Below, one piece after another: positions 1 to 64,000 of a DNA stretch of 64,000 nucleotides. The stretch covers positions 1,504,501 to 1,568,500 of the forward strand of contig NZ_CP083546.1 in assembly GCF_025144145.1 (NCBI RefSeq), given 5' to 3'. The notes below the pieces were generated by a model, which worked only from the letters and a program-made list of their open reading frames with translations, searched no databases and was not told the DNA's origin. The position numbers and the translations under genes are program-made. Position 1 is the first letter of the stretch. Each line of letters opens with the position of its first letter. This DNA comes from Leisingera sp. M658. Its GTDB lineage: Bacteria > Pseudomonadota > Alphaproteobacteria > Rhodobacterales > Rhodobacteraceae.

Positions 1-1733
1 TCGACATCCTCGGGGCTGCACTGGCTGACGGTGCCGGTCACACTCAGGTCGGCGGGGTTGGTCACATCCTTGGCAGTCTCGGGGCGGGCATCGCCTGCCA
101 GCAGCGGCCCGGCCTGCCACCGGTGCGTGCGCCAGGGCGCGCGGGCTTCTTCAATAGCGGCCAGCGTCGGCGCGTGGCCCAGGTCGAAGCCTTTGGAATT
201 CGGGCGCTCGGGCGCGTAGAGCTCAGGCCCGGTCGGGATCTTGCGGCTGATATCGGCAACCGCCGCGAAGGGGTCCGCGGCCACGATATCAGGCGAGACA
301 TTCTCGTCCACGATCTGGTTCACAAATGAGCTGTTGGCGCCGTTTTCCAGCAGGCGGCGCACCAGATAGGCCAGCAAATCGCGGTGGGCGCCAACCGGTG
401 CATAAATCCGGCAGTTGGTCTTATTCTGCTCCAGCACCATCTGGTGCAGGGTTTCTCCCATACCATGCAGGCGCTGGAATTCGTATGTTGCGTTGTCCTT
501 GTCCGCAGCCATATGCAGAATGGCGGAAACAGTATGCGCATTATGGGTGGCGAACTGCGGGTAAATCCGGTCCGTCATCCCCAGCAGTTTGCGCGCGTTG
601 GAGATATAAGAGACATCGGTCAGCGCCTTGTTGGTGAACACCGGGAAGCCATCGACGCCTTCGACTTGCGCCTGTTTGATCTCGGTATCCCAATAAGCGC
701 CTTTCACCAGCCGCACCATAAAACGGCGATCGTATTTCTCAGCCATTTCATGCAGTGCGTCGATGGCCAGCCCGGTGCGCGGGCCATAGGCCTGCACCAC
801 CACGCCGAACCCGTCCCAGCCGGCCAAAGAGGGGTCCGAGACCACGGCGCCGATCACCTCCAGCGACAGCGACAGGCGGTCGGCCTCCTCGGCGTCGATG
901 TTAAGGCCCATTTTCGCCGCCTTAGCCAGCAGTGCCAGCGCCTTCAGCCGCGGCACCAGATGCTCCATCACGCTGCTTTCCTGCGCCAGCTCGTAGCGCG
1001 GATGCAGAGCAGAGAGTTTCACCGAAATGCCGGGGTTCTTGCGGATGTCGTCGCTGTTACAGGCAGCGGCAATGGCCGAGATCGCCTTGGAATAGGACAG
1101 GTGGTAGCGGGCTGCGTCAGCCTCGGTCCGGGCGGCTTCTCCCAGCATGTCGTAGGAGTAAGTGTAGCCTTTGGCCTCCATCCCGGCGGCGCGGTCCATC
1201 GCGCTTTCGATGGTTTCACCCAGCACAAACTGGCGGCCCATCTCCTTCATCGCGCGGCTGACGGCGGTGCGGATCACCGGCTCGCCCAGACGCTTGATGG
1301 CGCCGCGCAGGGCACCGATGGGGCTGCGTTCCTCGTCCAGCACCTTGCCGGTCAGCATCAAGGCCCAGGTCGAGGCATTGACCAGCGAAGAGGTGGACTT
1401 GCCCAGATGCTTGCCCCAGTCGGAGGGCGCGATCTTGTCCTCGATCAGCGCATCAATGGTGTCGGCATCCGGCACCCGCAGCAGCGCCTCAGCGAGGCAC
1501 ATCAGCGCGACCCCTTCATCGGTCGACAGCCCGTATTCGGCAAGGAACACCTCCATAAGGCCCGGCGCCGAATGGCCGCGGATATCGCGCACGAGGGCAG
1601 CAGCACTGGAACAGATCCGGGCGCGGTCGGCGTCAGACAGGGCGGCCTGGGCAATCAGCTGGTCACGCACCGCGGTTTGGTCGGCATAGGTGCCGGCATC
1701 GATCCGGTGGCGCAGTTTTGGTTGGGTGGTCAT
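1..1733 (-). CDS. putA: Bifunctional proline dehydrogenase / glutamate-semialdehyde dehydrogenase, partial
   Basis: PutA oxidises proline to glutamate in two steps: an FAD-dependent proline dehydrogenase, then an NAD-dependent P5C dehydrogenase. The first 577 residues are visible; the rest lies beyond the left edge. They hold the whole proline dehydrogenase barrel, with segments such as GISVKLSALHPRYE and MVRLVKGAYWD. The linker into the aldehyde dehydrogenase half (ELYAPERPNSKGFDLG) follows near the end of the visible part. The protein begins MTTQPKLRHRIDAGTYAD and has no N-terminal ribbon-helix-helix domain, so unlike E. coli PutA it should not repress its own gene. The divergent Lrp-type gene at 1860 fits that role. 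Identity is very secure. Confidence 0.95.
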   Translation of the reverse strand, partial: MTTQPKLRHRIDAGTYADQTAVRDQLIAQAALSDADRARICSSAAALVRDIRGHSAPGLMEVFLAEYGLSTDEGVALMCLAEALLRVPDADTIDALIEDKIAPSDWGKHLGKSTSSLVNASTWALMLTGKVLDEERSPIGALRGAIKRLGEPVIRTAVSRAMKEMGRQFVLGETIESAMDRAAGMEAKGYTYSYDMLGEAARTEADAARYHLSYSKAISAIAAACNSDDIRKNPGISVKLSALHPRYELAQESSVMEHLVPRLKALALLAKAAKMGLNIDAEEADRLSLSLEVIGAVVSDPSLAGWDGFGVVVQAYGPRTGLAIDALHEMAEKYDRRFMVRLVKGAYWDTEIKQAQVEGVDGFPVFTNKALTDVSYISNARKLLGMTDRIYPQFATHNAHTVSAILHMAADKDNATYEFQRLHGMGETLHQMVLEQNKTNCRIYAPVGAHRDLLAYLVRRLLENGANSSFVNQIVDENVSPDIVAADPFAAVADISRKIPTGPELYAPERPNSKGFDLGHAPTLAAIEEARAPWRTHRWQAGPLLAGDARPETAKDVTNPADLSVTGTVSQCSPEDV

Positions 1734-1764
1734 GCGGGGAACTCCACAAAAGGGTGTGCAGGGC

Positions 1765-1829
1765 TTTTGCTTAGGATACACCCTTTCCTGCGGGACAATC
1801 GCCTGAAAATGGGGGATACTTAGGCGAAA
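1765..1829. promoter_or_regulatory. Imperfect inverted repeat between putA and putR, possible PutR operator
   Basis: The 126-bp divergent gap holds TTTTGCTTAGGATACACCC (1765-1783) and GGGGGATACTTAGGCGAAA (1811-1829). Each resembles the reverse complement of the other at about 12 of 19 positions. Lrp/AsnC proteins bind such spaced, loosely palindromic sites. Assignment to PutR is inference from position. Confidence 0.4.
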
Positions 1830-1859
1830 GTGGGAAAAATTAGAAAGGTAGAAGTGCAA

Positions 1860-2330
1860 ATGAACTTTTCTGACCTGGATCGGTTCGACCGGGCGATTCT
1901 GAATGTGCTGAGTGAGGACGGCCGGATCTCCATTGCCGACCTGGCCCGCAAAATCGGCCTGTCGAAAACACCCACTCAGACCCGGCTCAGGCGGCTGGAG
2001 GCCGAGGGCATCATTACCGGCTACCGCGCCCTGGTGGATCCGATCCGGCTGGGTCTGGATCACGTCGCCTTTGTCGAGGTGAAGCTGGACGACACCCGCG
2101 AGGCGGCGCTGGTCAAGTTCAACGCGGCGGTGGCGAAACTGCCGGAGATCGAACAGGCCTATATGATGGCGTCGCATTTCGACTATCTGCTGAAGGTGCG
2201 GACCCGTTCGATGACCGATTACCGGGCGGTGCTGGGGGAAAAGATTTCCTCGCTGCCGCATGTCGCCTCAACCTCGACCTATGTGGCGATGGAAGCGGTG
2301 AAGGAAGACGGCGCGCTGGCGCCTTTGTGA
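1860..2330 (+). CDS. putR: Lrp/AsnC family regulator, proline utilisation activator PutR
   Basis: This is a 156-residue Lrp/AsnC protein: an N-terminal helix-turn-helix (around RISIADLARKIGLSKTPTQ, residues 21-39) followed by a RAM ligand-binding domain. ATG at 1860 is preferred to the in-frame GTG at 1830 because AAAGGTAG lies at good distance upstream and the length then matches the family. It is transcribed divergently from putA. In alphaproteobacteria the gene in this position activates putA when proline is present. The regulatory link is inference from family and location; the fold is clear from sequence. Confidence 0.88.
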   Translation: MNFSDLDRFDRAILNVLSEDGRISIADLARKIGLSKTPTQTRLRRLEAEGIITGYRALVDPIRLGLDHVAFVEVKLDDTREAALVKFNAAVAKLPEIEQAYMMASHFDYLLKVRTRSMTDYRAVLGEKISSLPHVASTSTYVAMEAVKEDGALAPL

Positions 2331-2395
2331 GGCAGAAGGAATGCGCGCACGCGCAGTTGACTTGATTGAATGCCGAAATATGCCAGCATAGGCTC

Positions 2396-3001
2396 ATGCT
2401 CTATGTATTGTTTCGCACACCGCCACGCTTTACTGGATTTGCTGCGGTCTTCGCCGCTTTAACTATGGCTGCGCCTGTGCAGGCGTCCGATTGCCCCGCA
2501 GCGCCAGACCACAGCGCCCGGCTGGACGGCTTGCTGTTCGAGGTGCAGAAGGCCGCCACCGAAGATCAGGCGCGCGCAATTGCCAACCGGATGTGGGAGT
2601 TCTGGGCCGATGCGCCGGATGCGCAGGCCCAGGCGATGCTTGACCGCGGGATGACAAGGCGCACGTCCTTTGATTTTTTGGGGGCTTTGGAGGATTTCGA
2701 TCAGCTGATCGCCTACTGCCCGGATTATGCCGAGGGCTACAACCAGCGCGCCTTTGTGCATTACCTGCGCCGGGATTTTACCGCCGCCCTTCGTGATCTG
2801 GACCGGGCGCTGCATCTGTCGCCCCGCCATATTGCCGCGATGAGCGGACGGGCGCTGTCGCTTTACGGCCTGTCGCGCCTGGAGGAGGCGCAGGCAGCTT
2901 TGGCCGAGGCGCTGGCGTTGAACCCCTGGCTGCCAGAGCGTTATCTGGCTGACCCGGGCGGGCCATTGGCACCTGCAGGAGCGGGGGATACGGAATTGTA
3001 G
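2396..3001 (+). CDS. Exported tetratricopeptide-repeat protein
   Basis: A 201-residue protein with an N-terminal signal sequence (hydrophobic stretch ending AAPVQASDC, cleavage near residue 31), so it is probably periplasmic. The mature part contains about three TPR-like helical pairs: the segments FLGALEDFDQLIAYCPDYAEGY, FTAALRDLDRALHLSPRHIAA and LEEAQAALAEALALNPWLP (given here by name only) show the usual A, L, Y and P spacing. The start at 2396 places the signal sequence at the N-terminus; an upstream in-frame ATG at 2366 would add ten polar residues. TPR proteins mediate protein contacts; no specific partner can be named. It stands alone between putR and the tRNA gene. Confidence 0.75.
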   Translation: MLYVLFRTPPRFTGFAAVFAALTMAAPVQASDCPAAPDHSARLDGLLFEVQKAATEDQARAIANRMWEFWADAPDAQAQAMLDRGMTRRTSFDFLGALEDFDQLIAYCPDYAEGYNQRAFVHYLRRDFTAALRDLDRALHLSPRHIAAMSGRALSLYGLSRLEEAQAALAEALALNPWLPERYLADPGGPLAPAGAGDTEL

Positions 3002-3048
3002 CGGCGCCCGCACCGCGGGAAAAATTCCAGCAAAACGCTGAAAACCGA

Positions 3049-3077
3049 TTGTCCGCATGAATTCAGAAGGCTAGACC
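3049..3077 (+). promoter_or_regulatory. Possible sigma-70 promoter of tRNA-Leu
   Basis: TTGTCC at 3049-3054 and TAGACC at 3072-3077 are separated by 17 bp and lie 33 bp before the tRNA 5' end. The -35 box is a fair match and the -10 box a weak one, but the geometry is right for a tRNA promoter. Confidence 0.4.
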
Positions 3078-3109
3078 TGCTGCAAAGGCGCCGCTTGGCA
3101 GCGCCCTGT

Positions 3110-3195
3110 GCGGACGTGGTGGAATGGTAGACACCGGAGACTTAAAATCTCCTGGCCTTATGGCCGTGCGGGTTCGAGTCCCGCCGTCCGCACCA
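3110..3195 (+). tRNA. tRNA-Leu (anticodon UAA)
   Basis: The acceptor arms GCGGACG (3110-3116) and CGTCCGC (3185-3191) pair perfectly, followed by discriminator A and an encoded CCA (3193-3195). The anticodon stem GGAGA/TCTCC encloses the loop CTTAAAA, giving anticodon TAA. A long variable arm (TGGCCTTATGGCCG) marks a class II leucine tRNA. The T-arm GGGTTCGAGTCCC is canonical. Confidence 0.97.
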
Positions 3196-3775
3196 TTTTA
3201 CATTCAGATGAAAAAATCCCAAAAACTCAAATATTACAGATGCTTGCGGAGTTCGAAAGCCGTTTTGTCGGTCGTAGGCCATGGGTGCTTTGAATGCGGT
3301 TTTGAGGATGGTTTTCTTCACTGCTAGTGGCCCGTTACCGTACATATTCCAAGGGACTGACAGGAAGTTACGCAATAGTTCGAAAATGCGCACCCGGACG
3401 CCTGCTGCTCATTGCTCTGCGAAACATCGCAAACATTCTGGCAGACAGCGCTAAGCTCAGGATCAGCAGAGGATCGCATTCGGCAGAGAATCGCACGGTC
3501 ATGCTCCCGATACACAAGCCGGGCAGGTGACGGCACTGCAAAATACGCAATGTCCCAAGCAGGGCCGGGGTGCTTGCAGCACAGCCCGGCATCCCCTGTT
3601 AACAAGAAACTCTTTACAACGAAACGGCCCCGGGAACCGGAGCATGACCGTGTATTAACGATATCTTTACTTGGCCTGTTTATCCATTCAGGTTTTCCTG
3701 ACCTTAGGTAAACCTGTGCCGGGCAGCGGCAATTCGGCCATTGACGCGCCGCTGCGGCGGGAACAGTCTCGGCGC
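3196..3775. other. Gene-free, relatively AT-rich tract after tRNA-Leu
   Basis: I see no convincing gene in these 580 bases. Short open frames are present on both strands but none has a ribosome-binding site, a recognisable family signature or the codon bias of the neighbours. The first part (3196-3400) is visibly richer in A and T than the flanks. No second copy of the tRNA 3' end was found, so integration of an element cannot be shown. Confidence 0.6.
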
Positions 3776-6580
3776 ATGACCACAGCCCTGAATATCTCCC
3801 GCATTCCCCGCCCCTTTGATCCCGGCCTTGGCGCCGAGGCGCGCAGCCTGGTGCCGGAACTGTCCGGCGCCTTTGCTGAACTGGTGGCAGGCGCCTGCGG
3901 CTCCAGCCCGTATCTTAAGGAGCTGACCGCGCGCGAGGCGGCCTGGCTGCCGCAGGCGCTGCAGGATCCTGACGCCGCGCTGGCAGCGGTCTTTGCAGAC
4001 TGCCGGGCGCTAGAGGCGGCACAGCTGAAACCGGGCCTGCGCCAGGCCAAACGGCGACTGGCACTGCTGACGGCGCTTTGCGACCTCAGCGGCGGCTGGA
4101 GCCTGGAACAGGTGACCGGGGCGCTGACGGACTTCGGGGCGCTTTGTGCGGATGTGGCTATCAAGGCGGAAATCGCCACGCTGATCCGCCGCAAGAAACT
4201 GCCGGGCCTGACAGAGGATGATGTGGAAACCGCAGGCGGGCTTACCATTCTGGCGATGGGTAAAATGGGCGCGCATGAGCTGAACTACAGCTCTGATATC
4301 GACCTGATCTGCCTGTTCGATGAAACCCGGTTCGACCCGGATGACTTCTTTGAGGCGCGCCAGGGCATGGTGCGCGCAACCAAGAACATGTGTGCCGCCC
4401 TCAGCGACCGCACCGGCGACGGCTATGTGTTCCGCACCGACCTGCGGCTGCGCCCGGATCCGGCGGTCACCCCTGTCTGCCTGGCGATGGAAGCGGCCGA
4501 GCGGTACTATGAAAGCCTGGGCCGCACCTGGGAGCGCGCCGCCTATATCAAGGCACGCCCCTGTGCGGGTGACATCGCGGCTGGGGAGCGGTTCCTGACC
4601 ACCCTGCGGCCCTTTATCTGGCGCCGTCACCTGGATTTCGCCGCCATCCAGGACGCCCATGACATCCGCCTGCGCATCCGCGAGAACAAGGGTACCGGCG
4701 GCGCCCTGCATGTGCCGGGCCACGATATGAAGCTGGGCCGCGGCGGTATCCGCGAGATTGAGTTCTTTACCCAGACCCGCCAGCTGATCGCCGGCGGGCG
4801 CGACGAAAGCCTGCGACTGCGCGGCACCGTCGAGGGGCTGGCCGCCCTTGCAGACAAGGGCTGGGTGCCGCCGGGCACCGCGGAAACCCTGTCGGCCCAT
4901 TACCGCGCCCACCGCGAGGTTGAGCACCGCATCCAGATGGTGCATGACGCGCAGACCCACCAGATGCCCAAATCCGAGGACGGCATTGCCCGTATCGCCT
5001 GCCTGATGGACCGCGATCCGGCGGAGCTGACGGCACAAATCAGGGACCGGCTGACCGAAGTGCATGAGCTGACCGAGGGATTCTTCTCGCCCGGCGGCGC
5101 GCCAGCCGCAGCTGACACCGCAGAGGACACCGCCAAGCTTGACGGCGCCATCATCGCCCGCTGGCCGACCTATCCGGCGCTGCGTTCTTCCCGCGGGGCG
5201 CGGATATTTGAGCGGCTGAAACCAGAGCTGCTGTCGCGCGTCGCCAAAACCGCCAAACCGGCCGAGACCCTGGTGGCGCTGGACGGTTTCCTGTCCGGGC
5301 TGCCGGCCGGGGTGCAGCTGTTCTCGCTGTTCGGCGCCAACCCGCAGCTGATCGATCTGCTGGTGGATATCGCCGGCACCTCGCGCGAGCTGGCCAGTTT
5401 CCTGTCCCGCAATTCCGGGGTGTTTGATGCGGTGATCGGCGGCTCCTTCTTTGATCCCTGGCCGGGAGCAGAGCAGCTGCGGGCGGAACTGAAAAAACGG
5501 CTGGCGCAGGAAGGCGACTATGAGGCCCGGCTGGATGCCACCCGCCGCTGTTGCAAGGAATGGCACTTCCGCATCGGCGTGCACCACCTGCGCGGGCTGA
5601 CAGACGGCCATCAGGCGGGTGTCCAATACGCCGAACTGGCCGAGGTGGTGATTGCCGGCCTCGCTCCGGAAGTGGTGGCGCAGTTTTCCCGCAAACACGG
5701 CCCCGCGCCAGGGCGCGGCGCGGCGGTTCTGGCGATGGGGTCGCTGGGGGCAGGGCAGATCAATTCGCAATCCGACCTCGACATGATCGTGATCTATGAC
5801 CCAGGCGACGCGGAGATGTCCGAAGGCAAGCGCCCGCTGGCCACGCGGCCCTATTTCGCCCGGCTGACCCAGGCCTTTGTTACTGCGCTCTCGGCCCCGA
5901 TGGCGCAGGGTAAGCTTTACGAGGTCGACATGCGCCTGCGGCCTTCGGGCAACCAGGGGCCGGTGGCGGTCAGCCTGGCCGGTTTTACCAATTACCAGCA
6001 GAATGAGGCCTGGGTGTGGGAGCATCTGGCGCTGACCCGGGCGCGGGTGGTTGCGGGCGAGGCCGTCCTTGCTGCCGAAATCGAAACCTTCCGTGCGGCT
6101 TTCCTGGCCCAGCCGCGGAATCTGGCCAAGGTGCTGCAGGAGGTGTCGGAAATGCGCGTGCGGCTGGCCGCCGCCAAGGCGCCGTCAGGCCTGTGGGACG
6201 CTAAAAACGGCGCCGGGCGGATGATGGATATCGAGCTTTTGTCGCAAGCCGGCGCGCTTACTTCCGACTCGGTGGCGCGCGATGTGGCTTCCGGCCTGCT
6301 GGGGGCTGTCGCTGCCGGATGGCTGAATGACGCGGATGCAGAATACCTGACCGCCAGTTACCGGCTATTCTGGTCGGTGCAAAGTGCCGCGCGGCTGCTT
6401 TCCGGCAAAGCCATCGAGGCGGAGACGATCGGGGAGGGCGGTGCGCAGTTCCTCTGCCGCACCACCGGATATGCCCGGCTGGATGCGCTGGAGCAGGAGC
6501 TGCAGGCCCGTTACAAACGCTGTGCGGCGCTGATTGCAGAGGCCTTGGAAAGGGATGGGGCGGATGAAGGGCAGCACTGA
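3776..6580 (+). CDS. glnE: Bifunctional glutamine synthetase adenylyltransferase/adenylyl-removing enzyme
   Basis: GlnE adds and removes AMP on glutamine synthetase and so switches nitrogen assimilation under control of PII. The 934-residue protein has the expected two-fold architecture. Each nucleotidyltransferase domain carries the motif G-x-(M/L)-G-x(n)-S-D-(I/L)-D: LAMGKMGAHELNYSSDIDL near residue 158 (adenylyl-removing half) and LAMGSLGAGQINSQSDLDM near residue 652 (adenylyltransferase half). Each is followed by a GlnD-PII-uridylyltransferase-like helical region. ATG at 3776 removes a 35-residue low-quality upstream extension of the frame. The next gene overlaps its end by 17 bp, which suggests coupling. 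Confidence 0.95.
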   Translation: MTTALNISRIPRPFDPGLGAEARSLVPELSGAFAELVAGACGSSPYLKELTAREAAWLPQALQDPDAALAAVFADCRALEAAQLKPGLRQAKRRLALLTALCDLSGGWSLEQVTGALTDFGALCADVAIKAEIATLIRRKKLPGLTEDDVETAGGLTILAMGKMGAHELNYSSDIDLICLFDETRFDPDDFFEARQGMVRATKNMCAALSDRTGDGYVFRTDLRLRPDPAVTPVCLAMEAAERYYESLGRTWERAAYIKARPCAGDIAAGERFLTTLRPFIWRRHLDFAAIQDAHDIRLRIRENKGTGGALHVPGHDMKLGRGGIREIEFFTQTRQLIAGGRDESLRLRGTVEGLAALADKGWVPPGTAETLSAHYRAHREVEHRIQMVHDAQTHQMPKSEDGIARIACLMDRDPAELTAQIRDRLTEVHELTEGFFSPGGAPAAADTAEDTAKLDGAIIARWPTYPALRSSRGARIFERLKPELLSRVAKTAKPAETLVALDGFLSGLPAGVQLFSLFGANPQLIDLLVDIAGTSRELASFLSRNSGVFDAVIGGSFFDPWPGAEQLRAELKKRLAQEGDYEARLDATRRCCKEWHFRIGVHHLRGLTDGHQAGVQYAELAEVVIAGLAPEVVAQFSRKHGPAPGRGAAVLAMGSLGAGQINSQSDLDMIVIYDPGDAEMSEGKRPLATRPYFARLTQAFVTALSAPMAQGKLYEVDMRLRPSGNQGPVAVSLAGFTNYQQNEAWVWEHLALTRARVVAGEAVLAAEIETFRAAFLAQPRNLAKVLQEVSEMRVRLAAAKAPSGLWDAKNGAGRMMDIELLSQAGALTSDSVARDVASGLLGAVAAGWLNDADAEYLTASYRLFWSVQSAARLLSGKAIEAETIGEGGAQFLCRTTGYARLDALEQELQARYKRCAALIAEALERDGADEGQH

Positions 6581-6833
6581 ACAGGACCCGCGCGGTCTGA
6601 TCTATGAATCCTACCGGATCGACGGCATTACCAGCGCGCAATGCCGCAGCATTTTCTTTGATTGGGCGTTGGGCATGGACGCGGCCCGCGACAGCCGGAA
6701 AGATGTCAGCGCATTGCTGGAGATGTACGGCAGCGCAGATCCGGACCATCCGATGACCGCAGTGCTGCGCGACGGGCTGGAAGGCAGCGCCACACCGCGC
6801 CGCCGCGGCGGCTGGCGCTCGCGGGAACGCTGA
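6564..6833 (+). CDS. Conserved small protein of unknown function downstream of glnE
   Basis: An 89-residue soluble protein (starting MKGSTEQDPRGLIYESY) that I recognise only as a type commonly seen next to glnE in this bacterial group. It has one cysteine and a short acidic-aromatic centre (QCRSIFFDWALGMD), ends in an Arg-rich tail (RRRGGWRSRER), and has no signal peptide or membrane segment. Its start lies inside the end of glnE (17-bp overlap), so it is probably translated from the same mRNA. Function unknown. Confidence 0.7.
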   Translation: MKGSTEQDPRGLIYESYRIDGITSAQCRSIFFDWALGMDAARDSRKDVSALLEMYGSADPDHPMTAVLRDGLEGSATPRRRGGWRSRER

Positions 6834-6845
6834 CGGCAGCATCCG

Positions 6846-6876
6846 GACGGGCCAAAGCAAAAGTTACCGGCCCGTC
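6846..6876 (+). terminator. Possible hairpin terminator after the glnE unit
   Basis: GACGGGCC (6846-6853) pairs perfectly with GGCCCGTC (6869-6876) around a 15-nt loop. It starts 13 bp after the stop codon at 6833 but lacks a strong T tract. Confidence 0.35.
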
Positions 6877-7023
6877 AGTGTTATTGGTCCGTCAACATTC
6901 GTTAAATTTTCGCTAAATTGGACCTAAATTGTCCCAATTCTGCCCCGATTGACCCGCATCTTGCTGTTGAACCCGCCAACCGGACCCTGACCTGGCGGCT
7001 GAAAAACGGTAAGGAGCAGAGCC

Positions 7024-7692
7024 ATGAACATCTTCCGCAGCCTCGCATTCGTCTCCCTCGGGCTGATGGTGTCCGCCTGTGCCTCGGTGGACGTGCCGTC
7101 GCGCAACCTGCCGTTCGAGCCGGTGCCTGACGCGGCGGTGAACGTGCCCGACGGCTATGAATCTCTGCCGCAGGTGGATCCGGTGCCAGCCTTGCGGGTC
7201 AGCCGCGTTACCGTCGATGTGCCGCGCAGCCTCTCCGTTTCCGAGGCCAACAGCTATTTGCCCAAAGGCGATATTGTCTGGCGCGAGGATCCTTACGGTG
7301 ACCGCCACGCCCAGGTGCAGGCAATCGTGCAGCGCGCCATGGAGGCCGGCAGCACCGGCATGGGCGGCGCGATCGAGGCCGATCTGCATATTGAACTGCA
7401 GCGCTTTCACGCCTTGACCCAAAAGGCCCGCTACACCACCGGCGGCATTCACGCCATCACCTTCAAGATGCGGCTCACCGATCCGGCCACCGGTGCCCTG
7501 CTGCGCCCGGAAAAAACCATCGAGGCCGATCTCAAGGCTTTTGGCGGCGCCCGCGCCCTGGAAGCCATGTCGCGCGGCCAGACCCAGAAAGTGCGCATCA
7601 CCGGCCACCTGGCCAATGTGGTCCGCCAGGAGCTGACCAAACCCGGCAGCTACCGGAACCCGCGCCTGGGGCTGCTGCAGGCGCTGCAATAA
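7024..7692 (+). CDS. Predicted lipoprotein, Rhodobacteraceae-type family of unknown function
   Basis: A 222-residue protein with a lipoprotein signal: hydrophobic stretch then the lipobox VSAC with Cys19 as the lipidation site. The next residues ASVDVPSRNLPFEPVPD are typical of a small family of roseobacter lipoproteins (I believe curated as DUF6778, but I cannot verify this). The mature domain alternates beta-like strands (RVTVDVPRSLSV, FKMRLTDPATGALLRPEKTIEADL) and may be a periplasmic sandwich. AAGGAG lies about 7 bp before the ATG. A strong terminator follows at 7725, so it is monocistronic. Confidence 0.8.
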   Translation: MNIFRSLAFVSLGLMVSACASVDVPSRNLPFEPVPDAAVNVPDGYESLPQVDPVPALRVSRVTVDVPRSLSVSEANSYLPKGDIVWREDPYGDRHAQVQAIVQRAMEAGSTGMGGAIEADLHIELQRFHALTQKARYTTGGIHAITFKMRLTDPATGALLRPEKTIEADLKAFGGARALEAMSRGQTQKVRITGHLANVVRQELTKPGSYRNPRLGLLQALQ

Positions 7693-7724
7693 AGCCAAGG
7701 CGCAGCGGCAAAGTTCTGCGGGAA

Positions 7725-7744
7725 GGGGCCATGCGGCCCCTTTT
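7725..7744 (+). terminator. Rho-independent terminator
   Basis: GGGGCC (7725-7730), loop ATGC, GGCCCC (7735-7740), then TTTT. It closes the lipoprotein gene. Confidence 0.75.
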
Positions 7745-7775
7745 CCTGTTCCGGGCTTACGGCTATGAGGGACCC

Positions 7776-8990
7776 ATGACAGCCTCCTCAGATGCGCATC
7801 AGCGCCCCCGCGTGAAAATGAAACCCAAATCCAACGCCCGCGCCATCCGGCACGGGTTTCCTTGGGTTTATGCCAACGAACTGGTGACCGACCGCCGCAC
7901 CCGCAAACTGGCGCCCGGCACCTTGGCGGTGCTGGAAGATGAGGCGCAGAACCCGCTGGGACTGGTGTCGGTGAACCCGGACAGCAAGATCATTGCCCGG
8001 ATGCTCGACCGCGATCCGGAAGCGCAGATTGATCAGGCCTGGTTTGCGGCCCGCCTGTCCCGCGCGCTGGAGATGCGCGAACGCCTGTACAGCGCGCCCT
8101 TCTACCGGCTGGTCCATGCCGAATCCGACGGGCTGCCCGGCGTGGTCATCGACCGGTTCGGCGCCGCTTGCGTGGTCCAGCCCAACGCCGCCTGGGCCGA
8201 GATGCATCTGGACATGCTCACCGCGGCGCTGGCGGATGTGACCGGCGTAGAAGTGATCCTGAAAAACGCCGCTGGCCGCACCCGTACCCTGGAAGGGCTG
8301 GACGATCAGAACCAGACCCTGCTGGGCGAAACGCCCGCCGCACCTGTGCCGGTGCAGATGAACGGCGCCACCTATATGGCCGACCTCACCGGCGGCCAGA
8401 AAACCGGGCTGTTCTTCGATCAGCGTGAAAACCATGCCTTCGCCGCCCGCCTCACCGGGCAAGGCGCCAAGGTACTGGATGTATTCTCCCACGTCGGCGG
8501 CTTTGGCCTGGCGATGCTGGCAGGGGGTGCCGCGCACGCCACCTGCGTCGACGGCTCTGCCGCCGCACTTGAGCTGGCGGCCCGGGGCGCCGAAGCCAGC
8601 GGCCACAAGGACAGGTTCACCGCCCGCCAGGGCGATGCGTTCGACGTGCTGGACGCGCTGCAGAAGGAAGGCGAAAGCTTCGACGCCGTTATCTGCGACC
8701 CGCCTGCCTTTGCGCCATCGAAACAGGCGCTGGAGGCGGGCTTGCGGGCCTACGAACGCATTGCCAAACTGGCCGCCCCGCTGGTCAAACCCGGCGGTTA
8801 TCTCGGCCTGTGCTCCTGCTCGCACGCGGCGGATCTCGCCAAATTCCGCAACGCCTCTGCCCGCGGCATCGGCAGATCCGGCCGCCGCAGCACGCTGATC
8901 CACACCGGCTATGCCGGCCCTGACCACCCGCAGCTGCCGCAGCTGGCCGAAAGCGGCTACCTTAAGGCCGTCTTTTTCCGGCTGGACTGA
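7776..8990 (+). CDS. rlmI: Class I SAM-dependent rRNA methyltransferase, RlmI-like
   Basis: A 404-residue protein matching RlmI, which methylates C5 of C1962 in 23S rRNA. An N-terminal PUA-like domain (KSNARAIRHGFPWVYANEL, residues 14-32) is followed by a Rossmann methyltransferase domain with the SAM-binding motif VLDVFSHVGGFGLAML and the catalytic segment ICDPPAFAPSK. ATG at 7776 has GAGGG just upstream; the open frame extends 15 codons further but that part overlaps the preceding terminator. Its stop codon overlaps the start of the PIN gene (TGATG). Confidence 0.9.
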   Translation: MTASSDAHQRPRVKMKPKSNARAIRHGFPWVYANELVTDRRTRKLAPGTLAVLEDEAQNPLGLVSVNPDSKIIARMLDRDPEAQIDQAWFAARLSRALEMRERLYSAPFYRLVHAESDGLPGVVIDRFGAACVVQPNAAWAEMHLDMLTAALADVTGVEVILKNAAGRTRTLEGLDDQNQTLLGETPAAPVPVQMNGATYMADLTGGQKTGLFFDQRENHAFAARLTGQGAKVLDVFSHVGGFGLAMLAGGAAHATCVDGSAAALELAARGAEASGHKDRFTARQGDAFDVLDALQKEGESFDAVICDPPAFAPSKQALEAGLRAYERIAKLAAPLVKPGGYLGLCSCSHAADLAKFRNASARGIGRSGRRSTLIHTGYAGPDHPQLPQLAESGYLKAVFFRLD

Positions 8991-9544
8991 TGGGGATGAA
9001 GCTGCTCCTGGACACTTGCGTGCTTTACCCGACGGTGATGCGGGAGATGCTGCTGGGCGCGGCCAGGCTGGGGCATTTCACCCCGCTCTGGTCTGCGCGC
9101 ATCCTGGGCGAATGGGAGCGCGCCGCGCTGAAACTCGGCCCCGAAGGCGCCGCACAGGCCAAGGCCGAGACCGCTCTGATCCGCACCAATTGGCCCAAGG
9201 CCGAAGTGCCCGCATCTCCGGGCGTTGAATCCCGCCTGTGGCTGCCGGACAGCGCCGACATCCATGTGCTGGCCGCTGCCATCACCGGCCACGCCGACGC
9301 AATTGTTACCCTCAACAACAAGGACTTCCCCCGTCACACCCTGGCCGAGGAAGGCCTGGAACGCATCGGCGCGGACGAACTCCTCTACCGCTTCTGGCTG
9401 CAGGACAGCGCGGGCATGGAGGCCTTGGGCAGCCAAGTCCTGGCCGAGGCCAACCGCCTGTCCGGCGGCAGCTGGGAGATCCGCCCGCTTTTGAAAAAGG
9501 CGCGGCTGCCGCGTCTCGCCAAGGCCTTGTCTTCTTCTTTGTGA
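8990..9544 (+). CDS. PIN-domain protein (RSP_2648 type)
   Basis: A 184-residue PIN-domain protein, predicted metal-dependent RNase. The N-terminus KLLLDTCVLYPTVMRE carries the first acidic residue, and DAIVTLNNKDFP the later conserved segment. It resembles a family that Rhodobacter annotation labels RSP_2648. Translation probably starts at 8990 by coupling to rlmI through TGATG; ATG at 8996 is an alternative. No antitoxin-sized partner lies on either side, so it is not an evident VapBC system. The last codons (LSSSL) come from an intergenic repeat motif that runs through the stop codon. It is linked to rRNA modification by operon position only. Confidence 0.8.
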   Translation: MGMKLLLDTCVLYPTVMREMLLGAARLGHFTPLWSARILGEWERAALKLGPEGAAQAKAETALIRTNWPKAEVPASPGVESRLWLPDSADIHVLAAAITGHADAIVTLNNKDFPRHTLAEEGLERIGADELLYRFWLQDSAGMEALGSQVLAEANRLSGGSWEIRPLLKKARLPRLAKALSSSL

Positions 9545-9560
9545 AAATACTCCGGGGAGT
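9531..9560 (+). repeat. Dispersed motif CTTCTT...AAATACTCCGGGG, copy 1
   Basis: CTTCTTCTTTGTGAAAATAC followed by TCCGGGGAG spans the stop codon of the PIN gene. Related copies lie at 44277-44301 (reverse orientation) and 54843-54870. Copies 1 and 3 are followed at once by GC-rich hairpins. Confidence 0.6.
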
Positions 9561-9580
9561 TTGAGGGGCCGGCCCCTCAA
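9561..9580. terminator. Bidirectional terminator palindrome between convergent genes
   Basis: A perfect 20-bp palindrome, TTGAGGGGCC/GGCCCCTCAA, lies between the convergent PIN gene and M48 protease gene. It can fold on both strands. Confidence 0.65.
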
Positions 9581-9593
9581 GGCCGCAACGCTC

Positions 9594-10280
9594 TCAGCCC
9601 TTGGCCCATTTCGCTTCCAGCCGCTCCAGAGCGGCGATGCGTTCTTCGGTTTTCGGGTGGCTCATCAGCCAGGCCGGTGCCATGCCCGCGCGCGCTTGGG
9701 TCAGCTCTTCCAGTTTGGTGAACAGGCTTTTCTGCGGCGCCAGGCCAATGCCCGCCTTGGTCAGCAATGCGGCGGCATATTCATCTGCCTCATACTCATC
9801 GCCGCGCGACAGCCGCGCTGCGATCAAACCTGTCAGCACCCCGGCTATCCACGGACCGATAAAGGGAATGTAGCGGCCCAGGATCATCATCAGCGCCGTG
9901 CGCAGGGCGTTTTGGCCGGAGAAATCGATCATCCGTTTCTTCGCATGTCCCAGCGCCACATGGCCCAGCTCATGGGCGATCACCGAGGCCAGCTCCTCGG
10001 CACTGACCTCGCCGCTTTGATACTTGCGGTAGAACCCGCGGGTGATGAAGATCCGCCCGTCCGGCGCCGCCAGCCCGTTGACCGGATCGACCTCATAGAT
10101 ATGCACCGGAATGCGGGCAACCTCCAGCGCCGCCGCCAGCCGGTCGGTCAGCCCTTTCAGCCGCGCATCCGCCAGCTCGGTTGAGCGCTGGTCCAGCTCA
10201 CGGTGGGTGCGCCAGATCGAAATCCGGTACATCACCAGGCCGTAAGCGACGGCCAGCAAAATGGGCAAAAGGCGCAGCAT
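9594..10280 (-). CDS. M48-family membrane-associated zinc metalloprotease
   Basis: A 228-residue M48 peptidase related to HtpX and Oma1. One N-terminal transmembrane segment (LLPILLAVAYGLVMY) is followed by the zinc motif HELGH (His103-Glu104-His107). The third ligand is probably in RGDEYEADEYAA. A hydrophobic hairpin (IPFIGPWIAGVLTGLIAA) separates the two motifs. Such proteases degrade misfolded membrane proteins. It is shorter than HtpX (about 290) and lacks the four-helix pattern, so I do not assign htpX. It follows the HD-GYP gene on the same strand with a 31-bp gap. Confidence 0.85.
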   Translation of the reverse strand: MLRLLPILLAVAYGLVMYRISIWRTHRELDQRSTELADARLKGLTDRLAAALEVARIPVHIYEVDPVNGLAAPDGRIFITRGFYRKYQSGEVSAEELASVIAHELGHVALGHAKKRMIDFSGQNALRTALMMILGRYIPFIGPWIAGVLTGLIAARLSRGDEYEADEYAAALLTKAGIGLAPQKSLFTKLEELTQARAGMAPAWLMSHPKTEERIAALERLEAKWAKG

Positions 10281-10311
10281 GCTTCAGATATGGGGGCTGA
10301 CCCTGCCAGGC

Positions 10312-11754
10312 TCAAGCGGTTTCTGCAGGATCCGCTGCCGCCCATCCGCTTTCCTGCGGCAGGCTGTCCTGGTCCGACGGCCAGCCGCTGGCCGTGACCG
10401 CGTCCTGCAGAGCGGCATAGCAGTCCGGATCAATTCCAGGCCCTGACAGCTTGTCCATGATTGCATAGGCCTCGTCCAGCGGCAGCGCTGCACGATAGGG
10501 CCGGTCCGCGGTGAGCGCGTCAAAGATATCGGCCACCGCCAAAATCCGCATCTCCTGGCTCAGCTGGCCGGCGTTCAGACCGTAAGGATAGCCTTTGCCA
10601 TCCAGCCGCTCGTGATGCGCCGCGCTCACATCCGCCAGCCCGCGAAAGGCGAAAATCCGGCTCAGCACCTGATGGCCCAGCACCGGATGCTGTTTCATCC
10701 GGGCAGTTTCCGCCTCGGTCATCTTGCCCGGCTTGTCCAGAATGGTGTTCGGGACCCCCAGCTTGCCAATGTCGTGCAGCAGCGCCCCCCGCACCATCCA
10801 GCGCCGCTGTTCCGGGGTATAGCCCAGCTGATCGCAGATCATGCCGGTGTAGCGCGCAACCCGCCGCGAATGGCCGTGGGTGAACGGGCTTTTGGCGTCG
10901 ATCACCAATGAAAACGCCTCGCTGATTTCATCCAGGTAATCCTCATCCACCGGATGAATGTGCCGGGCCTGCGGGGTGGCAAGCACTTCTGCTTCCAGTC
11001 CGGGGTCCCACAGGTCCGGCAAAAAGCGCGGCCGGCGGATCACCGAGGTGAAGACCGGCACCAGATCCGGATCGAACCATGTGCCCGCACGCCGCTCCAG
11101 CTCGGCTGCGGCGCCCTCGATCCCCCGCTCGGCGGCAAAGACATCCACCACCTGCGCCATCAGCGCTATGCGCGAGAACAGCGGGATTGCATCGCCCGCC
11201 AGGCCCTGCGGCAGGCCACCGCCGTCCCAATGCTCATCCAGGCCGGCGATGCCTTCGGCCACAGCTTCGGAAAACCGCATCTGCCGGGCAATTGCCGCGC
11301 CCCGGTTGCAGCGGGTGTCGATCATCTCTGCGGCAATGCTGCTGTTCCTAGCCAGCACCCGTTTCAGGGTCTTCAGCCGGATCCAGGCCGCGGCGCCGCT
11401 GGCCGTGTTGCGCCACAGGAACCCCAGCCCCTGGCGCAGGCCGTTCACTGTTTTGAAATCGCGTTTAAAGGACAGGTCGTCGGTCTTGTACAGCTGGCAG
11501 ATGCGGGCGGCATTGGAACTGCAGCCCAGATCCTTCATCAGCAAGGTGAAATAAAGGTCGGAGCGCGCCTGAGGCGCCATCCTCAGCTCTGCGGCCACCT
11601 GCATGCCGATCCAGCAGCAGCGCAGGCAATGCCCCTTGGGCTGGCCTTCGGTCATGTCCAGCGCATGGCTGAGCGCGCCAAGAAGCTCCCCCAGCCGCAA
11701 GGTTTCCTGGGGGGCGGCACCGGCAAGGTGCGAATTCTGATTAAAGATAGTCAT
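10312..11754 (-). CDS. HD-GYP protein with a second, degenerate HD-like domain
   Basis: A 480-residue protein. The C-terminal half is a canonical HD-GYP domain, the class that hydrolyses cyclic di-GMP. It has HGHSRRVARYTG, LLHDIGK (near residue 327), HPVLGHQVL, HHERLDGKGYP (near 380) and ADIFDALTADRPYR. The N-terminal half looks like a decayed copy: LMKDLGC where LLHDIGK is expected, and DEHWDGGGLPQGL where HHERxDGxGYP is expected, followed by PLFSRIALMAQVVDVF. It is therefore probably a sensor or dimerisation module. No receiver or membrane domain is visible. ATG at 11752-11754 is buried in a long hairpin (see separate entry). It lies downstream of minCDE on the same strand. Confidence 0.85.
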   Translation of the reverse strand: MTIFNQNSHLAGAAPQETLRLGELLGALSHALDMTEGQPKGHCLRCCWIGMQVAAELRMAPQARSDLYFTLLMKDLGCSSNAARICQLYKTDDLSFKRDFKTVNGLRQGLGFLWRNTASGAAAWIRLKTLKRVLARNSSIAAEMIDTRCNRGAAIARQMRFSEAVAEGIAGLDEHWDGGGLPQGLAGDAIPLFSRIALMAQVVDVFAAERGIEGAAAELERRAGTWFDPDLVPVFTSVIRRPRFLPDLWDPGLEAEVLATPQARHIHPVDEDYLDEISEAFSLVIDAKSPFTHGHSRRVARYTGMICDQLGYTPEQRRWMVRGALLHDIGKLGVPNTILDKPGKMTEAETARMKQHPVLGHQVLSRIFAFRGLADVSAAHHERLDGKGYPYGLNAGQLSQEMRILAVADIFDALTADRPYRAALPLDEAYAIMDKLSGPGIDPDCYAALQDAVTASGWPSDQDSLPQESGWAAADPAETA

Positions 11755-11790
11755 GGGCCTTCTGCGCGATAGATGCGGAAGGCCCATGAC
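11750..11790 (-). promoter_or_regulatory. Long hairpin enclosing the HD-GYP start codon
   Basis: GTCATGGGCCTTC (11750-11762) and GAAGGCCCATGAC (11778-11790) are perfect 13-bp inverted repeats around a 15-base loop. On the minus-strand mRNA the start codon and the GAAGG that could serve as ribosome-binding site lie in the same helix. Folding would hide them. Confidence 0.5.
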
Positions 11791-11795
11791 ACCAC

Positions 11796-11814
11796 GGGCA
11801 GGCTTAACCTGCCC
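11796..11814 (-). terminator. Hairpin between minE and the HD-GYP gene
   Basis: GGGCAGG (11796-11802) pairs with CCTGCCC (11808-11814) around five bases. It lies 82 bp after minE. There is no T tract on the minus strand, so termination is uncertain and it may be part of the HD-GYP leader. Confidence 0.3.
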
Positions 11815-11895
11815 TTACCCCGGCGCGGGCGGGTTGGGGAATTCGCGCCGGAATTTATTAAAACTGCCGGGACATGCACTGCCCCGCCGGGCAGT

Positions 11896-12159
11896 TCAGT
11901 TCATGCCCAGCTTGCCGGGAAACTCGATGTTGATCTCCAGGCTCGACAGCTCATCGCCGCGTTCCATGCGGATGTCGATCGCCTCGTCGCCGATCTGCAT
12001 ATGGCGGCGGATCACTTCCAGGATATCGCGCTGCAATTGCGGCAGGCAGTCGGGGCGGACACCGCCGCTGCTGCTGCGTTCATGCGCCAGCAGGATCTGC
12101 AGCCGTTCCTTGGCAGTGCTGGCCGAGGCTTTGCGGGGGCGGAGGGAAAAACCGAACAT
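11896..12159 (-). CDS. minE: Cell division topological specificity factor MinE
   Basis: An 87-residue MinE. The N-terminal part SASTAKERLQILLAHER is the MinD-binding, membrane-targeting region. The C-terminal topological specificity domain follows (LPQLQRDILEVIRRHM and DELSSLEINIEFP). MinE drives the pole-to-pole MinCD oscillation that keeps the Z-ring at mid-cell. The gene follows minD after 3 bp, so the two are cotranslated. Length is typical. Confidence 0.95.
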   Translation of the reverse strand: MFGFSLRPRKASASTAKERLQILLAHERSSSGGVRPDCLPQLQRDILEVIRRHMQIGDEAIDIRMERGDELSSLEINIEFPGKLGMN

Positions 12160-12162
12160 GCT

Positions 12163-13011
12163 CTACACCGCCCGTCCGAACAGCCGCTGCAGCAGGCCGG
12201 GCCGCCGGTCGGCGGCAATCCGCATCTCAATCTGCTCACCGATCAGCCGGCCCACCGCGTCCTCATAGGCGGTGGCCGCCGCAGAAGGGTCATCCAGCAC
12301 CACGGGCACGCCGAGATTGGAGGCCCGCAGCACTGCCTTGCTTTCAGGGATGATCCCCAAAAGCGGCTCTGCCAAGACCTCCAGCACATCCTCCACCGTC
12401 ATCATTTCACCGTTGCTGATGCGGGATTTGTCGTGACGGGTAATCAGCACATGCGCTTTGATTGGCTCCGCACCGGCCTTGCCCGCCCGGTCGGTGATGC
12501 TGTTCAACAGGCCCAGCACCCGGTCGCTGTCGCGCACCGAGGACACTTCGGGGTTGGTCACCACAATCGCCTCATCGGCAAAATGCATCGCCATCTGGGC
12601 GCCGCGTTCAATGCCCGCAGGGCTGTCGCAGATGATATAGTCGAACTCCTGACGCAACTCTTCCAGCACCTTCTGGACGCCATCCTTGGTCAGCGCGTCC
12701 TTGTCGCGGGTCTGCGAGGTCGGCAGCACCGACAGCGTCTCCAGACGCCGGTCGCGGATCAGCGCCTGCTTCAGTTTGGCGTCGCCCTGAATGACATTGA
12801 TAAAGTCGAACACCACCCGGCGTTCACAGCCCATGATCATGTCCAGGTTGCGCAATCCGACGTCGAAATCGATCACCACCGTCTTGTGGCCGCGTCGCGC
12901 CAGCTCGGCGCCGACGGCAGCGGAGGTGGTGGTCTTGCCAACGCCGCCCTTGCCCGAGGTGACCACGATCACCTTGCCCAGCGGCTCTTCCAGTTTCAGG
13001 TCCTTGCTCAT
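12163..13011 (-). CDS. minD: Septum site-determining ATPase MinD
   Basis: A 282-residue P-loop ATPase of the ParA/MinD class with the deviant Walker A motif KGGVGKTTTSAAVG near residue 18. It also has VVIDFDVGLRNLDMIMG, and a C-terminal amphipathic helix (ADRRPGLLQRLFGRAV) that binds membrane when ATP is bound. The start at 13011 has AAGGAAGG upstream. MinD recruits MinC and is released by MinE. It is the middle gene of minC-minD-minE. Confidence 0.96.
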   Translation of the reverse strand: MSKDLKLEEPLGKVIVVTSGKGGVGKTTTSAAVGAELARRGHKTVVIDFDVGLRNLDMIMGCERRVVFDFINVIQGDAKLKQALIRDRRLETLSVLPTSQTRDKDALTKDGVQKVLEELRQEFDYIICDSPAGIERGAQMAMHFADEAIVVTNPEVSSVRDSDRVLGLLNSITDRAGKAGAEPIKAHVLITRHDKSRISNGEMMTVEDVLEVLAEPLLGIIPESKAVLRASNLGVPVVLDDPSAAATAYEDAVGRLIGEQIEMRIAADRRPGLLQRLFGRAV

Positions 13012-13036
13012 CGTTCTGCCTTCCTTATCCCTGCGC

Positions 13037-13801
13037 TCATCCCAGGGGCTCCACACAAAGCCGTCCGTCCTGCAGGAACACCTGCACAGGGCGGTTCAAC
13101 AGCTCCGGTTCCAAATTTTCGCTTGTCCGGTACAGCCCGGCGACTGCCAGCAGTTCGGCGTCCAGGCTGTTGCAGAAGATCCGCGCCTCCTCGTCACCCT
13201 CGGCGCCAGCCATGGCGCGGCCCCGCAGGCGGCCATAGACATGAATGCTGCCGCGCGCAATCAGCTCGGCACCGGAACTGACCGGCCCGACCACCACCAG
13301 ATCGCCGCCCTCGGCCACAACTGTCTGGCCGGACCGCACCGGCTGGGTGATCAGCCGGTTCTGCGGCGGACGCAATTTCTTGGGCAATTCCCGCCGCGTA
13401 CCGGGCCGGGCCGGGCCTTCGGTGTTCAGCGGTGCATCCTTGCCGCTGGCAATGGTGATCAGCCCGGCATCTTCGGCGGCTGCGGTTTGCGAGGGCGAGG
13501 CGTTCTGCACCCCGAACACTGCCAGGCCGCGGCTGCGCAGGCTGTCGGCCAGTGCGCGCAGCTCAGCCGGGCGGGTCAGCCCCGGCGCCTGGGCCAGATC
13601 CAGGATCAGCGGCGCACCGTCAAAGAAATGCAGACTCCAGCGCAGCTGCGCGTCAAGCGCCGCATAAAACGCCTTGTCCAGCGGCCCGTCTTCGGGGCGC
13701 AGCGCAACGGCGGTGAAATACCGCCCGCGGATCTGAAACGGCTTTATGGCGGCGGCGGGGGCACCGCCACGGGGAGGGATGTCTTGATGCGGCACGCTCA
13801 C
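13037..13801 (-). CDS. minC: Septum site-determining protein MinC
   Basis: A 254-residue division inhibitor. The N-terminal domain (residues 20-115, IKPFQIRGRYFTAVALRP to AVFGVQN) antagonises FtsZ bundling. A linker rich in Pro and Arg leads to the C-terminal beta-helix MinC_C domain (VRSGQTVVAEGGDLVVVGPV to RIFCNSLDAELLAVAGLY), which binds MinD. It starts the min operon; the gap to minD is 25 bp. The C-terminal domain is highly diagnostic, while the N-terminal part is divergent as usual. Confidence 0.93.
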   Translation of the reverse strand: MSVPHQDIPPRGGAPAAAIKPFQIRGRYFTAVALRPEDGPLDKAFYAALDAQLRWSLHFFDGAPLILDLAQAPGLTRPAELRALADSLRSRGLAVFGVQNASPSQTAAAEDAGLITIASGKDAPLNTEGPARPGTRRELPKKLRPPQNRLITQPVRSGQTVVAEGGDLVVVGPVSSGAELIARGSIHVYGRLRGRAMAGAEGDEEARIFCNSLDAELLAVAGLYRTSENLEPELLNRPVQVFLQDGRLCVEPLG

Positions 13802-14239
13802 GCGAGGCTCCTGCTCGGGGATTGCGGCCTTTGTATTGCCGCTTGTTCTTTTCCTTACGGATAGCGGTTGCGGGGCGGCCCGTTCAACCGGTGCAAGCCC
13901 GCCTCGGCGGACATGCGCCGGATGCCGTTTTCAGCGGCGGAATTCCGCGGGAAGACTGCTTCAGGTTGTGCAGAAAAGGATTGCCGTCCCAGCTGCCGGG
14001 GCAGGAGGCATGCCCAGCCCCCAGCCCCCAGCCCCCAGCCCCCAGCCCCCATCCAGCACCAGCGGCGGCGGCACAGCGCCGCGGGGCGCGATGAACAGTG
14101 CCGGGGTAACGTCGCACCAGCCGCAGCCTCTGCGGCGTATTTGCCAGTGGTGCCCTTCGGCTTGGCATGGTTTGAATGGGCTGCCAGGTTTCACATTTGA
14201 CCGGCGGTATTGATTTTATTAAGAAATTGGAGAATTGCG
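13802..14239. other. Gene-free region between minC and the small membrane protein
   Basis: These 438 bases lie between divergent genes and should hold the minC promoter. Several open frames exist but none has a family signature. A run of (CCCCCAG) heptamers lies at 14013-14052. I could not identify a clear promoter. Confidence 0.55.
14013..14052 (+). repeat. Heptamer tandem repeat (CCCCCAG)n
   Basis: At least four perfect tandem CCCCCAG units are flanked by partial units. It is a simple repeat in non-coding DNA, likely to vary in number between strains. Confidence 0.9.
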
Positions 14240-14608
14240 ATGCAGTGGACTTTACTTGCGGCGTCAGCGCTGGCGGCCCTGTGGATGGGTGTTCACGCTT
14301 GTATCGGGGGCCGGGAATGTGCGGTGCCGTTGGCACAGGACCGGCAGCTGCCGGATGTCGTGCGCGAAACCACCTTGTTCTGCTGGCATCTGGTGACCGG
14401 CTACCTGGGCCTGATGGCTCTGTTCCTGTTTCTCGGCGCCCGCGGCTCGGCTGACATGGCGCTGGCGGGAACAGCTCTGGCGGCGGTGACTGCGGCGATC
14501 GGAATTGTGGTGCCGCCGCTGCGCCGCACTGGCTATGGGCTGCTGCCGCAAGGCTGGCTGTTCGTGCCGGTCGCGGCTTTGGGCGGCTGGGGGCTTTGGG
14601 GCGTCTAG
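14240..14608 (+). CDS. Four-helix membrane protein of unknown function
   Basis: A 122-residue integral membrane protein with about four hydrophobic segments: LLAASALAALWMGVHA, LVTGYLGLMALFLFLGA, MALAGTALAAVTAAIGIVV and LFVPVAALGGWGLWGV. Ribosome-binding sequence GGAGA precedes the ATG at 14240; an in-frame ATG ten codons upstream has none. Histidines sit in or near helices 1 and 2 (GVHACIGG, FCWHLV). No family is recognised. It is convergent with the VWA gene and separated from it by a structured repeat. Confidence 0.65.
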   Translation: MQWTLLAASALAALWMGVHACIGGRECAVPLAQDRQLPDVVRETTLFCWHLVTGYLGLMALFLFLGARGSADMALAGTALAAVTAAIGIVVPPLRRTGYGLLPQGWLFVPVAALGGWGLWGV

Positions 14609-14642
14609 CAGCGGAAATGCGCAGATTGGCGACGCAAAGCGA

Positions 14643-14803
14643 GGCTCCCGCCCGTCCGGCCTGCATCTGAAATGCCGGCCTCCCGGTTGGGCCCGGCGCC
14701 GGACCTTAAGGTCCGGCGCGCATCCTGCCTTTGCAGGATGCCATGCCCAAGGCTGCCAAGGGGTGCTGGCGCCAGCCGGCGCATCTGCAGGCGCGGGAGG
14801 GCC
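14643..14803 (-). repeat. Multi-hairpin intergenic repeat, copy D (reverse orientation)
   Basis: Read on the minus strand it begins CTCCCGCGCCTGCAG and contains CCCCTTGGCAGCCTTGGGC, matching the first module of copies A and B at 46921 and 55705. It contains the perfect palindrome GCGCCGGACCTT/AAGGTCCGGCGC (14696-14719), the hairpin GCATCCTGC/GCAGGATGC (14720-14741) and GCTGGC/GCCAGC (14765-14776). Its far end (GGCTCCCGCCC with loop CATCTGAAATG, 14658-14680) is shared with copy E at 20582. It sits between convergent genes. Confidence 0.65.
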
Positions 14804-14858
14804 GCTGAGTATTGCGGTGCCCGACCGGTCTGGCCGGCCGGATGCCAGGGCGAAATGC

Positions 14859-16043
14859 CTAGCGCGACAGTTCGCGCATGCCGCGTTCCAGCCCGTCCAG
14901 CGTCATCGGAACCATGGCGCCTTCGAAAATCTCCCGGATCATACCAATCGAATGGGTGTAGTCCCAGTATTTCTCCGGCACCGGGTTGATCCACAGGTTC
15001 GCGCCCCAGGCGTCGCGCGCGCGTTGCAGCCAGACCTGGCCCGCTTCCTCGTTCCAATGCTCATTGGCACCGCCGGCATATGCGATCTCATACGGGCTCA
15101 TCGAGGCGTCGCCCACAAAGATGCATTTGTAGTCCGGCCCGTATGTGCGCAGCACTTCATGGGTCGGGGTCTTTTCACCCCAGCGCCGACGGTTGTCGCG
15201 CCACACGCCCTCATACAGGCAATTGTGGAAGTAGTAGTATTCCAGGTGCTTGAACTCGGTCCGCGCGGCTGAGAACAGCTCCTCCACCACCTTGATATGC
15301 GGATCCATCGAGCCGCCCACGTCCAGAAACAGCAGGACCTTCACCGCATTGTGCCGCTCGGGGCGGGTCTTTACATCCAGATAGCCGTGTTCGGCAGTGG
15401 AGCGGATTGTGCGGTCCAGATCCAGTTCTTCATGCGCGCCCTGGCGGACCCAGCGGCGCAGCCGTTTCAGGGCCACCTTGATGTTGCGGGTGCCCAGTTC
15501 GACATCGCCGTCCAGGTTCTTGAATTCGCGCTTGTCCCAGACCTTGACCGCGCGCTGGTGACGGCTTTCCTTCTGGCCGATGCGCACGCCCTCAGGATTG
15601 TAGCCATAAGCGCCAAAGGGCGAAGTGCCCGCGGTGCCGATCCACTTGTTGCCGCCCTGATGGCGGCCCTGCTGGTCCTTCAGCCGCTCCTGCAGCGTCT
15701 CCATCAATTTCTCAAAGCCGCCCAAAGCCTCAATCTCGGCTTTCTCCTCTGCGCTCAGATGTTTTTCCGCCATCTTGCGCAGCCAGTCTTCGGGGATATC
15801 GACGGCTTCCATCACGGCCTCGGCCGGAATGGCCTCCAGCCCTTTGAATGTGGCGGCAAAGGCGCGGTCGAACTTGTCGATGTTGCGCTCGTCCTTCACC
15901 ATCGCTGCACGGGCGAGGAAGTAGAACACCTCGATATCATAGGTCGCCAGCCCCGCCTTCATGCCTTCAAGGAAGGTCAGATATTCCCGCAGGCTGACAG
16001 GAATCGCCGCCTTGCGCAGGTTTTCAAAGAAGGGCTGGAACAT
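14859..16043 (-). CDS. VWA (CoxE-like) domain protein, partner of MoxR
   Basis: A 394-residue cytoplasmic protein whose C-terminal half is a von Willebrand A domain. The metal-ion-dependent adhesion site is DVGGSM near residues 241-246, following KVLLFL; later parts include CIFVGDASMSPYEIAYAG. The N-terminal half is helical, as in CoxE-type proteins. Such proteins act with MoxR AAA+ ATPases in assembling or activating enzyme complexes. The MoxR gene lies three genes upstream on the same strand (17847), with a DUF2927 lipoprotein and a small membrane protein between them. The substrate of this particular pair is unknown. Confidence 0.88.
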   Translation of the reverse strand: MFQPFFENLRKAAIPVSLREYLTFLEGMKAGLATYDIEVFYFLARAAMVKDERNIDKFDRAFAATFKGLEAIPAEAVMEAVDIPEDWLRKMAEKHLSAEEKAEIEALGGFEKLMETLQERLKDQQGRHQGGNKWIGTAGTSPFGAYGYNPEGVRIGQKESRHQRAVKVWDKREFKNLDGDVELGTRNIKVALKRLRRWVRQGAHEELDLDRTIRSTAEHGYLDVKTRPERHNAVKVLLFLDVGGSMDPHIKVVEELFSAARTEFKHLEYYYFHNCLYEGVWRDNRRRWGEKTPTHEVLRTYGPDYKCIFVGDASMSPYEIAYAGGANEHWNEEAGQVWLQRARDAWGANLWINPVPEKYWDYTHSIGMIREIFEGAMVPMTLDGLERGMRELSR

Positions 16044-16064
16044 GGCAGGGCCTTTGCTGAGCAG

Positions 16065-16232
16065 TTACGCCAGCACCCGGTGGGTCAGGATGGTTGCCAG
16101 CAGGCCGATCATACCAAATACGATGGCATAGACAGCCCCGTATTGCAGCATGTCCAGGGTATTGCCGCCACGTTTGCGGGCCTTCATTACGCCAATAAGG
16201 GCGCCCAGCACCAAGCCGGCAATTACGATCAT
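16065..16232 (-). CDS. Small two-helix membrane protein in the MoxR-VWA cluster
   Basis: A 55-residue protein starting MIVIAGLVLGALIGVMKARK. Two hydrophobic segments (residues 2-16 and 32-50) flank a basic loop KARKRGGNTLDMLQYG. It is closely spaced between the DUF2927 gene (33 bp upstream) and the VWA gene (21 bp downstream) on the same strand, which supports a real gene in an operon. I recall similar short proteins in relatives, sometimes labelled as apolipoprotein acyltransferase, which the size cannot support. Function unknown. Confidence 0.7.
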   Translation of the reverse strand: MIVIAGLVLGALIGVMKARKRGGNTLDMLQYGAVYAIVFGMIGLLATILTHRVLA

Positions 16233-16265
16233 GGTCTTATCCGTCTGTTGTCTCGTGTTGCAGGA

Positions 16266-17714
16266 TCAAGGGGCAGAGGGGCGCAGCGCGGCAATTTCTT
16301 CGAGCCGGGCCTCGACCACCCAATCCGGGCCAAACCCGTAGCGCGCCCATCCCAGGCTGTCCAGCCTGACCCGGCGCGCCTCCACCGCGCGGCCCTGCAA
16401 CTCCAGCGCTTCGGCCTGCAGCATCAGCAGGGTCGACAGCAGGGCGGCGTTCTCATGTTCGGCCGCGGCTGCCACAGCAGGGGTCAGCCGCGCCAGCGCG
16501 GCGCCCCCGTTGCCGGTGGCAATCTCATAGGCCGCCAGCTGCACCGCCAGCTTGGCCTGGTGCATCCGGGTGCCGGGCAGACCTTGCAGATATGTCTGCG
16601 CAGTCAGGAAATGCTGCAATGCCAGCTCGGGTTGGCGGACATGCAGCATCCGGCCCAATGTGTAATGGCTCAAGGCCCGGCGGTGGTCCTGCCAGCCCAG
16701 ATCGCGGGCAATTGCCGCGGCCGTGTTGGCGGCGCGCAGCCGGTCCCGCAGCGAGGCTTGCGGCCCCAGCGCCTGCTCATAGGCAGCGACCCAGGCGCGC
16801 GGGGTTTCCGGCAGCCATTGTGCCGCGGTGCGCGCGCCGCGCGGGTTCAGCCGTGCCAGCACCGCAGGCAGCCGCGCGGCGACCTCGGCCCGGCTCATGC
16901 CGGTATGCAGCTCGGGCGCATAGGTGGCGCGCAGGATCAGCATATCAAAGCCGGTCAGCACCGCGTGGATATTGTCGTCGTTGAAGATCGAATCCGGCAG
17001 CCGGTACAGATCATTCAGCGGACCAAGCGCCTGGGCCAGCTCCTCGTGCAGGCAATCGCGGACTTCCTGCGGGCTGACGTCATTGGGGATGAAAACCGCC
17101 AGCTTCTCGCGGCTGCGCAGCAGCGACCAATTGGTGCGCGGGCTGCGCCGGTTGCGCCGGTACTCACGCAGCGACGAGACATTGGGCACCACGAAACAGG
17201 CGGCCTTGGGCAAGGCCCGGCGGATCTCGGCGCGGGAAACCGACTGGATGGTGATACTGGCCTCGCCGCCGGACACCCGGCGGACCGGGATCCCGGCCTC
17301 GGTCTGCAGCCGGGCCAGCAGCGCGCTTAGATCGCGGTTGAAACCCGGGGCGGGCGTGCCGGTCACCCGCAGGGTGATCGGGGTCTCGAACCGGGTGAAC
17401 TGGGGCAGGGTGCTGCCGCCTTCCAGCCGGAAGTGCAGATCCAGAAAATCCCGGGCAATATCAGCGTTGGAGCGCTGCGGCGGCTGCGCGCGGCCGGCGG
17501 TGAAGACCTTGACCGGCGGCAGTGCAACCGGCGCGGCTGCGGCGCGGGTCGGCGCCGTGGCCCGCCCGTCGGGGGCAGCGCAGGCGGCCAGCACAGCCAC
17601 AGCAAGCCCGGCCACCGCGCCCCGCAAAACGCGCAGGCCGACAGGCCTGGCGGCGGGCTGCCAAACAAGGCGGCGGACAGAGATGTGTGAAACCGGGGCA
17701 GCGTCAGCGGGCAC
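16266..17714 (-). CDS. DUF2927 lipoprotein
   Basis: A 482-residue secreted protein with a long N-terminus and a lipobox near residue 44 (VAVLAAC). The first half of the mature protein is a DUF2927 domain, with segments FLDLHFRLEGG, ALPKAACFVVPN, LHEELAQALGPLNDLYRLPDSIFNDDN and HAVLTGFDMLILRATYAPELHTGM. The glutamate-rich HEELAQALG segment resembles a metalloprotease-like helix but is unproven. The second half is helical and TPR-like (residues 290-460). It lies between moxR and the VWA gene on the same strand. An in-frame start closer to the lipobox would be possible. Confidence 0.8.
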   Translation of the reverse strand: MPADAAPVSHISVRRLVWQPAARPVGLRVLRGAVAGLAVAVLAACAAPDGRATAPTRAAAAPVALPPVKVFTAGRAQPPQRSNADIARDFLDLHFRLEGGSTLPQFTRFETPITLRVTGTPAPGFNRDLSALLARLQTEAGIPVRRVSGGEASITIQSVSRAEIRRALPKAACFVVPNVSSLREYRRNRRSPRTNWSLLRSREKLAVFIPNDVSPQEVRDCLHEELAQALGPLNDLYRLPDSIFNDDNIHAVLTGFDMLILRATYAPELHTGMSRAEVAARLPAVLARLNPRGARTAAQWLPETPRAWVAAYEQALGPQASLRDRLRAANTAAAIARDLGWQDHRRALSHYTLGRMLHVRQPELALQHFLTAQTYLQGLPGTRMHQAKLAVQLAAYEIATGNGGAALARLTPAVAAAAEHENAALLSTLLMLQAEALELQGRAVEARRVRLDSLGWARYGFGPDWVVEARLEEIAALRPSAP

Positions 17715-17846
17715 TCGGGGCGTCTCCTATCAGCCCGGGCTGTGCTGCCCGGTTCTGTTTCCTCTGATAGGGGAATGCGGCAGCAATTTGAAGCGAAACA
17801 GGCAGCCGCCAGGCAATGCGCCTGCCTGTTCCGGCCTCAAGGCCGA

Positions 17847-18686
17847 TCAGCGCCGCCCGCGCGCCATAAAGGCCAGCCGTTCGAACAAATGCACGTCCTG
17901 TTCGTTCTTTAGCAGCGCCCCGTGCAGTTTGGGCAGCGCATCGGCGCCGTCACGGGCGATGTCCTCAGGGCTCAGATCCTCGGCCAGCAGCAGCTTCAGC
18001 CAGTCGATCACCTCGGAGGTCGAGGGTTTCTTCTTCAAGCCTTGCGTCTCGCGGATCTCGTAGAACTGGGTCAGCGCGGCGGTCAGCAGGCTGTCCTTGA
18101 TACCGGGATGATGCACCTCGACGATCTTCTTCATCGTTTCAGCATCCGGAAAGCGGATGTAGTGAAAGAAGCAGCGCCGCAAAAAGGCGTCCGGCAGCTC
18201 TTTTTCATTGTTCGAGGTGATGATCATGACGGGCCGGTGCTTGGCCTTGACCATCTCGCCGGTCTCGTAGACGTGGAACTCCATCTTGTCGAGCTCCTGC
18301 AACAGGTCGTTCGGAAACTCGATGTCGGCCTTGTCGATCTCGTCGATCAGCAGCACGACCTTCTCGCCCGCTTCAAAGGCTTCCCACAGCTTGCCCTTCT
18401 TGATGTAGTTTTTCACATCATTCACGCGCGCATCGCCCAGCTGGCTGTCGCGCAACCGGCTGACGGCGTCATATTCATACAGGCCTTGCTGGGCGCGGGT
18501 GGTGGACTTCACGTTCCACTCGATCATCCGCAGCCCTAGGGCGCTGGCCACCTGTTTTGCCAGCTCGGTCTTGCCGGTGCCCGGCTCGCCCTTGACCAGC
18601 AGCGGACGCTCCAGCGTCACCGCCGCATTCACCGCAACTTTCAAATCATCTGTTGCGACATATTCTTTAGTGCCCTGAAATTGCAT
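17847..18686 (-). CDS. MoxR-family AAA+ ATPase
   Basis: A 279-residue AAA+ protein with Walker A GEPGTGKT (residues 33-40), Walker B VVLLIDEIDKAD (near 110), sensor 1 region MIITSNNEKELPDAFLRRCFFHYIRFP and a C-terminal lid. The start at 18686 has AGGAAAG upstream; the frame continues 21 codons upstream without support. MoxR ATPases act as chaperones with VWA partners, here the gene at 14859. It is divergent from dksA (186-bp gap). Confidence 0.9.
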   Translation of the reverse strand: MQFQGTKEYVATDDLKVAVNAAVTLERPLLVKGEPGTGKTELAKQVASALGLRMIEWNVKSTTRAQQGLYEYDAVSRLRDSQLGDARVNDVKNYIKKGKLWEAFEAGEKVVLLIDEIDKADIEFPNDLLQELDKMEFHVYETGEMVKAKHRPVMIITSNNEKELPDAFLRRCFFHYIRFPDAETMKKIVEVHHPGIKDSLLTAALTQFYEIRETQGLKKKPSTSEVIDWLKLLLAEDLSPEDIARDGADALPKLHGALLKNEQDVHLFERLAFMARGRR

Positions 18687-18872
18687 ATCTTTCCTGTTCC
18701 AGTCATGATCGGTGCCGCGGCGCCAAGTTGTTATCACGGTTTTAACCAAACGGCGCCACTATTGTGTAGTGACATTCCCTTCCGATGGGGATAAACGCTG
18801 CGGCAGAGGGGGAGCCAAAATGTTCAGGTGCAAATTATGACCAGCATTATGGGCCAGACCGAAGGAGCCGAA

Positions 18873-19295
18873 ATGAAGCAAGAAGTGTTTCTGCCGGACG
18901 ACTACCGACCGGCTGAAGATGAGCCGTTCATGAACGACCGGCAGCTTGAGTATTTCCGACGCAAACTATTGGAATGGAAACAGGATCTGCTGTCCGACAG
19001 CCGCGATACCATCGAAGGGCTGCAGGACAACACCCGCAACATCCCGGATGTTGCAGACCGTGCCAGCGAAGAGACCGACCGCGCGCTGGAGCTGCGCACC
19101 CGTGACCGCCAGCGCAAGCTGGTCGCCAAGATCGACTCGGCCCTGCGCCGCATCGACGAGGGTGAATTCGGCTACTGCGAAGTGACCGGCGATGCGATCT
19201 CGCTGAAACGCCTGGATGCACGTCCGATCGCAACCATGAGCCTTGAGGCCCAGGAGCGCCACGAGCGCCGCGAAAAAGTCCACCGCGACGATTAA
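18873..19295 (+). CDS. dksA: RNA polymerase-binding transcription factor DksA
   Basis: A 140-residue DksA. It binds the RNA polymerase secondary channel and, with ppGpp, adjusts rRNA and amino-acid promoter activity. The coiled-coil tip motif D-x-x-D-x-A is present (IPDVADRASEETDRA). In the C-terminal globular domain, E. coli DksA has four zinc cysteines; here only one remains (FGYCEVTGDAISLKRLDARP), so it should fold without zinc, as in related alphaproteobacterial forms. ATG at 18873 is preceded by GAAGGAG at ideal spacing; upstream in-frame ATGs at 18828, 18837 and 18849 lack one. A terminator follows. Confidence 0.92.
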   Translation: MKQEVFLPDDYRPAEDEPFMNDRQLEYFRRKLLEWKQDLLSDSRDTIEGLQDNTRNIPDVADRASEETDRALELRTRDRQRKLVAKIDSALRRIDEGEFGYCEVTGDAISLKRLDARPIATMSLEAQERHERREKVHRDD

Positions 19296-19331
19296 CCGCC
19301 GCCATTGGCAGCGAAAACGCGCGAATTCATG

Positions 19332-19362
19332 ACGCCGGGGCCTTTTGCTCCGGCGTTTTTTG
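19332..19362 (+). terminator. Rho-independent terminator of dksA
   Basis: ACGCCGG (19332-19338) pairs with CCGGCGT (19350-19356), followed by a run of six T. It lies 36 bp after the stop codon. Confidence 0.85.
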
Positions 19363-19398
19363 TTTCATTGGGTGCAGGCGGAGAATCTGCGGGAGCCC

Positions 19399-20565
19399 AT
19401 GGAACTCAAAGGCCTGAAAATAACCGTCATCGGCGCCGGGATCGGCGGCTTGACCGCAGCCCTGGCGCTGCGCCGCTTTGGCGCATCCGTCACTGTGCTG
19501 GAGCAGGCCGAAGCGATCTCCGAAGTGGGGGCGGGCCTGCAGATCACTCCCAACGGCGTGGCTGTGCTGAAGGCGCTGGGGCTGGCTGATGATCTGGCCT
19601 GGTGCTCGCAGCGCGCCCGCGCCGTGGTGCTGCGCGGCCACCGGCGCGGCGATCAGGTGCTGCGGCTGGATCTTGATGAATATTCAGCGGGGCATCCGTA
19701 TTACTTTGTCCACCGCTCCGACCTGGTCGGCATTCTGGCGGGTGCCGCCCGCCGCGACGGTGTGCAGGTGCGGCTGCTGCAACGGGCGGACCGGGTCGAA
19801 CCGGGCCTGCAGCCTGTCGTCCACCTCAGCAATGGCGCGCAATGCGGCGGCGATCTGGTGGTGGGCGCTGATGGGCTGCACTCGAAAGCCCGGGTGGCGC
19901 TGAACGGCGAACGAACGCCCTTTTTCACCGGCCAGGTGGCCTGGCGCGCCACTGTGCCAAACCATCTGAACCTGCCCGCCGAGGCGCAGGTGTTCATGGG
20001 GCCGGGGCGGCATCTGGTGGCTTACCCCTTGCGCGATGGCAGTCTGATGAACCTGGTTGCGGTGCAGGAACGCCGCGCCTGGGCCGACGAGGGCTGGCAT
20101 TTCAAGGATGATCCCGCCAACCTGCGCGCCGCCTTTTCCGGTTTCGGCGGCCCTGCCGTTGCGCTGCTGGAAGCGGTGGAGGATGTATTGCTGTGGGGTC
20201 TGTTCCGCCACCCGGTGGCGGCCAGCTGGCACGGTGAAAACACCGCCATCTTGGGCGATGCGGCGCATCCGACGCTGCCCTTCATGGCGCAGGGCGCCAA
20301 TCTGGCGCTGGAGGATGCCTGGGTGCTGGCCCGTTCCCTGCAGGAAGCGCCGGATATCGCGCGCGGCTTGGCCGTGTACCAGTCCCGCCGCCGCGAGCGG
20401 GCCGAGAAGGTAGTGCAGGCGGCCGGCAAAAACGCCTGGAAATACCACTTGCGCGCGCCGATCAGCTGGCCTGCGCATCAGGTGCTGAAGCTGGGCGGCC
20501 GCTTTGCACCCGCCAAGATGGTTAGCCAGTTCGATTGGATCTACCACCACGACGTCACCGCCTGA
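19399..20565 (+). CDS. FAD-dependent aromatic monooxygenase (salicylate hydroxylase-like)
   Basis: A 388-residue group A flavoprotein monooxygenase. It has the dinucleotide-binding motif VIGAGIGGLTAALALRRFG (residues 10-28), the DG motif VVGADGLHSKAR (near 155), and GDAAHPTLPFMAQGANLALEDA near residue 284. Enzymes of this shape hydroxylate aromatic acids using NAD(P)H and O2; the substrate cannot be read from the sequence. GGGAG lies 5 bp before the ATG at 19399. It is monocistronic, convergent with xth. Confidence 0.85.
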   Translation: MELKGLKITVIGAGIGGLTAALALRRFGASVTVLEQAEAISEVGAGLQITPNGVAVLKALGLADDLAWCSQRARAVVLRGHRRGDQVLRLDLDEYSAGHPYYFVHRSDLVGILAGAARRDGVQVRLLQRADRVEPGLQPVVHLSNGAQCGGDLVVGADGLHSKARVALNGERTPFFTGQVAWRATVPNHLNLPAEAQVFMGPGRHLVAYPLRDGSLMNLVAVQERRAWADEGWHFKDDPANLRAAFSGFGGPAVALLEAVEDVLLWGLFRHPVAASWHGENTAILGDAAHPTLPFMAQGANLALEDAWVLARSLQEAPDIARGLAVYQSRRRERAEKVVQAAGKNAWKYHLRAPISWPAHQVLKLGGRFAPAKMVSQFDWIYHHDVTA

Positions 20566-20581
20566 GACAGGGCCGGCGGGC

Positions 20582-20660
20582 GGCTCCCGCCCCTTTTCGG
20601 GTTCATCTGAAATGACCCCGGAAGCGTTGGGCCGGGCGCCGCGCTGATGCGCGGCGCGGG
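20582..20660 (-). repeat. Structured intergenic repeat, copy E
   Basis: It shares GGCTCCCGCCC, the hairpin loop CATCTGAAATG (20599-20619, stem GGGT-CAT/ATG-ACCC) and GTTGGGCC with copy D at 14643. It then ends in GCGCCGCG/CGCGGCGC (20636-20657). It lies between convergent genes. Confidence 0.6.
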
Positions 20661-20672
20661 CGGCAACCTGTG

Positions 20673-21479
20673 TCAGATGTCCAGATCCACCCAGACCGGC
20701 ACGTGGTCCGAGGGTTTTTCCCGCCCGCGCACATCCTTGTCGATCTGGCAATCGCGCAAGAGGTCGGCGGCCTGCGGCGTCAGCAGGAAATGGTCGATAC
20801 GGATGCCGTCGTCGCGGTTCCACGCACCAGCCTGGTAATCCCAGAAGGAATAATGCCCCGGCCCCTGGTGCCGGGCGCGGAACGCCTCGGTGAAACCAAG
20901 GTTGACGATCCGCTGAAACGCCGCCCGGCTTTCGGGCCGGTGCAGCGCGTCCTCCAGCCAGGCTTCGGGGCGCTTGGCATCCTCGGCCTGCGGGATGATG
21001 TTGTAGTCACCGGCCATCAGTGCCGGCATTTCCTCCGCCAGCAAGGCTTCGGCACGCGCCTTCAACCGTTCCATCCAGGCAAGTTTATAGGCATATTTGC
21101 CGCCCGCCACCGGGCTGCCGTCCGCCTCCAGCTCAACCGGGTTGCCATTGGGAAGGTACAGGCCGCAGATGCGGATCGCCTGCTTGCCGACCACCGTGGC
21201 CTCGATCCAGCGGGCCTGTTCGTCGCTGTCATCGCCGGGCAGGCCGCGGCGCACGTCCTCCAGCGGCAGCTTTGACAGGATTGCCACCCCGTTAAAGCTC
21301 TTCTGGCCGTGGGTCTCGACGTTATAGCCGCGCTCTTCCAGCATTTCGCGCGGAAACGCCTTATCGACTGATTTGATCTCTTGCAGCACCGCCACGTCGG
21401 GCTGGGCTTCATCCAGCCAGTCCGGCAGCGCCTGCGCCCGGGCCTTGATGCCATTGATATTGAATGTGGCGATTTTCAT
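20673..21479 (-). CDS. xth: Exodeoxyribonuclease III
   Basis: A 268-residue AP endonuclease/3'-5' exonuclease of the EEP fold, acting in base excision repair. Motifs: MKIATFNINGIKAR (Asn7), LQEIKSVDKAFP (Glu34 metal ligand), GLYLPNGNP, MAGDYNIIPQAEDAKRPEAW (Asp and Asn), and the C-terminal RIDHFLLTPQ and PSDHVPVWVDL with the catalytic His. Length is typical. It is monocistronic on the minus strand; the next stretch upstream is an AT-rich gene-free region. Confidence 0.95.
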   Translation of the reverse strand: MKIATFNINGIKARAQALPDWLDEAQPDVAVLQEIKSVDKAFPREMLEERGYNVETHGQKSFNGVAILSKLPLEDVRRGLPGDDSDEQARWIEATVVGKQAIRICGLYLPNGNPVELEADGSPVAGGKYAYKLAWMERLKARAEALLAEEMPALMAGDYNIIPQAEDAKRPEAWLEDALHRPESRAAFQRIVNLGFTEAFRARHQGPGHYSFWDYQAGAWNRDDGIRIDHFLLTPQAADLLRDCQIDKDVRGREKPSDHVPVWVDLDI

Positions 21480-21839
21480 GGCTTGCCTCCGGCACAGATT
21501 GCTTTATCCGAGGCCGATCTATCGCTGAATCAGCGTCGCGGGGCAAGCCCGAAGCACGATTCGGGAATCACTTGCGCAGCCGCGAATCATGGCTGTTTTG
21601 CACAGGTGAAAAGTACCCCTCAGGTTGAGTTTCTTTATTTTGCAATAATATACGTGTGAATAACGCGGTGAATAAGCTGTGGATGAATTGAAATAATTGA
21701 AATTGCGCAAAAAATAGCGAGTTGAAGTTAATGTAATCCGCACTAGAAAATACAATGTGAAATTGCATTTTCTATTTGCGCTGCGCGGTGTCCGTGCCAG
21801 CGTTGTGGAGCCTTTTGTCCTTAATGAATGGGGTTCCAA
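21480..21839. other. AT-rich gene-free leader region of the FSSGSAP locus
   Basis: These 360 bases hold no supportable gene. From about 21590 to 21780 they are strikingly AT-rich for this genome, with runs such as GCAATAATATACG, TTGAAATAATTGAAATT and GCAAAAAATAG. The stretch should carry the promoters of xth and of the repeat-protein gene. A 31-bp palindrome is listed separately. Confidence 0.7.
21744..21774 (+). promoter_or_regulatory. 31-bp near-perfect palindrome upstream of the FSSGSAP gene
   Basis: TAGAAAATACAAT (21744-21756) and ATTGCATTTTCTA (21762-21774) form 13-bp arms with one mismatch around GTGAA. It lies 66 bp before the start codon. It could be an operator or a leader hairpin. 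Confidence 0.5.
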
Positions 21840-22508
21840 ATGACTGCTCAGCATAAAATCCAGACCATCCACGCAGCCCGTCAAACTGCAGGCGCCAGCC
21901 TGTTTGAGGGTGATGGGGCAGAGATGTTCTCCTCTGGTTCGGCACCTGAATGTTCCGCGGACCTGACTGCGGGTGAGGGTGTTTCGTTGTTTTCTTCCGG
22001 GTCCATGCCGCAGGCCGCGCAAAGCTGGGCTGGCGGGGAAACCGGGTTGTTCTCCAGCGGTTCAGCGCCTGCGGCCCGCAGCGAAACAGCAGCTGGCGAC
22101 CTGGTGGAGATGTTCTCTTCCGGCTCCGCTCCGGTTGCTCAAAGCGATGCCGCCGCAGGTGATCTGGTGCAAATGTTTTCCTCAGGGTCAGCGCCTGCGG
22201 ATCAATCAGAGATTGCGTCCGGGGATTTGACAGAAATGTATTCTTCCGGTTCTGCTCCTGCGGCGGCACATGAAACCGCGGCAGGGGATCTGACAGAAAT
22301 GTTCTCCTCCGGCTCGGCGCCCGCTGCGCAGGCCGAAACAGGTGCCGGCGATCTGACGGAGATGTTCTCTTCCGGTTCAGCCCCGGCCGCCGCGGCCAAG
22401 ACGGGCGCGGGCGAGGGGACGCATCTGTTCTTTTCCGGTTCTGCCCCCGCAACGGCGGCACGGACCAGCGCGGGCGATGCCACCCGGCTGTTTTCCTCGG
22501 GCAGCTGA
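21840..22508 (+). CDS. Protein with ten tandem 21-residue FSSGSAP repeats
   Basis: A 222-residue protein with a short leader (MTAQHKIQTIHAARQTAGAS, residues 1-20) followed by ten units. The consensus is A-G-D-L-T-E-M-F-S-S-G-S-A-P and then about seven variable, Ala- and Glu-rich residues. Units begin at residues 24, 45, 66, 86, 107, 128, 149, 170, 191 and 212. Units 4-8 are closest to consensus, the third is one residue short, and the last ends FSSGS at the stop codon. There is no signal peptide, membrane segment or cysteine inside the repeats apart from one in unit 1. Neighbouring units share the protein motif but differ at many synonymous positions, which points to selection on the peptide. 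I do not recognise a function. It could be a self-assembling or adhesive repeat protein, or a multi-core peptide precursor. Confidence 0.8.
   Translation: MTAQHKIQTIHAARQTAGASLFEGDGAEMFSSGSAPECSADLTAGEGVSLFSSGSMPQAAQSWAGGETGLFSSGSAPAARSETAAGDLVEMFSSGSAPVAQSDAAAGDLVQMFSSGSAPADQSEIASGDLTEMYSSGSAPAAAHETAAGDLTEMFSSGSAPAAQAETGAGDLTEMFSSGSAPAAAAKTGAGEGTHLFFSGSAPATAARTSAGDATRLFSSGS
21909..22505 (+). repeat. 63-bp in-frame tandem repeat array (ten units)
   Basis: This is the DNA array encoding the FSSGSAP units. Unit length is 63 bp except the third (60 bp) and the truncated last. Units are not identical at the DNA level. Confidence 0.9.
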
Positions 22509-22509
22509 T

Positions 22510-22572
22510 CCGGGCAGGGCCGGTTTTCCTGCCCGGCTCCTGTCCCTGGGCGGCCCCGCAGCCGGGGCCGCC
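22510..22572 (+). promoter_or_regulatory. Two strong hairpins between the FSSGSAP gene and the next gene
   Basis: CCGGGCAGG/CCTGCCCGG (22510-22518 with 22528-22536; loop contains TTTT) is followed by GGCGGCCCCG/CGGGGCCGCC (22549-22558 with 22563-22572; loop CAGC). They start right after the stop codon. They could attenuate transcription into the downstream genes or protect the upstream mRNA. Confidence 0.55.
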
Positions 22573-22606
22573 GATACCGCGCCGCATCTATCCGAACGAG
22601 GTTCCC

Positions 22607-23668
22607 ATGGCCCAGATCATCCCGTTTTTCTCTCCTGCCGCCCGCCAGTCCCGGGCCTGTGCGCAAGAGACGCTGATTGCCGGTTTCGCAACGCACCGGC
22701 GCAGCCAGGAGGACGTTTTCTGGCTCAAGGAGAACGCCGAGCTGCTGAATATTCTGGAATGCACTGGGGCGGATGTTGCCGCTGATGCCCTGCAGCCCTT
22801 GCAGCAATTTTACGATGGTGCGGCGCGTCATATCAGTTTTTTCCGGCAGTATTACCGCTTTATCCTGTCGATCTGTCTGGACCTGGAGGACCTGGGCCTG
22901 CCGGGGCAGACCGGGGTGCAACTGGCAGGCTGGGTTTCAAACCAGGGGTTGGCGCAGGCCGAGCTGTCCGATTTGCAGCGCGCCGAGGCCCGGCGGCTGC
23001 TGGCGCGGCGCGGGATAGACCTGATCGACGACGGGCTGGACGACCGGCTGCGCGGTTTCATTTCGAACCCGCAGACCTTTGCCATTCCCAACAAGAAAGC
23101 AGCTTACGAGCTGACCCATATTGTTTTCTATCTCTCTGAATACGGCCGCCGCGATCCGGGCCTGCCGGAGGCGGCGCTCACCAGTCTGGAATTTGCCGGT
23201 CTGGTGGCCTTTTTGGATCAGAATGCCGACCTGCTGGCAGAGATCTGCATCGCGCTGCGGTTCGCCGGCCAGCAGCCGCCTGCGGCCTGGGAGGCGTGGC
23301 TTGACCGGCAGGTTTCGGCCTATATGCTCGCTAAGGGAGAATTTTATGGACATCAGGATGCGTATCACGAGTATTTTGTGGTCAACTGGCTCATGCTGAC
23401 GTCCGGGCGTCCGGCCTTTCGGCAGGCAGTCCCGATGGGCGGGGTGCATGTGTCGGCGCAGCAGGGAGGGAGCATTTTGAGGAGCCTGTCAGAAGCGGTT
23501 TTCGACGCCGGGATGGCGCGCAACAGCTGGAGCGCAGTGAAAGCGCGCGCCGAGGCTGTCCTGAGCGAGGAGGAGCACGGGCTGCTCACCGCGGCAGAGC
23601 GCAGCTGTGCAAGGTTCGCAGGATTTTTCGAAGGTTTCGCCCGGGCGGGCAGCGCGGGGGCCGCGTGA
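22607..23668 (+). CDS. Unknown helical protein in the FSSGSAP locus
   Basis: A 353-residue soluble protein starting MAQIIPFFSPAARQSRACAQ. It is mostly helical by composition, with conserved-looking segments DVFWLKENAELLNILECTG (near residues 36-54), FYDGAARHISFFRQYYRF, CLDLEDLGLPG and YGHQDAYHEYFVVNWLM. No signal peptide, transmembrane segment or catalytic motif is obvious. It looks like an uncharacterised family seen in other roseobacters, but I cannot name it. GAGG precedes the ATG. Its stop overlaps the start of the EamA gene (TGATG), so the two are coupled. Co-occurrence with the repeat protein suggests a joint role. Confidence 0.75.
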   Translation: MAQIIPFFSPAARQSRACAQETLIAGFATHRRSQEDVFWLKENAELLNILECTGADVAADALQPLQQFYDGAARHISFFRQYYRFILSICLDLEDLGLPGQTGVQLAGWVSNQGLAQAELSDLQRAEARRLLARRGIDLIDDGLDDRLRGFISNPQTFAIPNKKAAYELTHIVFYLSEYGRRDPGLPEAALTSLEFAGLVAFLDQNADLLAEICIALRFAGQQPPAAWEAWLDRQVSAYMLAKGEFYGHQDAYHEYFVVNWLMLTSGRPAFRQAVPMGGVHVSAQQGGSILRSLSEAVFDAGMARNSWSAVKARAEAVLSEEEHGLLTAAERSCARFAGFFEGFARAGSAGAA

Positions 23669-24585
23669 TGGTCGGCACCCGCAATCAGGCCTTGGGCGGT
23701 GCGCTGCTGGTGGTTGCCTATACCGGGTTGATCGCCTCGGCCGACGGGATCACCAAATTGCTGGCGGGCCAGTATGCGGCGGCGCAGCTTTATGCGCTGT
23801 CCGGCGCGATGGTGGTGGGGTTCTGCCTGCTGGCGGACCGGCTGCCGGCGCAGCGCGGCGGCTTCCGCACCCGCTGCCCGCGGGCGATGACGCTCAGGTC
23901 AGTGGCGACGCTGATCGCTGCGGTCTGTTTCTTCTATGCCTTCCGGCTGCTGCCCTTTGCCGAAGTGTTTGTCTTTATCGGCCTGATGCCGCTGCTGGCC
24001 GGCGCCATGTCGGGTCTGGTTTTGAAAGAGCCAGTGCGCCCGGCGGCCTGGATTGCGCTGGCTGCGGGATTTTGCGGCGTGCTGTTCCTGCTGCCGCATG
24101 GCAACGCGGACGCGCATGCATCCTGGGGCCATTTCGTGGCCTTTGGGGCCGTGCTTTCCGGCACGTTTTCCATGACCATGGCACGGTTTATCGGCCGTTA
24201 TGAAAGCAACGCGCTGGCGCAGGTGTTCTATCCCAACCTGACGCTGTGCGGCGCAATGCTGTTGGCGCTGCCGTTTGTATGGGTGCCGATGCCGCTTGCT
24301 GATGTGGGGTGGGCTGCGGCCTATGCCTTCTTGTTGTTCGGCGCGCGCTGGCTGCTGGTGGTGGCGTTGCGGCTCATGGCTTCTTATGCGGTGACGCCGC
24401 TGATGAACCTGCAGTTCATCTGGATGGCGGTTATCGGTTCAGTCTTCTTTGGCGAGTTTCCGCCGGCCACCACCTATATCGGCGGCGCCATTGTGATTGC
24501 GTCCGGTCTGTATCTGGTTTGGGATCAGTTTGCCCCGGCCTTGCCGAGGCTGCGCGGCCAGGGACGGTTGCAGACCGATCCTTAG
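23668..24585 (+). CDS. EamA/DMT-family transporter
   Basis: A 305-residue drug/metabolite transporter with about ten transmembrane helices in two EamA halves. The first half ends around FCGVLFLLPHGN; the second starts around FVAFGAVLSGTFSMTMARFIG and ends with IGGAIVIASGLYLVWDQF. Such carriers usually export small metabolites. ATG at 23668 overlaps the stop of the preceding gene by one base, so it is translationally coupled to it. The substrate is unknown; the context hints at export of something linked to the FSSGSAP locus. A terminator-like repeat follows. Confidence 0.85.
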   Translation: MVGTRNQALGGALLVVAYTGLIASADGITKLLAGQYAAAQLYALSGAMVVGFCLLADRLPAQRGGFRTRCPRAMTLRSVATLIAAVCFFYAFRLLPFAEVFVFIGLMPLLAGAMSGLVLKEPVRPAAWIALAAGFCGVLFLLPHGNADAHASWGHFVAFGAVLSGTFSMTMARFIGRYESNALAQVFYPNLTLCGAMLLALPFVWVPMPLADVGWAAAYAFLLFGARWLLVVALRLMASYAVTPLMNLQFIWMAVIGSVFFGEFPPATTYIGGAIVIASGLYLVWDQFAPALPRLRGQGRLQTDP

Positions 24586-24634
24586 CGCCGGGTCAGCGTT
24601 GCGTCTGCGAGGTTGCGCCCCGCAAGCGGGCAAA

Positions 24635-24664
24635 GCGCCCGCCCTTTGAGATGAGGGCGGGCGC
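24635..24664. terminator. Strong hairpin between convergent genes, loop TTGAGATG (repeat copy F)
   Basis: GCGCCCGCCCT (24635-24645) pairs with AGGGCGGGCGC (24654-24664). On the minus strand the loop reads CATCTCAA, like the loops in copies D, E and G. A second hairpin GCCTTGCC/GGCAAGGC lies just after it. Confidence 0.6.
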
Positions 24665-24720
24665 TGCCTTGCCTGGCGGCAAGGCGGGATCATGATGCGC
24701 GGTGCCGGCTGGACGCCGGG

Positions 24721-25044
24721 TCACATCGAAAACGAGGTGCCGCAGCCGCAGCTGGAGGTGGCGTTGGGGTTCTCGATGGTGAAGCGGGCGCCGATCAGCT
24801 CCTCGGTGAAATCGATCACTGCGTTTTCCAGGAAGGGCAGGGAAACCGTGTCGACGACGACCTTTTCGCCTTGGCCCTCAAGCACCAGATCTTCGGGTTT
24901 CGCCTCGTCCAGCGCAATCTCGTACTGAAAGCCCGAGCAGCCGCCGCCTTCGACCGCGACGCGCAGCGCCTGGCCCTGGTCCGCGGCGCCGATCTCGGCC
25001 AGCCGGGCAAAGGCGCGGTCAGTGACTTTCGGGGGCAGGTTCAT
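24721..25044 (-). CDS. erpA: Iron-sulfur cluster insertion protein ErpA
   Basis: A 107-residue A-type Fe-S carrier with the three conserved cysteines: Cys36 in EGGGCSGFQY and Cys99 and Cys101 in SSCGCGTSFSM. It passes [Fe-S] clusters to target enzymes. It could equally be labelled IscA/HesB; ErpA is preferred for the GGGCSGFQY segment and because it stands apart from an isc/suf cluster next to dgt, as in many alphaproteobacteria. Confidence 0.9.
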   Translation of the reverse strand: MNLPPKVTDRAFARLAEIGAADQGQALRVAVEGGGCSGFQYEIALDEAKPEDLVLEGQGEKVVVDTVSLPFLENAVIDFTEELIGARFTIENPNATSSCGCGTSFSM

Positions 25045-25134
25045 CAGGTTTCTCCACAGCGTTAGTTGCAGCGCAAGGCTTTATATATGAAGGTGCAATT
25101 CAAGCGGCAAGATTTGCTGGAGAAAAGATTTAAG

Positions 25135-26286
25135 ATGCATGCGCCTTATGCCACGTCACCGGACCGCAGCCGCGGCCGGCAGGTGACCGAGGAGGAAAGC
25201 TCCTTCCGATCGCCCTTTCAGCGCGACCGCGACCGGATCATCCACGCCAGCGCGTTCCGCAGGTTGAAACATAAGACCCAGGTGTTTGTCGAACATGAGG
25301 GCGACAATTACCGCACGCGGCTGACCCATTCGATCGAGGTAGGGCAGGTGGGCCGGACAATTGCTGGCGCCTTGGGGCTGAACCAGGAGCTGACCGAAGC
25401 GGTGGCGCTGGCGCATGATCTGGGCCACACGCCGTTCGGCCACACCGGTGAGGATGCGCTGCACGGGCTGATGGCGCCCTACGGCGGGTTTGATCATAAC
25501 GCCCAGGCGATCCGTATTGTGACCTGTTTGGAGCGCCATTACGCCGAGTTCGACGGCTTGAACCTCACCTGGGAAACCCTTGAAGCGATTGCAAAACACA
25601 ATGGTCCGGTGGTGGGGGAGCTGCCCTGGGCGCTGGCAGAATGCAACGCGGCGGTGGATTTGGAGCTGCACACCCACGCAAGCGCCGAGGCGCAGGTGGC
25701 GGCGCTGGCGGATGACATCGCCTATAACAATCACGACCTGCACGATGCGCTGCGGGCCGGGCTGTTCGGCGATGATGATCTGGCCCGGCTGCCGTTACTG
25801 GATAAGGCGTATGGCGCGGTGGACCGGCTGTATCCGGGACTGGACCCGAACCGCCGCCGGCACGAGGCGCTGCGGCGTTTTTTCGGGGCCATGGTCGGCG
25901 ATGTGATCGGTACAGCCCGGATGCTGCTGGCGGAATCTGCTGTGCAGAGTGTTGAAGAGGTGCGGGCGCTGGATTATCCGGTGGTGCAGTTCTCGCCGGA
26001 ACTTTGGGCCGGGTTGAAGGACATCCGCGCCTTCCTGTTCACCCGCATGTATCGCGCCCCTTCGGTGATGGAGAAGCGTGCCAAGGTCGCCAAGGTGGTG
26101 GAGGCGCTGTTTCCCTACTTTCTGGACAATCCGCAGGACATGCCGGAGCGCTGGCACGCCGATATCGCGGCTGCACAGGGACGCACCGCGCTGGCGCGGA
26201 TTGTATCGGATTACATCGCCGGCATGACCGACCGTTTCGCCCTGCAACAGCATGAGCGGCTGATCGGGGTGAAGGTCGAGGTCTGA
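25135..26286 (+). CDS. dgt: Deoxyguanosinetriphosphate triphosphohydrolase-like protein
   Basis: A 383-residue HD-domain dNTP triphosphohydrolase, which splits dNTPs to nucleoside and triphosphate. Metal-binding residues are in YRTRLTHSIEVGQ and ALAHDLGHTPFGHTGE, with DDIAYNNHDLHD later. FRSPFQRDRDRIIHASAFRRLKHKTQVF is the family's N-terminal signature. I chose ATG at 25135 because it gives the usual length and starts just before the conserved SPDRSRGR. In-frame ATGs at 25066 and 25087 are possible; TATATATG at 25082 looks more like promoter sequence. It is divergent from erpA. Confidence 0.88.
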   Translation: MHAPYATSPDRSRGRQVTEEESSFRSPFQRDRDRIIHASAFRRLKHKTQVFVEHEGDNYRTRLTHSIEVGQVGRTIAGALGLNQELTEAVALAHDLGHTPFGHTGEDALHGLMAPYGGFDHNAQAIRIVTCLERHYAEFDGLNLTWETLEAIAKHNGPVVGELPWALAECNAAVDLELHTHASAEAQVAALADDIAYNNHDLHDALRAGLFGDDDLARLPLLDKAYGAVDRLYPGLDPNRRRHEALRRFFGAMVGDVIGTARMLLAESAVQSVEEVRALDYPVVQFSPELWAGLKDIRAFLFTRMYRAPSVMEKRAKVAKVVEALFPYFLDNPQDMPERWHADIAAAQGRTALARIVSDYIAGMTDRFALQQHERLIGVKVEV

Positions 26287-26709
26287 GGGCTTCGCCTTGT
26301 GTTCCTTGGGGGCTGTCTTGTCTGTTGCGGCCCTTTCCTTGTGTTGTTCCTGTGTGCCGTTCCTGTGGGCCATGAAATGGGCAGGGCAGGGATGGCGGCG
26401 CCGCCACGACAGGCGGAGGGGAGGGCCGGAACGCCAGCGCGCCCCGGGTCCGGTCAAAAGCTTCATCAGTCAGACGCCCCTGCACCTTTTGCGGAGGTGG
26501 TCTTGGGGGGCCTGATCTGCTGTGCGCACGGGGTGCCAGACCCGCGCCATGTACTGCAGCGGGAGTGACTTTCGCATAGTCAGGTTAAGGCGGCGCAAGC
26601 GGGGCATGCGGTGCCGCCGGCCGGTGCGCAACGGGTGAGTGCGGCTTGTTTTCCAGGACGCGTTCACGTAATGTTCCTGTCAGGTTGTTTGATAGGAAGG
26701 ATTGCAGGA
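26287..26709. other. Gene-free region between dgt and the GFA gene
   Basis: No gene is supported in these 423 bases. Short frames exist, including one with a hydrophobic start (MCSLGAVLSVAALSLCC at 26297), but it turns highly basic and lacks a ribosome-binding site. Several TTCCTGTG-like words recur between 26300 and 26370. Confidence 0.55.
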
Positions 26710-27102
26710 ATGATTGAGGGAAGCTGTTGCTGCGGCGCGGTGAAGTTTGAGCTGCTGGCGCAGCCGTCGCTGATGGGCACCTGCCATTGCTCGCGCTGCC
26801 GCAAGGCGGGGGCCAGCACCATTGTGTTTGTGAAGAAGGAAGACCTGCGCTGGATCGCCGGCAAGGAGGAGGTGGCGCTGTATCAGCCTGCGCCACCCTA
26901 TAAATACGGCCGTTGCTTTTGCCGGATCTGCGGCAGCTCGCTGGGCGAGATCCTGTCGCAGGACGCCAGTTTTCCGATCGCCGCAAACGCGCTGGACGGG
27001 GCGCTGGAGGCGACGAACAGTTTCCACGAGTTCGTGGGCGAGAAACCGGGTTGGTATGCGATTTGCGACGGTGCGAAGCAGTCGGAGGGGCATCCGGCAT
27101 AG
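26710..27102 (+). CDS. GFA-family (glutathione-dependent formaldehyde-activating fold) protein
   Basis: A 130-residue zinc protein. Cysteine motifs are EGSCCCGAVKF (residues 3-13), GTCHCSRCRK (near 29) and CFCRICGSS (near 72), the pattern of the Mss4-like GFA fold. ATG at 26710 has AGGAA close upstream and AGGAAGG further back; the in-frame upstream ATGs give a poor extension. Family members bind glutathione adducts or other small molecules; most are uncharacterised. It stands alone on the plus strand. Confidence 0.85.
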   Translation: MIEGSCCCGAVKFELLAQPSLMGTCHCSRCRKAGASTIVFVKKEDLRWIAGKEEVALYQPAPPYKYGRCFCRICGSSLGEILSQDASFPIAANALDGALEATNSFHEFVGEKPGWYAICDGAKQSEGHPA

Positions 27103-27335
27103 GTGCGGCAGGTCTTCAGGCCGGGCCGCTTGCGGTCAGGTCTGTGCCCGGCCTCCCCCGCGGGACGGCGCATTTGCACCCGCCCGAGGCCGGGCGCGGA
27201 CTGCTGTTGTGTGTTCGGGGTGCGGAAGGCTCTCAGTCAGGTTCCCGAATTGGCCGTAAGCCGTGCTATGATCTGGCCCTATGATGCTGCGGGGCGTTGG
27301 CGTTATCCGCGAAAGGAGCAGCAAGGGGAAAAGCC

Positions 27336-27635
27336 ATGGCACGCTGGACCGTCACATTCACGGACAAGCCCGAAATGGACCGGGTGCGCGGCGACAGGAA
27401 ACGGCGCGAGGCGCATATTGCCTTTGTGCGGTCCAGGTCCGGGCTGCAGATCGGCGGTGCGCTGGCGATGCGGCCGATGCAGGATTTCCCAGGCGCGATC
27501 TGGAATGTGGAGGCGGAGACCCGCCAGGATGTGGAACGGCTGATCCTGCAGGATCCTTATTACGTGGCCTCTTTGCGCTCCTACAAGATCACCGAATGGG
27601 GCACCGCCTCGGCCACTCAGGGTATGCTGTCATGA
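27336..27635 (+). CDS. YCII-related protein 1
   Basis: A 99-residue ferredoxin-like YCII-domain protein starting MARWTVTFTDKPEM. It has a conserved His (REAHIAFVR), a central GGAL segment and the final DPYYVASLRSYKITEW. YCII proteins resemble muconolactone isomerases; the family's reaction is mostly unknown. AAGGGGAA lies before the ATG at 27336. Its stop overlaps the start of the next gene (ATGA), and that gene encodes a paralogue, so the pair arose by tandem duplication and may form a heterodimer. Confidence 0.8.
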   Translation: MARWTVTFTDKPEMDRVRGDRKRREAHIAFVRSRSGLQIGGALAMRPMQDFPGAIWNVEAETRQDVERLILQDPYYVASLRSYKITEWGTASATQGMLS

Positions 27636-27970
27636 CCGCACCCCGGGAAACCCGCAAGACCGCGCCGGCGCTGACCCGCTGGGCGGTGATGTTCCGCGAT
27701 GCGCCGGCGATGATGGATGTACGCGCCAGCCAAGCCCGGCGCGATGCCCATGTGGCCTATGTCAAGGATCACCCGGAGCTGCGGATCGGCGGCGGGCTGA
27801 AGCCGGACGCCGATGGCGATTTCTGCGGTGCACTGTGGATTGTCGAGGCCGAGGACCGGATTGAGGTGGAGCACCTGATCCATGGCGATCCGTTTTATGT
27901 GCCTGCTTTCCGGTCTTATGAGATCTTCACCTGGGGCAAGATCCTGGAAGACCAGACCGCCACCCTGTGA
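27632..27970 (+). CDS. YCII-related protein 2
   Basis: A 112-residue paralogue of the preceding protein. The shared pattern is R-W-x-V-x-F-x-D-x-P-x-M near residue 16-27, R-R-D-A-H-V-A-Y-V-K, I-G-G-G-L, and DPFYVPAFRSYEIFTWGK at the end. It has an extra N-terminal segment (MTAPRETRKTAPAL). ATG at 27632 overlaps the preceding stop by four bases, so translation is coupled. Function unknown. Confidence 0.8.
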   Translation: MTAPRETRKTAPALTRWAVMFRDAPAMMDVRASQARRDAHVAYVKDHPELRIGGGLKPDADGDFCGALWIVEAEDRIEVEHLIHGDPFYVPAFRSYEIFTWGKILEDQTATL

Positions 27971-27993
27971 GGCCGGCGCGGCGGAAGGCGGCG

Positions 27994-28038
27994 CAATTTT
28001 CTTGAGTAAGAAAATTGGCCGGAAAATTTGAATTTTCC
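27994..28038 (+). terminator. AT-rich double hairpin after the YCII pair
   Basis: CAATTTTCTT/AAGAAAATTG (27994-28017, loop GAGT) is followed after 3 bp by GGAAAATT/AATTTTCC (28021-28038, loop TG). The same double-palindrome style recurs at 51929-51975. Confidence 0.6.
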
Positions 28039-28136
28039 GATGCGCTGCGCCTGGTGGCCCTGGCAGCCCCTGCAATCCTGTTGACCCTGCCTTTGGCCCC
28101 CGGTATCCGCAGAGCTGAACATATGGGACGCCAGAT

Positions 28137-29882
28137 ATGAACCTCTTTACCGATATCCGCTCGCTTGTGATTGACAGTCTGACCGCGATGACCGCGGACG
28201 GCGCGCTGCCCGAGGGGCTTGATTTTGCCAATGTGGCGGTGGAGCCGCCGCGCGATGCCGCCCATGGCGACATGGCGACCAATGCGGCGATGGTGCTGGC
28301 CAAGCCCGCCAGGATGAAGCCGCGCGACATTGCCGAAGCACTGGCCGCCAGGCTGGCCGCGGATGCGCGGGTGACCTCGGCTGAGGTCGCAGGCCCCGGC
28401 TTTTTGAACCTGCGCCTTGCGCCCGGCATCTGGCAGAACATTCTGAAATCGGTCCTGGACGCAGGCATGGATTTCGGCCGCTCGAGCCTGGGTGCGGGCA
28501 AGCGGGTGAACGTGGAATATGTCTCTGCCAACCCGACCGGTCCGCTGCACGTGGGCCATACCCGCGGCGCGGTGTTCGGCGATGCGCTGGCCTCGCTTTT
28601 GGCTTATGCCGGCTATGACGTCACCCGCGAATACTACATCAACGACGGTGGCGGCCAGGTCGACGTGCTGGCGCGGTCTGTCTACCTGCGCTACCTGGAA
28701 GCGCACGGGCAGGACGTGGCGTTTGCCGACGGCACCTATCCGGGTGATTACCTGAAGCCGGTAGGGCAGGCGCTGAAAGACAAGGCGGGCGATGCTTATG
28801 TCGGTAAGGGAGAGGACGTCTGGCTGGCGGATGTGCGGGAGTTCTCCACCGAGGCAATGATGGTGCTGATCCGCGAGGATCTGGCCCAGCTCGGCATCGA
28901 AATGGATGTGTTCTATTCCGAAAAATCCCTCTATGGCACCGGCAAGATCGAGGCGGCGCTGGAGGCGCTGCAATCCAAGGGACTGATCTATCAGGGCGTG
29001 CTGGAGCCGCCCAAGGGCAAGAAGCCCGACGATTGGGAACCGCGCGAGCAGACCCTGTTCAAATCCACCGATCACGGCGACGACGTCGACCGGGCGGTGA
29101 AGAAATCCGATGGCGCCTGGACCTATTTCGCACCGGACATTGCCTATCACTATGATAAGGTCGAGCGTGGATTTGACGAGCTGATCGACATTTTCGGCGC
29201 CGACCACGGCGGTTATGTCAAGCGCATGAAGGCGGCCGTGTCGGCGCTGTCCGATGGCCGTGTGCCGCTGGACATCAAGCTGTGCCAGCTGGTGAAGCTG
29301 TTCAAGGACGGTCAGGAATTCAAGATGTCCAAGCGGGCAGGGACCTTTGTCACCCTGCGTGATGTGGTGGATGCAGTGGGCGCTGATGTGACCCGTTTCA
29401 TGCTGCTGACCCGCAAGAACGATCAGGGCTTTGACTTTGACCTTGATAAGGCGCTGGAGCAGTCCAAGGACAATCCGGTGTTCTATGTGCAATACGCCAA
29501 CGCGCGGATCTGCTCGACCCTGCGCAAGGCGGCGGAACAGAATATTGCTGCCGATGATGCCACGCTGAACGCTGCAGATCTGAGCCTGATTGCCGACCCG
29601 GCGCAGCTGGCAGTGGTCAAGAAGCTGGCCGAATGGCCGCGCCAGGTGGAAATCGCCGCCCGCAGCAATGAACCGCACCGGGTGGCCTTCTATCTCTATG
29701 ATCTCGCGTCTGAGTTGCACGGGCTGTACCATCTGGGCAAATCGAACGAAGGTTTACGATTTGTTAAGGAGAGCAGCCAATCGGCAACACATGCGAATTT
29801 GGCGCTGGCCCGGGCCGTTTCCGTTGTCATTTCCGCAGGTCTTGGTATTCTTGGCGTGAAACCGGCAGAAGAGATGCGATAA
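28137..29882 (+). CDS. argS: Arginyl-tRNA synthetase
   Basis: A 581-residue class I aminoacyl-tRNA synthetase. An N-terminal arginyl-specific domain (residues 1-115) is followed by the catalytic Rossmann domain with the HIGH-type motif [13 protein letters not shown] (near residue 130-143). The KMSKS-like KMSKRAG lies near residue 396. The C-terminal DALR anticodon-binding domain includes [16 protein letters not shown] and [25 protein letters not shown]. It heads a conserved run with SPOR, nagZ, scpA and scpB. Length is normal. Confidence 0.97.
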
Positions 29883-29999
29883 CCAATGGGGCGCCAGCCC
29901 CTGCGGGTATAAATCGCGCAGTCCGCCGGACTGAGGCAGTTCAAGAGACCCAGCGGCAGCGCAGCCCATGCGCCGCCAAACCGGGCAGTGAGGCGGAAA

Positions 30000-31229
30000 A
30001 TGGCGTATTTTGCGCAGGCGGGCCAAGGCCGCGCCTATGCACAAGGCAGCGGTCACGAACAGGACACTGCCCCGGAAAGCACATACACACAGCAGTATTC
30101 CGGTCAGCAATATGCCGGCCAGAACTCCGGTGGCCAGAACTCCGGCGGCCAGAACTCCGGAGGTCAGCACTATTCCGGGCCAGGGGCCGAGCCGAATTAC
30201 GGTTATGAAGACCCTGCCTATGGCTATCAGCCCGAAGGGCAGGGCCATGGCCCCCAGGACTATGCCGTTTTTGCTGCTCCTGCAGGGCTGCGGGCGCGAT
30301 TCTCGAAATCGCTGAGCATTCTGGGGGCAGTTGCGTCGATTGCGCTGGTCGCCGGGGTGGGCTTTTGGGGCTACAAGCTGGTGATGCGGGATGTCAGCGG
30401 TGTCCCAGTGGTGCGTGCAGCCGAAGGACCGATGCGCGAACAGCCTGTGCTGCCGGGCGGCTCTCAGGCGGATCACCAGGGGCTGGCTGTCAACGCGGTT
30501 GCCGCCAGCGGCAGCGCTGAAGCCCCTGCCGACCGGCTGACCCTGGCGCCTGCCGCCATTGAGCTGACCGAAGATGACAAACCGCTGCCCGAGCTGGCCG
30601 CCGAGGCCGCGCCGGCAGCTGCCGTGCCTGCGGCCCCGGTTGAACCCGGCGTTCCTGCAGTGCCCGGCGTCAGCGAAGAGGCCGTGGCCTCGTTCCAGAA
30701 CGGCGACATCGACGCGCTGGTTGCCGAACTGGCGCGTGAGGCCGAGCCGCTTTCCGCTGCGGTACCCGCGTCGGCGCAGGCCCCTGCCATCGTGCAGCCG
30801 GAACCGCTGCAGCCGGCGCTTGCCGCGGCAGTCCCGTCGCCTGCAATTCTGAATGCGCCGGGGGTCAAGGTCTCGCTGCGGCCATCGGCCCGGCCCGCAA
30901 GGTTCAGCCCGGCTCCGGCCGCAGCCGCACCGGCAGCACGTGCCGGAACCGTGGATGTTGATCCGGCAACCCTTGCGGCAGGCACAAGGCTGGCGCAGCT
31001 TGGCGCCTATGAAAGCCCAGAGGTGGCGCGCGCCGAATGGGACCGCATCCATGCCCGTTTCGCGGACTATCTTGAGGGCAAGCAGCGGGTGATTCAGCGC
31101 GCCGAAAGCGGCGGGCGGACTTTCTACCGGCTGCGGGCGATGGGCTTTGCCGGCCTGTCGGACGCCCGCCGGTTCTGCTCGGCGCTGGTGGCTGGCAATG
31201 CCGACTGCATTCCGGTAACCACACGGTAA
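30000..31229 (+). CDS. SPOR-domain membrane protein
   Basis: A 409-residue bitopic protein. The cytoplasmic N-terminus (residues 1-98) is rich in Gly, Tyr and Gln and holds tandem QNSGG pentapeptides (15-bp repeats at about 30120-30165). A transmembrane helix follows (near residues 103-125, ILGAVASIALVAGVGFWGY). After a long Ala/Pro-rich periplasmic linker comes a C-terminal SPOR domain (about 325-409; LAQLGAYESPEVARAEWDRI to AGNADCIPVT) that binds denuded peptidoglycan at the septum. It precedes nagZ, also a wall gene. GAGGCGGA precedes the ATG at 30000. Confidence 0.88.
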   Translation: MAYFAQAGQGRAYAQGSGHEQDTAPESTYTQQYSGQQYAGQNSGGQNSGGQNSGGQHYSGPGAEPNYGYEDPAYGYQPEGQGHGPQDYAVFAAPAGLRARFSKSLSILGAVASIALVAGVGFWGYKLVMRDVSGVPVVRAAEGPMREQPVLPGGSQADHQGLAVNAVAASGSAEAPADRLTLAPAAIELTEDDKPLPELAAEAAPAAAVPAAPVEPGVPAVPGVSEEAVASFQNGDIDALVAELAREAEPLSAAVPASAQAPAIVQPEPLQPALAAAVPSPAILNAPGVKVSLRPSARPARFSPAPAAAAPAARAGTVDVDPATLAAGTRLAQLGAYESPEVARAEWDRIHARFADYLEGKQRVIQRAESGGRTFYRLRAMGFAGLSDARRFCSALVAGNADCIPVTTR

Positions 31230-31237
31230 CGAACCGC

Positions 31238-31257
31238 CCGGCCGTCAGGCCGGGCAG
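31238..31257 (+). terminator. Hairpin after the SPOR gene
   Basis: GCCCGGCC/GGCCGGGC with loop GTCA lies 8 bp after the stop codon. There is no T tract. Confidence 0.45.
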
Positions 31258-31337
31258 CGCCCGAACCGCCCTGTCAAACCGGAGGTTTGCCTGCGGCAAA
31301 ACGGCGGGCGCTTTGCACTTACCCCGGGCCGGGCGCT

Positions 31338-31359
31338 GCCCTCCCGCATTTCAGGGGGC
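31338..31359 (+). repeat. Hairpin with CATTTCA loop (repeat copy G)
   Basis: GCCCTCC/GGGGGGC-type stem around CGCATTTCA, 12 bp before nagZ. The loop matches those of copies D, E and F. Confidence 0.45.
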
Positions 31360-31370
31360 GATAGGACCGC

Positions 31371-32375
31371 ATGACTTACGGAGCCACCATCCTTGACGCC
31401 GAGGGCCTGCGCCTGAGCGCGGACGAAAAGGCGTTTTTCCGCGATGCCGATCCGTTCGGCTTTATCCTGTTTGCCCGCAACCTGGAAGATGTCGAACAGA
31501 TCCAGGCGCTGTGCGGCGATTTCCGCGAGGCGGTGGGCCGCAATGCCCCGATCACCATCGACCAGGAGGGCGGCCGGGTGCAGCGGCTGCGCAAACCGCT
31601 GGCGCGCAATTGGCTGCCGCCGCTGGAGCATGTGCAACTGGCGGGCGAGGACGCCGTGCGGGCAATGTACCTGCGCTACCGTCTGATTGCCCATGAGCTG
31701 TATACGCTGGGCATTGATAGCAACTGTGCGCCGATTGCCGATGTCGCCTGCATGGAAACCCATGAATTTCTGAAGAACCGCTGCTATGGCACCAGCGCCG
31801 CAACGGTTGTCCGGATTGTCCGTGCCGTGGCCAACGCGCATCTTGATGGCGGCGTGCTGCCGGTGCTGAAGCATATCCCTGGCCATGGCCGCGCCGCTGC
31901 GGACAGCCATCTGGACCTGCCGCATGTGGCGAGCCACCCCGACGTGCTGGAGCAAAGCGACTTTGCCGCGTTCCAGGCATTGAACGGCCTGCCGCTGGGG
32001 ATGACCGCGCATCTGGTCTATGACGCCTATGACGACCGCCCCGCCACCATCTCGCCGGTGATGATGCGGCTGATCCGCGAACGCATCGGGTTTGACGGGC
32101 TGGTGATGACCGACGACATCTCGATGAAGGCTCTGCAGGGCTCGCTGGCGGACAATGCCCGCGCCTCGATCAATGCGGGCTGCGATGTTGTGCTTTTGTG
32201 CAATGCCTCGCTGGAGGAACGGATCGCGGTGGCTGAGGCCGCAGGGGCAATGACAGCGGCGGCGCAGACCCGCGCAGAACGCGCCTTGGCGGCCCGCCGC
32301 CCGCCTGCTGCCCTTGACATTCTGAGCGCTGAAAGAGAACTTGCCGCCCTCATGGGCGGGCAGGTTTATGGCTGA
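31371..32375 (+). CDS. nagZ: Beta-N-acetylhexosaminidase NagZ
   Basis: A 334-residue family GH3 enzyme that removes GlcNAc from anhydro-muropeptides during cell-wall recycling in the cytoplasm. The diagnostic catalytic loop KHIPGHGRAAADSH is near residues 165-178, with ITIDQEGGRVQRL earlier and GFDGLVMTDDISMKAL near residue 240. No signal peptide, as expected. It overlaps scpA by 8 bp and follows the SPOR gene. Confidence 0.95.
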   Translation: MTYGATILDAEGLRLSADEKAFFRDADPFGFILFARNLEDVEQIQALCGDFREAVGRNAPITIDQEGGRVQRLRKPLARNWLPPLEHVQLAGEDAVRAMYLRYRLIAHELYTLGIDSNCAPIADVACMETHEFLKNRCYGTSAATVVRIVRAVANAHLDGGVLPVLKHIPGHGRAAADSHLDLPHVASHPDVLEQSDFAAFQALNGLPLGMTAHLVYDAYDDRPATISPVMMRLIRERIGFDGLVMTDDISMKALQGSLADNARASINAGCDVVLLCNASLEERIAVAEAAGAMTAAAQTRAERALAARRPPAALDILSAERELAALMGGQVYG

Positions 32376-33162
32376 GCAGACACTTTTTTCAGACGCGGAC
32401 ACGACGGTAGAGGAGCGGCTGGCAGCCGAGGCCCTGATCGTGGATGTGGACGGGTTCGAAGGCCCGCTTGACCTGCTTTTGACCCTGTCGCGCACCCAAA
32501 AGGTGGACCTGCGCAAGATCTCGGTGCTGGAGCTGGCCAAGCAGTATCTGACCTTTGTCAACAAGGCCAAGGAATTGCGGATTGAGCTGGCCGCGGATTA
32601 CCTGGTGATGGCGGCCTGGCTGGCGTTTCTGAAATCCCGCCTGCTGTTGCCGCCCGACCCGGCGGAAGACGGGCCGTCGGGCGAGGAGCTGGCGGCACAT
32701 CTGGCGTTCCAGTTGGAGCGCTTGCAGGCGATGCGCGATGCCTCTGCCCGGCTGCTGGCCCGCGACCGGCTGGGCCGCGACTTCTTTGCTCGCGGCGAAG
32801 AAGAAAGCGTCGCCCGGATCAAGACCGTCACTTACACTGCCAACCTCCTGGATCTGATGCAGGCCTATGCCCGAATCCGCACCAAGGAGGATTTCCGCCC
32901 CTTTGTGATGGACCGGGAGTCGGTCTTTACGATGGAAGAAGCCCTGGAGCGGATGCGCCAGCTGTTGGGGTTTACCGGCGGTTGGACCGATCTGATCAGC
33001 TATCTGCCGGACGGCTGGCACAGCGATCCGGTCAAGCGCCGCTCGGCCACTGCCTCCACCTTTGCTGCGTCTTTGCAGCTGGTGAAAGAAGGCAGGCTTG
33101 AGCTGCGCCAGAGTGAGATATTTGCGCCGATCCAGCTGCGCAGCCTGAACGAGGATACTTGA
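32368..33162 (+). CDS. scpA: Segregation and condensation protein A
   Basis: A 264-residue kleisin that, with ScpB, bridges the SMC ATPase heads in chromosome condensation. The N-terminal signature FEGPLDLLLTLSRTQKVDL (near residues 31-49) is diagnostic, and VRIK/LAFLKSRLLLPP follows. The C-terminal winged helix contains VAFAASLQLVKEGRLELRQ-like sequence (STFAASLQLVKEGRLEL). It overlaps nagZ and its stop overlaps the scpB start (TGATG), so all three are coupled. Confidence 0.95.
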   Translation: MAEQTLFSDADTTVEERLAAEALIVDVDGFEGPLDLLLTLSRTQKVDLRKISVLELAKQYLTFVNKAKELRIELAADYLVMAAWLAFLKSRLLLPPDPAEDGPSGEELAAHLAFQLERLQAMRDASARLLARDRLGRDFFARGEEESVARIKTVTYTANLLDLMQAYARIRTKEDFRPFVMDRESVFTMEEALERMRQLLGFTGGWTDLISYLPDGWHSDPVKRRSATASTFAASLQLVKEGRLELRQSEIFAPIQLRSLNEDT

Positions 33163-33842
33163 TGGAAGACCAGCTTATGGACAGCCACGGCGCTCCCGTC
33201 CGCGAAGAGAGCGACACGCTGTTTGATGCGCCGCCGATGGCGGAGCAGGAGCGGATGGTCGAGGCGGTGCTGTTTGCCAGCGCTGAGCCTGTTACCCTGC
33301 GCGATCTGGAAGGCCGGATGCCGCATGGCTGCAACCCGCGCGAGGCGGTGGAGCATCTGCGCAAGCGCTACGAGGGGCGCGGCGTGCGGGTGGTGCGTCT
33401 GGGCGATGCCTGGGCGATCCGCACAGCACCCGATCTGGGCTTTCTGATGCAGAAGGAAACCACCGAGCTGCGCAAGCTGAGCCGCGCCGCGATTGAGACA
33501 TTGGCGATTGTTGCCTATCACCAGCCGGTCACCCGCACCGAGATCGAAGAGATCCGTGGCGTGTCGGTGTCGCGCGGCACCATTGACCAGCTGATGGAGA
33601 TGGACTGGATCCGCCTGGGCCGCCGCCGGATGACGCCGGGCCGCCCGGTGACCTTTGTGGTGACGCCGGTCTTTCTGGATCATTTCGGCCTGGAAAGTGC
33701 CCGCGACCTGCCGGGGTTGAAGGAACTGCGTGCCGCGGGCCTGCTGGAGAACCGGCCGCCGCCGGGGGCCTTTGCGATGGGCCAGGGGGGCGACGACGAC
33801 GACGAGGAACCGGAAGAACAGGCGGAACTGTTCGAAGAGTGA
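33162..33842 (+). CDS. scpB: Segregation and condensation protein B
   Basis: A 226-residue ScpB with two winged-helix domains: VEAVLFASAEPVTLRDLEGRM (near 30-50), and SRAAIETLAIVAYHQPVTR followed by EIEEIRGVSVS (near 107-135), the family's most conserved part. The C-terminus is an acidic tail (DDDDEEPEEQAELFEE). It is translationally coupled to scpA. In many relatives the tatABC genes follow; here a small protein and a convergent MFS gene follow instead. Confidence 0.95.
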   Translation: MEDQLMDSHGAPVREESDTLFDAPPMAEQERMVEAVLFASAEPVTLRDLEGRMPHGCNPREAVEHLRKRYEGRGVRVVRLGDAWAIRTAPDLGFLMQKETTELRKLSRAAIETLAIVAYHQPVTRTEIEEIRGVSVSRGTIDQLMEMDWIRLGRRRMTPGRPVTFVVTPVFLDHFGLESARDLPGLKELRAAGLLENRPPPGAFAMGQGGDDDDEEPEEQAELFEE

Positions 33843-33975
33843 CGCCTCAGGGCGCGGTTTACGCAATCGTGTCTGCCGGTGTTTTGTCCCGGCGGTGTTT
33901 AGCGGTGTTCTGCGCCCCGGAATTGTCTTAATTTGCCCTTAAGATCGCGGGCAGTCAGGAAGCGGGGCCAAGGCC

Positions 33976-34164
33976 ATGACATTGAATTCGATCATCAACA
34001 TGGTGCTGCGGCGGCTGGTCAGCCGCGCAGTCAATGCAGGCGTTAATGCCGGTATCAGTGCGGTTGCCAAACGCGGCAAGGGTCAGCCGCGCAACGCACC
34101 GCCCGCGCAGCAGGCGGGCAGTTCGCGCATTCCGCCGGTCAAGCCGGGGCGCCGTCAGGGCTGA
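33976..34164 (+). CDS. Small basic protein of unknown function
   Basis: A 62-residue protein (MTLNSIINMVLRRLVSRAVN start) with an amphipathic N-terminal helix, a repeated VNAGVNAGIS segment and a basic, Pro-rich C-terminus (PPVKPGRRQG). I recall similar short proteins in roseobacters. It overlaps the end of the convergent MFS gene by 26 bp. AGGAAGCGGGG lies upstream of the ATG. Function unknown. Confidence 0.6.
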   Translation: MTLNSIINMVLRRLVSRAVNAGVNAGISAVAKRGKGQPRNAPPAQQAGSSRIPPVKPGRRQG

Positions 34165-35290
34165 CCCGCTTGCGCCTCAGGCCCAAGGCCTCAAGCGCAG
34201 CGCAGGCTGACAGCAGGGCGGAGACGGCTAAGCAGCCCGCCAGTCCCCAGCCGGCATAGGCCGCAGCGCCGCAAAAAGGGGCTGCGAAGACGCACAGGTA
34301 GGTCACGGTGCTGAACAGCCCCATGATGGCGCCGCGCTGCTTCGGATCCAGCTGTGTCACCCGCGCCACCACCAGGTTCAGCGCCAGGTGCTGGCAGATC
34401 CCCCACAGTACCGCGAGGCTCAGCAGCAGCATGTATTGGTCCGCCCACACCATCATCAGCAAATAGCTTGCAGTGACGCCCAGAAACACCGGCGGCGTTG
34501 CCCGTGCCAGGCCCAGCCGGTCCAGCAGCGGATCCAGCAGCACCGCCAGGCCAAAGCCGATGCCATAGAACAGCGGCAGCAGGCCCGCCTGGGTGGTGCT
34601 GTGCCCCAGTGCTTGGGTGATATGGGCACCAGTGAAGAAGTAGCTGCTGTAAAAGCCCAGCATCAGCAGCGCAGTGGCCAGCAACCCGCCTGTGATGCCC
34701 GGCACCCGCAGCGCGGTCAGCGGCGAGGTTGCCTGGCCGCTGGGGCTGCCTGCCCCGCGCAAGGCGCGCGCCGCGCCCCACAACACAAGCGCCACGCCTG
34801 ACAGGGCGCCATAGACCGCCCGCCAGCCTGCCAGATCGGTGGCCCAGGCGCTGACGCTGACGCCCAGCACCATCGACACCGTCCAACCCGCAAGCACATA
34901 GCCCAGCACCTGCGCCTCGCGTCCTTTGGGGGCAATCACCATCGCCAGCGTATAGATCGAGGGCAGGGCGGCGCCCGCTGCCAGCCCGCACACCGCCTGC
35001 GCCGCCATCAGCCACCAGACATCCGGTGCTGCGGCACTGGCCGCCAGCCCAGCGGCCAGCAGCATGAGGGCTGCGCGCAGCAACCGCCCGGCGCCGATGC
35101 GGTCTGCCATTGGCGCCAGCAGCAGCGCCGCCGCGGCCACTCCCAGCCCATAGGCGCTGGCGGCCCGCATCACCTCTGTTGTGGTGGCCTCCAGGGTTTC
35201 ACTGACAGCCGTCACCACCGGCGACAGCAGCAGGGAGTTTGCACCAATCACGCCAATTGCGCTCATCAGGATCAGAATCGGGGTTCGCAT
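34139..35290 (-). CDS. Major facilitator superfamily transporter
   Basis: A 383-residue carrier with about twelve hydrophobic helices. The loop 2-3 motif is seen as LLAPMADRIGAGRLLRAAL, and the N-terminus (MRTPILILMSAIGVIGANS) forms helix 1. The shape is that of drug or sugar effluxers (DHA1 group). It is divergent from an Lrp-type regulator at 35362, and a palindrome lies right at its start codon, so it is probably controlled by that regulator. The substrate is unknown; amino-acid or drug export is plausible. Confidence 0.85.
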   Translation of the reverse strand: MRTPILILMSAIGVIGANSLLLSPVVTAVSETLEATTTEVMRAASAYGLGVAAAALLLAPMADRIGAGRLLRAALMLLAAGLAASAAAPDVWWLMAAQAVCGLAAGAALPSIYTLAMVIAPKGREAQVLGYVLAGWTVSMVLGVSVSAWATDLAGWRAVYGALSGVALVLWGAARALRGAGSPSGQATSPLTALRVPGITGGLLATALLMLGFYSSYFFTGAHITQALGHSTTQAGLLPLFYGIGFGLAVLLDPLLDRLGLARATPPVFLGVTASYLLMMVWADQYMLLLSLAVLWGICQHLALNLVVARVTQLDPKQRGAIMGLFSTVTYLCVFAAPFCGAAAYAGWGLAGCLAVSALLSACAALEALGLRRKRVSPDGAPA

Positions 35291-35294
35291 GGGT

Positions 35295-35318
35295 TTACCT
35301 TGAAAAATGTTCAGGTAA
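35295..35318. promoter_or_regulatory. Operator-like palindrome between the MFS and Lrp genes
   Basis: TTACCT (35295-35300) and AGGTAA (35313-35318) are perfect 6-bp arms 12 bp apart. They lie 5 bp upstream of the MFS start codon. A site for the divergent Lrp protein is likely. Confidence 0.5.
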
Positions 35319-35361
35319 CTTTGCTATGTGCTGAATGACGTTCTGTGAAGGGCAGCTGGAT

Positions 35362-35892
35362 ATGGCAACGGAAATAACAGATGGGGTTCGGAAAAATACG
35401 GGGCCGGCCCGGGTTCTGGATGCTTTGGACCGAAGAATATTAGGCGCGCTGAGTACCGATGCGACGCTGTCTTATGCTGCCATCGGCCAGGAGGTCGGTC
35501 TGTCGGCGCCCGCGGTGCATGAACGTGTCAAGCGGCTGCGCGCCTCTGGCGCGATTGAGGCAACCATTGCGCGGCTGGACGGCGCTGCAGTGGGCAAGCC
35601 GCTGTTGGCCTTTATCCATGTGGACACCGAGGGCTGGGGCGTGACCACGGATCTTTTGGCGCTGCAAGAGATGCCGGAGCTGGAGGAGGTGCACAGCTCT
35701 GCCGGGGATACCAACCTGATTCTCAAGGTGCGGGTGGCCTCCCCCAAAGCGCTGGAGGGGCTGCTGGCGCGGATTTACGAGGTCGGCTGTGTGCGTGCCA
35801 CCCGCACCTATACGGTGCTGTCGACGCATCTGGACCGGCCGGTGCAGGCAGGCACGACGAAGGAACTGGCGGACGGCGGGCCGGTGAAGTAA
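35362..35892 (+). CDS. Lrp/AsnC family regulator of the MFS gene
   Basis: A 176-residue Lrp/AsnC protein with an N-terminal extension of about 20 residues. The helix-turn-helix is LSYAAIGQEVGLSAPAVHERVKRL (near 40-63), and a RAM domain follows (AFIHVDTEGWGVTTDLL to CVRATRTYTVLSTHLD). ATG at 35362 has AAGGG upstream. It is divergent from the MFS gene, the usual layout for a regulator and its target exporter. Confidence 0.85.
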   Translation: MATEITDGVRKNTGPARVLDALDRRILGALSTDATLSYAAIGQEVGLSAPAVHERVKRLRASGAIEATIARLDGAAVGKPLLAFIHVDTEGWGVTTDLLALQEMPELEEVHSSAGDTNLILKVRVASPKALEGLLARIYEVGCVRATRTYTVLSTHLDRPVQAGTTKELADGGPVK

Positions 35893-35930
35893 CCGCCCGG
35901 CTTTTGGGCCGGGTGCTGCCCAATTTGCTA

Positions 35931-37010
35931 TCAGGCAGGCGTCTTGAAGTGCTTTGACAGTTTCAGCCCCTGGCCCTGGTAATTCGAGGCAATCCCGGCG
36001 CCATAAAGCTGCTCGGGCACCTCGGCCATCTTCTCATAGACCAGACGCCCGACCACTTGGCCGTGCTCCAGCACAAACGGCGCCTCGTGGCAGCGCACTT
36101 CCAGCACCCCGCGCGAGCCGGTGCCGCCGGCCGCGTCATGGCCGAATCCAGGATCGAAAAAGCCCGCGTAATGCACCCGGAATTCACCCACCATCGCCAG
36201 ATAGGGCGCCATCTCGGCGGCAAAGGCGGGCGGGATATGCACCGCTTCGCGACTGACCAGAATGTAAAAGGCACCAGGGTCCAGAATGATGCGGCCCTCC
36301 TTGGTGCGCACTTCCTCCCAGTATTCCTGCGGGTCGTATTCGCCGATCCGGTCCAGGTCGATGACGCCGGTATGCGGCTTGGCGCGGTAGCCGACCAGAT
36401 CACTGCCGGGCAGTTTCAGATCAACCGAAAAGCCCAGGCCATCCTCGATCACCGCGTCGCCGTCAACCAGCGGCGAGCCTGCGTGCAGCATTTTCAGCTC
36501 GGCATCGCTGAGGACTGCCTGGCCGGTGCGGAACCGGATCTGGTTGAGACGCATGCCGGGCCGTACCAGCACCGAAAAGGACCGGGGGCAGATCTCGGCA
36601 TAAAGCGGGCCGGTGTAGCCGGGTTTGATGCGGTCAAACTCCTCGCCGCCGTCGGTGATGGTGCGGGTCAGAAGATCCAGCCGCCCGGTGGAGCTTTTGG
36701 CATTGGCCACCGCAGAGACATCCTTTGGCAGCGCCAGGCTTTCCATCAAGGGCACCACATAGACGCAGCCTTTTTCCAGCACCGCGCCGCCCTCAAGGCT
36801 GATCCGGTGCATCTCAAACTCGGTCAGACGGTCGGAAACGCTGCGGCCCTGGCCGGTCAGAAACGAGGCACGCACCCGGTAAGCCACGTTGCCCAGGCGC
36901 AGGTCCAGGCTGGCGGGCTGCACCTGGCCTTCGACCAGCGGGGTGCTGACGGCGATTTCGCCGTGATCCAGCATCTTTTCAATGGTTTGGCTGGGCAATA
37001 CGCCTGTCAT
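35931..37010 (-). CDS. dcd: 2'-Deoxycytidine 5'-triphosphate deaminase, double-length form
   Basis: A 359-residue protein made of two dUTPase/Dcd-fold halves. The first has QVQPASLDLRLGNVAYRVR, VANAKSSTGRLDLLTRTITDGGEEFD and GPLYAEICPRSFSVLVRPGMRLNQIRF. The second repeats the fold (ILDPGAFYILVSREAVHIPP, AGFFDPGFGHDAAGGTGSRGVLEVR). Classical Dcd is about 190 residues and trimeric, so this fused form, known in alphaproteobacteria, supplies two subunits per chain. It deaminates dCTP to dUTP for thymidylate supply. Confidence 0.88.
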   Translation of the reverse strand: MTGVLPSQTIEKMLDHGEIAVSTPLVEGQVQPASLDLRLGNVAYRVRASFLTGQGRSVSDRLTEFEMHRISLEGGAVLEKGCVYVVPLMESLALPKDVSAVANAKSSTGRLDLLTRTITDGGEEFDRIKPGYTGPLYAEICPRSFSVLVRPGMRLNQIRFRTGQAVLSDAELKMLHAGSPLVDGDAVIEDGLGFSVDLKLPGSDLVGYRAKPHTGVIDLDRIGEYDPQEYWEEVRTKEGRIILDPGAFYILVSREAVHIPPAFAAEMAPYLAMVGEFRVHYAGFFDPGFGHDAAGGTGSRGVLEVRCHEAPFVLEHGQVVGRLVYEKMAEVPEQLYGAGIASNYQGQGLKLSKHFKTPA

Positions 37011-37096
37011 GTCCTGTCCCCCTCGGTGCCGGCTTTGCGGCGATGCTGGCCGAATTGGCCGCGCTGCGCAATCGGCAAAGCCCTGCGCTGGATACG

Positions 37097-37131
37097 AAAA
37101 CGCCCGGGTGCGTGAACACCCGGGCGTTTTT
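37097..37131 (-). terminator. Terminator of tRNA-Pro, also works in the other direction
   Basis: CGCCCGGGTG (37101-37110) pairs with CACCCGGGCG (37117-37126). AAAA precedes and TTTTT follows, so both strands have a T tract. Confidence 0.85.
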
Positions 37132-37135
37132 CATA

Positions 37136-37212
37136 TGGTCGGGCTAGCAGGACTCGAACCTGCGACCTTCCGTCCCCCAGACGGACGCGCTACCAGGCTG
37201 CGCCATAGCCCG
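37136..37212 (-). tRNA. tRNA-Pro (anticodon GGG)
   Basis: On the minus strand CGGGCTA pairs with TAGCCCG, then A and an encoded CCA. The anticodon stem TCCGT/ACGGA encloses CTGGGGG, giving anticodon GGG. The T-arm GCAGGTTCGAGTCCTGC is perfect. 77 nt. Confidence 0.97.
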
Positions 37213-37366
37213 TTGAGGAGCCTTCTAACCGTTTTGGCGGCAGGGGCAAGAGGGGGCGGCAATATTTTTCGCGCCGCCGCAAAGAAAGTCAGCAGAGGAA
37301 AGCAGTTGCGGCGCAGGCCAGCTGCGGCAGCCGTTTCCCGGGGCGGGCGACGGGCTGGACCGCGGT

Positions 37367-39346
37367 TCAGTGGCTGCTTACAGTAAGGACCCGCAGTTCT
37401 TCCGCGCAGGCGGCAATTTCACCCAATACATGCGGCGGCAAGCTGCGGATGGCGGCGAGATGCGCCAGAACACCCGGTTGCGGCACCGGAGGCCGGGCTG
37501 GCGGCTGGACTGGCGGCTGGGCGGACTCGCCGGGCGCCGTGGTTTCCGTTGCAGTCTCTTGAGGTGCCGGCGGTTCCGTTTCTGCCGGGCTGTCCTGGGG
37601 CGCTTCGGCCGCAGGGTCGAAGCCGGAGGAGAATTCCAGCGCATCCACTTGCCGGGCGGCCTCGTCCAGATCATGCGGCGGGAAAGACATCGCGGGATCC
37701 GCTTCTGAAGCAGGCGCGGCGGCAGCCTCGGGCGGGGCCAAGCCGAAGTCCAGCGGCTCTTCCGGCTGCAGGCCTGCGGCGGCCACCAGAGTGTCCTCGG
37801 CCGGCTCCGGATCCGCTGGCGGGGCGTCCGCTGCAAAAGCTGCCGGTTCTTCTGCGGGCGCCGGTGCCTGGCTGGAAACGGAGTCTTCCGCCGGGACCGG
37901 CTGTTCTGCCGGCGCGGCCCCGGCCGCCGATTCGGACCCGGCATCGGGCGCTTGTTCTGCAACCGGCTCTGCGGCTCGTTCCGGTTCCGCCGCTGCGGCT
38001 GGTTCGTCCAGCGGTGCGGCGGAGGGATCAGAGGCAGGCTCTGCCATTGGCGCCGGCGCGGTGTCCGGTTCTTCCGGGACTGCGGGCTGTTCCGGAACGG
38101 GTTCCGGATTCGCAGCCGCATCGGCTTCCCAAACAAATTCTTGCGGCTCTTCGATTGCCGCTTCGGGGGGCAGACCCGGTACTGCGGCTGGGATATCCGT
38201 GGCGGCGGGCTGCGCCTCCTCGGCCTCTGGCGCGGCGGTACCCGGATCAAGTGCCGCGGCTTCGCGTGCAGGCGGTGCCGCCTCTGGCTCTGCCGGCGGC
38301 TGCTCCAGAGGCAGGTCCGGGGCCTTGGTTGCCGGTGGTTGGTCCCCGGCCGGGCCGGAGGCAGCTGGGAGGTTTGCGGAATCCGCACCGGTCTGCGGCG
38401 GCTCCGCTGCGGCAGGATCTTCTGCAAGGCTGTCCATCACTGGCGCGGCCGGCTCTGCTTTGGCGTCAGTGGCGGAAATCTCAACCGCAGCAGCAGGCGC
38501 GGGGTCTTCAATCACCGGCGTGGCAGCGGGGCGGTCCTGTACGGGTGCTTCCGGTGCCGGGGCGGCGGGCTGATCGACTGAGGACTCTGCGCTGTACGCA
38601 TCGGCTGAGACATCCTTAGCAGTCTCAGCGGCGGGCAGATCCAGCGATACAGCAGAGCCAGGCGCATCAGCATCGGGCAAAGCGGCAGAGGCTTCGGGCT
38701 CCGGGGCGCTGGTAAGGGGCAGGTCTGCGGGGATTTCTGCCACGGGGGATTCGCCGGGGCCGGTTGTTGGCTGTTCTGTGCCGGCCTCTGCACCGTTGTC
38801 AGCGGCGGGCGGCTCTGGGTCCGTCTGATTTTGCGGCTTGGGGACGGATTCGGGGTCGGTTTCGGGGGCAGATGCCGGGCCGCTGTCCGGCAGCGCGCCG
38901 GTTTCAGTTCTGGCTGCATCAGCTGCCGCCGTGGGCGGGAAGCCGACTACATTGCTGCCCGGATCAGGATCCTGCGCGGCTGCGTCAAGGCTCAGCTCCA
39001 GCGAGCTTTGCCAATCATCGCCAAGCTTATCGGCCGGCGGCACGGCTTCGGGGCGCTCTGCGGCTGAGCCGTCAAGCGAATGGGAAAAGCCGGACACATG
39101 CGCCGCGCCATGCTCGCGCAGCAGCGCCTGCACCTCCTTGATCGGCAGCCCGTCGTCATGCAGCAGTTTCTTGATGCCGCCCAGAAGCAGCATATCCGCA
39201 GGCCGGTAATAGCGCCGCCCGCCGGCGCGCTTTACAGGTTTGAGCTGGGTGAACTTGCTTTCCCAGAAGCGCAGGACATGGGCCTGCACGCCCAGCCATT
39301 CCGCAACTTCGCTAATGGTGCGGAACGCGTCCGGTGATTTCGACAT
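37367..39346 (-). CDS. MerR-family regulator with a very long disordered C-terminal region
   Basis: A 659-residue protein. Residues 8-80 form a MerR helix-turn-helix ([21 protein letters not shown], then [23 protein letters not shown]). Residues from about 100 to 620 are an extreme Ala-Pro-Glu-rich low-complexity stretch. A conserved C-terminal helix closes it ([20 protein letters not shown], near 625-645). MerR regulators are normally 120-200 residues. The gene follows ihfA in the plsX-fabH-ihfA-merR order typical of the group, where the MerR protein is usually short or only moderately extended. Target unknown. Confidence 0.85.
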
Positions 39347-39361
39347 GGCCTATTGGTCCCG

Positions 39362-39664
39362 TTATTTACGGTTGCCGTCTGCCACGCGGTCTTTCATCAG
39401 GTGGGAGGGCCGGAAGGTCAGCACGCGCCGCGGCTGAATCGGCACTTCTTCGCCGGTTTTCGGGTTGCGCCCGACCCTGGCTGATTTGTCCCGCACGCTG
39501 AATGTGCCGAACGAGGAAATCTTCACCTGTTCACCGCGCACCAGGGCATCCGACATGTATTGCAGCATGCTTTCCACCAGCTGCGCGCTTTCGTTGCGCG
39601 ACAGGCCGACTTCCCGGAAAACTGCTTCACTCAAATCCATTCGTGTAAGTGTTTTTTCGCCCAT
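39362..39664 (-). CDS. ihfA: Integration host factor subunit alpha
   Basis: A 100-residue DNA-bending protein of the HU/IHF family. [20 protein letters not shown] (N-terminal helices) and [21 protein letters not shown] (DNA-binding arm with the intercalating Pro) identify IHF alpha. It forms a heterodimer with IhfB. GGGGAAT lies just upstream of the start at 39664. A good promoter lies 23 bp before the start codon. Confidence 0.95.
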
Positions 39665-39686
39665 ACCATTCCCCGTTGTTTGCCAA

Positions 39687-39716
39687 AGCATAGGGCGCGG
39701 GGAATTTCCCTGTCAA
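39687..39716 (-). promoter_or_regulatory. Sigma-70-type promoter of ihfA
   Basis: On the minus strand TTGACA (39716-39711) and TATGCT (39692-39687) are 18 bp apart, the best consensus promoter in the window. The spacer contains the near-palindrome GGGAATTTCCC, a possible operator. Confidence 0.7.
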
Positions 39717-39765
39717 TATCAATGAATTGCGCGGGGTGTTTCGGGCGGAATTTAAGACTGCAGGG

Positions 39766-40737
39766 TTACCAGCGCACCACAACGGCACCCCAGGCGAGGC
39801 CGCCGCCGATGGCTTCGGTCACAATCAGATCGCCTTCCTTGATCTGGCCGCGCTCTTTGCCGACGGACAGGGCCAGCGGAATGGAGGCGGCAGAGGTGTT
39901 GCCGTGATCCTGCACGGTTACCACCACGTTGTCCATGCTGAGGCCCATTTTCTTGGCCGTGCCCTGGATGATGCGGATATTGGCCTGATGCGGCACGATC
40001 CAATCCACATCCGCGGCCGCCAGCCCGGCCTTGTCCAGTGCGGTGTTCGCGGTAGAGGCGAGTTTTTCCACTGCGTGGCGGAACACCTGGTTGCCCTGCA
40101 TCCGCAAATGGCCGGTCGACTGGGTGGAGACGCCGCCGTCCACATACAAGAGATCCTTGTAGCGCCCGTCCGAGTTGAGGTCGGTCGACAGGATGCCGCG
40201 GTCCCTGTTGGTGCCGGGCTGCTCCTGACCTTCCAGCAGCAGCGCGCCGGCGCCGTCGCCGAACAGCACACAGGTGCCGCGGTCGGTCCAGTCCATGATC
40301 CGGCTGAAGGTCTCGGCGCCGATCACCAGCACCCGCTCTGCCTGGCCCGAGGCGATCAGCGCGTTGGCATTGCTCAGCGCATAGACAAAGCCGGCGCAGA
40401 CCGCCTGCACGTCAAAGGCAAAGCCTTTTGTCATGCCCAGCTTGGACTGCACCATGGTGGCGGCGGAGGGAAAGGTGAGGTCGGCGGTGGAGGTTGCCAC
40501 GATGATGGCGTCCACATCTTCAGCCGTCAGCCCTGCGTCTGCCAAAGCGCGTTCCGCTGCCTTGGCGGCCATATCCGATGTGGTCTCACCCTCGGCGGCG
40601 AAATGGCGGCGTTCGATGCCAGACCGGCTGCGGATCCAGTCGTCCGTGGTATCCAGCGTGGCTTCGAATTCCGCGTTTTCAACCACCCGTTCGGGGAGAT
40701 AGTGTCCTGTGCCAACAACTACCGCGCGTCGCGTCAT
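39766..40737 (-). CDS. fabH: Beta-ketoacyl-ACP synthase III
   Basis: A 323-residue thiolase-fold enzyme that condenses acetyl-CoA with malonyl-ACP to start fatty acid synthesis. The active-site Cys lies in FDVQAVCAGFVYAL (near residue 112), the His in VPHQANIRI (near 248) and the Asn in VQDHGNTSAASIPLAL (near 278). It follows plsX after 17 bp, so membrane lipid initiation genes are coexpressed. Confidence 0.96.
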   Translation of the reverse strand: MTRRAVVVGTGHYLPERVVENAEFEATLDTTDDWIRSRSGIERRHFAAEGETTSDMAAKAAERALADAGLTAEDVDAIIVATSTADLTFPSAATMVQSKLGMTKGFAFDVQAVCAGFVYALSNANALIASGQAERVLVIGAETFSRIMDWTDRGTCVLFGDGAGALLLEGQEQPGTNRDRGILSTDLNSDGRYKDLLYVDGGVSTQSTGHLRMQGNQVFRHAVEKLASTANTALDKAGLAAADVDWIVPHQANIRIIQGTAKKMGLSMDNVVVTVQDHGNTSAASIPLALSVGKERGQIKEGDLIVTEAIGGGLAWGAVVVRW

Positions 40738-40754
40738 TCGATTGCCTGCCTATT

Positions 40755-41867
40755 TTAATCTTTTTCGGTGGCCGCCCGCGTCTCGCGGGGGGCAGTATCA
40801 TCTTGGGTATGCGCACCGGCAGATGCAACCCGTGCCGCCAGCTTTTCGGCGAATCCATGCTCTGCCAGCCGGAACGCCAGCTTGACCGCAGCGGAAACCC
40901 CCATGGCATCGGCGCCGCCGTGGGATTTCACCACAGTGCCATTGAGCCCCAGGAACACGCCGCCGTTGACCCGGCGCGGATCCATCCGTTTGGACAGTCT
41001 TTTCAAAGAGGTCATCGCCAGAAGGGCGGCAATCTTGGACAAAAACGAGTATTCAAAGGCTTCCCGCAAGGCGGTGCGTATCACCCGCGCGGTGCCTTCG
41101 CCGGTCTTGATCGCGACATTTCCGGTAAAACCGTCGGTGACGATCACATCTGCGGTATCACCGGGAATATCGCTGCCTTCGACAAAGCCGGTGAATTCAT
41201 AATTCGCCTGTGCGGCGTTCTCCGCAATCAGCGCATGGGCCTCTTTCAGCACGGCACTGCCCTTGTGCTCTTCGGTGCCCACGTTCAGCAGACCGACGCG
41301 CGGGCAGGCAATGTCCATGGAATTGCGCACGTAGGAGGTGCCCATCAGCGCATATTGCAGCAGATCCTCGGCGTCCGCCTTCACGTCGGCGCCGACATCC
41401 AGCATCACGTTGAAGCCCTGCGGATTCAGCGACGGCCACAGGATGGCAATGGCGGGGCGGTTAACGCCCGGCAGCTTGCGCAGACGCAGCATCGACAGCG
41501 CCATCAGCGCGCCGGTGTTGCCGCAGGATACAGCGCCGCCCGCTTCGCCGTTCTTGACCGCATCCAGCGCCGACCACATCGAGGTGCCCTTGCCGTTGCG
41601 CATCACCTGGGAGGGTTTGTCCTCCATGGTGACAACGTCGCGGACATCGCGAATCTCAACCCGGCCCTCAAGGATGCGTTTTTTGGCGACCAGCGGTTTC
41701 AGCTGTTCGGCGGGGCCGTGAAGGATGAAGCCGATATCGGGATTCTTATCTGCCGACATAGCGATACCGGCCACCACAACAGCGGGGCCGGCGTCTCCGC
41801 CCATGGCGTCAACAGAAATGGTGATGCGGCCGGCTTTTGCCTGATTTTGATCGGGTTTACCCGTCAT
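40755..41867 (-). CDS. plsX: Phosphate acyltransferase PlsX
   Basis: A 370-residue enzyme that makes acyl-phosphate from acyl-ACP for phospholipid synthesis. ISVDAMGGDAGPAVVVAGI (near 17-35) and SCGNTGALMALSMLRLRKL (near 115-133) are signature segments, and VIVTDGFTGNVAIKTGEGTA lies further on. It is the gene between rpmF and fabH, its classical place. Confidence 0.96.
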   Translation of the reverse strand: MTGKPDQNQAKAGRITISVDAMGGDAGPAVVVAGIAMSADKNPDIGFILHGPAEQLKPLVAKKRILEGRVEIRDVRDVVTMEDKPSQVMRNGKGTSMWSALDAVKNGEAGGAVSCGNTGALMALSMLRLRKLPGVNRPAIAILWPSLNPQGFNVMLDVGADVKADAEDLLQYALMGTSYVRNSMDIACPRVGLLNVGTEEHKGSAVLKEAHALIAENAAQANYEFTGFVEGSDIPGDTADVIVTDGFTGNVAIKTGEGTARVIRTALREAFEYSFLSKIAALLAMTSLKRLSKRMDPRRVNGGVFLGLNGTVVKSHGGADAMGVSAAVKLAFRLAEHGFAEKLAARVASAGAHTQDDTAPRETRAATEKD

Positions 41868-41903
41868 GCGAAAGCCTGCCTGGCATCAAATCCTGTCCGT
41901 GGC

Positions 41904-42110
41904 TTATGCCGCGTCTTCGTCGATCTCGATCTCGTCAGCCGCTGCGACGATTTCTTTGTCGTCGTAATGGCCGCAGGAGGGGCATACGTGGTGCGGGCGC
42001 TTCAGCTCGCCGCAGTTGCCGCATTCGTTCGGGTTTGCAGCAACCAGTGCATCGTGCGCGCGGCGGTTGTTGCGGCGCGATTTGGATACTTTATTCTGTT
42101 GGACGGCCAT
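41904..42110 (-). CDS. rpmF: Ribosomal protein L32
   Basis: A 68-residue bL32. The basic N-terminus [19 protein letters not shown] is diagnostic. A zinc ribbon uses CGNC and CPSC, so this is the zinc-containing form. The C-terminus is acidic (IEIDEDAA). It sits upstream of plsX on the minus strand; the gap to yceD is 222 bp. Confidence 0.97.
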
Positions 42111-42332
42111 GTCTCAACCTTTGTCTTTTGGGCCTCGGGGCCATCCCCGCGGCGCGATTGCGTTCTGTTCGATCAGTCTGACGTGCGTTTAGGCGCCTGC
42201 CCAAGCATTGTCCAACCAAAAATTCCGATGAGCGCGCGAAAATACTGCGAATCTCCGGCGGCGCAAGGTGTTTTTTAGGGCAGCTTTGCCGCCGGTTCCA
42301 GATGCAATTTCCGCAAGCGCAGAAATTCCGGC

Positions 42333-42869
42333 TTAGTCCTCATCTTTCAGCAGCCCGCGCAGCGCGCCAAGACCGGCAAAGGGGCGGGCATCTTCGTCGC
42401 GCATCGGCGCTGTGCCGGGCTTGGTATAGACCGCTTCGCCCAGCTCAGCGCCGTCTTTGCGCGGATAGACGGGGATATGCAGCGCCAGCGCCTCGGCCAT
42501 CACGGCGCCCGGATCAATATGGCTGCCAAGCGGTTCGGTGCTGTCATCCTCGGGCATTTCCGCCTCGTCTTCGTCCGGAATCTCCATGCGGGACAGGTAG
42601 GTGAGGCGGACGGTCTCCTCAATCCGCGTTGTCACCGGCTCAAGCGTGACCACACAATCCTGCACTACGGTTGCCCCCAAAGATCCGGTCAGCTGCCAGT
42701 CGCGTTTGCCAAGCGCCTTGATTTTGCCGGTGAAGCGCAGCTTGCGCAGGATGTTCACCCCCAGCTCGGCTGCCAGCGCGGCCAGATCTGCTTTATCCGG
42801 GATAATTTCAAAGGCGGTCGGGGCGTTTTGCGGCAGATCCGCCACCCGCAGTGCGGTGCTGTCAGACAT
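42333..42869 (-). CDS. YceD/DUF177-family protein
   Basis: A 178-residue DUF177 protein, needed in several organisms for 23S rRNA accumulation. The conserved core is GATVVQDCVVTLEPVTTRIE (near 65-84), a variant of the C(x)RCL pattern with one Cys, followed by an acidic loop (EDEAEMPEDDSTEP) and DPGAVMAEALALHIPVYPRK. It is upstream of rpmF as in most bacteria and divergent from bamE. Confidence 0.9.
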   Translation of the reverse strand: MSDSTALRVADLPQNAPTAFEIIPDKADLAALAAELGVNILRKLRFTGKIKALGKRDWQLTGSLGATVVQDCVVTLEPVTTRIEETVRLTYLSRMEIPDEDEAEMPEDDSTEPLGSHIDPGAVMAEALALHIPVYPRKDGAELGEAVYTKPGTAPMRDEDARPFAGLGALRGLLKDED

Positions 42870-42970
42870 AATCGGAGACTTTCGTTTCTTGAACCGGAAG
42901 CGGTCATTAGGTAATCGGGTTCAAAGACGTATTCAAGCCGCGCATTGCGGCATAAGGCCGGGGGGCAGTC

Positions 42971-43444
42971 ATGGTTGCTAAGGCATTTCACTTTAAGTCC
43001 GTTTTTCGCGGGGCGGTTTTTGCCGCGGCGGGGCTGGCACTGGCGGCCTGTTCGTCGGTTTACCGCAAGCACGGGTATGTGCCCACGCCGGACCAGCTGG
43101 CCGAAGTGGTGCCGGGGATCGACACCCGGGATTCGGTGGCCGAAAGCGTCGGCATCCCGTCCTCGACCGGGGTGCTGAACGACAGCGGTTATTATTACGT
43201 CGCGACCCGGTTCCGCCACTATGGCGCCGCAGCCCCGAAACCGGTGGCGCGCGATCTGGTTGCGATCAGCTTTGACACCGCCGGGGTGGTGCAGGGGATT
43301 GAGCGGTTCAGCCTGGAAGACGGCAAAGTGGTGCCGCTGGAACGCCGGGTGACCAGTTCCAGCGTGCAGGACAACACGTTCCTGCGCCAGCTGTTGGGCA
43401 GCCTGGGCAACTTCGGTCCCGATCAGTTCCTGCAGGACCAGTAA
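42971..43444 (+). CDS. bamE: Outer membrane protein assembly factor BamE
   Basis: A 157-residue lipoprotein with lipobox LAAC (Cys27). The SmpA/OmlA fold follows: KHGYVPTPDQLAEVVPGIDTR, the GIPSSTGVLNDSGYYYVATRF segment (shown in parts) and VAISFDTAGVVQGIERFSL. It is part of the BAM complex that inserts beta-barrel proteins. The C-terminal part ends in an extended Gln-rich tail. It is divergent from yceD. Confidence 0.9.
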   Translation: MVAKAFHFKSVFRGAVFAAAGLALAACSSVYRKHGYVPTPDQLAEVVPGIDTRDSVAESVGIPSSTGVLNDSGYYYVATRFRHYGAAAPKPVARDLVAISFDTAGVVQGIERFSLEDGKVVPLERRVTSSSVQDNTFLRQLLGSLGNFGPDQFLQDQ

Positions 43445-43528
43445 GGCTGGGGCTGCCGGTCCAGCGGGCTTCACCGGGCTGTCACAGCGCTTATGTTAAG
43501 GGCTGAGCCGGAGAAGGGGGAGGCCGTG

Positions 43529-44272
43529 ATGGCAGCGGAGCAGGGCGTGCTTTTGCACAAGGGATGTTACCGCGCCCGCCTGGCGGCGGGGCCGGCCGAT
43601 GTGGCAGCGGCGCAGGCGCTGCGCGCGCTGTGCTTTCGCACCGGCGGCACCGATTGCGACGCTTATGATGCGGCCTGCGCGCATGTGCTGGTGGAGGAGG
43701 TGCGGACCGGTGCTCTGGTCTGCTGCTTCCGGCTGCTGGTGCTGGAAAGCGGAGCGGACTTGCCGCGCAGCTATTCGGCGCAGTTCTATGATTTGCAGGG
43801 ATTGCAGGCGTTCCAGGGCCGAATGGCGGAGCTGGGCCGGTTTTGCGTCCATCACGATTGGCACGACCCGGATATTCTGCGCATTGCCTGGGGCGCGGTG
43901 ACCGTCTTTGTCGATGCCCGGGGGGTGCAAATGCTGTTTGGCTGCTCGTCTTTTGCCGGTAACTCCACAGCAGAGTATTTGGACGCTTTTGCGCTGCTGA
44001 AGCACCGGCATCTGGCACCGCTTTGCTGGCGGCCGCAGGTGAAGGCGCCGGATGTGTTCCGATTTGCTGCGAGGCTGCGGCGGAAGCCGGATGCGAAAAA
44101 AGCGCTGCTGCATATGCCGCCCCTGCTGCGGACCTATCTGCTGATGGGCGGCTGGGTCAGCGATCATGCGGTGGTCGATGCCTGTATGAACACGCTGCAT
44201 GTGTTCACCGGGCTGGAGATCGGGGCCATTCCGGCTGCCCGCAAACGGCTGCTCAGGGCGGTGGCCGGGTGA
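43529..44272 (+). CDS. OlsB/GlsB-like N-acyltransferase (amino-acid lipid synthesis)
   Basis: A 247-residue GNAT-type acyl-ACP transferase of the OlsB family. Segments ALRALCFRTGGTDCDAYD (near 27-44), LVCCFRLLVLE, SYSAQFYDL, ELGRFCVHHDW and LFGCSSFAGN match. OlsB makes lyso-ornithine lipid; in Ruegeria its relative GlsB makes lyso-glutamine lipid. No olsA acyltransferase lies next to it, which favours GlsB, but sequence alone cannot decide. ATG at 43529 is preceded by AGGGGGAGG. It follows bamE on the same strand. Confidence 0.8.
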   Translation: MAAEQGVLLHKGCYRARLAAGPADVAAAQALRALCFRTGGTDCDAYDAACAHVLVEEVRTGALVCCFRLLVLESGADLPRSYSAQFYDLQGLQAFQGRMAELGRFCVHHDWHDPDILRIAWGAVTVFVDARGVQMLFGCSSFAGNSTAEYLDAFALLKHRHLAPLCWRPQVKAPDVFRFAARLRRKPDAKKALLHMPPLLRTYLLMGGWVSDHAVVDACMNTLHVFTGLEIGAIPAARKRLLRAVAG

Positions 44273-44276
44273 ATTT

Positions 44277-44301
44277 GAGTATTTTTGAAAAGATGAAGAA
44301 G
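44277..44301 (-). repeat. Dispersed motif CTTCTTC...AAAATACTC, copy 2 (reverse orientation)
   Basis: On the plus strand GAGTATTTTTGAAAAGATGA followed by AGAAG. Read on the minus strand it matches copies at 9531 and 54843. It begins 4 bp after the stop codon of the acyltransferase. Confidence 0.6.
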
Positions 44302-44341
44302 CGGCGTTGACGCGATTCTGCCGCCGGGGTAGCTGGCTGGC

Positions 44342-46150
44342 ATGGCACGTATTCCTCTTTTGCAGATGTCCGGTATTTCCCTCACCTTTGGGGGCGATCC
44401 GGTTTTTTCCGATCTCGATCTGGTGGTTCAGCCCGGCGACCGCGTTGCCCTGGTGGGCCGCAACGGGTCGGGGAAATCCACGCTGATGAAGGTGATGGCG
44501 GGGATTGTTGAAGCGGATAAGGGCGCGATTGTGGTGCCGCCGGGTAAATCGGTGGGCTACATGGAGCAGGATCCGCAGATGACGGGTTTTGCGACCTTGG
44601 GCGATTTTGCCGCCAGCGCGCTGGACCCCGGTGAGATGTACAAGGTGGAGCGCGCGGGCGAAGGGTTGAAGTTCGATCCGGCGCGTCCCGTTGAAACCGC
44701 ATCCGGCGGGGAACGCCGCCGGGCAGCGCTGGCCAAGCTGATGGCCGAGGCGCCGGATCTGATGCTGCTGGACGAGCCGACCAACCACCTGGATATCGAA
44801 GCGATCACCTGGCTGGAGAATGAGCTGAAGGCGACCCGCGCGGGTTTTGTGCTGATCAGCCACGACCGGGCGTTTTTGCGGGCGCTGACGAAGGCGACGC
44901 TGTGGGTGGACCGGGGCGAGGTGCGCCGGCAGGAAAAGGGGTTTGAGGCCTTTGAAGCCTGGCGTGACAAGCTGTGGGAGGAAGAAGACCAGCAGCGGCA
45001 CAAGCTGAACCGGCTGATCAAATCCGAAAGCCGCTGGGCGGTGGAGGGGATTTCCGCCCGCCGCAAGCGCAACATGGGCCGGGTGCGGGCGCTGCAGGAT
45101 CTGAAATCCGAACGCAGCAACCAGATCAAGCGCCAGGGCGCGGCTGAGATGGCTTTGGATTCGGGGCCGAAATCGGGCCGCAAGGTGATTGAGGCCGAAG
45201 GGCTGGGCAAGGCCTTTGGCGGCAAGCAGATCGTGCAGGAATTCTCGCTGAAGGTGCAGCGCGGCGACCGGGTGGCTTTTGTCGGACCCAATGGCGCAGG
45301 CAAGACCACGCTGTTGAAGATGCTGCTGGGGCTGGAACAGCCGGATACGGGGGCGGTGAAGCTGGGCACCAATCTGGAGCTGGCGCTGTTTGATCAGACG
45401 CGGGATCAATTGGATGGCAATGCGACGCTGTGGGAGAATCTGACCGCGGATCCCCTGCTGGGGGTTTCCGGCAAGGCGGATCAGGTGATGGTGCGCGGGC
45501 AGCCGAAACATGTGGTGGGCTATCTGAAGGAGTTTCTGTTTGATGAGGCCCAGGCGCGTGCGCCGGTGCGGTCCTTGTCGGGCGGCGAGAAGGCGCGGCT
45601 GCTGTTGGCGCGGCTGATGGCGCGGTCCTCGAATCTGCTGGTTCTGGATGAACCGACCAACGACCTGGATGTGGAGACGCTGGACCTCTTGCAGGAGCTG
45701 CTCGATAACTACGACGGCACCGTGCTGCTGGTGAGCCATGACCGGGATTTTCTGGACCGGGTGGCGACCACCACCATTGCGATGGAAGGCGACGGCAAGG
45801 CCACGGCATACGCCGGCGGATGGAGCGACTACCTGGCGCAGCGCGGGCCGCTGGAGATTGCGGACAAGTCTGAGAAGGTGAAGATTGCAAAGCCGAAGCC
45901 CAAGCAGGAAAGCCAGCCCAAGGACGGGCTGAGCTTTAAGGAAAAGCACAGGCTGGAGGCGCTGCCGGGAGAGATTGAGCGGCTGGAAGCGGAGATTGGC
46001 AAACTGCAGGAATTGATGGCGGATCCAGCGCTGTTCACCCGCGAGCCGGTCAAGTTCAAGAAAGCGACCGAGGCGCTGGTGGAGCGGCAGGAAAAGCTGG
46101 CGGCAGCTGAGGAAGAATGGCTGCTGCTGGAAGAAAAAGCCGAGGGCTGA
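44342..46150 (+). CDS. uup: ABC-F family ATPase, Uup-like
   Basis: A 602-residue soluble protein with two ABC domains and no membrane segments. First domain: Walker A GRNGSGKST (near 39), signature ASGGERRRA, Walker B LMLLDEPTNHLD. Second: GPNGAGKTT (near 317), LSGGEKARL, LLVLDEPTNDLD. A C-terminal coiled coil follows (GLSFKEKHRLEALPGEIERL, then EAEIGKLQELMAD), as in Uup. ABC-F proteins act on the ribosome; Uup also affects transposon excision. The C-terminal domain makes Uup the best call over EttA. Confidence 0.88.
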   Translation: MARIPLLQMSGISLTFGGDPVFSDLDLVVQPGDRVALVGRNGSGKSTLMKVMAGIVEADKGAIVVPPGKSVGYMEQDPQMTGFATLGDFAASALDPGEMYKVERAGEGLKFDPARPVETASGGERRRAALAKLMAEAPDLMLLDEPTNHLDIEAITWLENELKATRAGFVLISHDRAFLRALTKATLWVDRGEVRRQEKGFEAFEAWRDKLWEEEDQQRHKLNRLIKSESRWAVEGISARRKRNMGRVRALQDLKSERSNQIKRQGAAEMALDSGPKSGRKVIEAEGLGKAFGGKQIVQEFSLKVQRGDRVAFVGPNGAGKTTLLKMLLGLEQPDTGAVKLGTNLELALFDQTRDQLDGNATLWENLTADPLLGVSGKADQVMVRGQPKHVVGYLKEFLFDEAQARAPVRSLSGGEKARLLLARLMARSSNLLVLDEPTNDLDVETLDLLQELLDNYDGTVLLVSHDRDFLDRVATTTIAMEGDGKATAYAGGWSDYLAQRGPLEIADKSEKVKIAKPKPKQESQPKDGLSFKEKHRLEALPGEIERLEAEIGKLQELMADPALFTREPVKFKKATEALVERQEKLAAAEEEWLLLEEKAEG

Positions 46151-46179
46151 GACCATTGTTTCAGTTAGGACAGTAAGGC

Positions 46180-46213
46180 TGACCAAATGTTTCGCGCGCG
46201 AAACATTTGGTCA
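46180..46213. terminator. 34-bp perfect palindrome after uup
   Basis: TGACCAAATGTTTCGCG (46180-46196) is followed at once by its exact reverse complement (46197-46213). It lies 30 bp after the uup stop codon. It is AT-rich at its base and can form a 17-bp stem on either strand. Confidence 0.6.
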
Positions 46214-46307
46214 AAGATCCTGCCATAATGCTTTGGAATTCATCAGGAAATATGAAGCGCGGGTTAAGGCGGCGGGCGCTGCCTTAACCGTCTGACGACC
46301 GGCTTGA

Positions 46308-46862
46308 TTACAGGCGCCGGGGGCGGGCGGGGTTGCCTGTCACCGTTTCGCCTGCAGCCACATCCCTGGTCACTACTGCCCCGGCGCCGACGATGGCGCC
46401 ATCGCCGATGGTGACGCCCGGCAGGAGGATTGCGCCGCCGCCGATCCAGACGTCCGTGCCCAGGGTAACGGGGCGGGCGATCTCCAGCCCTTGCGCCCGC
46501 AATGCCCTGTCCTTGTGGTGTTGGGCGCAGTAGATCTGCACATTCGGCCCCAGCATGGCGCCGTCGCCGATGATAACCGGCGCGGTGTCCAGAATGGTGC
46601 AGCCGGCGTTCAGATAGACGTTGCAGCCCAGGGTGATGTTGATGCCATAGGCGCAATGAAACGGCGCCTCAACCAGGCAGTTTTCGCCGTGGGCCGCAAA
46701 GAGCGCGGCCAGCGGAGGGCTGAGGTTTTCTGACGAATCCGGAAGTTCGGCGTTGTGCTGGTGCACCGCAATCCGGGCCTGATGGCGCAACGCCGAGAGT
46801 TCGCCGTCCAGGCAACAGTACCATTCGCCTGCCTGCATTTTCTGCCGTTCGGTTTTGCTCAT
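46308..46862 (-). CDS. Maltose/galactoside O-acetyltransferase-like protein
   Basis: A 184-residue left-handed beta-helix acetyltransferase of the NodL/LacA/Maa type. The N-terminal MAC domain is KTERQKMQAGEWYCCLDGEL, and hexapeptide repeats run from FHCAYGINITLGCNVYLNAG to WIGGGAILLPGVTIGDGAIV and VVTRDVAAGETVTGNPAR. The His in QIYCAQHHKD is probably catalytic. AGGAGG lies before the start at 46862, an unusually strong ribosome-binding site. The gene upstream on the same strand is the SDR; a long repeat lies between. Confidence 0.9.
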   Translation of the reverse strand: MSKTERQKMQAGEWYCCLDGELSALRHQARIAVHQHNAELPDSSENLSPPLAALFAAHGENCLVEAPFHCAYGINITLGCNVYLNAGCTILDTAPVIIGDGAMLGPNVQIYCAQHHKDRALRAQGLEIARPVTLGTDVWIGGGAILLPGVTIGDGAIVGAGAVVTRDVAAGETVTGNPARPRRL

Positions 46863-46920
46863 CGAAGCCTCCTGACCAGCGAGTGAAGATCGGGAGGCTG
46901 GGATTGTCAATTGCCGGGGT

Positions 46921-47135
46921 GGCTCCCGCGCCCGCAGGTGTTTGGCTGTGCCAAGCACCTTTGTGCGGCCTTGGGCCAGGCATTGCTGCGCAACGCAGAA
47001 GTTTTTGCTGAGATGCGCTTCAGGGGCAAGTTTGCCCTGAAGGCGCGATTTCGAGTGTTTGACCTGCTGAGGCCGCGTCAAGGATGAGCGGCGCAAGCGC
47101 CGCCGCTTGCGCGGCCCTTGACCCGGCCTCAGCAG
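46921..47135 (-). repeat. Multi-hairpin intergenic repeat, copy A
   Basis: In plus orientation it starts GGCTCCCGCGCCCGCAGGTG. It contains hairpin 1 (46938-46958, GTGTTTGGC/GCCAAGCAC), GGCCTTGGGCC, and hairpin 2 (GCATTGC-TGC-GCAACGC). Module 2 follows (47018-47042, CTTCAGGGGCA/TGCCCTGAAG). A long stem closes it (CTGCTGAGGCC at 47064-47074 with GGCCTCAGCAG at 47125-47135, plus GTCAAGG/CCTTGAC). It is the most complete copy and ends 8 bp from the SDR stop. Confidence 0.65.
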
Positions 47136-47142
47136 CTGGGCG

Positions 47143-47898
47143 TCAGCGCATGCGCAGGGCGCCGTCGATGCGGATGACTTCTCCGTTGAGGTAACCCATT
47201 TCGACGATGAAGCCTGCAAGGCGGCCGTATTCGCGCGGGTCGCCCAGGCGGGCGGGGTTTGGCACGTCGGCGGCCAGCTGCTGCTGCACCTCTTCCGGCA
47301 GGCCTGCCAGCATCGGGGTCATGAAGATGCCGGGTGCGATGGTCATCACCCGGATGCCGGAGGATGCGAGATCACGTGCCATCGGCAGGCACATGCTCGC
47401 TACCCCGCCCTTGGAGGCGGCATAGGCGGCCTGGCCCTTTTGGCCGTCAAAAGCGGCGATCGAGGCGGTGTTGATGATCACGCCGCGGGCGCCGTCAGCG
47501 TCAGGAGTGTTCTTGGCGATTTCCACAGCAGCGAGGCGCGCCACGTTGAAGGTGCCGACCAGATTGATGTCGATGGTGCGCTTGTAGGCGTCCAGCGGAT
47601 GCGCGCCGTCCTTGCCGACGGTCTTGGCACCGATGGCGATTCCGGCGCAGTTCACACAAGCGGTGATCTTACCCATCTTCCCGGCCGCGTGGGCGATGGC
47701 GGCGGAGACTGAATCTTCGCTGGTGACGTCGGTTTGGGCGAAATGCCCGCCGATCTCTTGCGCCACCATGGCGCCGCGGTCGGCGTCGCGGTCCAGGATA
47801 GTGACCTGGGCGCCTTGGTCGGCAAAGTAGCGGGCGGTGGCCTCGCCCAGGCCCGAGGCGGCGCCGGTGACAATGGCAGCGGTGTCTGCAAGTTTCAT
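47143..47898 (-). CDS. SDR-family NAD-dependent dehydrogenase, 3-hydroxyacyl-CoA type
   Basis: A 251-residue short-chain dehydrogenase resembling 17-beta-HSD10/3-hydroxy-2-methylbutyryl-CoA dehydrogenase. The nucleotide motif [16 protein letters not shown] (near 12-27) is present, with [11 protein letters not shown], catalytic Ser in [14 protein letters not shown] and Tyr-x-x-x-Lys in AAYAASKGG (near 160). It probably acts in branched-chain or fatty acyl-CoA oxidation. A TetR-type palindrome lies 24 bp upstream, which fits control by an acyl-CoA-responsive repressor. Confidence 0.88.
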
Positions 47899-47921
47899 GA
47901 GCGGGGCTCCTCCCGGTTATC

Positions 47922-47935
47922 TGAACGTGTGTTCA
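47922..47935. promoter_or_regulatory. Palindrome TGAAC-GTGT-GTTCA upstream of the SDR gene
   Basis: TGAAC (47922-47926) and GTTCA (47931-47935) are perfect arms around 4 bp. TetR-family repressors of fatty-acid genes bind sites of this form. The next bases, TATAAT on the plus strand (47936-47941), could belong to a promoter. The link to a specific regulator is inference. Confidence 0.5.
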
Positions 47936-47986
47936 TATAATGGAGGCGGCCTGCATCTGTCCAGCGGGACGGGACGTCGCGGGCAG

Positions 47987-48913
47987 TCAGGCGCCCATTT
48001 GCTGCCGGTCCAGCAGCGCCAGGGGACGTAAGAGGCGGCCCAACGGCGGCCAAAGGCCCCAGGTTCCGCCCAGGCGGTGCGCCTTGGCGCCGGTGCCGAG
48101 TTTGAACCGGGCAAGCCCAGCGGCGCGGCTTGTGTCAATCAGGCCAAGGTCGAGGCGGCAGATGCCCTTGGTGGCGAGCCAGGATGCGGCCTCCCACATC
48201 AGCAGGGGATGGGCGCTGAGCTGTTTGCCGCGCGCGGTGGTATGGGCGATGTGGTAGGTGGCGCTGCTGCCATGGGTGAGGATCAGGATGGCGGCGACCG
48301 GGTCTTTGCCCTCGAACGCCTGGAACAGTTTGGCCTGGCCCTTGTTTTCACGCGCATAGGCAAGGGTGAGGGCGATGGGCCAGCTGCGGTAGCCGCGCGC
48401 GGATTGCTGTTTGGCGTCGGCTGCAAACAGCCAGTGGCGCGGGTCGTGCGGCAGGTTCTGGCGGGTGAGGCGCAGGCCCTGGGATTCGCCGTGGTTCAAC
48501 CGGTTGCGCCATTTCTGGTGCAGGGCTGCGCGGCGCTGCTCCGGATCTTCGGTCAGATCCCAAAGCGCAGCATGCGCCGGGGTGACAAGCGGCACCGCGC
48601 CAAGGCGGGCGAGCTGCGGGGTCGGTGTTTCCGGCGACAGGATCAGCGGGGTGCGGCCCAGGCCGTGCCTGCGTAAGGCTGGCATCAGGGGGGCGGGGTT
48701 GCTCAGATCCGCCCGGTTCACCATCGCCAGGCGCAGCCCGCCGGGCAGGCGGCGGTGCAGGACCAGCAGGTTCTGCGCTTCATCCAGTATCAGCGGGTCC
48801 TGTCCGCAGGCCATCAGCGCACGGGCAAATTCCGGCGATTGCTGGAGCGCGCGGAGCTGCGGGCGGGTGGTTGCCGCTGCGGGCATATCGGGATCGGGGG
48901 CGCTGTCGAACAT
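47987..48913 (-). CDS. FemAB/GNAT-like protein
   Basis: A 308-residue protein of GNAT fold, probably FemAB-like. Segments AALHQKWRNRLNHGESQGLRL, FQAFEGKDPVAAILIL, STATYHIAHTT-type (SSATYHIAHTTARGKQL) and LLMWEAASWLATKGICRLDLG are characteristic of transferases that use aminoacyl or acyl donors. ATG at 48913 is the first good start; the frame continues upstream over the short divergent gene. Substrate unknown. It is separated from the SDR by 88 bp. Confidence 0.75.
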   Translation of the reverse strand: MFDSAPDPDMPAAATTRPQLRALQQSPEFARALMACGQDPLILDEAQNLLVLHRRLPGGLRLAMVNRADLSNPAPLMPALRRHGLGRTPLILSPETPTPQLARLGAVPLVTPAHAALWDLTEDPEQRRAALHQKWRNRLNHGESQGLRLTRQNLPHDPRHWLFAADAKQQSARGYRSWPIALTLAYARENKGQAKLFQAFEGKDPVAAILILTHGSSATYHIAHTTARGKQLSAHPLLMWEAASWLATKGICRLDLGLIDTSRAAGLARFKLGTGAKAHRLGGTWGLWPPLGRLLRPLALLDRQQMGA

Positions 48914-48959
48914 GGGGCCATTAACGCGCTGGAAACCTAAATCATGGTTAACTTTCCGC

Positions 48960-49097
48960 ATGAAGCAAACAAAACTGATCAAGGGGCAGGCGGCTGCGGC
49001 CCCGCGGATGACCAAGGCAGCGGCACTGCTGATTGCCACCGGGCTGTCGGTGCCGGTGTTTCTGGGGCTGACGCTGCTGGAAGCGCTGGCATTCTAG
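48960..49097 (+). CDS. Possible 45-residue single-helix membrane protein
   Basis: A short frame starting MKQTKLIKGQAAAAPRMTKA with one hydrophobic helix (AALLIATGLSVPVFLGLTLLEALAF) to the end. It is divergent from the FemAB-like gene, with 46 bp between starts. There is no strong ribosome-binding site. Composition and helix support a real small protein, but conservation cannot be checked. Confidence 0.4.
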   Translation: MKQTKLIKGQAAAAPRMTKAAALLIATGLSVPVFLGLTLLEALAF

Positions 49098-49116
49098 GCA
49101 GGAATTACTGCTGGAA

Positions 49117-49214
49117 GGCGCTTAAGGGCAGGTTTGCCCTTAAGCGCCTGTTTGAGTTTACCCTGGCCATCCCCGCCTCAAGGATAAACCGTGCTGCGCC
49201 GTCCTTGACCCGGC
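49117..49214 (+). repeat. Multi-hairpin intergenic repeat, copy C (short form)
   Basis: Module 2 appears as a perfect 14-bp stem, GGCGCTTAAGGGCA (49117-49130) with TGCCCTTAAGCGCC (49135-49148). Then come GTTTGAGT and the module 3 stem CAAGGA/TCCTTG with CCGTCCTTGACCCGG. Relative to A and B one base pair of the stem is changed on both sides (C:G to A:T). Confidence 0.6.
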
Positions 49215-49354
49215 GCTGGCCTGTAGTGGCGTGTGTCTCAAAGGAAGCGCGACCGCGCCGCGCGGCTGCGCGGCGCTATGCCCAACCATGACGGCCCATC
49301 TAGGATGGGGCCGGAATGGGCGGGAGGGCTTGCTGCAAATGAAAGCTGCAAAAG

Positions 49355-49385
49355 AAAAAGGAGAGCGCGGCGGCTCCCCTTTTTT
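49355..49385 (-). terminator. Rho-independent terminator of tyrS
   Basis: On the minus strand AAAAAGG-GAGC pairs with GCTC-CCTTTTT (one mismatch) around a six-base loop, followed by a T run. It starts 19 bp after the tyrS stop. Confidence 0.75.
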
Positions 49386-49403
49386 GTGTTACTTCCGGCC
49401 TGT

Positions 49404-50660
49404 TCAGCCGTCCAGCCGCACCAGCGCGTGGCGTTTCTTGCCGGCGCTCAGTTTGATTGGCGAAGAGAGCGCGCCTGCGTCGATCATCAGGCCGGCATCG
49501 GTCAGCGGCTGGTCGTCGATTTTGGCACCGTTCTCGGAAATCAGCCGTTTGGCGTCCTTGCCGGATTTGGCGAGGCCGGATTTCACGATCAGCTGCACAA
49601 TGGAAATCCCGTCACCCAGATCCGCCGGAGTGAGCGACAGGGTCGGGAGGTCGTCGCCCACTCCGCCCTTCTCAAACACTTCGCGGGCGGTGGCTTCGGC
49701 CGCGGTGGCGGCCCCGGCACCGTGCAGCAGCGTGGTCACCTCATTCGCCAGGATCACCTTGGCGGCGTTGACCTCGGACCCTGCCAGCGCGCCCAGGCGC
49801 TCGCACTCATCAACCGGCAGCTCGGTATAAAGCTTCAGGAAGCGGCCCACGTCGGCGTCGGTGGTGTTGCGCCAGAATTGCCAGAACTCATACGGGCTGC
49901 GCATTTCGGCATTCAGCCAGACCGCGCCGTCCTGCGATTTGCCCATCTTCTTGCCGTCCGATGTGGTCAGCAGCGGCGAGGTGAGGCCATAGACCTCATG
50001 CTCGATGGTGCGGCGGGTGAGGTCGATACCATTGACGATATTGCCCCATTGATCCGAGCCGCCCATCTGCAGGATGCAGCCGTAGCGGTTGTTCAGCTCC
50101 ATGAAGTCATAGGCCTGCAGGATCATGTAGTTGAATTCGAGGAACGACAGAGATTGCTCGCGGTCGAGGCGTGATTTCACGCTTTCAAACGCCAGCATCC
50201 GGTTGACCGAGAAGTGGCGGCCGATGTCGCGCAGGAATTCCAGATAGTTCAGACCGTCCAGCCATTCGGCGTTGTTCAGCATCAGTGCCTTGTTTGGCGC
50301 GTCAGTGTCATAGTCGATATAGGCCGAGAACACCTTTTTGATGCCGGCGATATTGTCGTCGATCTGCGCCTCAGTCAGCAGCGGGCGTTCATCGGCGCGA
50401 AAGGAGGGGTCGCCCACCTTGGTGGTGCCGCCGCCCATCAGGGTGATCGGCTGGTGGCCGGTCTTCTGGAACCAGCGCAGCATCATGATCTGGATCAGCG
50501 AGCCGACATGCAATGACTTCGCTGTCGCATCAAAGCCGATATAGGCCGGGCGCACACCGCTGATCAGGGCGTCATCCAGCCCTTGATAATCGGTGCAGTC
50601 CGCGAGGAACCCGCGTTCCATCATGACTGCGACGAAATCCGATTTCGGTGTGTAGGTCAT
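49404..50660 (-). CDS. tyrS: Tyrosyl-tRNA synthetase
   Basis: A 418-residue class I synthetase. The HIGH-type motif is [17 protein letters not shown] (near 43-59), [17 protein letters not shown] binds tyrosine, and KMSKS-type [13 protein letters not shown] follows. A C-terminal S4 domain ([20 protein letters not shown]) completes the bacterial TyrS. ATG at 50660 is preferred to an upstream GTG frame. It is divergent from anmK (144 bp). Confidence 0.96.
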
Positions 50661-50804
50661 AACATGCCTCGGTCTATGAATTTGCACCATGCCCTATAAA
50701 TCGCATTGATGCCGGTTGGAACCTGTTTTCCCGGCAATTTAAGCGTTGTAGAGTCAGGCGCAAGCGGGCGGAACGGCCCGGAGCCATAAGGACGGGGGCA
50801 GGCC

Positions 50805-51914
50805 ATGAGCAGGGCCATAGCAAAAACAGGCCCGGTGCGGGCGCTGGGAGCGATGAGCGGCACTTCGCTGGACGGGGTGGATGCCGCCGTGGTGGTGACC
50901 GATGGCGCGTGCATTCACGGATTTGGCGAGAGCAGTTACCGCGAGTACACCGAAGCCGAGCGTAGTGTGCTGCGGGCAGGGCTGGGCAAATGGACCGGGC
51001 CGGAGGTTGAGGCCGCAACTGAGGTTTGCGATGCGGCCCATGCGGCGGCGCTGGCAGAGTTCGAGGACGTGGAGATCATCGGCTTTCATGGCCAGACCCT
51101 GGCCCATGCGCCGCGGCTGCAGGGTACGCTGCAGGTGGGCGATGGGGCGGCTCTGGCCGAACGTCTTGGCAAGCCGGTGGTCTGGGATTTCCGCTCTGAC
51201 GATGTGTCGATGGGCGGAGAGGGTGCGCCGCTGGCGCCGTTCTTTCACTTTGCCTGCGCCAAATACATCGGCGCCGAACGGCCGCTGTGCTTCCTGAACC
51301 TGGGCGGGGTTGGCAATCTTACCTATGTGGATCCGCGGTTTGAGCGGGCCGAGGAACCCGGCGCGCTGCTGGCGTTTGACACCGGCCCGGCCAATGCACC
51401 GGTCAATGATCTGGTGCAGGAGCGGCTTGGCATTCCCTGGGACGCGGATGGCAAGGTGGCGCGCTCCGGCACCGTGGAGACCGGTGCTTTGGAGCTGTTT
51501 CTGGCCGAGCCGTATTTTGCAAGAATGCCGCCCAAGTCACTGGATAGGAACGATTTTGACGAGATGGTCGGGTTGGTGAAGGAGTTGAATGACTCGGACG
51601 CCGCGGCGACCTTGATCGCCATGTGCGCGGCCAGCGTGGCGCAGGGGATGGAGCATTGCCCGGAGCCGCCGGAGGTGGTGCTGGTCACTGGCGGCGGGCG
51701 GCGCAACCCGGTGCTGATGCAGATGCTGCGGGTGTCGCTGGACTGTGCGGTGAAACCTGTCGAGGACGCAGGCCTGGACGGCGACATGCTGGAGGCGCAG
51801 GCCTTTGCCCATCTGGCGGTGCGGGTGGCGCGGGGGATGGCGACATCCTGCCCCGGCACCACTGGTGTGCGCGCCTGCGTCGGCGGCGGGGTGGTGAGCG
51901 TGCCGGGGGCGTAA
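50805..51914 (+). CDS. anmK: Anhydro-N-acetylmuramic acid kinase
   Basis: A 369-residue sugar kinase that opens and phosphorylates anhydroMurNAc in cell-wall recycling, the step after NagZ (31371). [18 protein letters not shown] (near 11-28) is the ATP-binding signature, then [46 protein letters not shown] and [14 protein letters not shown]. Length is typical. Confidence 0.95.
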
Positions 51915-51928
51915 GATAGAGACGCGGG

Positions 51929-51975
51929 GACAAGAAACTTCGAAGTTTCTTGTCAAATTTCTTTGAAGAAATTTG
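51929..51975. terminator. AT-rich double palindrome after anmK
   Basis: GACAAGAAACTTC/GAAGTTTCTTGTC (51929-51954, perfect) is followed by CAAATTTCTT/AAGAAATTTG (51954-51975, loop TG). It lies between the convergent anmK and desaturase genes, like the pair at 27994. Confidence 0.65.
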
Positions 51976-51994
51976 TGCGGCCTTTGACGGCCGG

Positions 51995-52897
51995 TCAGTG
52001 GGAGATCTGCCGGAGGTAGTCTGATGTGAACTCCGCATACCCGCCCGAAGCCGACTTCAGGTGCGCCTGTGTGATGGCATGAAAAGCGGGCAGCTGGTAG
52101 AAAGGCACATTTGGAAAAGCATGATGCTCGGCGTGATAAGGCATGTTCCAGGCCAGAAAGCGCACCAACCGGTTGGTGAAGGTGGTGCGGGAGTTCTCCA
52201 GCATGTTGGCAACTGGCGGGCAGAGCCCGTGTTCTGCCAACAGATAGGCGCGCAGGAACGGCTGGCCGATCAGCAGCGGCACAAGCCACAACCGCAAAAC
52301 CAGTGGTGACACCAGCAGGGTCAGCAGGGCGGCTGTGTAGACGATTAACAGCACCCGCGCCTCCAGCCGCATGTGCGCATGGCGGCGTTCCGGCAGGTAC
52401 GGCGCATCAATGGTGCCAAAGGCGTTGCCCCAGAGGGTCCCTGCCATGCCGCGCCAATAACCCCAGCCGCTGAGGTATTTCAGCCATTGGGAAAGGGTCT
52501 CGGGGCGCGGTCCTTGTTCCAGCTCGGGGTCGCGTTCGGGGTCGTTGGTGAACTTGTGATGCGCCAGGTGAAAGTAGCGGAACCAAACAAAAGGCAGCGC
52601 CATGGCCAGGGCGCAGACATGGCCTGCGGCCTCGTTCAGCCACTTGCTGCGGAACGGGGTCTGGTGGGTGCATTCGTGGCTGAGGGTGAACAGGAAGACC
52701 AGCAGCACCCCCTGCGGCAGCAGCAGAAGCGGCCAGAAGGGCACTTGCAGCGCAAGGCCCGTGGTGCAGGCAGCCAAAGCGGCAAGGTACAGCGCAAGAT
52801 GCTGCAGCCCTGCAGCATCGGAACGGGTGGTCAAGGACGCTTTGGTCTCCGGCGGCAGCGACTTGATAAGGGTGGTGTGGTCCATAGGTGCAGGCAT
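51995..52897 (-). CDS. Fatty acid desaturase-family protein
   Basis: A 300-residue membrane di-iron enzyme. The three His boxes are HECTHQ (near 80), HLAHHKF (near 117) and HAEHHAF (near 262), with several transmembrane segments (LALYLAALAACTTGLAL, LLLLPQGVLLVFLFTL, VLLIVYTAALLTLLVSPLVL). It inserts a double bond or hydroxyl in a lipid or fatty acid; substrate unknown. Two starts are possible (52897 or 52885); neither has a clear ribosome-binding site. Confidence 0.85.
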   Translation of the reverse strand: MPAPMDHTTLIKSLPPETKASLTTRSDAAGLQHLALYLAALAACTTGLALQVPFWPLLLLPQGVLLVFLFTLSHECTHQTPFRSKWLNEAAGHVCALAMALPFVWFRYFHLAHHKFTNDPERDPELEQGPRPETLSQWLKYLSGWGYWRGMAGTLWGNAFGTIDAPYLPERRHAHMRLEARVLLIVYTAALLTLLVSPLVLRLWLVPLLIGQPFLRAYLLAEHGLCPPVANMLENSRTTFTNRLVRFLAWNMPYHAEHHAFPNVPFYQLPAFHAITQAHLKSASGGYAEFTSDYLRQISH

Positions 52898-52942
52898 ATG
52901 GACAGTTTTGTCCAGTCTTCTGATTCGCTGCAAGAGACGGGG

Positions 52943-53362
52943 TCAGCCACGCGGGATGTCAAAGCCAGGCGCAGCAAGTTCGAATCCTTCGAACTGGAAC
53001 CCGGGCGAGACGGTGCAGCTTACCAATGTGCAGTCCCCGGTTGTGCGGGCCGCCTGCCAGTGACCTTTGGGCACGATCTGCTGCGGCGCGCCTTTGGTCA
53101 GATCAGGGGTCAGGATGTGGTCTTGTGCCGGGCCTTCCCTTGTCTCCGCCACCGACAGCACCAGCGGTGCACCGGCGTGGAAAAGCCAGATCTCCGTTGC
53201 ATCGACCCGGTGCCAATGGCTGTTTTCGCCGTCCTTTAAAAGAAAGTAAATACAGGTGCCTGCGGGGCGGCCTTCATTCCCGGCCCGCCAGGTTTCCCGG
53301 TACCATCCGCCCTCGGGGTGCTGCTGCAAGCCCAAATGTTCGATGATCTGATCTGCCGTCAC
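52943..53362 (-). CDS. Cupin-fold DUF985 protein
   Basis: A 139-residue DUF985 cupin. [12 protein letters not shown] (near 15-26), the metal-binding-like [17 protein letters not shown] and [22 protein letters not shown] are diagnostic. I chose GTG at 53362 because GGGAGAG lies 7 bp upstream and the next residues ([11 protein letters not shown]) begin the domain. ATG at 53407 would add 15 residues and nearly meet the divergent selO start. Function unknown. Confidence 0.8.
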
Positions 53363-53418
53363 TGCAGGCTCTCCCTTTTGGCGCTGGTAAATCTGTATAC
53401 CAAGCATATGTTTGGGCT

Positions 53419-54837
53419 ATGGCATTCACGTTCCCCTTTGATAACACATATGCTGCCCTGCCGGGGCAGTTCTACTCCAAACTGGCGCCAGAGGCGGTGA
53501 AGGCGCCGAGGCTGATTGCCTTCAACGAGGATCTGGCCCGGGTGATGGGCATAATCCCGGGTGAGGGGGCAGAGATGGCGGCGGTCTTTGGCGGCAACAA
53601 AGTGCCCGAGGGGGCGGACCCGCTGGCGCAGCTCTACGCCGGGCACCAGTTCGGCACTTATAATCCGCAGCTTGGCGACGGCCGGGCGATCCTGCTGGGT
53701 GAGACGGTGGGAACCGACGGCAAGCGCCGGGATATCCAGCTGAAAGGCTCCGGGCGCACGCCCTATTCCCGCAGCGGCGATGGCCGTGCCTGGCTGGGCC
53801 CGGTGCTGCGCGAATATGTGGTGAGCGAGGCAATGCATGCGCTTGGCATCCCGACCACCCGCGCGCTGGCGGCAGTTGAGACGGGCGAGACTGTCTGGCG
53901 CGAGGGCGGTTTGCCCGGTGCGGTGCTGACCCGGGTGGCCTCCAGCCATCTGCGGGTGGGGACGTTTCAGATCTTCGCGGCGCGCGGCGACAAACACAGC
54001 CTTCGGCAGCTGACGGACTATGCGATTGCCCGCCACTACCCGAATGCGGATGGTCCTATGGGTCTGCTGCGTGCGGTGCGTGATGCGCAGGCCAAGCTGA
54101 TTGCGGCCTGGATGGGCGTGGGCTTTATCCACGGGGTGATGAACACTGACAATTCCGCGATCTCGGGCGAGACAATCGACTATGGCCCTTGCGCCTTCAT
54201 GGATGTTTACCATCCGAATACGGTGTTTTCCTCGATCGACCGCGGGCGGCGTTATGCCTATGCCAACCAGCCCAATGTTGCAGTGTGGAACCTGGCGCAG
54301 CTGGCCACCGCGCTGATCCAGCAGCTGGACGACCCGCAGGCAAGCGTCGAAGAGGCGACCGAAATCGTTCATGCGATGCCGCAGCTGACCGAGGACGCAT
54401 GGCTGGCCCGGTTCCGGGCCAAACTGGGGATCACCTCGGCACAGGAAAATGATCTTGAGCTGGTCACGGGCCTGCTGGAGCGGATGGCGGAAAACAAGAG
54501 CGATTTCACCAACAGTTTCAGGGCGCTGGCGGCGGGCACGGCGCGCGATCAATTCACCGATCCGGCGGCATATGACAGCTGGGCCGAAGGCTGGCAGGCG
54601 CGGCTGGCGGATGAGCCGGACCCGCAAGCGGTGATGCGGGCCGCCAACCCGGCCTTCATCCCGCGCAACCACCGCATCGAAGAGATGATCGCGGGCGCCG
54701 TGGCGGGAGACTATGCGCTGTTCCACCGGCTGAACACGGTTCTGGTCAGCCCGTATAAGAACCAGCCGGAACACGCAGACCTGCAGCGTCCGCCAGCGCC
54801 GGAGGAAGTGGTGCAGGCGACTTTCTGCGGAACCTGA
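53419..54837 (+). CDS. selO: Protein adenylyltransferase SelO
   Basis: A 472-residue pseudokinase-fold enzyme that transfers AMP to Ser, Thr or Tyr of target proteins. [22 protein letters not shown] (in parts), [22 protein letters not shown] (in parts), [21 protein letters not shown] and [14 protein letters not shown] are hallmark segments. The third-last residue is Cys (TFCGT), at the position where eukaryotic SelO has selenocysteine. E. coli calls it YdiU. It has its own start close to the divergent cupin. Confidence 0.95.
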
Positions 54838-54842
54838 TCTGC

Positions 54843-54911
54843 TTCTTTCTGGTTTCAAATACTCCCGGGGGTGAATTGAGCCGCAGGCTCAAGAGGGGGC
54901 GGGCAGCCCCC
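54843..54911 (+). repeat. Dispersed motif CTTCTT...CAAATACTCCC with two hairpins, copy 3
   Basis: CTTCTTTCTGGTTTCAAATA then CTCCCGGGGG (54843-54871) is followed by TTGAGCC/GGCTCAA (54876-54892) and GGGGGC/GCCCCC (54895-54911). It starts 5 bp after the selO stop. Compare 9531-9580. Confidence 0.6.
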
Positions 54912-54990
54912 CGGCCACGCCTGCGGCGGGATGACGGTTGTGTTTCAGATGTGTCCTGCGCCAAACTCCGGACAAGCCTGGAGGCACCGG

Positions 54991-55695
54991 ATGCCCAATC
55001 AACCGCCGCAGGATACGCTGCGGGTTGCCACATACAATATTCAGAAATGTATCGGTCTGGACCTGCGCCGCCGGCCGGAGCGCATCTTGCAGGTGATCGC
55101 CGGACTGGCTGCGGACGTGGTGGTGCTGCAGGAGGCCGACAAGCGCCTGCCGCCGCGGCCCGCGGCGCTGCCGCATTTTCTGGTCGCGGAAACCGGCTGG
55201 CAGGCGGCGGACCTGGGCGGCGCGGGATCCCTGGGCTGGCACGGCAATGCGGTGCTGTTCCGGAATGGCGCGCAGTTGCAGGCCAAAGGCCATATTGTTT
55301 TGCCGGGGCTGGAGCCGCGCGGCGCGGTCTGGGTTCAGCTGAAGACGGTTTTGGGGCCGGTGCGGGTGATTGGCGCGCATCTGGGACTGACAGGACGGGC
55401 GCGGCGTGAACAGATGCGTGCCTTGGCCCATGCGGCAAAGCGCGAGGACAGCGCGGTGGTGCTGGCGGGGGATTTCAATGAGTGGTCGCGGGGGGCGGTG
55501 CTGGAGCATATCACTCCGGCGCTGACTTTCCTGCCGCCCAAGGCGAGCTTTCCGGCGCTGCGGCCCCTGGGGGCACTGGATCGGATTGCGTATTGCAAGC
55601 GGTTGAAAGCCGTTGCGCATGGGGTGCATGGGGCACGGCCTGCGCATATTGCCTCGGACCATTTGCCGGTCTGGGCGGATTTGCAGGCGGTGTGA
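54991..55695 (+). CDS. Endonuclease/exonuclease/phosphatase-family protein
   Basis: A 234-residue EEP-fold enzyme. LRVATYNIQKCIGLDLRR (near 10-27), VVVLQEADKRLP (Glu metal ligand), VRVIGAHLGLTGRARREQM, AVVLAGDFNEWSRG and LDRIAYC with ASDHLPVWADL carry the catalytic residues. Similar proteins in relatives are phosphodiesterases near cardiolipin synthase; here no such neighbour is seen. GGAGG precedes the ATG at 54991. Substrate unknown. Confidence 0.85.
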   Translation: MPNQPPQDTLRVATYNIQKCIGLDLRRRPERILQVIAGLAADVVVLQEADKRLPPRPAALPHFLVAETGWQAADLGGAGSLGWHGNAVLFRNGAQLQAKGHIVLPGLEPRGAVWVQLKTVLGPVRVIGAHLGLTGRARREQMRALAHAAKREDSAVVLAGDFNEWSRGAVLEHITPALTFLPPKASFPALRPLGALDRIAYCKRLKAVAHGVHGARPAHIASDHLPVWADLQAV

Positions 55696-55704
55696 AGCGG
55701 GAGC

Positions 55705-55971
55705 GCTCCCGCGCCCGCAGGTGCGTCAGGCTGTGCCTGAAGCCCCTTGGCGGCCTTGGGCCGGGCGTTGCTGCGCAACGCAAGGAGGGGGCGGATGTTT
55801 GCAGCCGGAACTGTCCCCCGGACAGTTTCCTGCAGGTTTCTGCTGCAGGGAACTGCTTCAGGGGCAGAGTTTGCCCCTGAAGATGGCTGTTTGAGTGTGG
55901 CGGATGCTTTGCTGTTCCGGGGCAAGGATGAACAGCGCTGACGCGCTGCGGCAGTACCGTCCTTGACCCGG
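55705..55971 (+). repeat. Multi-hairpin intergenic repeat, copy B
   Basis: It starts GCTCCCGCGCCCGCAGGTG. Hairpin 1 is TCAGGC-TGT-GCCTGA (55726-55740), then CCCCTTGGCGGCCTTGGGCC, hairpin 2 GCGTTGC-TGC-GCAACGC, and extra hairpins AACTGTCC/GGACAGTT (55809-55827) and TTCCTGCAG/CTGCAGGGAA. Module 2 is CTTCAGGGGCA/TGCCCCTGAAG (55856-55882). Module 3 is CAAGGA/TCCTTG within CCGG...CCGG. It lies between convergent genes. Confidence 0.65.
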
Positions 55972-55987
55972 AGCTGCGCGGGCAGGC

Positions 55988-57307
55988 TTAGCGCGCGCGC
56001 TGTTTTTGGCCGCCGCGCTGGCCGTTGCTTGCGCCCTGGGGCTTGCCTTGGCCACCCGAGCCACCGCCGCCGCGGCGGCGCTGGCCGCCGGGTTTGCCGC
56101 CGCCGAAACCGCCGCCGCCGCGGCGTGCGCCAGGACGGCCGCCGGGTTTACCAGCCGCCGCCGGATCCGGCAAAGCCTCCCAGGCGCGGCCCGAGGCGAC
56201 AGGGATGGTGGTTTTCATCACCTTCTGGATCGCCTTCAGTTCTTCCATTTCATCCGGCGAGCAAAATGCAATCGCAGCGCCATCCTTGCCTGCGCGCGCG
56301 GTGCGGCCAATGCGGTGCACATAGGCGTCCGGCACATTGGGCAGCTCGTAGTTGTAGACGTGTTTCACGTCCGGGATGTCCAACCCGCGGGCAGCCACAT
56401 CGGTGGCGACCAGAACCTTGATGTCGCCGGACTTAAAGGCGGCAAGGGCGCGCTCGCGCTGGCCCTGGGATTTGTTGCCGTGAATGGCCGCGGCGGCAAA
56501 GCCTGCTTTGTCCAGCACCTTCATCAGCTTTTCCATGCCGTGTTTGGTGCGGCCGAAGACCAGTGCGCGCTCGTCCTTGTGGTCGGCCAGCAGCTCTTTC
56601 AGCAGGCTTAGCTTTTCCGCCTTGGCGATGAAATGCACCGACTGGGTGACCTTGTCGGCGGCCTTGCCCGGAGGCGAGACTTCGATGCGGACCGGGCTTT
56701 GCAGGTAGGAGTTGGCGATCTCGTTCATCTGCTTGGGCATGGTGGCCGAAAACAGCATGGTCTGACGCTCGGTGGGCAGCAGGGCCGCGATCTTGCGCAG
56801 GGTGTGGATGAAGCCGAGGTCCAGCATCTGGTCGGCCTCGTCCAGCACCAGGAAGTCGCAGGAACCCAGATCCAGCGCGCCGCGGTCAAGGATGTCGATC
56901 AGGCGGCCAGGAGTGGCGACCAGGATGTCGGTGCCCTTGGCAATGCGGGAGATCTGCGGGTTGATGGACACGCCGCCGACCACCAGGCCGACCTTCATCG
57001 GAGTGTTTTCGGTGAGGCCTTTCAGGGTCGCGGCGATCTGGTTGGCCAATTCGCGGGTCGGCGCCAGCACCAGGCCGCGCACGGTGTTGGCGGCGGGCTT
57101 GCGGCCGTATTGCATCATCTGCGCAATCAGCGGCACGCCAAATGCGGCGGTCTTGCCGGTGCCGGTCTGGGCCAGGCCCAGCACGTCCTGACCGTTCAAG
57201 GCATGCGGAATAGCGCGGGCCTGGATCGGGGTGGGATCATTGAGGCCCAGGTCCTGGAGCCGGGTGAGGAGCTTTTCAGGAAGCCCCATGGTCGAAAATT
57301 CAGTCAC
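55988..57307 (-). CDS. DEAD-box RNA helicase, RhlE-like
   Basis: A 439-residue RNA helicase. Q-motif and motif I: PTPIQARAIPHALNGQDVLG and AQTGTGKTAAFG; Ia PTRELANQ; II VLDEADQMLDLGF; III FSATMP; then ALVFGRTKHGMEKL, DVAARGLDIPDV and HRIGRTARAG. The C-terminal 60 residues are rich in Gly, Arg and Gln (RGG type) and bind RNA. GTG at 57307 has AAAGGA at ideal spacing. A second GTG five codons upstream overlaps that site. Such helicases act in ribosome assembly and cold adaptation. Confidence 0.92.
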   Translation of the reverse strand: MTEFSTMGLPEKLLTRLQDLGLNDPTPIQARAIPHALNGQDVLGLAQTGTGKTAAFGVPLIAQMMQYGRKPAANTVRGLVLAPTRELANQIAATLKGLTENTPMKVGLVVGGVSINPQISRIAKGTDILVATPGRLIDILDRGALDLGSCDFLVLDEADQMLDLGFIHTLRKIAALLPTERQTMLFSATMPKQMNEIANSYLQSPVRIEVSPPGKAADKVTQSVHFIAKAEKLSLLKELLADHKDERALVFGRTKHGMEKLMKVLDKAGFAAAAIHGNKSQGQRERALAAFKSGDIKVLVATDVAARGLDIPDVKHVYNYELPNVPDAYVHRIGRTARAGKDGAAIAFCSPDEMEELKAIQKVMKTTIPVASGRAWEALPDPAAAGKPGGRPGARRGGGGFGGGKPGGQRRRGGGGSGGQGKPQGASNGQRGGQKQRAR

Positions 57308-57456
57308 GTATCGTCCTTTCACAGCCCTGCGTCAGCACGGGCCGGATCCGCTGCAAAACAGCGGTTTCTTGCGGGGCAGGGACCTCGGGCGCGCGCTGGC
57401 CGGATGCCAGGCCGCTGGCCTCTGCAATCCCCACGCGTGATTTTGGGAATGTCGGC

Positions 57457-57485
57457 ATATCACTTGACCCCGGGTGTCTTGTCAC
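57457..57485 (-). promoter_or_regulatory. Possible promoter of the DEAD-box helicase
   Basis: On the minus strand GTGACA (57485-57480) and TGATAT (57462-57457) are 17 bp apart. This implies a leader of about 140 nt before the GTG start, containing the hairpin CCGCTG/CAGCGG near 57348-57364. Such long leaders are known on cold-shock genes. Confidence 0.4.
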
Positions 57486-57657
57486 GCACATGCGGTGCGG
57501 CCGGTCTTGGTCTCTGCTCACGCGGCAGGGAGGGATGCCTGGGCGTCAAATGGCTGTGGATAAGCGCATTGTCAACCGTTGATGCCGGCGAAAAGCCTGT
57601 TTTCGGCGCAGATTGCATCCGCTAAAGAGGAAAGCCAGAAAACCGCGAGGACCTTCG

Positions 57658-58071
57658 ATGCCAAAGCCGATTATCGCCCGTTGCGAAGCCAAGGGGCTGC
57701 GCATGACCGGCCAGCGCCGGGTGATTGCCCAGGTTCTGCAGGACAGCGGCGATCACCCGGATGTAGAGGAGCTGTATGCCCGCGCCAGCGCGATGGATGC
57801 AGCGATTTCCATCGCCACCGTCTATCGCACGGTGAAGCTGTTCGAGGAGGCGGGCATTCTGGAGCGGCTGGAGTTCGGCGACGGGCGCGCGCGCTATGAG
57901 GATGCCGAGCGGGATCACCACGACCATCTGATCGATATGAACACCGGCGAGGTGATTGAGTTCTGCGACCCCGAGATCGAGGAGCTGCAGGAGCGGATCG
58001 CCCGCAAGCTGGGCTATGAGCTGCGCGGGCATAAGCTGGAGCTGTACGGGGTGCCGCGCAAGGCGGAGTAG
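57658..58071 (+). CDS. fur: Fur-family metal regulator (Fur/Mur type)
   Basis: A 137-residue Fur-superfamily repressor. The N-terminal winged helix has MTGQRRVIAQVLQDSGDHPDVEELYAR (in parts) and IATVYRTVKLFEEAGI. The metal region RDHHDHLIDMNTGEVIEFCDP is typical of the alphaproteobacterial Fur/Mur branch, which often responds to manganese. It lacks the C-terminal CxxC motif of Zur. It is not Irr, which has an HHH heme motif. Fur versus Mur cannot be settled here. It stands alone; 350 bp of gene-free DNA precede it. Confidence 0.88.
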   Translation: MPKPIIARCEAKGLRMTGQRRVIAQVLQDSGDHPDVEELYARASAMDAAISIATVYRTVKLFEEAGILERLEFGDGRARYEDAERDHHDHLIDMNTGEVIEFCDPEIEELQERIARKLGYELRGHKLELYGVPRKAE

Positions 58072-58274
58072 CATCTGTCCGGCCCCCATTGTTTTCTGCA
58101 GATTTCCGGTTGCGCCGGTGGTCTTGGCCGCACGGCGCATCACGGAAATTGATGTGTGTGCTCACGTCTTGTCATGATACCGGGTCGGAAACGGAGTTGC
58201 CTGCGCCGGGGCGCTGATGTTCTTTGCCCGGATGGCCCGGCGCACTGCCGGACCGGGATACGGGACGCGCGCTT

Positions 58275-59174
58275 ATGAACAACCTGCATGGTATTCTGCT
58301 GGTCATTGCTTCGATGGCTTTTTTCACGCTTGAAGACATGTTCATCAAGCGTCTGTCGGGCACCCTGCCGGTGGGCCAGATCCTGATATTCCTGGGGCTG
58401 GGCAGCGGGCTTGTCTTTGCGGTCATGGCCAAGATGCAAGGGCACCGGCTGATGGCGGCGCGGGCCTGGCGCAAAAAACCGGTGATGCGGGCTGCCATGG
58501 AAGCTGTGTCGGCTATGGGGTTTGCCTCGGCTTTGGCGCTGGTGGATATCTCGACCGTGGCCGCGGTGTTTCAGGCAACGCCTTTGGTGATCACCATGGG
58601 GGCGGCGCTGTTTCTGAAAGAGGATGTGGGCTGGCGGCGCTGGCTGGCGATCTGCGTGGGCTTTGCTGGCGTTCTGCTGATTATCCGGCCCGGATTGGAC
58701 GGGTTTGAACCGGCCGCACTGCTGGTTGTTGTGGCAGTGCTGGGGGTCGCGGCACGTGATCTGATGACCCGCACAATGGACGCCGGGGTGCCTTCCACCG
58801 TGCTGAGTTTTCAGGCTTTCATGGCGGTCATCCCGGCCGGCGCTCTGCTGCTGATTTTCACGCTGGGCGATGCGCAGGCGCTGGCGGGCGGCGAGTGGAT
58901 GATGATGGCCGGCGGGGTGCTGTTCGGGGTGCTGGGCTATTACGGCATTGTGACGGCGATGCGGGTTGGCGATGCCTCGGCGGTGACGCCGTTCCGCTAT
59001 ACAAGGCTGCTGTTTTCGATCCTTGCAGGCGTTATTGTCTTTGGCGAGCGCCCCGATACGCTGACCCTGGCAGGGTCGGCGCTGATTATCGCATCCGGTC
59101 TTTATACCTTTGTCCGGGAGCAGCGGCTGGCCCGGCGGGCGCGGCGCGCGGCTGCTGCTGCTGCTGCGGCCTGA
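58275..59174 (+). CDS. EamA/DMT-family transporter
   Basis: A 299-residue transporter with about ten transmembrane helices. First EamA half: GILLVIASMAFFTLEDMFIKRLSG to WLAICVGFAGVLLIIRPGLDG. Second half: ALLVVVAVLGVAARDLMTR to LTLAGSALIIASGLYTFVREQ (sequences cut here). The C-terminus is a poly-Ala/Arg tail (RRARRAAAAAAAA). It is a different branch from the one at 23668. Substrate unknown. It follows fur on the same strand by 203 bp. Confidence 0.85.
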   Translation: MNNLHGILLVIASMAFFTLEDMFIKRLSGTLPVGQILIFLGLGSGLVFAVMAKMQGHRLMAARAWRKKPVMRAAMEAVSAMGFASALALVDISTVAAVFQATPLVITMGAALFLKEDVGWRRWLAICVGFAGVLLIIRPGLDGFEPAALLVVVAVLGVAARDLMTRTMDAGVPSTVLSFQAFMAVIPAGALLLIFTLGDAQALAGGEWMMMAGGVLFGVLGYYGIVTAMRVGDASAVTPFRYTRLLFSILAGVIVFGERPDTLTLAGSALIIASGLYTFVREQRLARRARRAAAAAAAA

Positions 59175-59234
59175 GGTCTCAGGCCGGCAGCACGGCGTGC
59201 AATTGTTCAACCCTGTTGGCGCAAACAGCGCAAT

Positions 59235-59275
59235 GTTAGCCCTAAACCGCCGCTTTTACGCGTGTTAGCGATAAC
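59235..59275. promoter_or_regulatory. LacI-type operator(s) upstream of eno
   Basis: GTTAGCGATAAC (59264-59275) has arms GTTA/TAAC around a central CG, the form bound by LacI-family regulators. A weaker site, GTTAGCCCTAAAC, lies at 59235-59247. The main site is just upstream of the promoter, a position for activation. In Rhodobacter the LacI-family regulator CceR controls central carbon genes; assignment to it is inference. Confidence 0.5.
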
Positions 59276-59283
59276 GTGACCGG

Positions 59284-60636
<1,353 letters not shown>

Positions 60637-60687
60637 TTTCAGCTGCTTGATCATTGTTTGCGCTCCGGCAAGGCCAGAGCGCAGCTG

Positions 60688-60715
60688 CCCCCGGTTCCCA
60701 ATGGCCGGGGGTTTT
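60688..60715 (+). terminator. Rho-independent terminator of eno
   Basis: CCCCCGG (60688-60694) pairs with CCGGGGG (60705-60711), followed by TTTT. It lies 51 bp after the stop codon. Confidence 0.85.
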
Positions 60716-60739
60716 CTTTGAAGACTACAGGATCGACAG

Positions 60740-61057
60740 ATGAAACTTCCTGTCCTCGCAGCGCTGTTTACGCTGACCTTTGCCGCGGCAGCCGCTGCCG
60801 CTCCCGGTGCTGAGGAAACCTGCAAGGCCCTTGCCGCGCGCTCGCAAGGGGAAGGGCTAAGCATGAACCTGTGCACCTGCACCTACAAGCTGGCCGATGA
60901 AGTCATGGACGACGATATCAAGGCGCTGCTGTTTCAGTCCTGGAACGACGGGATCGACCGTCAGGAAGAGGCGGATGCCCTCAAACCGCGCGGGCGCGCC
61001 AGCAAGCAGTTCAGGAAACTGGAACGGGCAGTCAGAAAGAAATGCGCTCCGTTTTGA
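60740..61057 (+). CDS. Small exported protein of unknown function
   Basis: A 105-residue protein with a signal peptide (KLPVLAALFTLTFAAAAAAA, cleavage near Ala21). The mature part has Cys28, a C-x-C pair (NLCTCTYKLADEV) and a Cys near the basic end (RKKCAPF), probably in disulfides. It is mainly helical and acidic in the middle (MDDDIKALLFQSWNDG). I do not recognise it. It follows eno, separated by a terminator, and is followed at 10 bp by the MEKHLA gene, so these two are probably cotranscribed. Confidence 0.7.
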   Translation: MKLPVLAALFTLTFAAAAAAAPGAEETCKALAARSQGEGLSMNLCTCTYKLADEVMDDDIKALLFQSWNDGIDRQEEADALKPRGRASKQFRKLERAVRKKCAPF

Positions 61058-61067
61058 GGAACATGCG

Positions 61068-61532
61068 GTGACGGATCAAATGAAGGAACCCTGCCTGGAA
61101 AACCGTTTTCAGGACCGCCACGCGGACCTGCTGCTGAGGTCTTTTGCGCAAGCGACAGGCCGCGTTTTATTGGACGGCGCAAATGCCGAAACGCTGTACC
61201 GTGCGCCGTTTGCGGTGCTGTCGCACAACACTGCCGCCGACCCGGTCCTGACCTATGGCAATCTGGCGGCGCAGAGCTTGTGGGAAATGGGCTGGGAGCA
61301 GCTGACAGCCATGCCGTCGCGGCTGACGGCGGAGTCGGCGCATCGGGGCCAGCGGGATGCGATGTTCGCTGAGATGCGCGCAAAAGGCTTTATCAGCAAT
61401 TACACGGGCGTGCGGATCAGTGCGCTGGGGCGGCGGTTCGAGATCCGCAATGCCATCATCTGGCCCTTGCTGGGGGCGGATGGGGGTAAACTAGGTGAGG
61501 CGGCGACATTCCGCGATTTTGCTTTTCTCTAG
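61068..61532 (+). CDS. MEKHLA-domain protein
   Basis: A 154-residue PAS-like MEKHLA domain protein, similar in shape to the C-terminal domain of plant HD-ZIP III factors. Segments APFAVLSHNTAADPVLTYGN, LAAQSLWEMGWEQLTAMPSR and GFISNYTGVRISALGRRFEI are typical. GTG at 61068 is chosen because GAGGA lies 7 bp upstream; ATG at 61080 has no such site. A sensory role is plausible but no output domain is present. Confidence 0.8.
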   Translation: MTDQMKEPCLENRFQDRHADLLLRSFAQATGRVLLDGANAETLYRAPFAVLSHNTAADPVLTYGNLAAQSLWEMGWEQLTAMPSRLTAESAHRGQRDAMFAEMRAKGFISNYTGVRISALGRRFEIRNAIIWPLLGADGGKLGEAATFRDFAFL

Positions 61533-62093
61533 CTCCGCTTGCAGGCAGGGCAGGATGCAGAAGGTGAACGTAAAACAGGGCCCGCGGTTGTGTGGCCCGG
61601 TTCACAGACGGGCTTTCACGGACATGTTACCTTAGTCTTACGCGGTCCGGGTGTTACCGCGGGAGAGGAGAGACCAGCATGCCAAATCAAGGTTTTCGCA
61701 AATTGGCAATTCAAGCGGGTCTTTCAGTACTGCCAGGGTGCAGCAGCCCGGAATACTCCCCGCTTGGCGGGGACGCCGCTGCACCGCCGGATCCGGTCAG
61801 AAGTATGAGTGCAACGGCCGGTTTCATGTACCATCCGGGAATTTAGGACCGGATGGCTGGCGCTCTGGCCGGGGGGCAGAGCGTCAGAACCAAGGAGTGA
61901 GCGGCGGCACATCTTAGTCCGCCGCGGTGCATGAGGTTCCATCACCGCGCGAACTGGCACATTGTTTTGTCTGGCTGTTTTGAATTGCCACCGTGCCTGC
62001 CGCAGCTCCAACTGCCATTTCGGCAGCGATAGAACAGGCTCTTTGGGGGGAGAGCTGGCCAAAAGGCGCAGCGTGACGGCTGTGCCTTTTGGC
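61533..62093. other. Mostly gene-free region with one possible small lipoprotein
   Basis: Apart from the short frame at 61679 I see no gene in these 561 bases. The hairpin CATCCGG/CCGGATG lies near 61832-61856. Confidence 0.5.
61679..61846 (+). CDS. Possible 55-residue lipoprotein
   Basis: A short frame (MPNQGFRKLAIQAGLSVLPG start) with GAGAGGAGAG upstream, a strong ribosome-binding site. The hydrophobic stretch ends in a lipobox-like LPGC (Cys21) followed by SSPEYSPLGG. The mature part would be only about 35 residues. It could be an entericidin-like or decayed lipoprotein. Real expression is uncertain. Confidence 0.35.
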   Translation: MPNQGFRKLAIQAGLSVLPGCSSPEYSPLGGDAAAPPDPVRSMSATAGFMYHPGI

Positions 62094-62543
62094 TTACATC
62101 TCCTTGGTCATCAGCATATAGCTGTCGCGCGGCTTAAACCGGGTGCGCAGATAGAGCCGCCGGGCGGTCTCGTTTTCGCGGTCCACCTCCAGATGCAGAG
62201 CACGCAATCCAGCCGTGGCCAGGGTTTTCGGCAGTTCGGTCAGCACCTCGGTGGCAATGCCGCGGCCGCGCACGGCGGGGCGGATGTACAGTTCATCCAC
62301 AAAGCCGTCCATGCCGCCGAATTCCACCGACCAGCCAAAAGTGATGACGATGTAACCGATCGGCGCGCGGGGCGGGCCGATCAGGTAGACCGCGCCGTAA
62401 GGGTGCCCGTTCAGCAGCGGCTCAACCCCGGCGCGGCGGTGGTCCGCTGTTGTCTCCAGGCCGGATTCGGCATGGAAGGCGGCAACCAGAGACAGCACCC
62501 GGTCCAGGTGCTCCGGCTTGGCAAGATGCAGGGCGGCGCTCAT
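62094..62543 (-). CDS. GNAT-family N-acetyltransferase
   Basis: A 149-residue GNAT protein. The acetyl-CoA-binding motif A is VDELYIRPAVRGRGIATEVL (near 88-107), and the last strand region is HLEVDRENETARRLYLRTRFK. Its start overlaps the stop of the nucleoside hydrolase by four bases (ATGA), so it is coupled to it. Substrate unknown. Confidence 0.88.
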   Translation of the reverse strand: MSAALHLAKPEHLDRVLSLVAAFHAESGLETTADHRRAGVEPLLNGHPYGAVYLIGPPRAPIGYIVITFGWSVEFGGMDGFVDELYIRPAVRGRGIATEVLTELPKTLATAGLRALHLEVDRENETARRLYLRTRFKPRDSYMLMTKEM

Positions 62544-63481
62544 AGTCGGGCGAGCCTTTCGGTCAGGAGTTTGAAGAAACCGTCCGCATCAGCGTCGCCG
62601 ATGAATAGGGCGTTGGGTTTTCGGCCGGTGACGCCCCACCAGTCGGCGACGGTCATGCCAAGGGTGAGTTCGGAGCTGGTTTCGATCTCAACGTTTACAT
62701 GACGGCCGGAGAACAGGCCGGGCTGCAGCAGCCAGGCGATGACGCAGGGGTCATGCAGCGGGCCGCCGTCTGAGCCGTATTTCTCCACATCGAAGCGTTC
62801 GAAGAAATCGAGCATGTCTGCAGTGAAATGGCCGACGCGGGAGCCCAGCGCGCGGATCGCCGCGGTGCGGGGTTTGGTGGCCAGCACCTTATGCGTCACA
62901 TCCAGCGGCATCACCGTGATCGGCGCGCCGGATCTGAACAGGATTTCAGCGGCTTCCGGGTCGACGTAAATGTTGAATTCAGCCGCCGGGGTTATGTTGC
63001 CGACCTCGAAATAAGCGCCGCCCATCATCACGACTTCCTGCACCCGTTCGATGATGTCGGGCGCCCGGTTGAATGCGGCGGCAATGTTAGTGAGCGGCCC
63101 CAGCGTGCAGAGGGTGACAGTGCCCGCAGGTTCCCGGCGCAGGGTGTCGATGATGAAATCGACGCCGTGCCCTGTGGCCAGCGGCATGTCCGGCTCCCAC
63201 AGCTTTGGCCCGTCGAGGCCGGTTTGGCCGTGCACATGTTCAGCGGTGATCAGCGGCCGGCAAAGCGGCGCTTTGCTGCCGGCGTAAACCGGCACATGCG
63301 TCTTGCCTGCAGCCTCGCAAACGATGCGGGCGTTCTTGCTGGTGAGCGCAAGCGGGACATTGCCTGCGACGCAGGTGATGCCAATCAGATCCAGATCTTC
63401 GGGGCTGGCCAGCGCCAGCAGGATGGCCACTGCATCATCCTGTCCCGGGTCGGTGTCGATGATGATTTTTCTCGGTGCCAT
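62540..63481 (-). CDS. Inosine-uridine preferring nucleoside hydrolase
   Basis: A 313-residue nucleoside hydrolase. The Ca2+ site is KIIIDTDPGQDDAVAILLA (Asp9, Asp11, Asp15, Asp16 cluster), with TVTLCTLGPLTNIAAAF, VVMMGGAYFEVGNITPAAEFN and DPCVIAWLL later. It splits ribonucleosides to base and ribose in salvage. Purine or pyrimidine preference cannot be read from sequence. It is the first gene of a pair with the GNAT gene. Confidence 0.92.
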   Translation of the reverse strand: MAPRKIIIDTDPGQDDAVAILLALASPEDLDLIGITCVAGNVPLALTSKNARIVCEAAGKTHVPVYAGSKAPLCRPLITAEHVHGQTGLDGPKLWEPDMPLATGHGVDFIIDTLRREPAGTVTLCTLGPLTNIAAAFNRAPDIIERVQEVVMMGGAYFEVGNITPAAEFNIYVDPEAAEILFRSGAPITVMPLDVTHKVLATKPRTAAIRALGSRVGHFTADMLDFFERFDVEKYGSDGGPLHDPCVIAWLLQPGLFSGRHVNVEIETSSELTLGMTVADWWGVTGRKPNALFIGDADADGFFKLLTERLARL

Positions 63482-63752
63482 GGCACTCTCCGCTGGTGGT
63501 GAGCCATGAGACTACGCGCAGTTTTGCCGGGATTGAACCGCTGCCGCACCGGCCATGCAATTTTCCGGACATTTTCTGCGACGGAAGTTTGCTGCTGCGG
63601 CGTTTGCTTTCTATGGTGGCTTGACGCAGCGTCAGTCGGGGCGGGATGGTCCCGGTTGCGCAGTGGTTTTTTGAAGCCCGGAGACGGGCGGTATTGGTTC
63701 TGCGGTGTTTTGCCGGAAGACATATTTTTGATTTTCATGAGGAATAAGAAAC

Positions 63753-64000
63753 ATGAGCAATGATCCCAAAGTTGTCGGCGACATCCTGAAGGACAAGAAG
63801 ATGACCGCTTCTTACATGGATTACTGCAAGCGGCGTTACTGTCTGAATGAGTTCATGTTCACGCAGAACAAAGGCAACCCGGAATCGCTGTGGGCCCGCT
63901 ATATGGATCAGAAAAAGGGCAAGGAGCCGGTCAATATCACATCGAAGACCTACAATGCGGCCAAGGTGCTGGCGGAAAAGGGCGACTTTAAGAGCGGCGA
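63753..64000 (+). CDS. Unknown soluble protein, partial
   Basis: The first 82 residues of a gene that runs off the right edge. It starts MSNDPKVVGDILKDKKMTAS and contains YCKRRYCLNEFMFTQNKGNP and LAEKGDFKSG. It is lysine-rich and helical, with two Cys and many aromatic residues, and has no signal peptide. GAGGAAT precedes the ATG. I do not recognise a family from this part. Confidence 0.7.
   Translation, partial: MSNDPKVVGDILKDKKMTASYMDYCKRRYCLNEFMFTQNKGNPESLWARYMDQKKGKEPVNITSKTYNAAKVLAEKGDFKSG

What the first reader, a model, noticed from the sequence alone, without database searches (positions are those of the whole stretch)
21840..22508. Ten-unit FSSGSAP repeat protein under selection for its peptide motif
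The protein is a short leader plus ten 21-residue units with the near-constant core G-D-L-T-E-M-F-S-S-G-S-A-P. Adjacent units such as 22284-22346 and 22347-22409 differ at most third codon positions (Gly, Thr, Ser and Ala codons all vary) yet keep the same core residues. That is the mark of old repeats held by selection, not a recent slippage array. It has no signal peptide and no known fold that I can name. Alternatives are a beta-solenoid-like assembly protein, an adhesive or surface protein exported without a classical signal, or a multi-core peptide precursor.
Basis: partly seen in the sequence, partly recalled or inferred. Interest (0 to 1): 0.72.

Follow-up and report, generated by a model that had tools for sequence, protein, structure and literature searches.

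The report
Multi-core peptide gene with partner enzyme
A marine bacterium's ten-fold repeat protein looks like the precursor of small modified peptides: it occurs together with one unstudied enzyme, and its repeated motif is nearly uniform within a genome but differs between genera, which would make it an undescribed kind of bacterial peptide system.

Summary
The repeat gene (21840-22508) is real: a 23-residue leader and ten units, 8 of 10 with FSSGS. The core is under strong purifying selection (pN/pS 0.16) and the linker much less (0.65). Downstream lie a DUF6902 gene and an EamA transporter gene. In 394 genomes of the family the repeat is found in 98, all of which carry DUF6902, and in 0 of 286 without it. 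The core differs between genera (SSGS, TSGL, TSWS, TTSC, CSAS and others) but is nearly uniform within a gene. DUF6902 is predicted to be all-helical, with conserved Tyr, His, Asp, Glu and His. It passes the cut-off of Pfam DUF6895, a family with one member published as a lasso-peptide epimerase (title seen only). Four of five remote DUF6895 genes examined also follow a short peptide gene. Best reading: a multi-core RiPP-type precursor, its modifying enzyme (perhaps a peptide epimerase) and a possible exporter. Modification, cleavage and export are inferred, not shown. A beta-solenoid is drawn by AF2 at low confidence and is less likely.

The parts
21840..22508 (+). Repeat protein, 222 aa: probable multi-core precursor
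21840..21908 (+). Leader, 23 residues
   Evidence: first unit starts at residue 24; relatives aligned
21909..22505 (+). Ten units starting at 21909, 21972, 22032, 22095, 22158, 22221, 22284, 22347, 22410 and 22473; the last stops at its core
22512..22572 (+). Two predicted stem-loops between repeat gene and DUF6902 gene
   Evidence: z -1.97 for 22509-22606; 5 of 200 shuffles fold as well
22607..23668 (+). DUF6902 protein, 353 aa; candidate peptide-modifying enzyme
   Evidence: PF21843 E 1.2e-143 and PF21836 (DUF6895) E 1e-24, both over cut-off; model pLDDT 90.2
23665..24585 (+). EamA-type transporter, overlapping the end of the DUF6902 gene; possible exporter
   Evidence: PF00892 E 2.3e-12; same place in 62 of 79 and 71 of 80 DUF6902 loci
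20673..21479 (-). Flank: exonuclease III-like gene (named xthA by eye)
24721..25044 (-). Flank: HesB/IscA-like gene (named by eye)

Best explanation
The repeat protein is a multi-core precursor of a RiPP-type peptide. Each unit is a recognition stretch G-[D/E]-x4 followed by a core F-x-[S/T]-x-x. The adjoining DUF6902 enzyme modifies each core of the array; the likeliest chemistry is L-to-D epimerisation, because the related family DUF6895 has a member published as a lasso-peptide epimerase. The cores are then released by a protease not encoded in the cassette and exported, perhaps by the EamA protein, as genus- or species-specific peptides. Shown: the repeat, selection on its core, uniformity within genes with change between genera, co-occurrence with DUF6902, presence or absence of the cassette between the same two flanking genes, and similarity of DUF6902 to DUF6895. 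Inferred: that DUF6902 acts on the core, the chemistry, cleavage, export and role.
For: Core pN/pS 0.155 against linker 0.65 in the window. In the same 394 genomes DUF6902 is in 108 and the repeat in 98; 98 of 98 have DUF6902, 0 of 286 without it have the repeat (Fisher p 8.7e-82). Within-gene identity of two cores 0.915, between genera 0.096, linkers within a gene 0.20. DUF6902 passes the DUF6895 cut-off; reference 371 of PMC13352647 is titled as a DUF6895 lasso-peptide epimerase. Y167, H171, D208 and E212 are invariant in 10 of 10 DUF6902/DUF6895 proteins. Four of five remote DUF6895 genes follow a short peptide gene. EamA is directly downstream in 62 of 79 and 71 of 80 loci and in 0 of 13 loci without DUF6902.
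Against: No product, modification or cleavage has been seen. No protease family was recognised by eye among the conserved neighbours. EamA has no hit in 17 of 79 and 9 of 80 DUF6902 loci. The epimerase link rests on a title; the paper is not held. Foldseek found no PDB match at E 0.001 or less, so fold gives no function. Co-variation of enzyme and core could not be shown. In 2 of 10 DUF6902 genomes without a profile hit I saw no array at all.
Confidence: 0.42

Rival explanations
1. The repeat protein stays whole and acts as a multivalent scaffold. DUF6902 is a binding partner that holds one F-x-[S/T]-x-x motif in its central groove; no covalent change is made.
For: Same co-occurrence; no protease in the cassette; an all-helical toroid-like model could be a binding module; one locus reads the array and DUF6902 in one open frame (L096/L183).
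Against: Conserved Tyr, His, Asp, Glu and His shared with DUF6895 look catalytic (inference); DUF6895 has a published enzyme member; arrays as short as two units exist.
Confidence: 0.23
2. Multi-core precursor as above, but DUF6902 does other chemistry on the core (for example on the Ser/Thr/Cys at the third core position).
For: Third core position is S, T or C in most modal cores; the distant VIA-align rows include prenyltransferases and terpene cyclases.
Against: The VIA-align scores are in the range the tool calls ordinary for helical folds; the one named DUF6895 member is an epimerase (title).
Confidence: 0.2
3. A structural beta-solenoid or surface protein in which the conserved core is the folded turn or strand.
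For: AF2 draws two strands per unit, pLDDT 63.4, pTM 0.65.
Against: AF2 is reported to give unrealistic solenoids for repeats (abstract of PMC11795689); irregular core spacings in other arrays; does not explain pairing with DUF6902.
Confidence: 0.06

Closest known systems
Pfam DUF6895 (PF21836), with the lasso-peptide epimerase of reference 371 in PMC13352647 (ACS Catal 2026; title seen only)
   Same: Window enzyme scores 87.9 bits against a cut-off of 23.8 and shares Y167, H171, D208 and E212; remote DUF6895 genes also follow short peptide genes.
   Different: DUF6902 has its own Pfam family (478.7 bits); the precursor here has ten cores, and no lasso genes adjoin it.
MslH, lasso-peptide MS-271 epimerase (PMC10406935; search listing and one passage seen)
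   Same: Would make a D-residue in a ribosomal peptide, if DUF6902 is an epimerase.
   Different: MslH is compared with YmdB and described as alpha-beta-beta-alpha; DUF6902 is modelled as all-helical.
Multi-core RiPP precursors such as those of cyanobactins (recalled)
   Same: Leader plus repeated recognition-and-core units.
   Different: None of the enzymes known from those classes was recognised by eye among the conserved neighbours.
FxSxx-COOH peptides with radical SAM enzymes (recalled; search of papers gave none)
   Same: Ends in F-x-S-x-x.
   Different: No NCBIfam match over cut-off; no radical SAM gene in the three-gene cassette; motif repeated internally.

Membership tests
RiPP locus | Precursor gene with leader and core part | tested here: met
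   Sequence architecture only: leader plus ten cores, conserved in relatives.
RiPP locus | Dedicated modifying enzyme for the core | tested here: inconclusive
   Co-occurrence 98 of 98 and likeness to DUF6895; activity untested.
RiPP locus | Modified peptide product | not testable with these tools
   Needs mass spectrometry.
DUF6895 (PF21836) | Score above Pfam cut-off | tested here: met
   87.9 bits, cut-off 23.8, residues 29-231.
DUF6895 (PF21836) | Peptide epimerase activity and the published catalytic residues | not testable with these tools
   Paper not held.
Lasso peptide locus | Lasso cyclase and leader peptidase beside the precursor | tested here: not met
   The cassette holds only repeat, DUF6902 and EamA genes, flanked by xthA and HesB genes.
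FxSxx-COOH radical SAM peptides (recalled) | NCBIfam match and radical SAM partner | tested here: not met
   No match over cut-off; no such gene in the three-gene cassette.
Beta-solenoid proteins | Regular coil fold | tested here: inconclusive
   pLDDT 63.4, pTM 0.65.

The most novel reading that the evidence does not exclude
A new RiPP class found in about a quarter of the sampled genera of this family: DUF6902 alone converts every core of a polypeptide array into a D-amino-acid-containing peptide. The array is homogenised within a genome and its core is replaced wholesale between genera, so that the peptides act as species-specific signals or weapons kept in step by concerted evolution.
Probability: 0.28. 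Interest if true: 0.9.

Novelty: new variant of a known kind. Interest (0 to 1): 0.72.

Why it matters
It gives an unstudied enzyme family (DUF6902) a probable substrate whose target motif is repeated many times per protein, which makes its chemistry easy to assay. If DUF6902 is an epimerase, one gene pair would be a minimal source of D-residues in ribosomal peptides. Uniform cores within a gene that change wholesale between genera are a natural experiment in concerted evolution, with dozens of core variants ready for testing enzyme specificity and any signalling role.

Tried and rejected
Recent slippage of the window array: rejected, synonymous sites between units are saturated in core and linker. 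Some other genera do hold near-identical recent units (for example L071 and L087). Phage or plasmid origin: no DUF6902 relative in viral contigs or plasmids.

Literature: DUF6902 gave 0 papers, DUF6749, a name from memory, 0, DUF6895 1. Other term searches listed nothing that I recognised as this locus; two searches were narrow and returned 0. The library holds only openly licensed PMC papers, so absence there is weak evidence.

Co-variation of single DUF6902 columns with the core: about 3 independent pairs on well-supported branches in the example shown, and my script's ranking of the results did not work, so nothing is concluded. Stem-loops between the genes: 13 sequences, z from +0.80 to -3.81, too uneven to build on. 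A first count of uniformity kept only near-modal units and is biased; one search replaces it. The pooled pN/pS kept only units within two residues of the modal core, which lowers the core figure. A second array in G097 stands beside xthA at a contig end and is probably the broken start of the same locus. Foldseek gave no confident match for DUF6902.

Full report
What is there. The ORF at 21840-22508 (+) encodes 222 residues: a 23-residue leader and ten units of 20-21 residues, the last cut at the end of its core. The gene is single in this genome. A repeat ORF of the same kind was found beside DUF6902 in 21 of 21 genomes of the genus, the window's own included. Named relatives put the genus as Leisingera (DUF6902 up to 97% identical).

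Selection. Between the ten window units pN/pS is 0.155 in the core, 0.56 before it and 0.65 in the linker. Over 206 adjacent unit pairs with diverged linkers from the one-per-genus set it is 0.079, 0.44 and 0.90. That pooled set kept only units within two residues of the modal core, so its core figure is too low by some amount; the window figure has no such filter (10 of 10 units used).

The partner gene. After 98 bases comes a 353-residue DUF6902 protein (E 1.2e-143) that also passes the DUF6895 cut-off (E 1e-24), and an EamA-type transporter gene overlaps its end. DUF6902 is in 108 of 394 sampled family genomes (107 of 393 genera) and in 25 of 61 genomes of a relatives sample, one below cut-off. 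A repeat profile matches 98 of the same 394 genomes. All 98 are among the 108, and 0 of the 286 others match (Fisher p 8.7e-82). Of the ten DUF6902 genomes without a profile match, seven have a divergent array by eye (cores IAGL, MCCS, MSCS, TTSC, SPSC, PTSN, and MAQSFSAP), one holds only a fragment at a contig end, and in two (G083, G331) I saw none.

Loci compared. I fetched 80 of the 108 loci with flanks. One, L141, had no tblastn hit to the window protein and was dropped, leaving 79. The best 80 of 389 named relatives were added. A unit profile made by script hits the ORF upstream of DUF6902 in 133 of 159 and, apart from L096/L183, no other ORF; in L096/L183 the array runs in frame into DUF6902. 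Of the other 24 loci, 23 have variant cores read by eye and L128 has none.

The cassette. In the set of 79, xthA is hit in 75, all divergent and upstream, EamA directly downstream in 62, HesB in 71 and dGTPase in 71; in the named 80 the counts are 76, 71, 73 and 72. In 13 genomes without DUF6902, HesB is near xthA in 12 and EamA is hit in none of the loci of about 3-3.8 kb; the thirteenth (L249) is cut short. So repeat, DUF6902 and, in most cases, EamA come and go between the same two genes. The names xthA, HesB and dGTPase are given by eye.

Diversity of the core. Anchored on G-x5-[F/Y], whatever follows, 484 of 508 units in 71 genes of the genus set carry their gene's modal core, and 55 of 71 genes are unanimous. 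Of the 24 exceptions 14 look like chance matches outside the core position and 10 are real variants. Two units share the core with probability 0.915 within a gene and 0.096 between genera; linkers within a gene 0.20. In the named set, weighted to close relatives, the figures are 573 of 587 units in 78 genes, 0.945, 0.209 and 0.13. Thirty-five modal cores occur in 78 genes. On a DUF6902 tree of 78 rows the core needs 46 changes (shuffled mean 57.5), and neighbours such as L074 (CSAS, 8 units) and L075 (SSGS, 8 units) differ throughout; that fork has SH-aLRT 89 and only 10 of 75 inner branches are starred. A few genes mix two cores, such as L155 and L182. Uniformity within a gene with change between genera implies concerted evolution together with selection; this is inference.

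The epimerase lead. A review (PMC13352647; [quoted passage not shown] I saw the title only; the paper is not held. DUF6895 matched 7 of 289 class genomes, 4 over cut-off, and 13 of 398 phylum genomes, 11 over cut-off; several are DUF6902 of this family. I examined the five over-cut-off cases that I could set apart from DUF6902. Four have a short peptide gene just upstream: L232 (GPWFVL), L233 (GPWYIYK and GPWFVLK), L234 (DWTFVSPNYVYK and DWTFISHNYVYK) and L235 (NAWAFIVKGKFVFK). The fifth, L236, a short protein, shows none that I recognised. So the tie to small peptides is wider than this window, on a small sample.

What is not shown. No product, modification, cleavage or export has been seen, and no protease family was recognised by eye among conserved neighbours. 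AF2 draws a beta-solenoid for the repeat protein (mean pLDDT 63.4, pTM 0.65), but a paper whose outline and abstract I read reports unrealistic AF2 solenoids for repeats (PMC11795689). In the genus set core spacings are 20 (218 of 454) or 21 (186), but also 8 (15), 17 (8) and others. An intact scaffold remains possible.

Verdict. I rate it a new variant of a known kind, with a real chance of being a new class.

Noticed in passing
   Followed up: partly
L155 and L182: One gene holds two core types (TSGS with TTSA; SSGS with STSC), the second with SSGS only at its ends.
   Followed up: no
L232:7653-7847, L233:8910-9338 (-), L234:7494-7907, L235 about 8840-9076 (-): Short peptide genes with W-rich or GPW motifs, two of them with the motif twice, just upstream of remote DUF6895 genes: possible further precursor families.
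   Followed up: partly
window 22512-22572: Two GC-rich stem-loops between the repeat gene and DUF6902; related loci often have one, but z-scores are uneven.
   Followed up: partly
window 29988-31229 (+): A protein with a short repeat near its start (GQNSGGQNSGGQNSGG).
   Followed up: no
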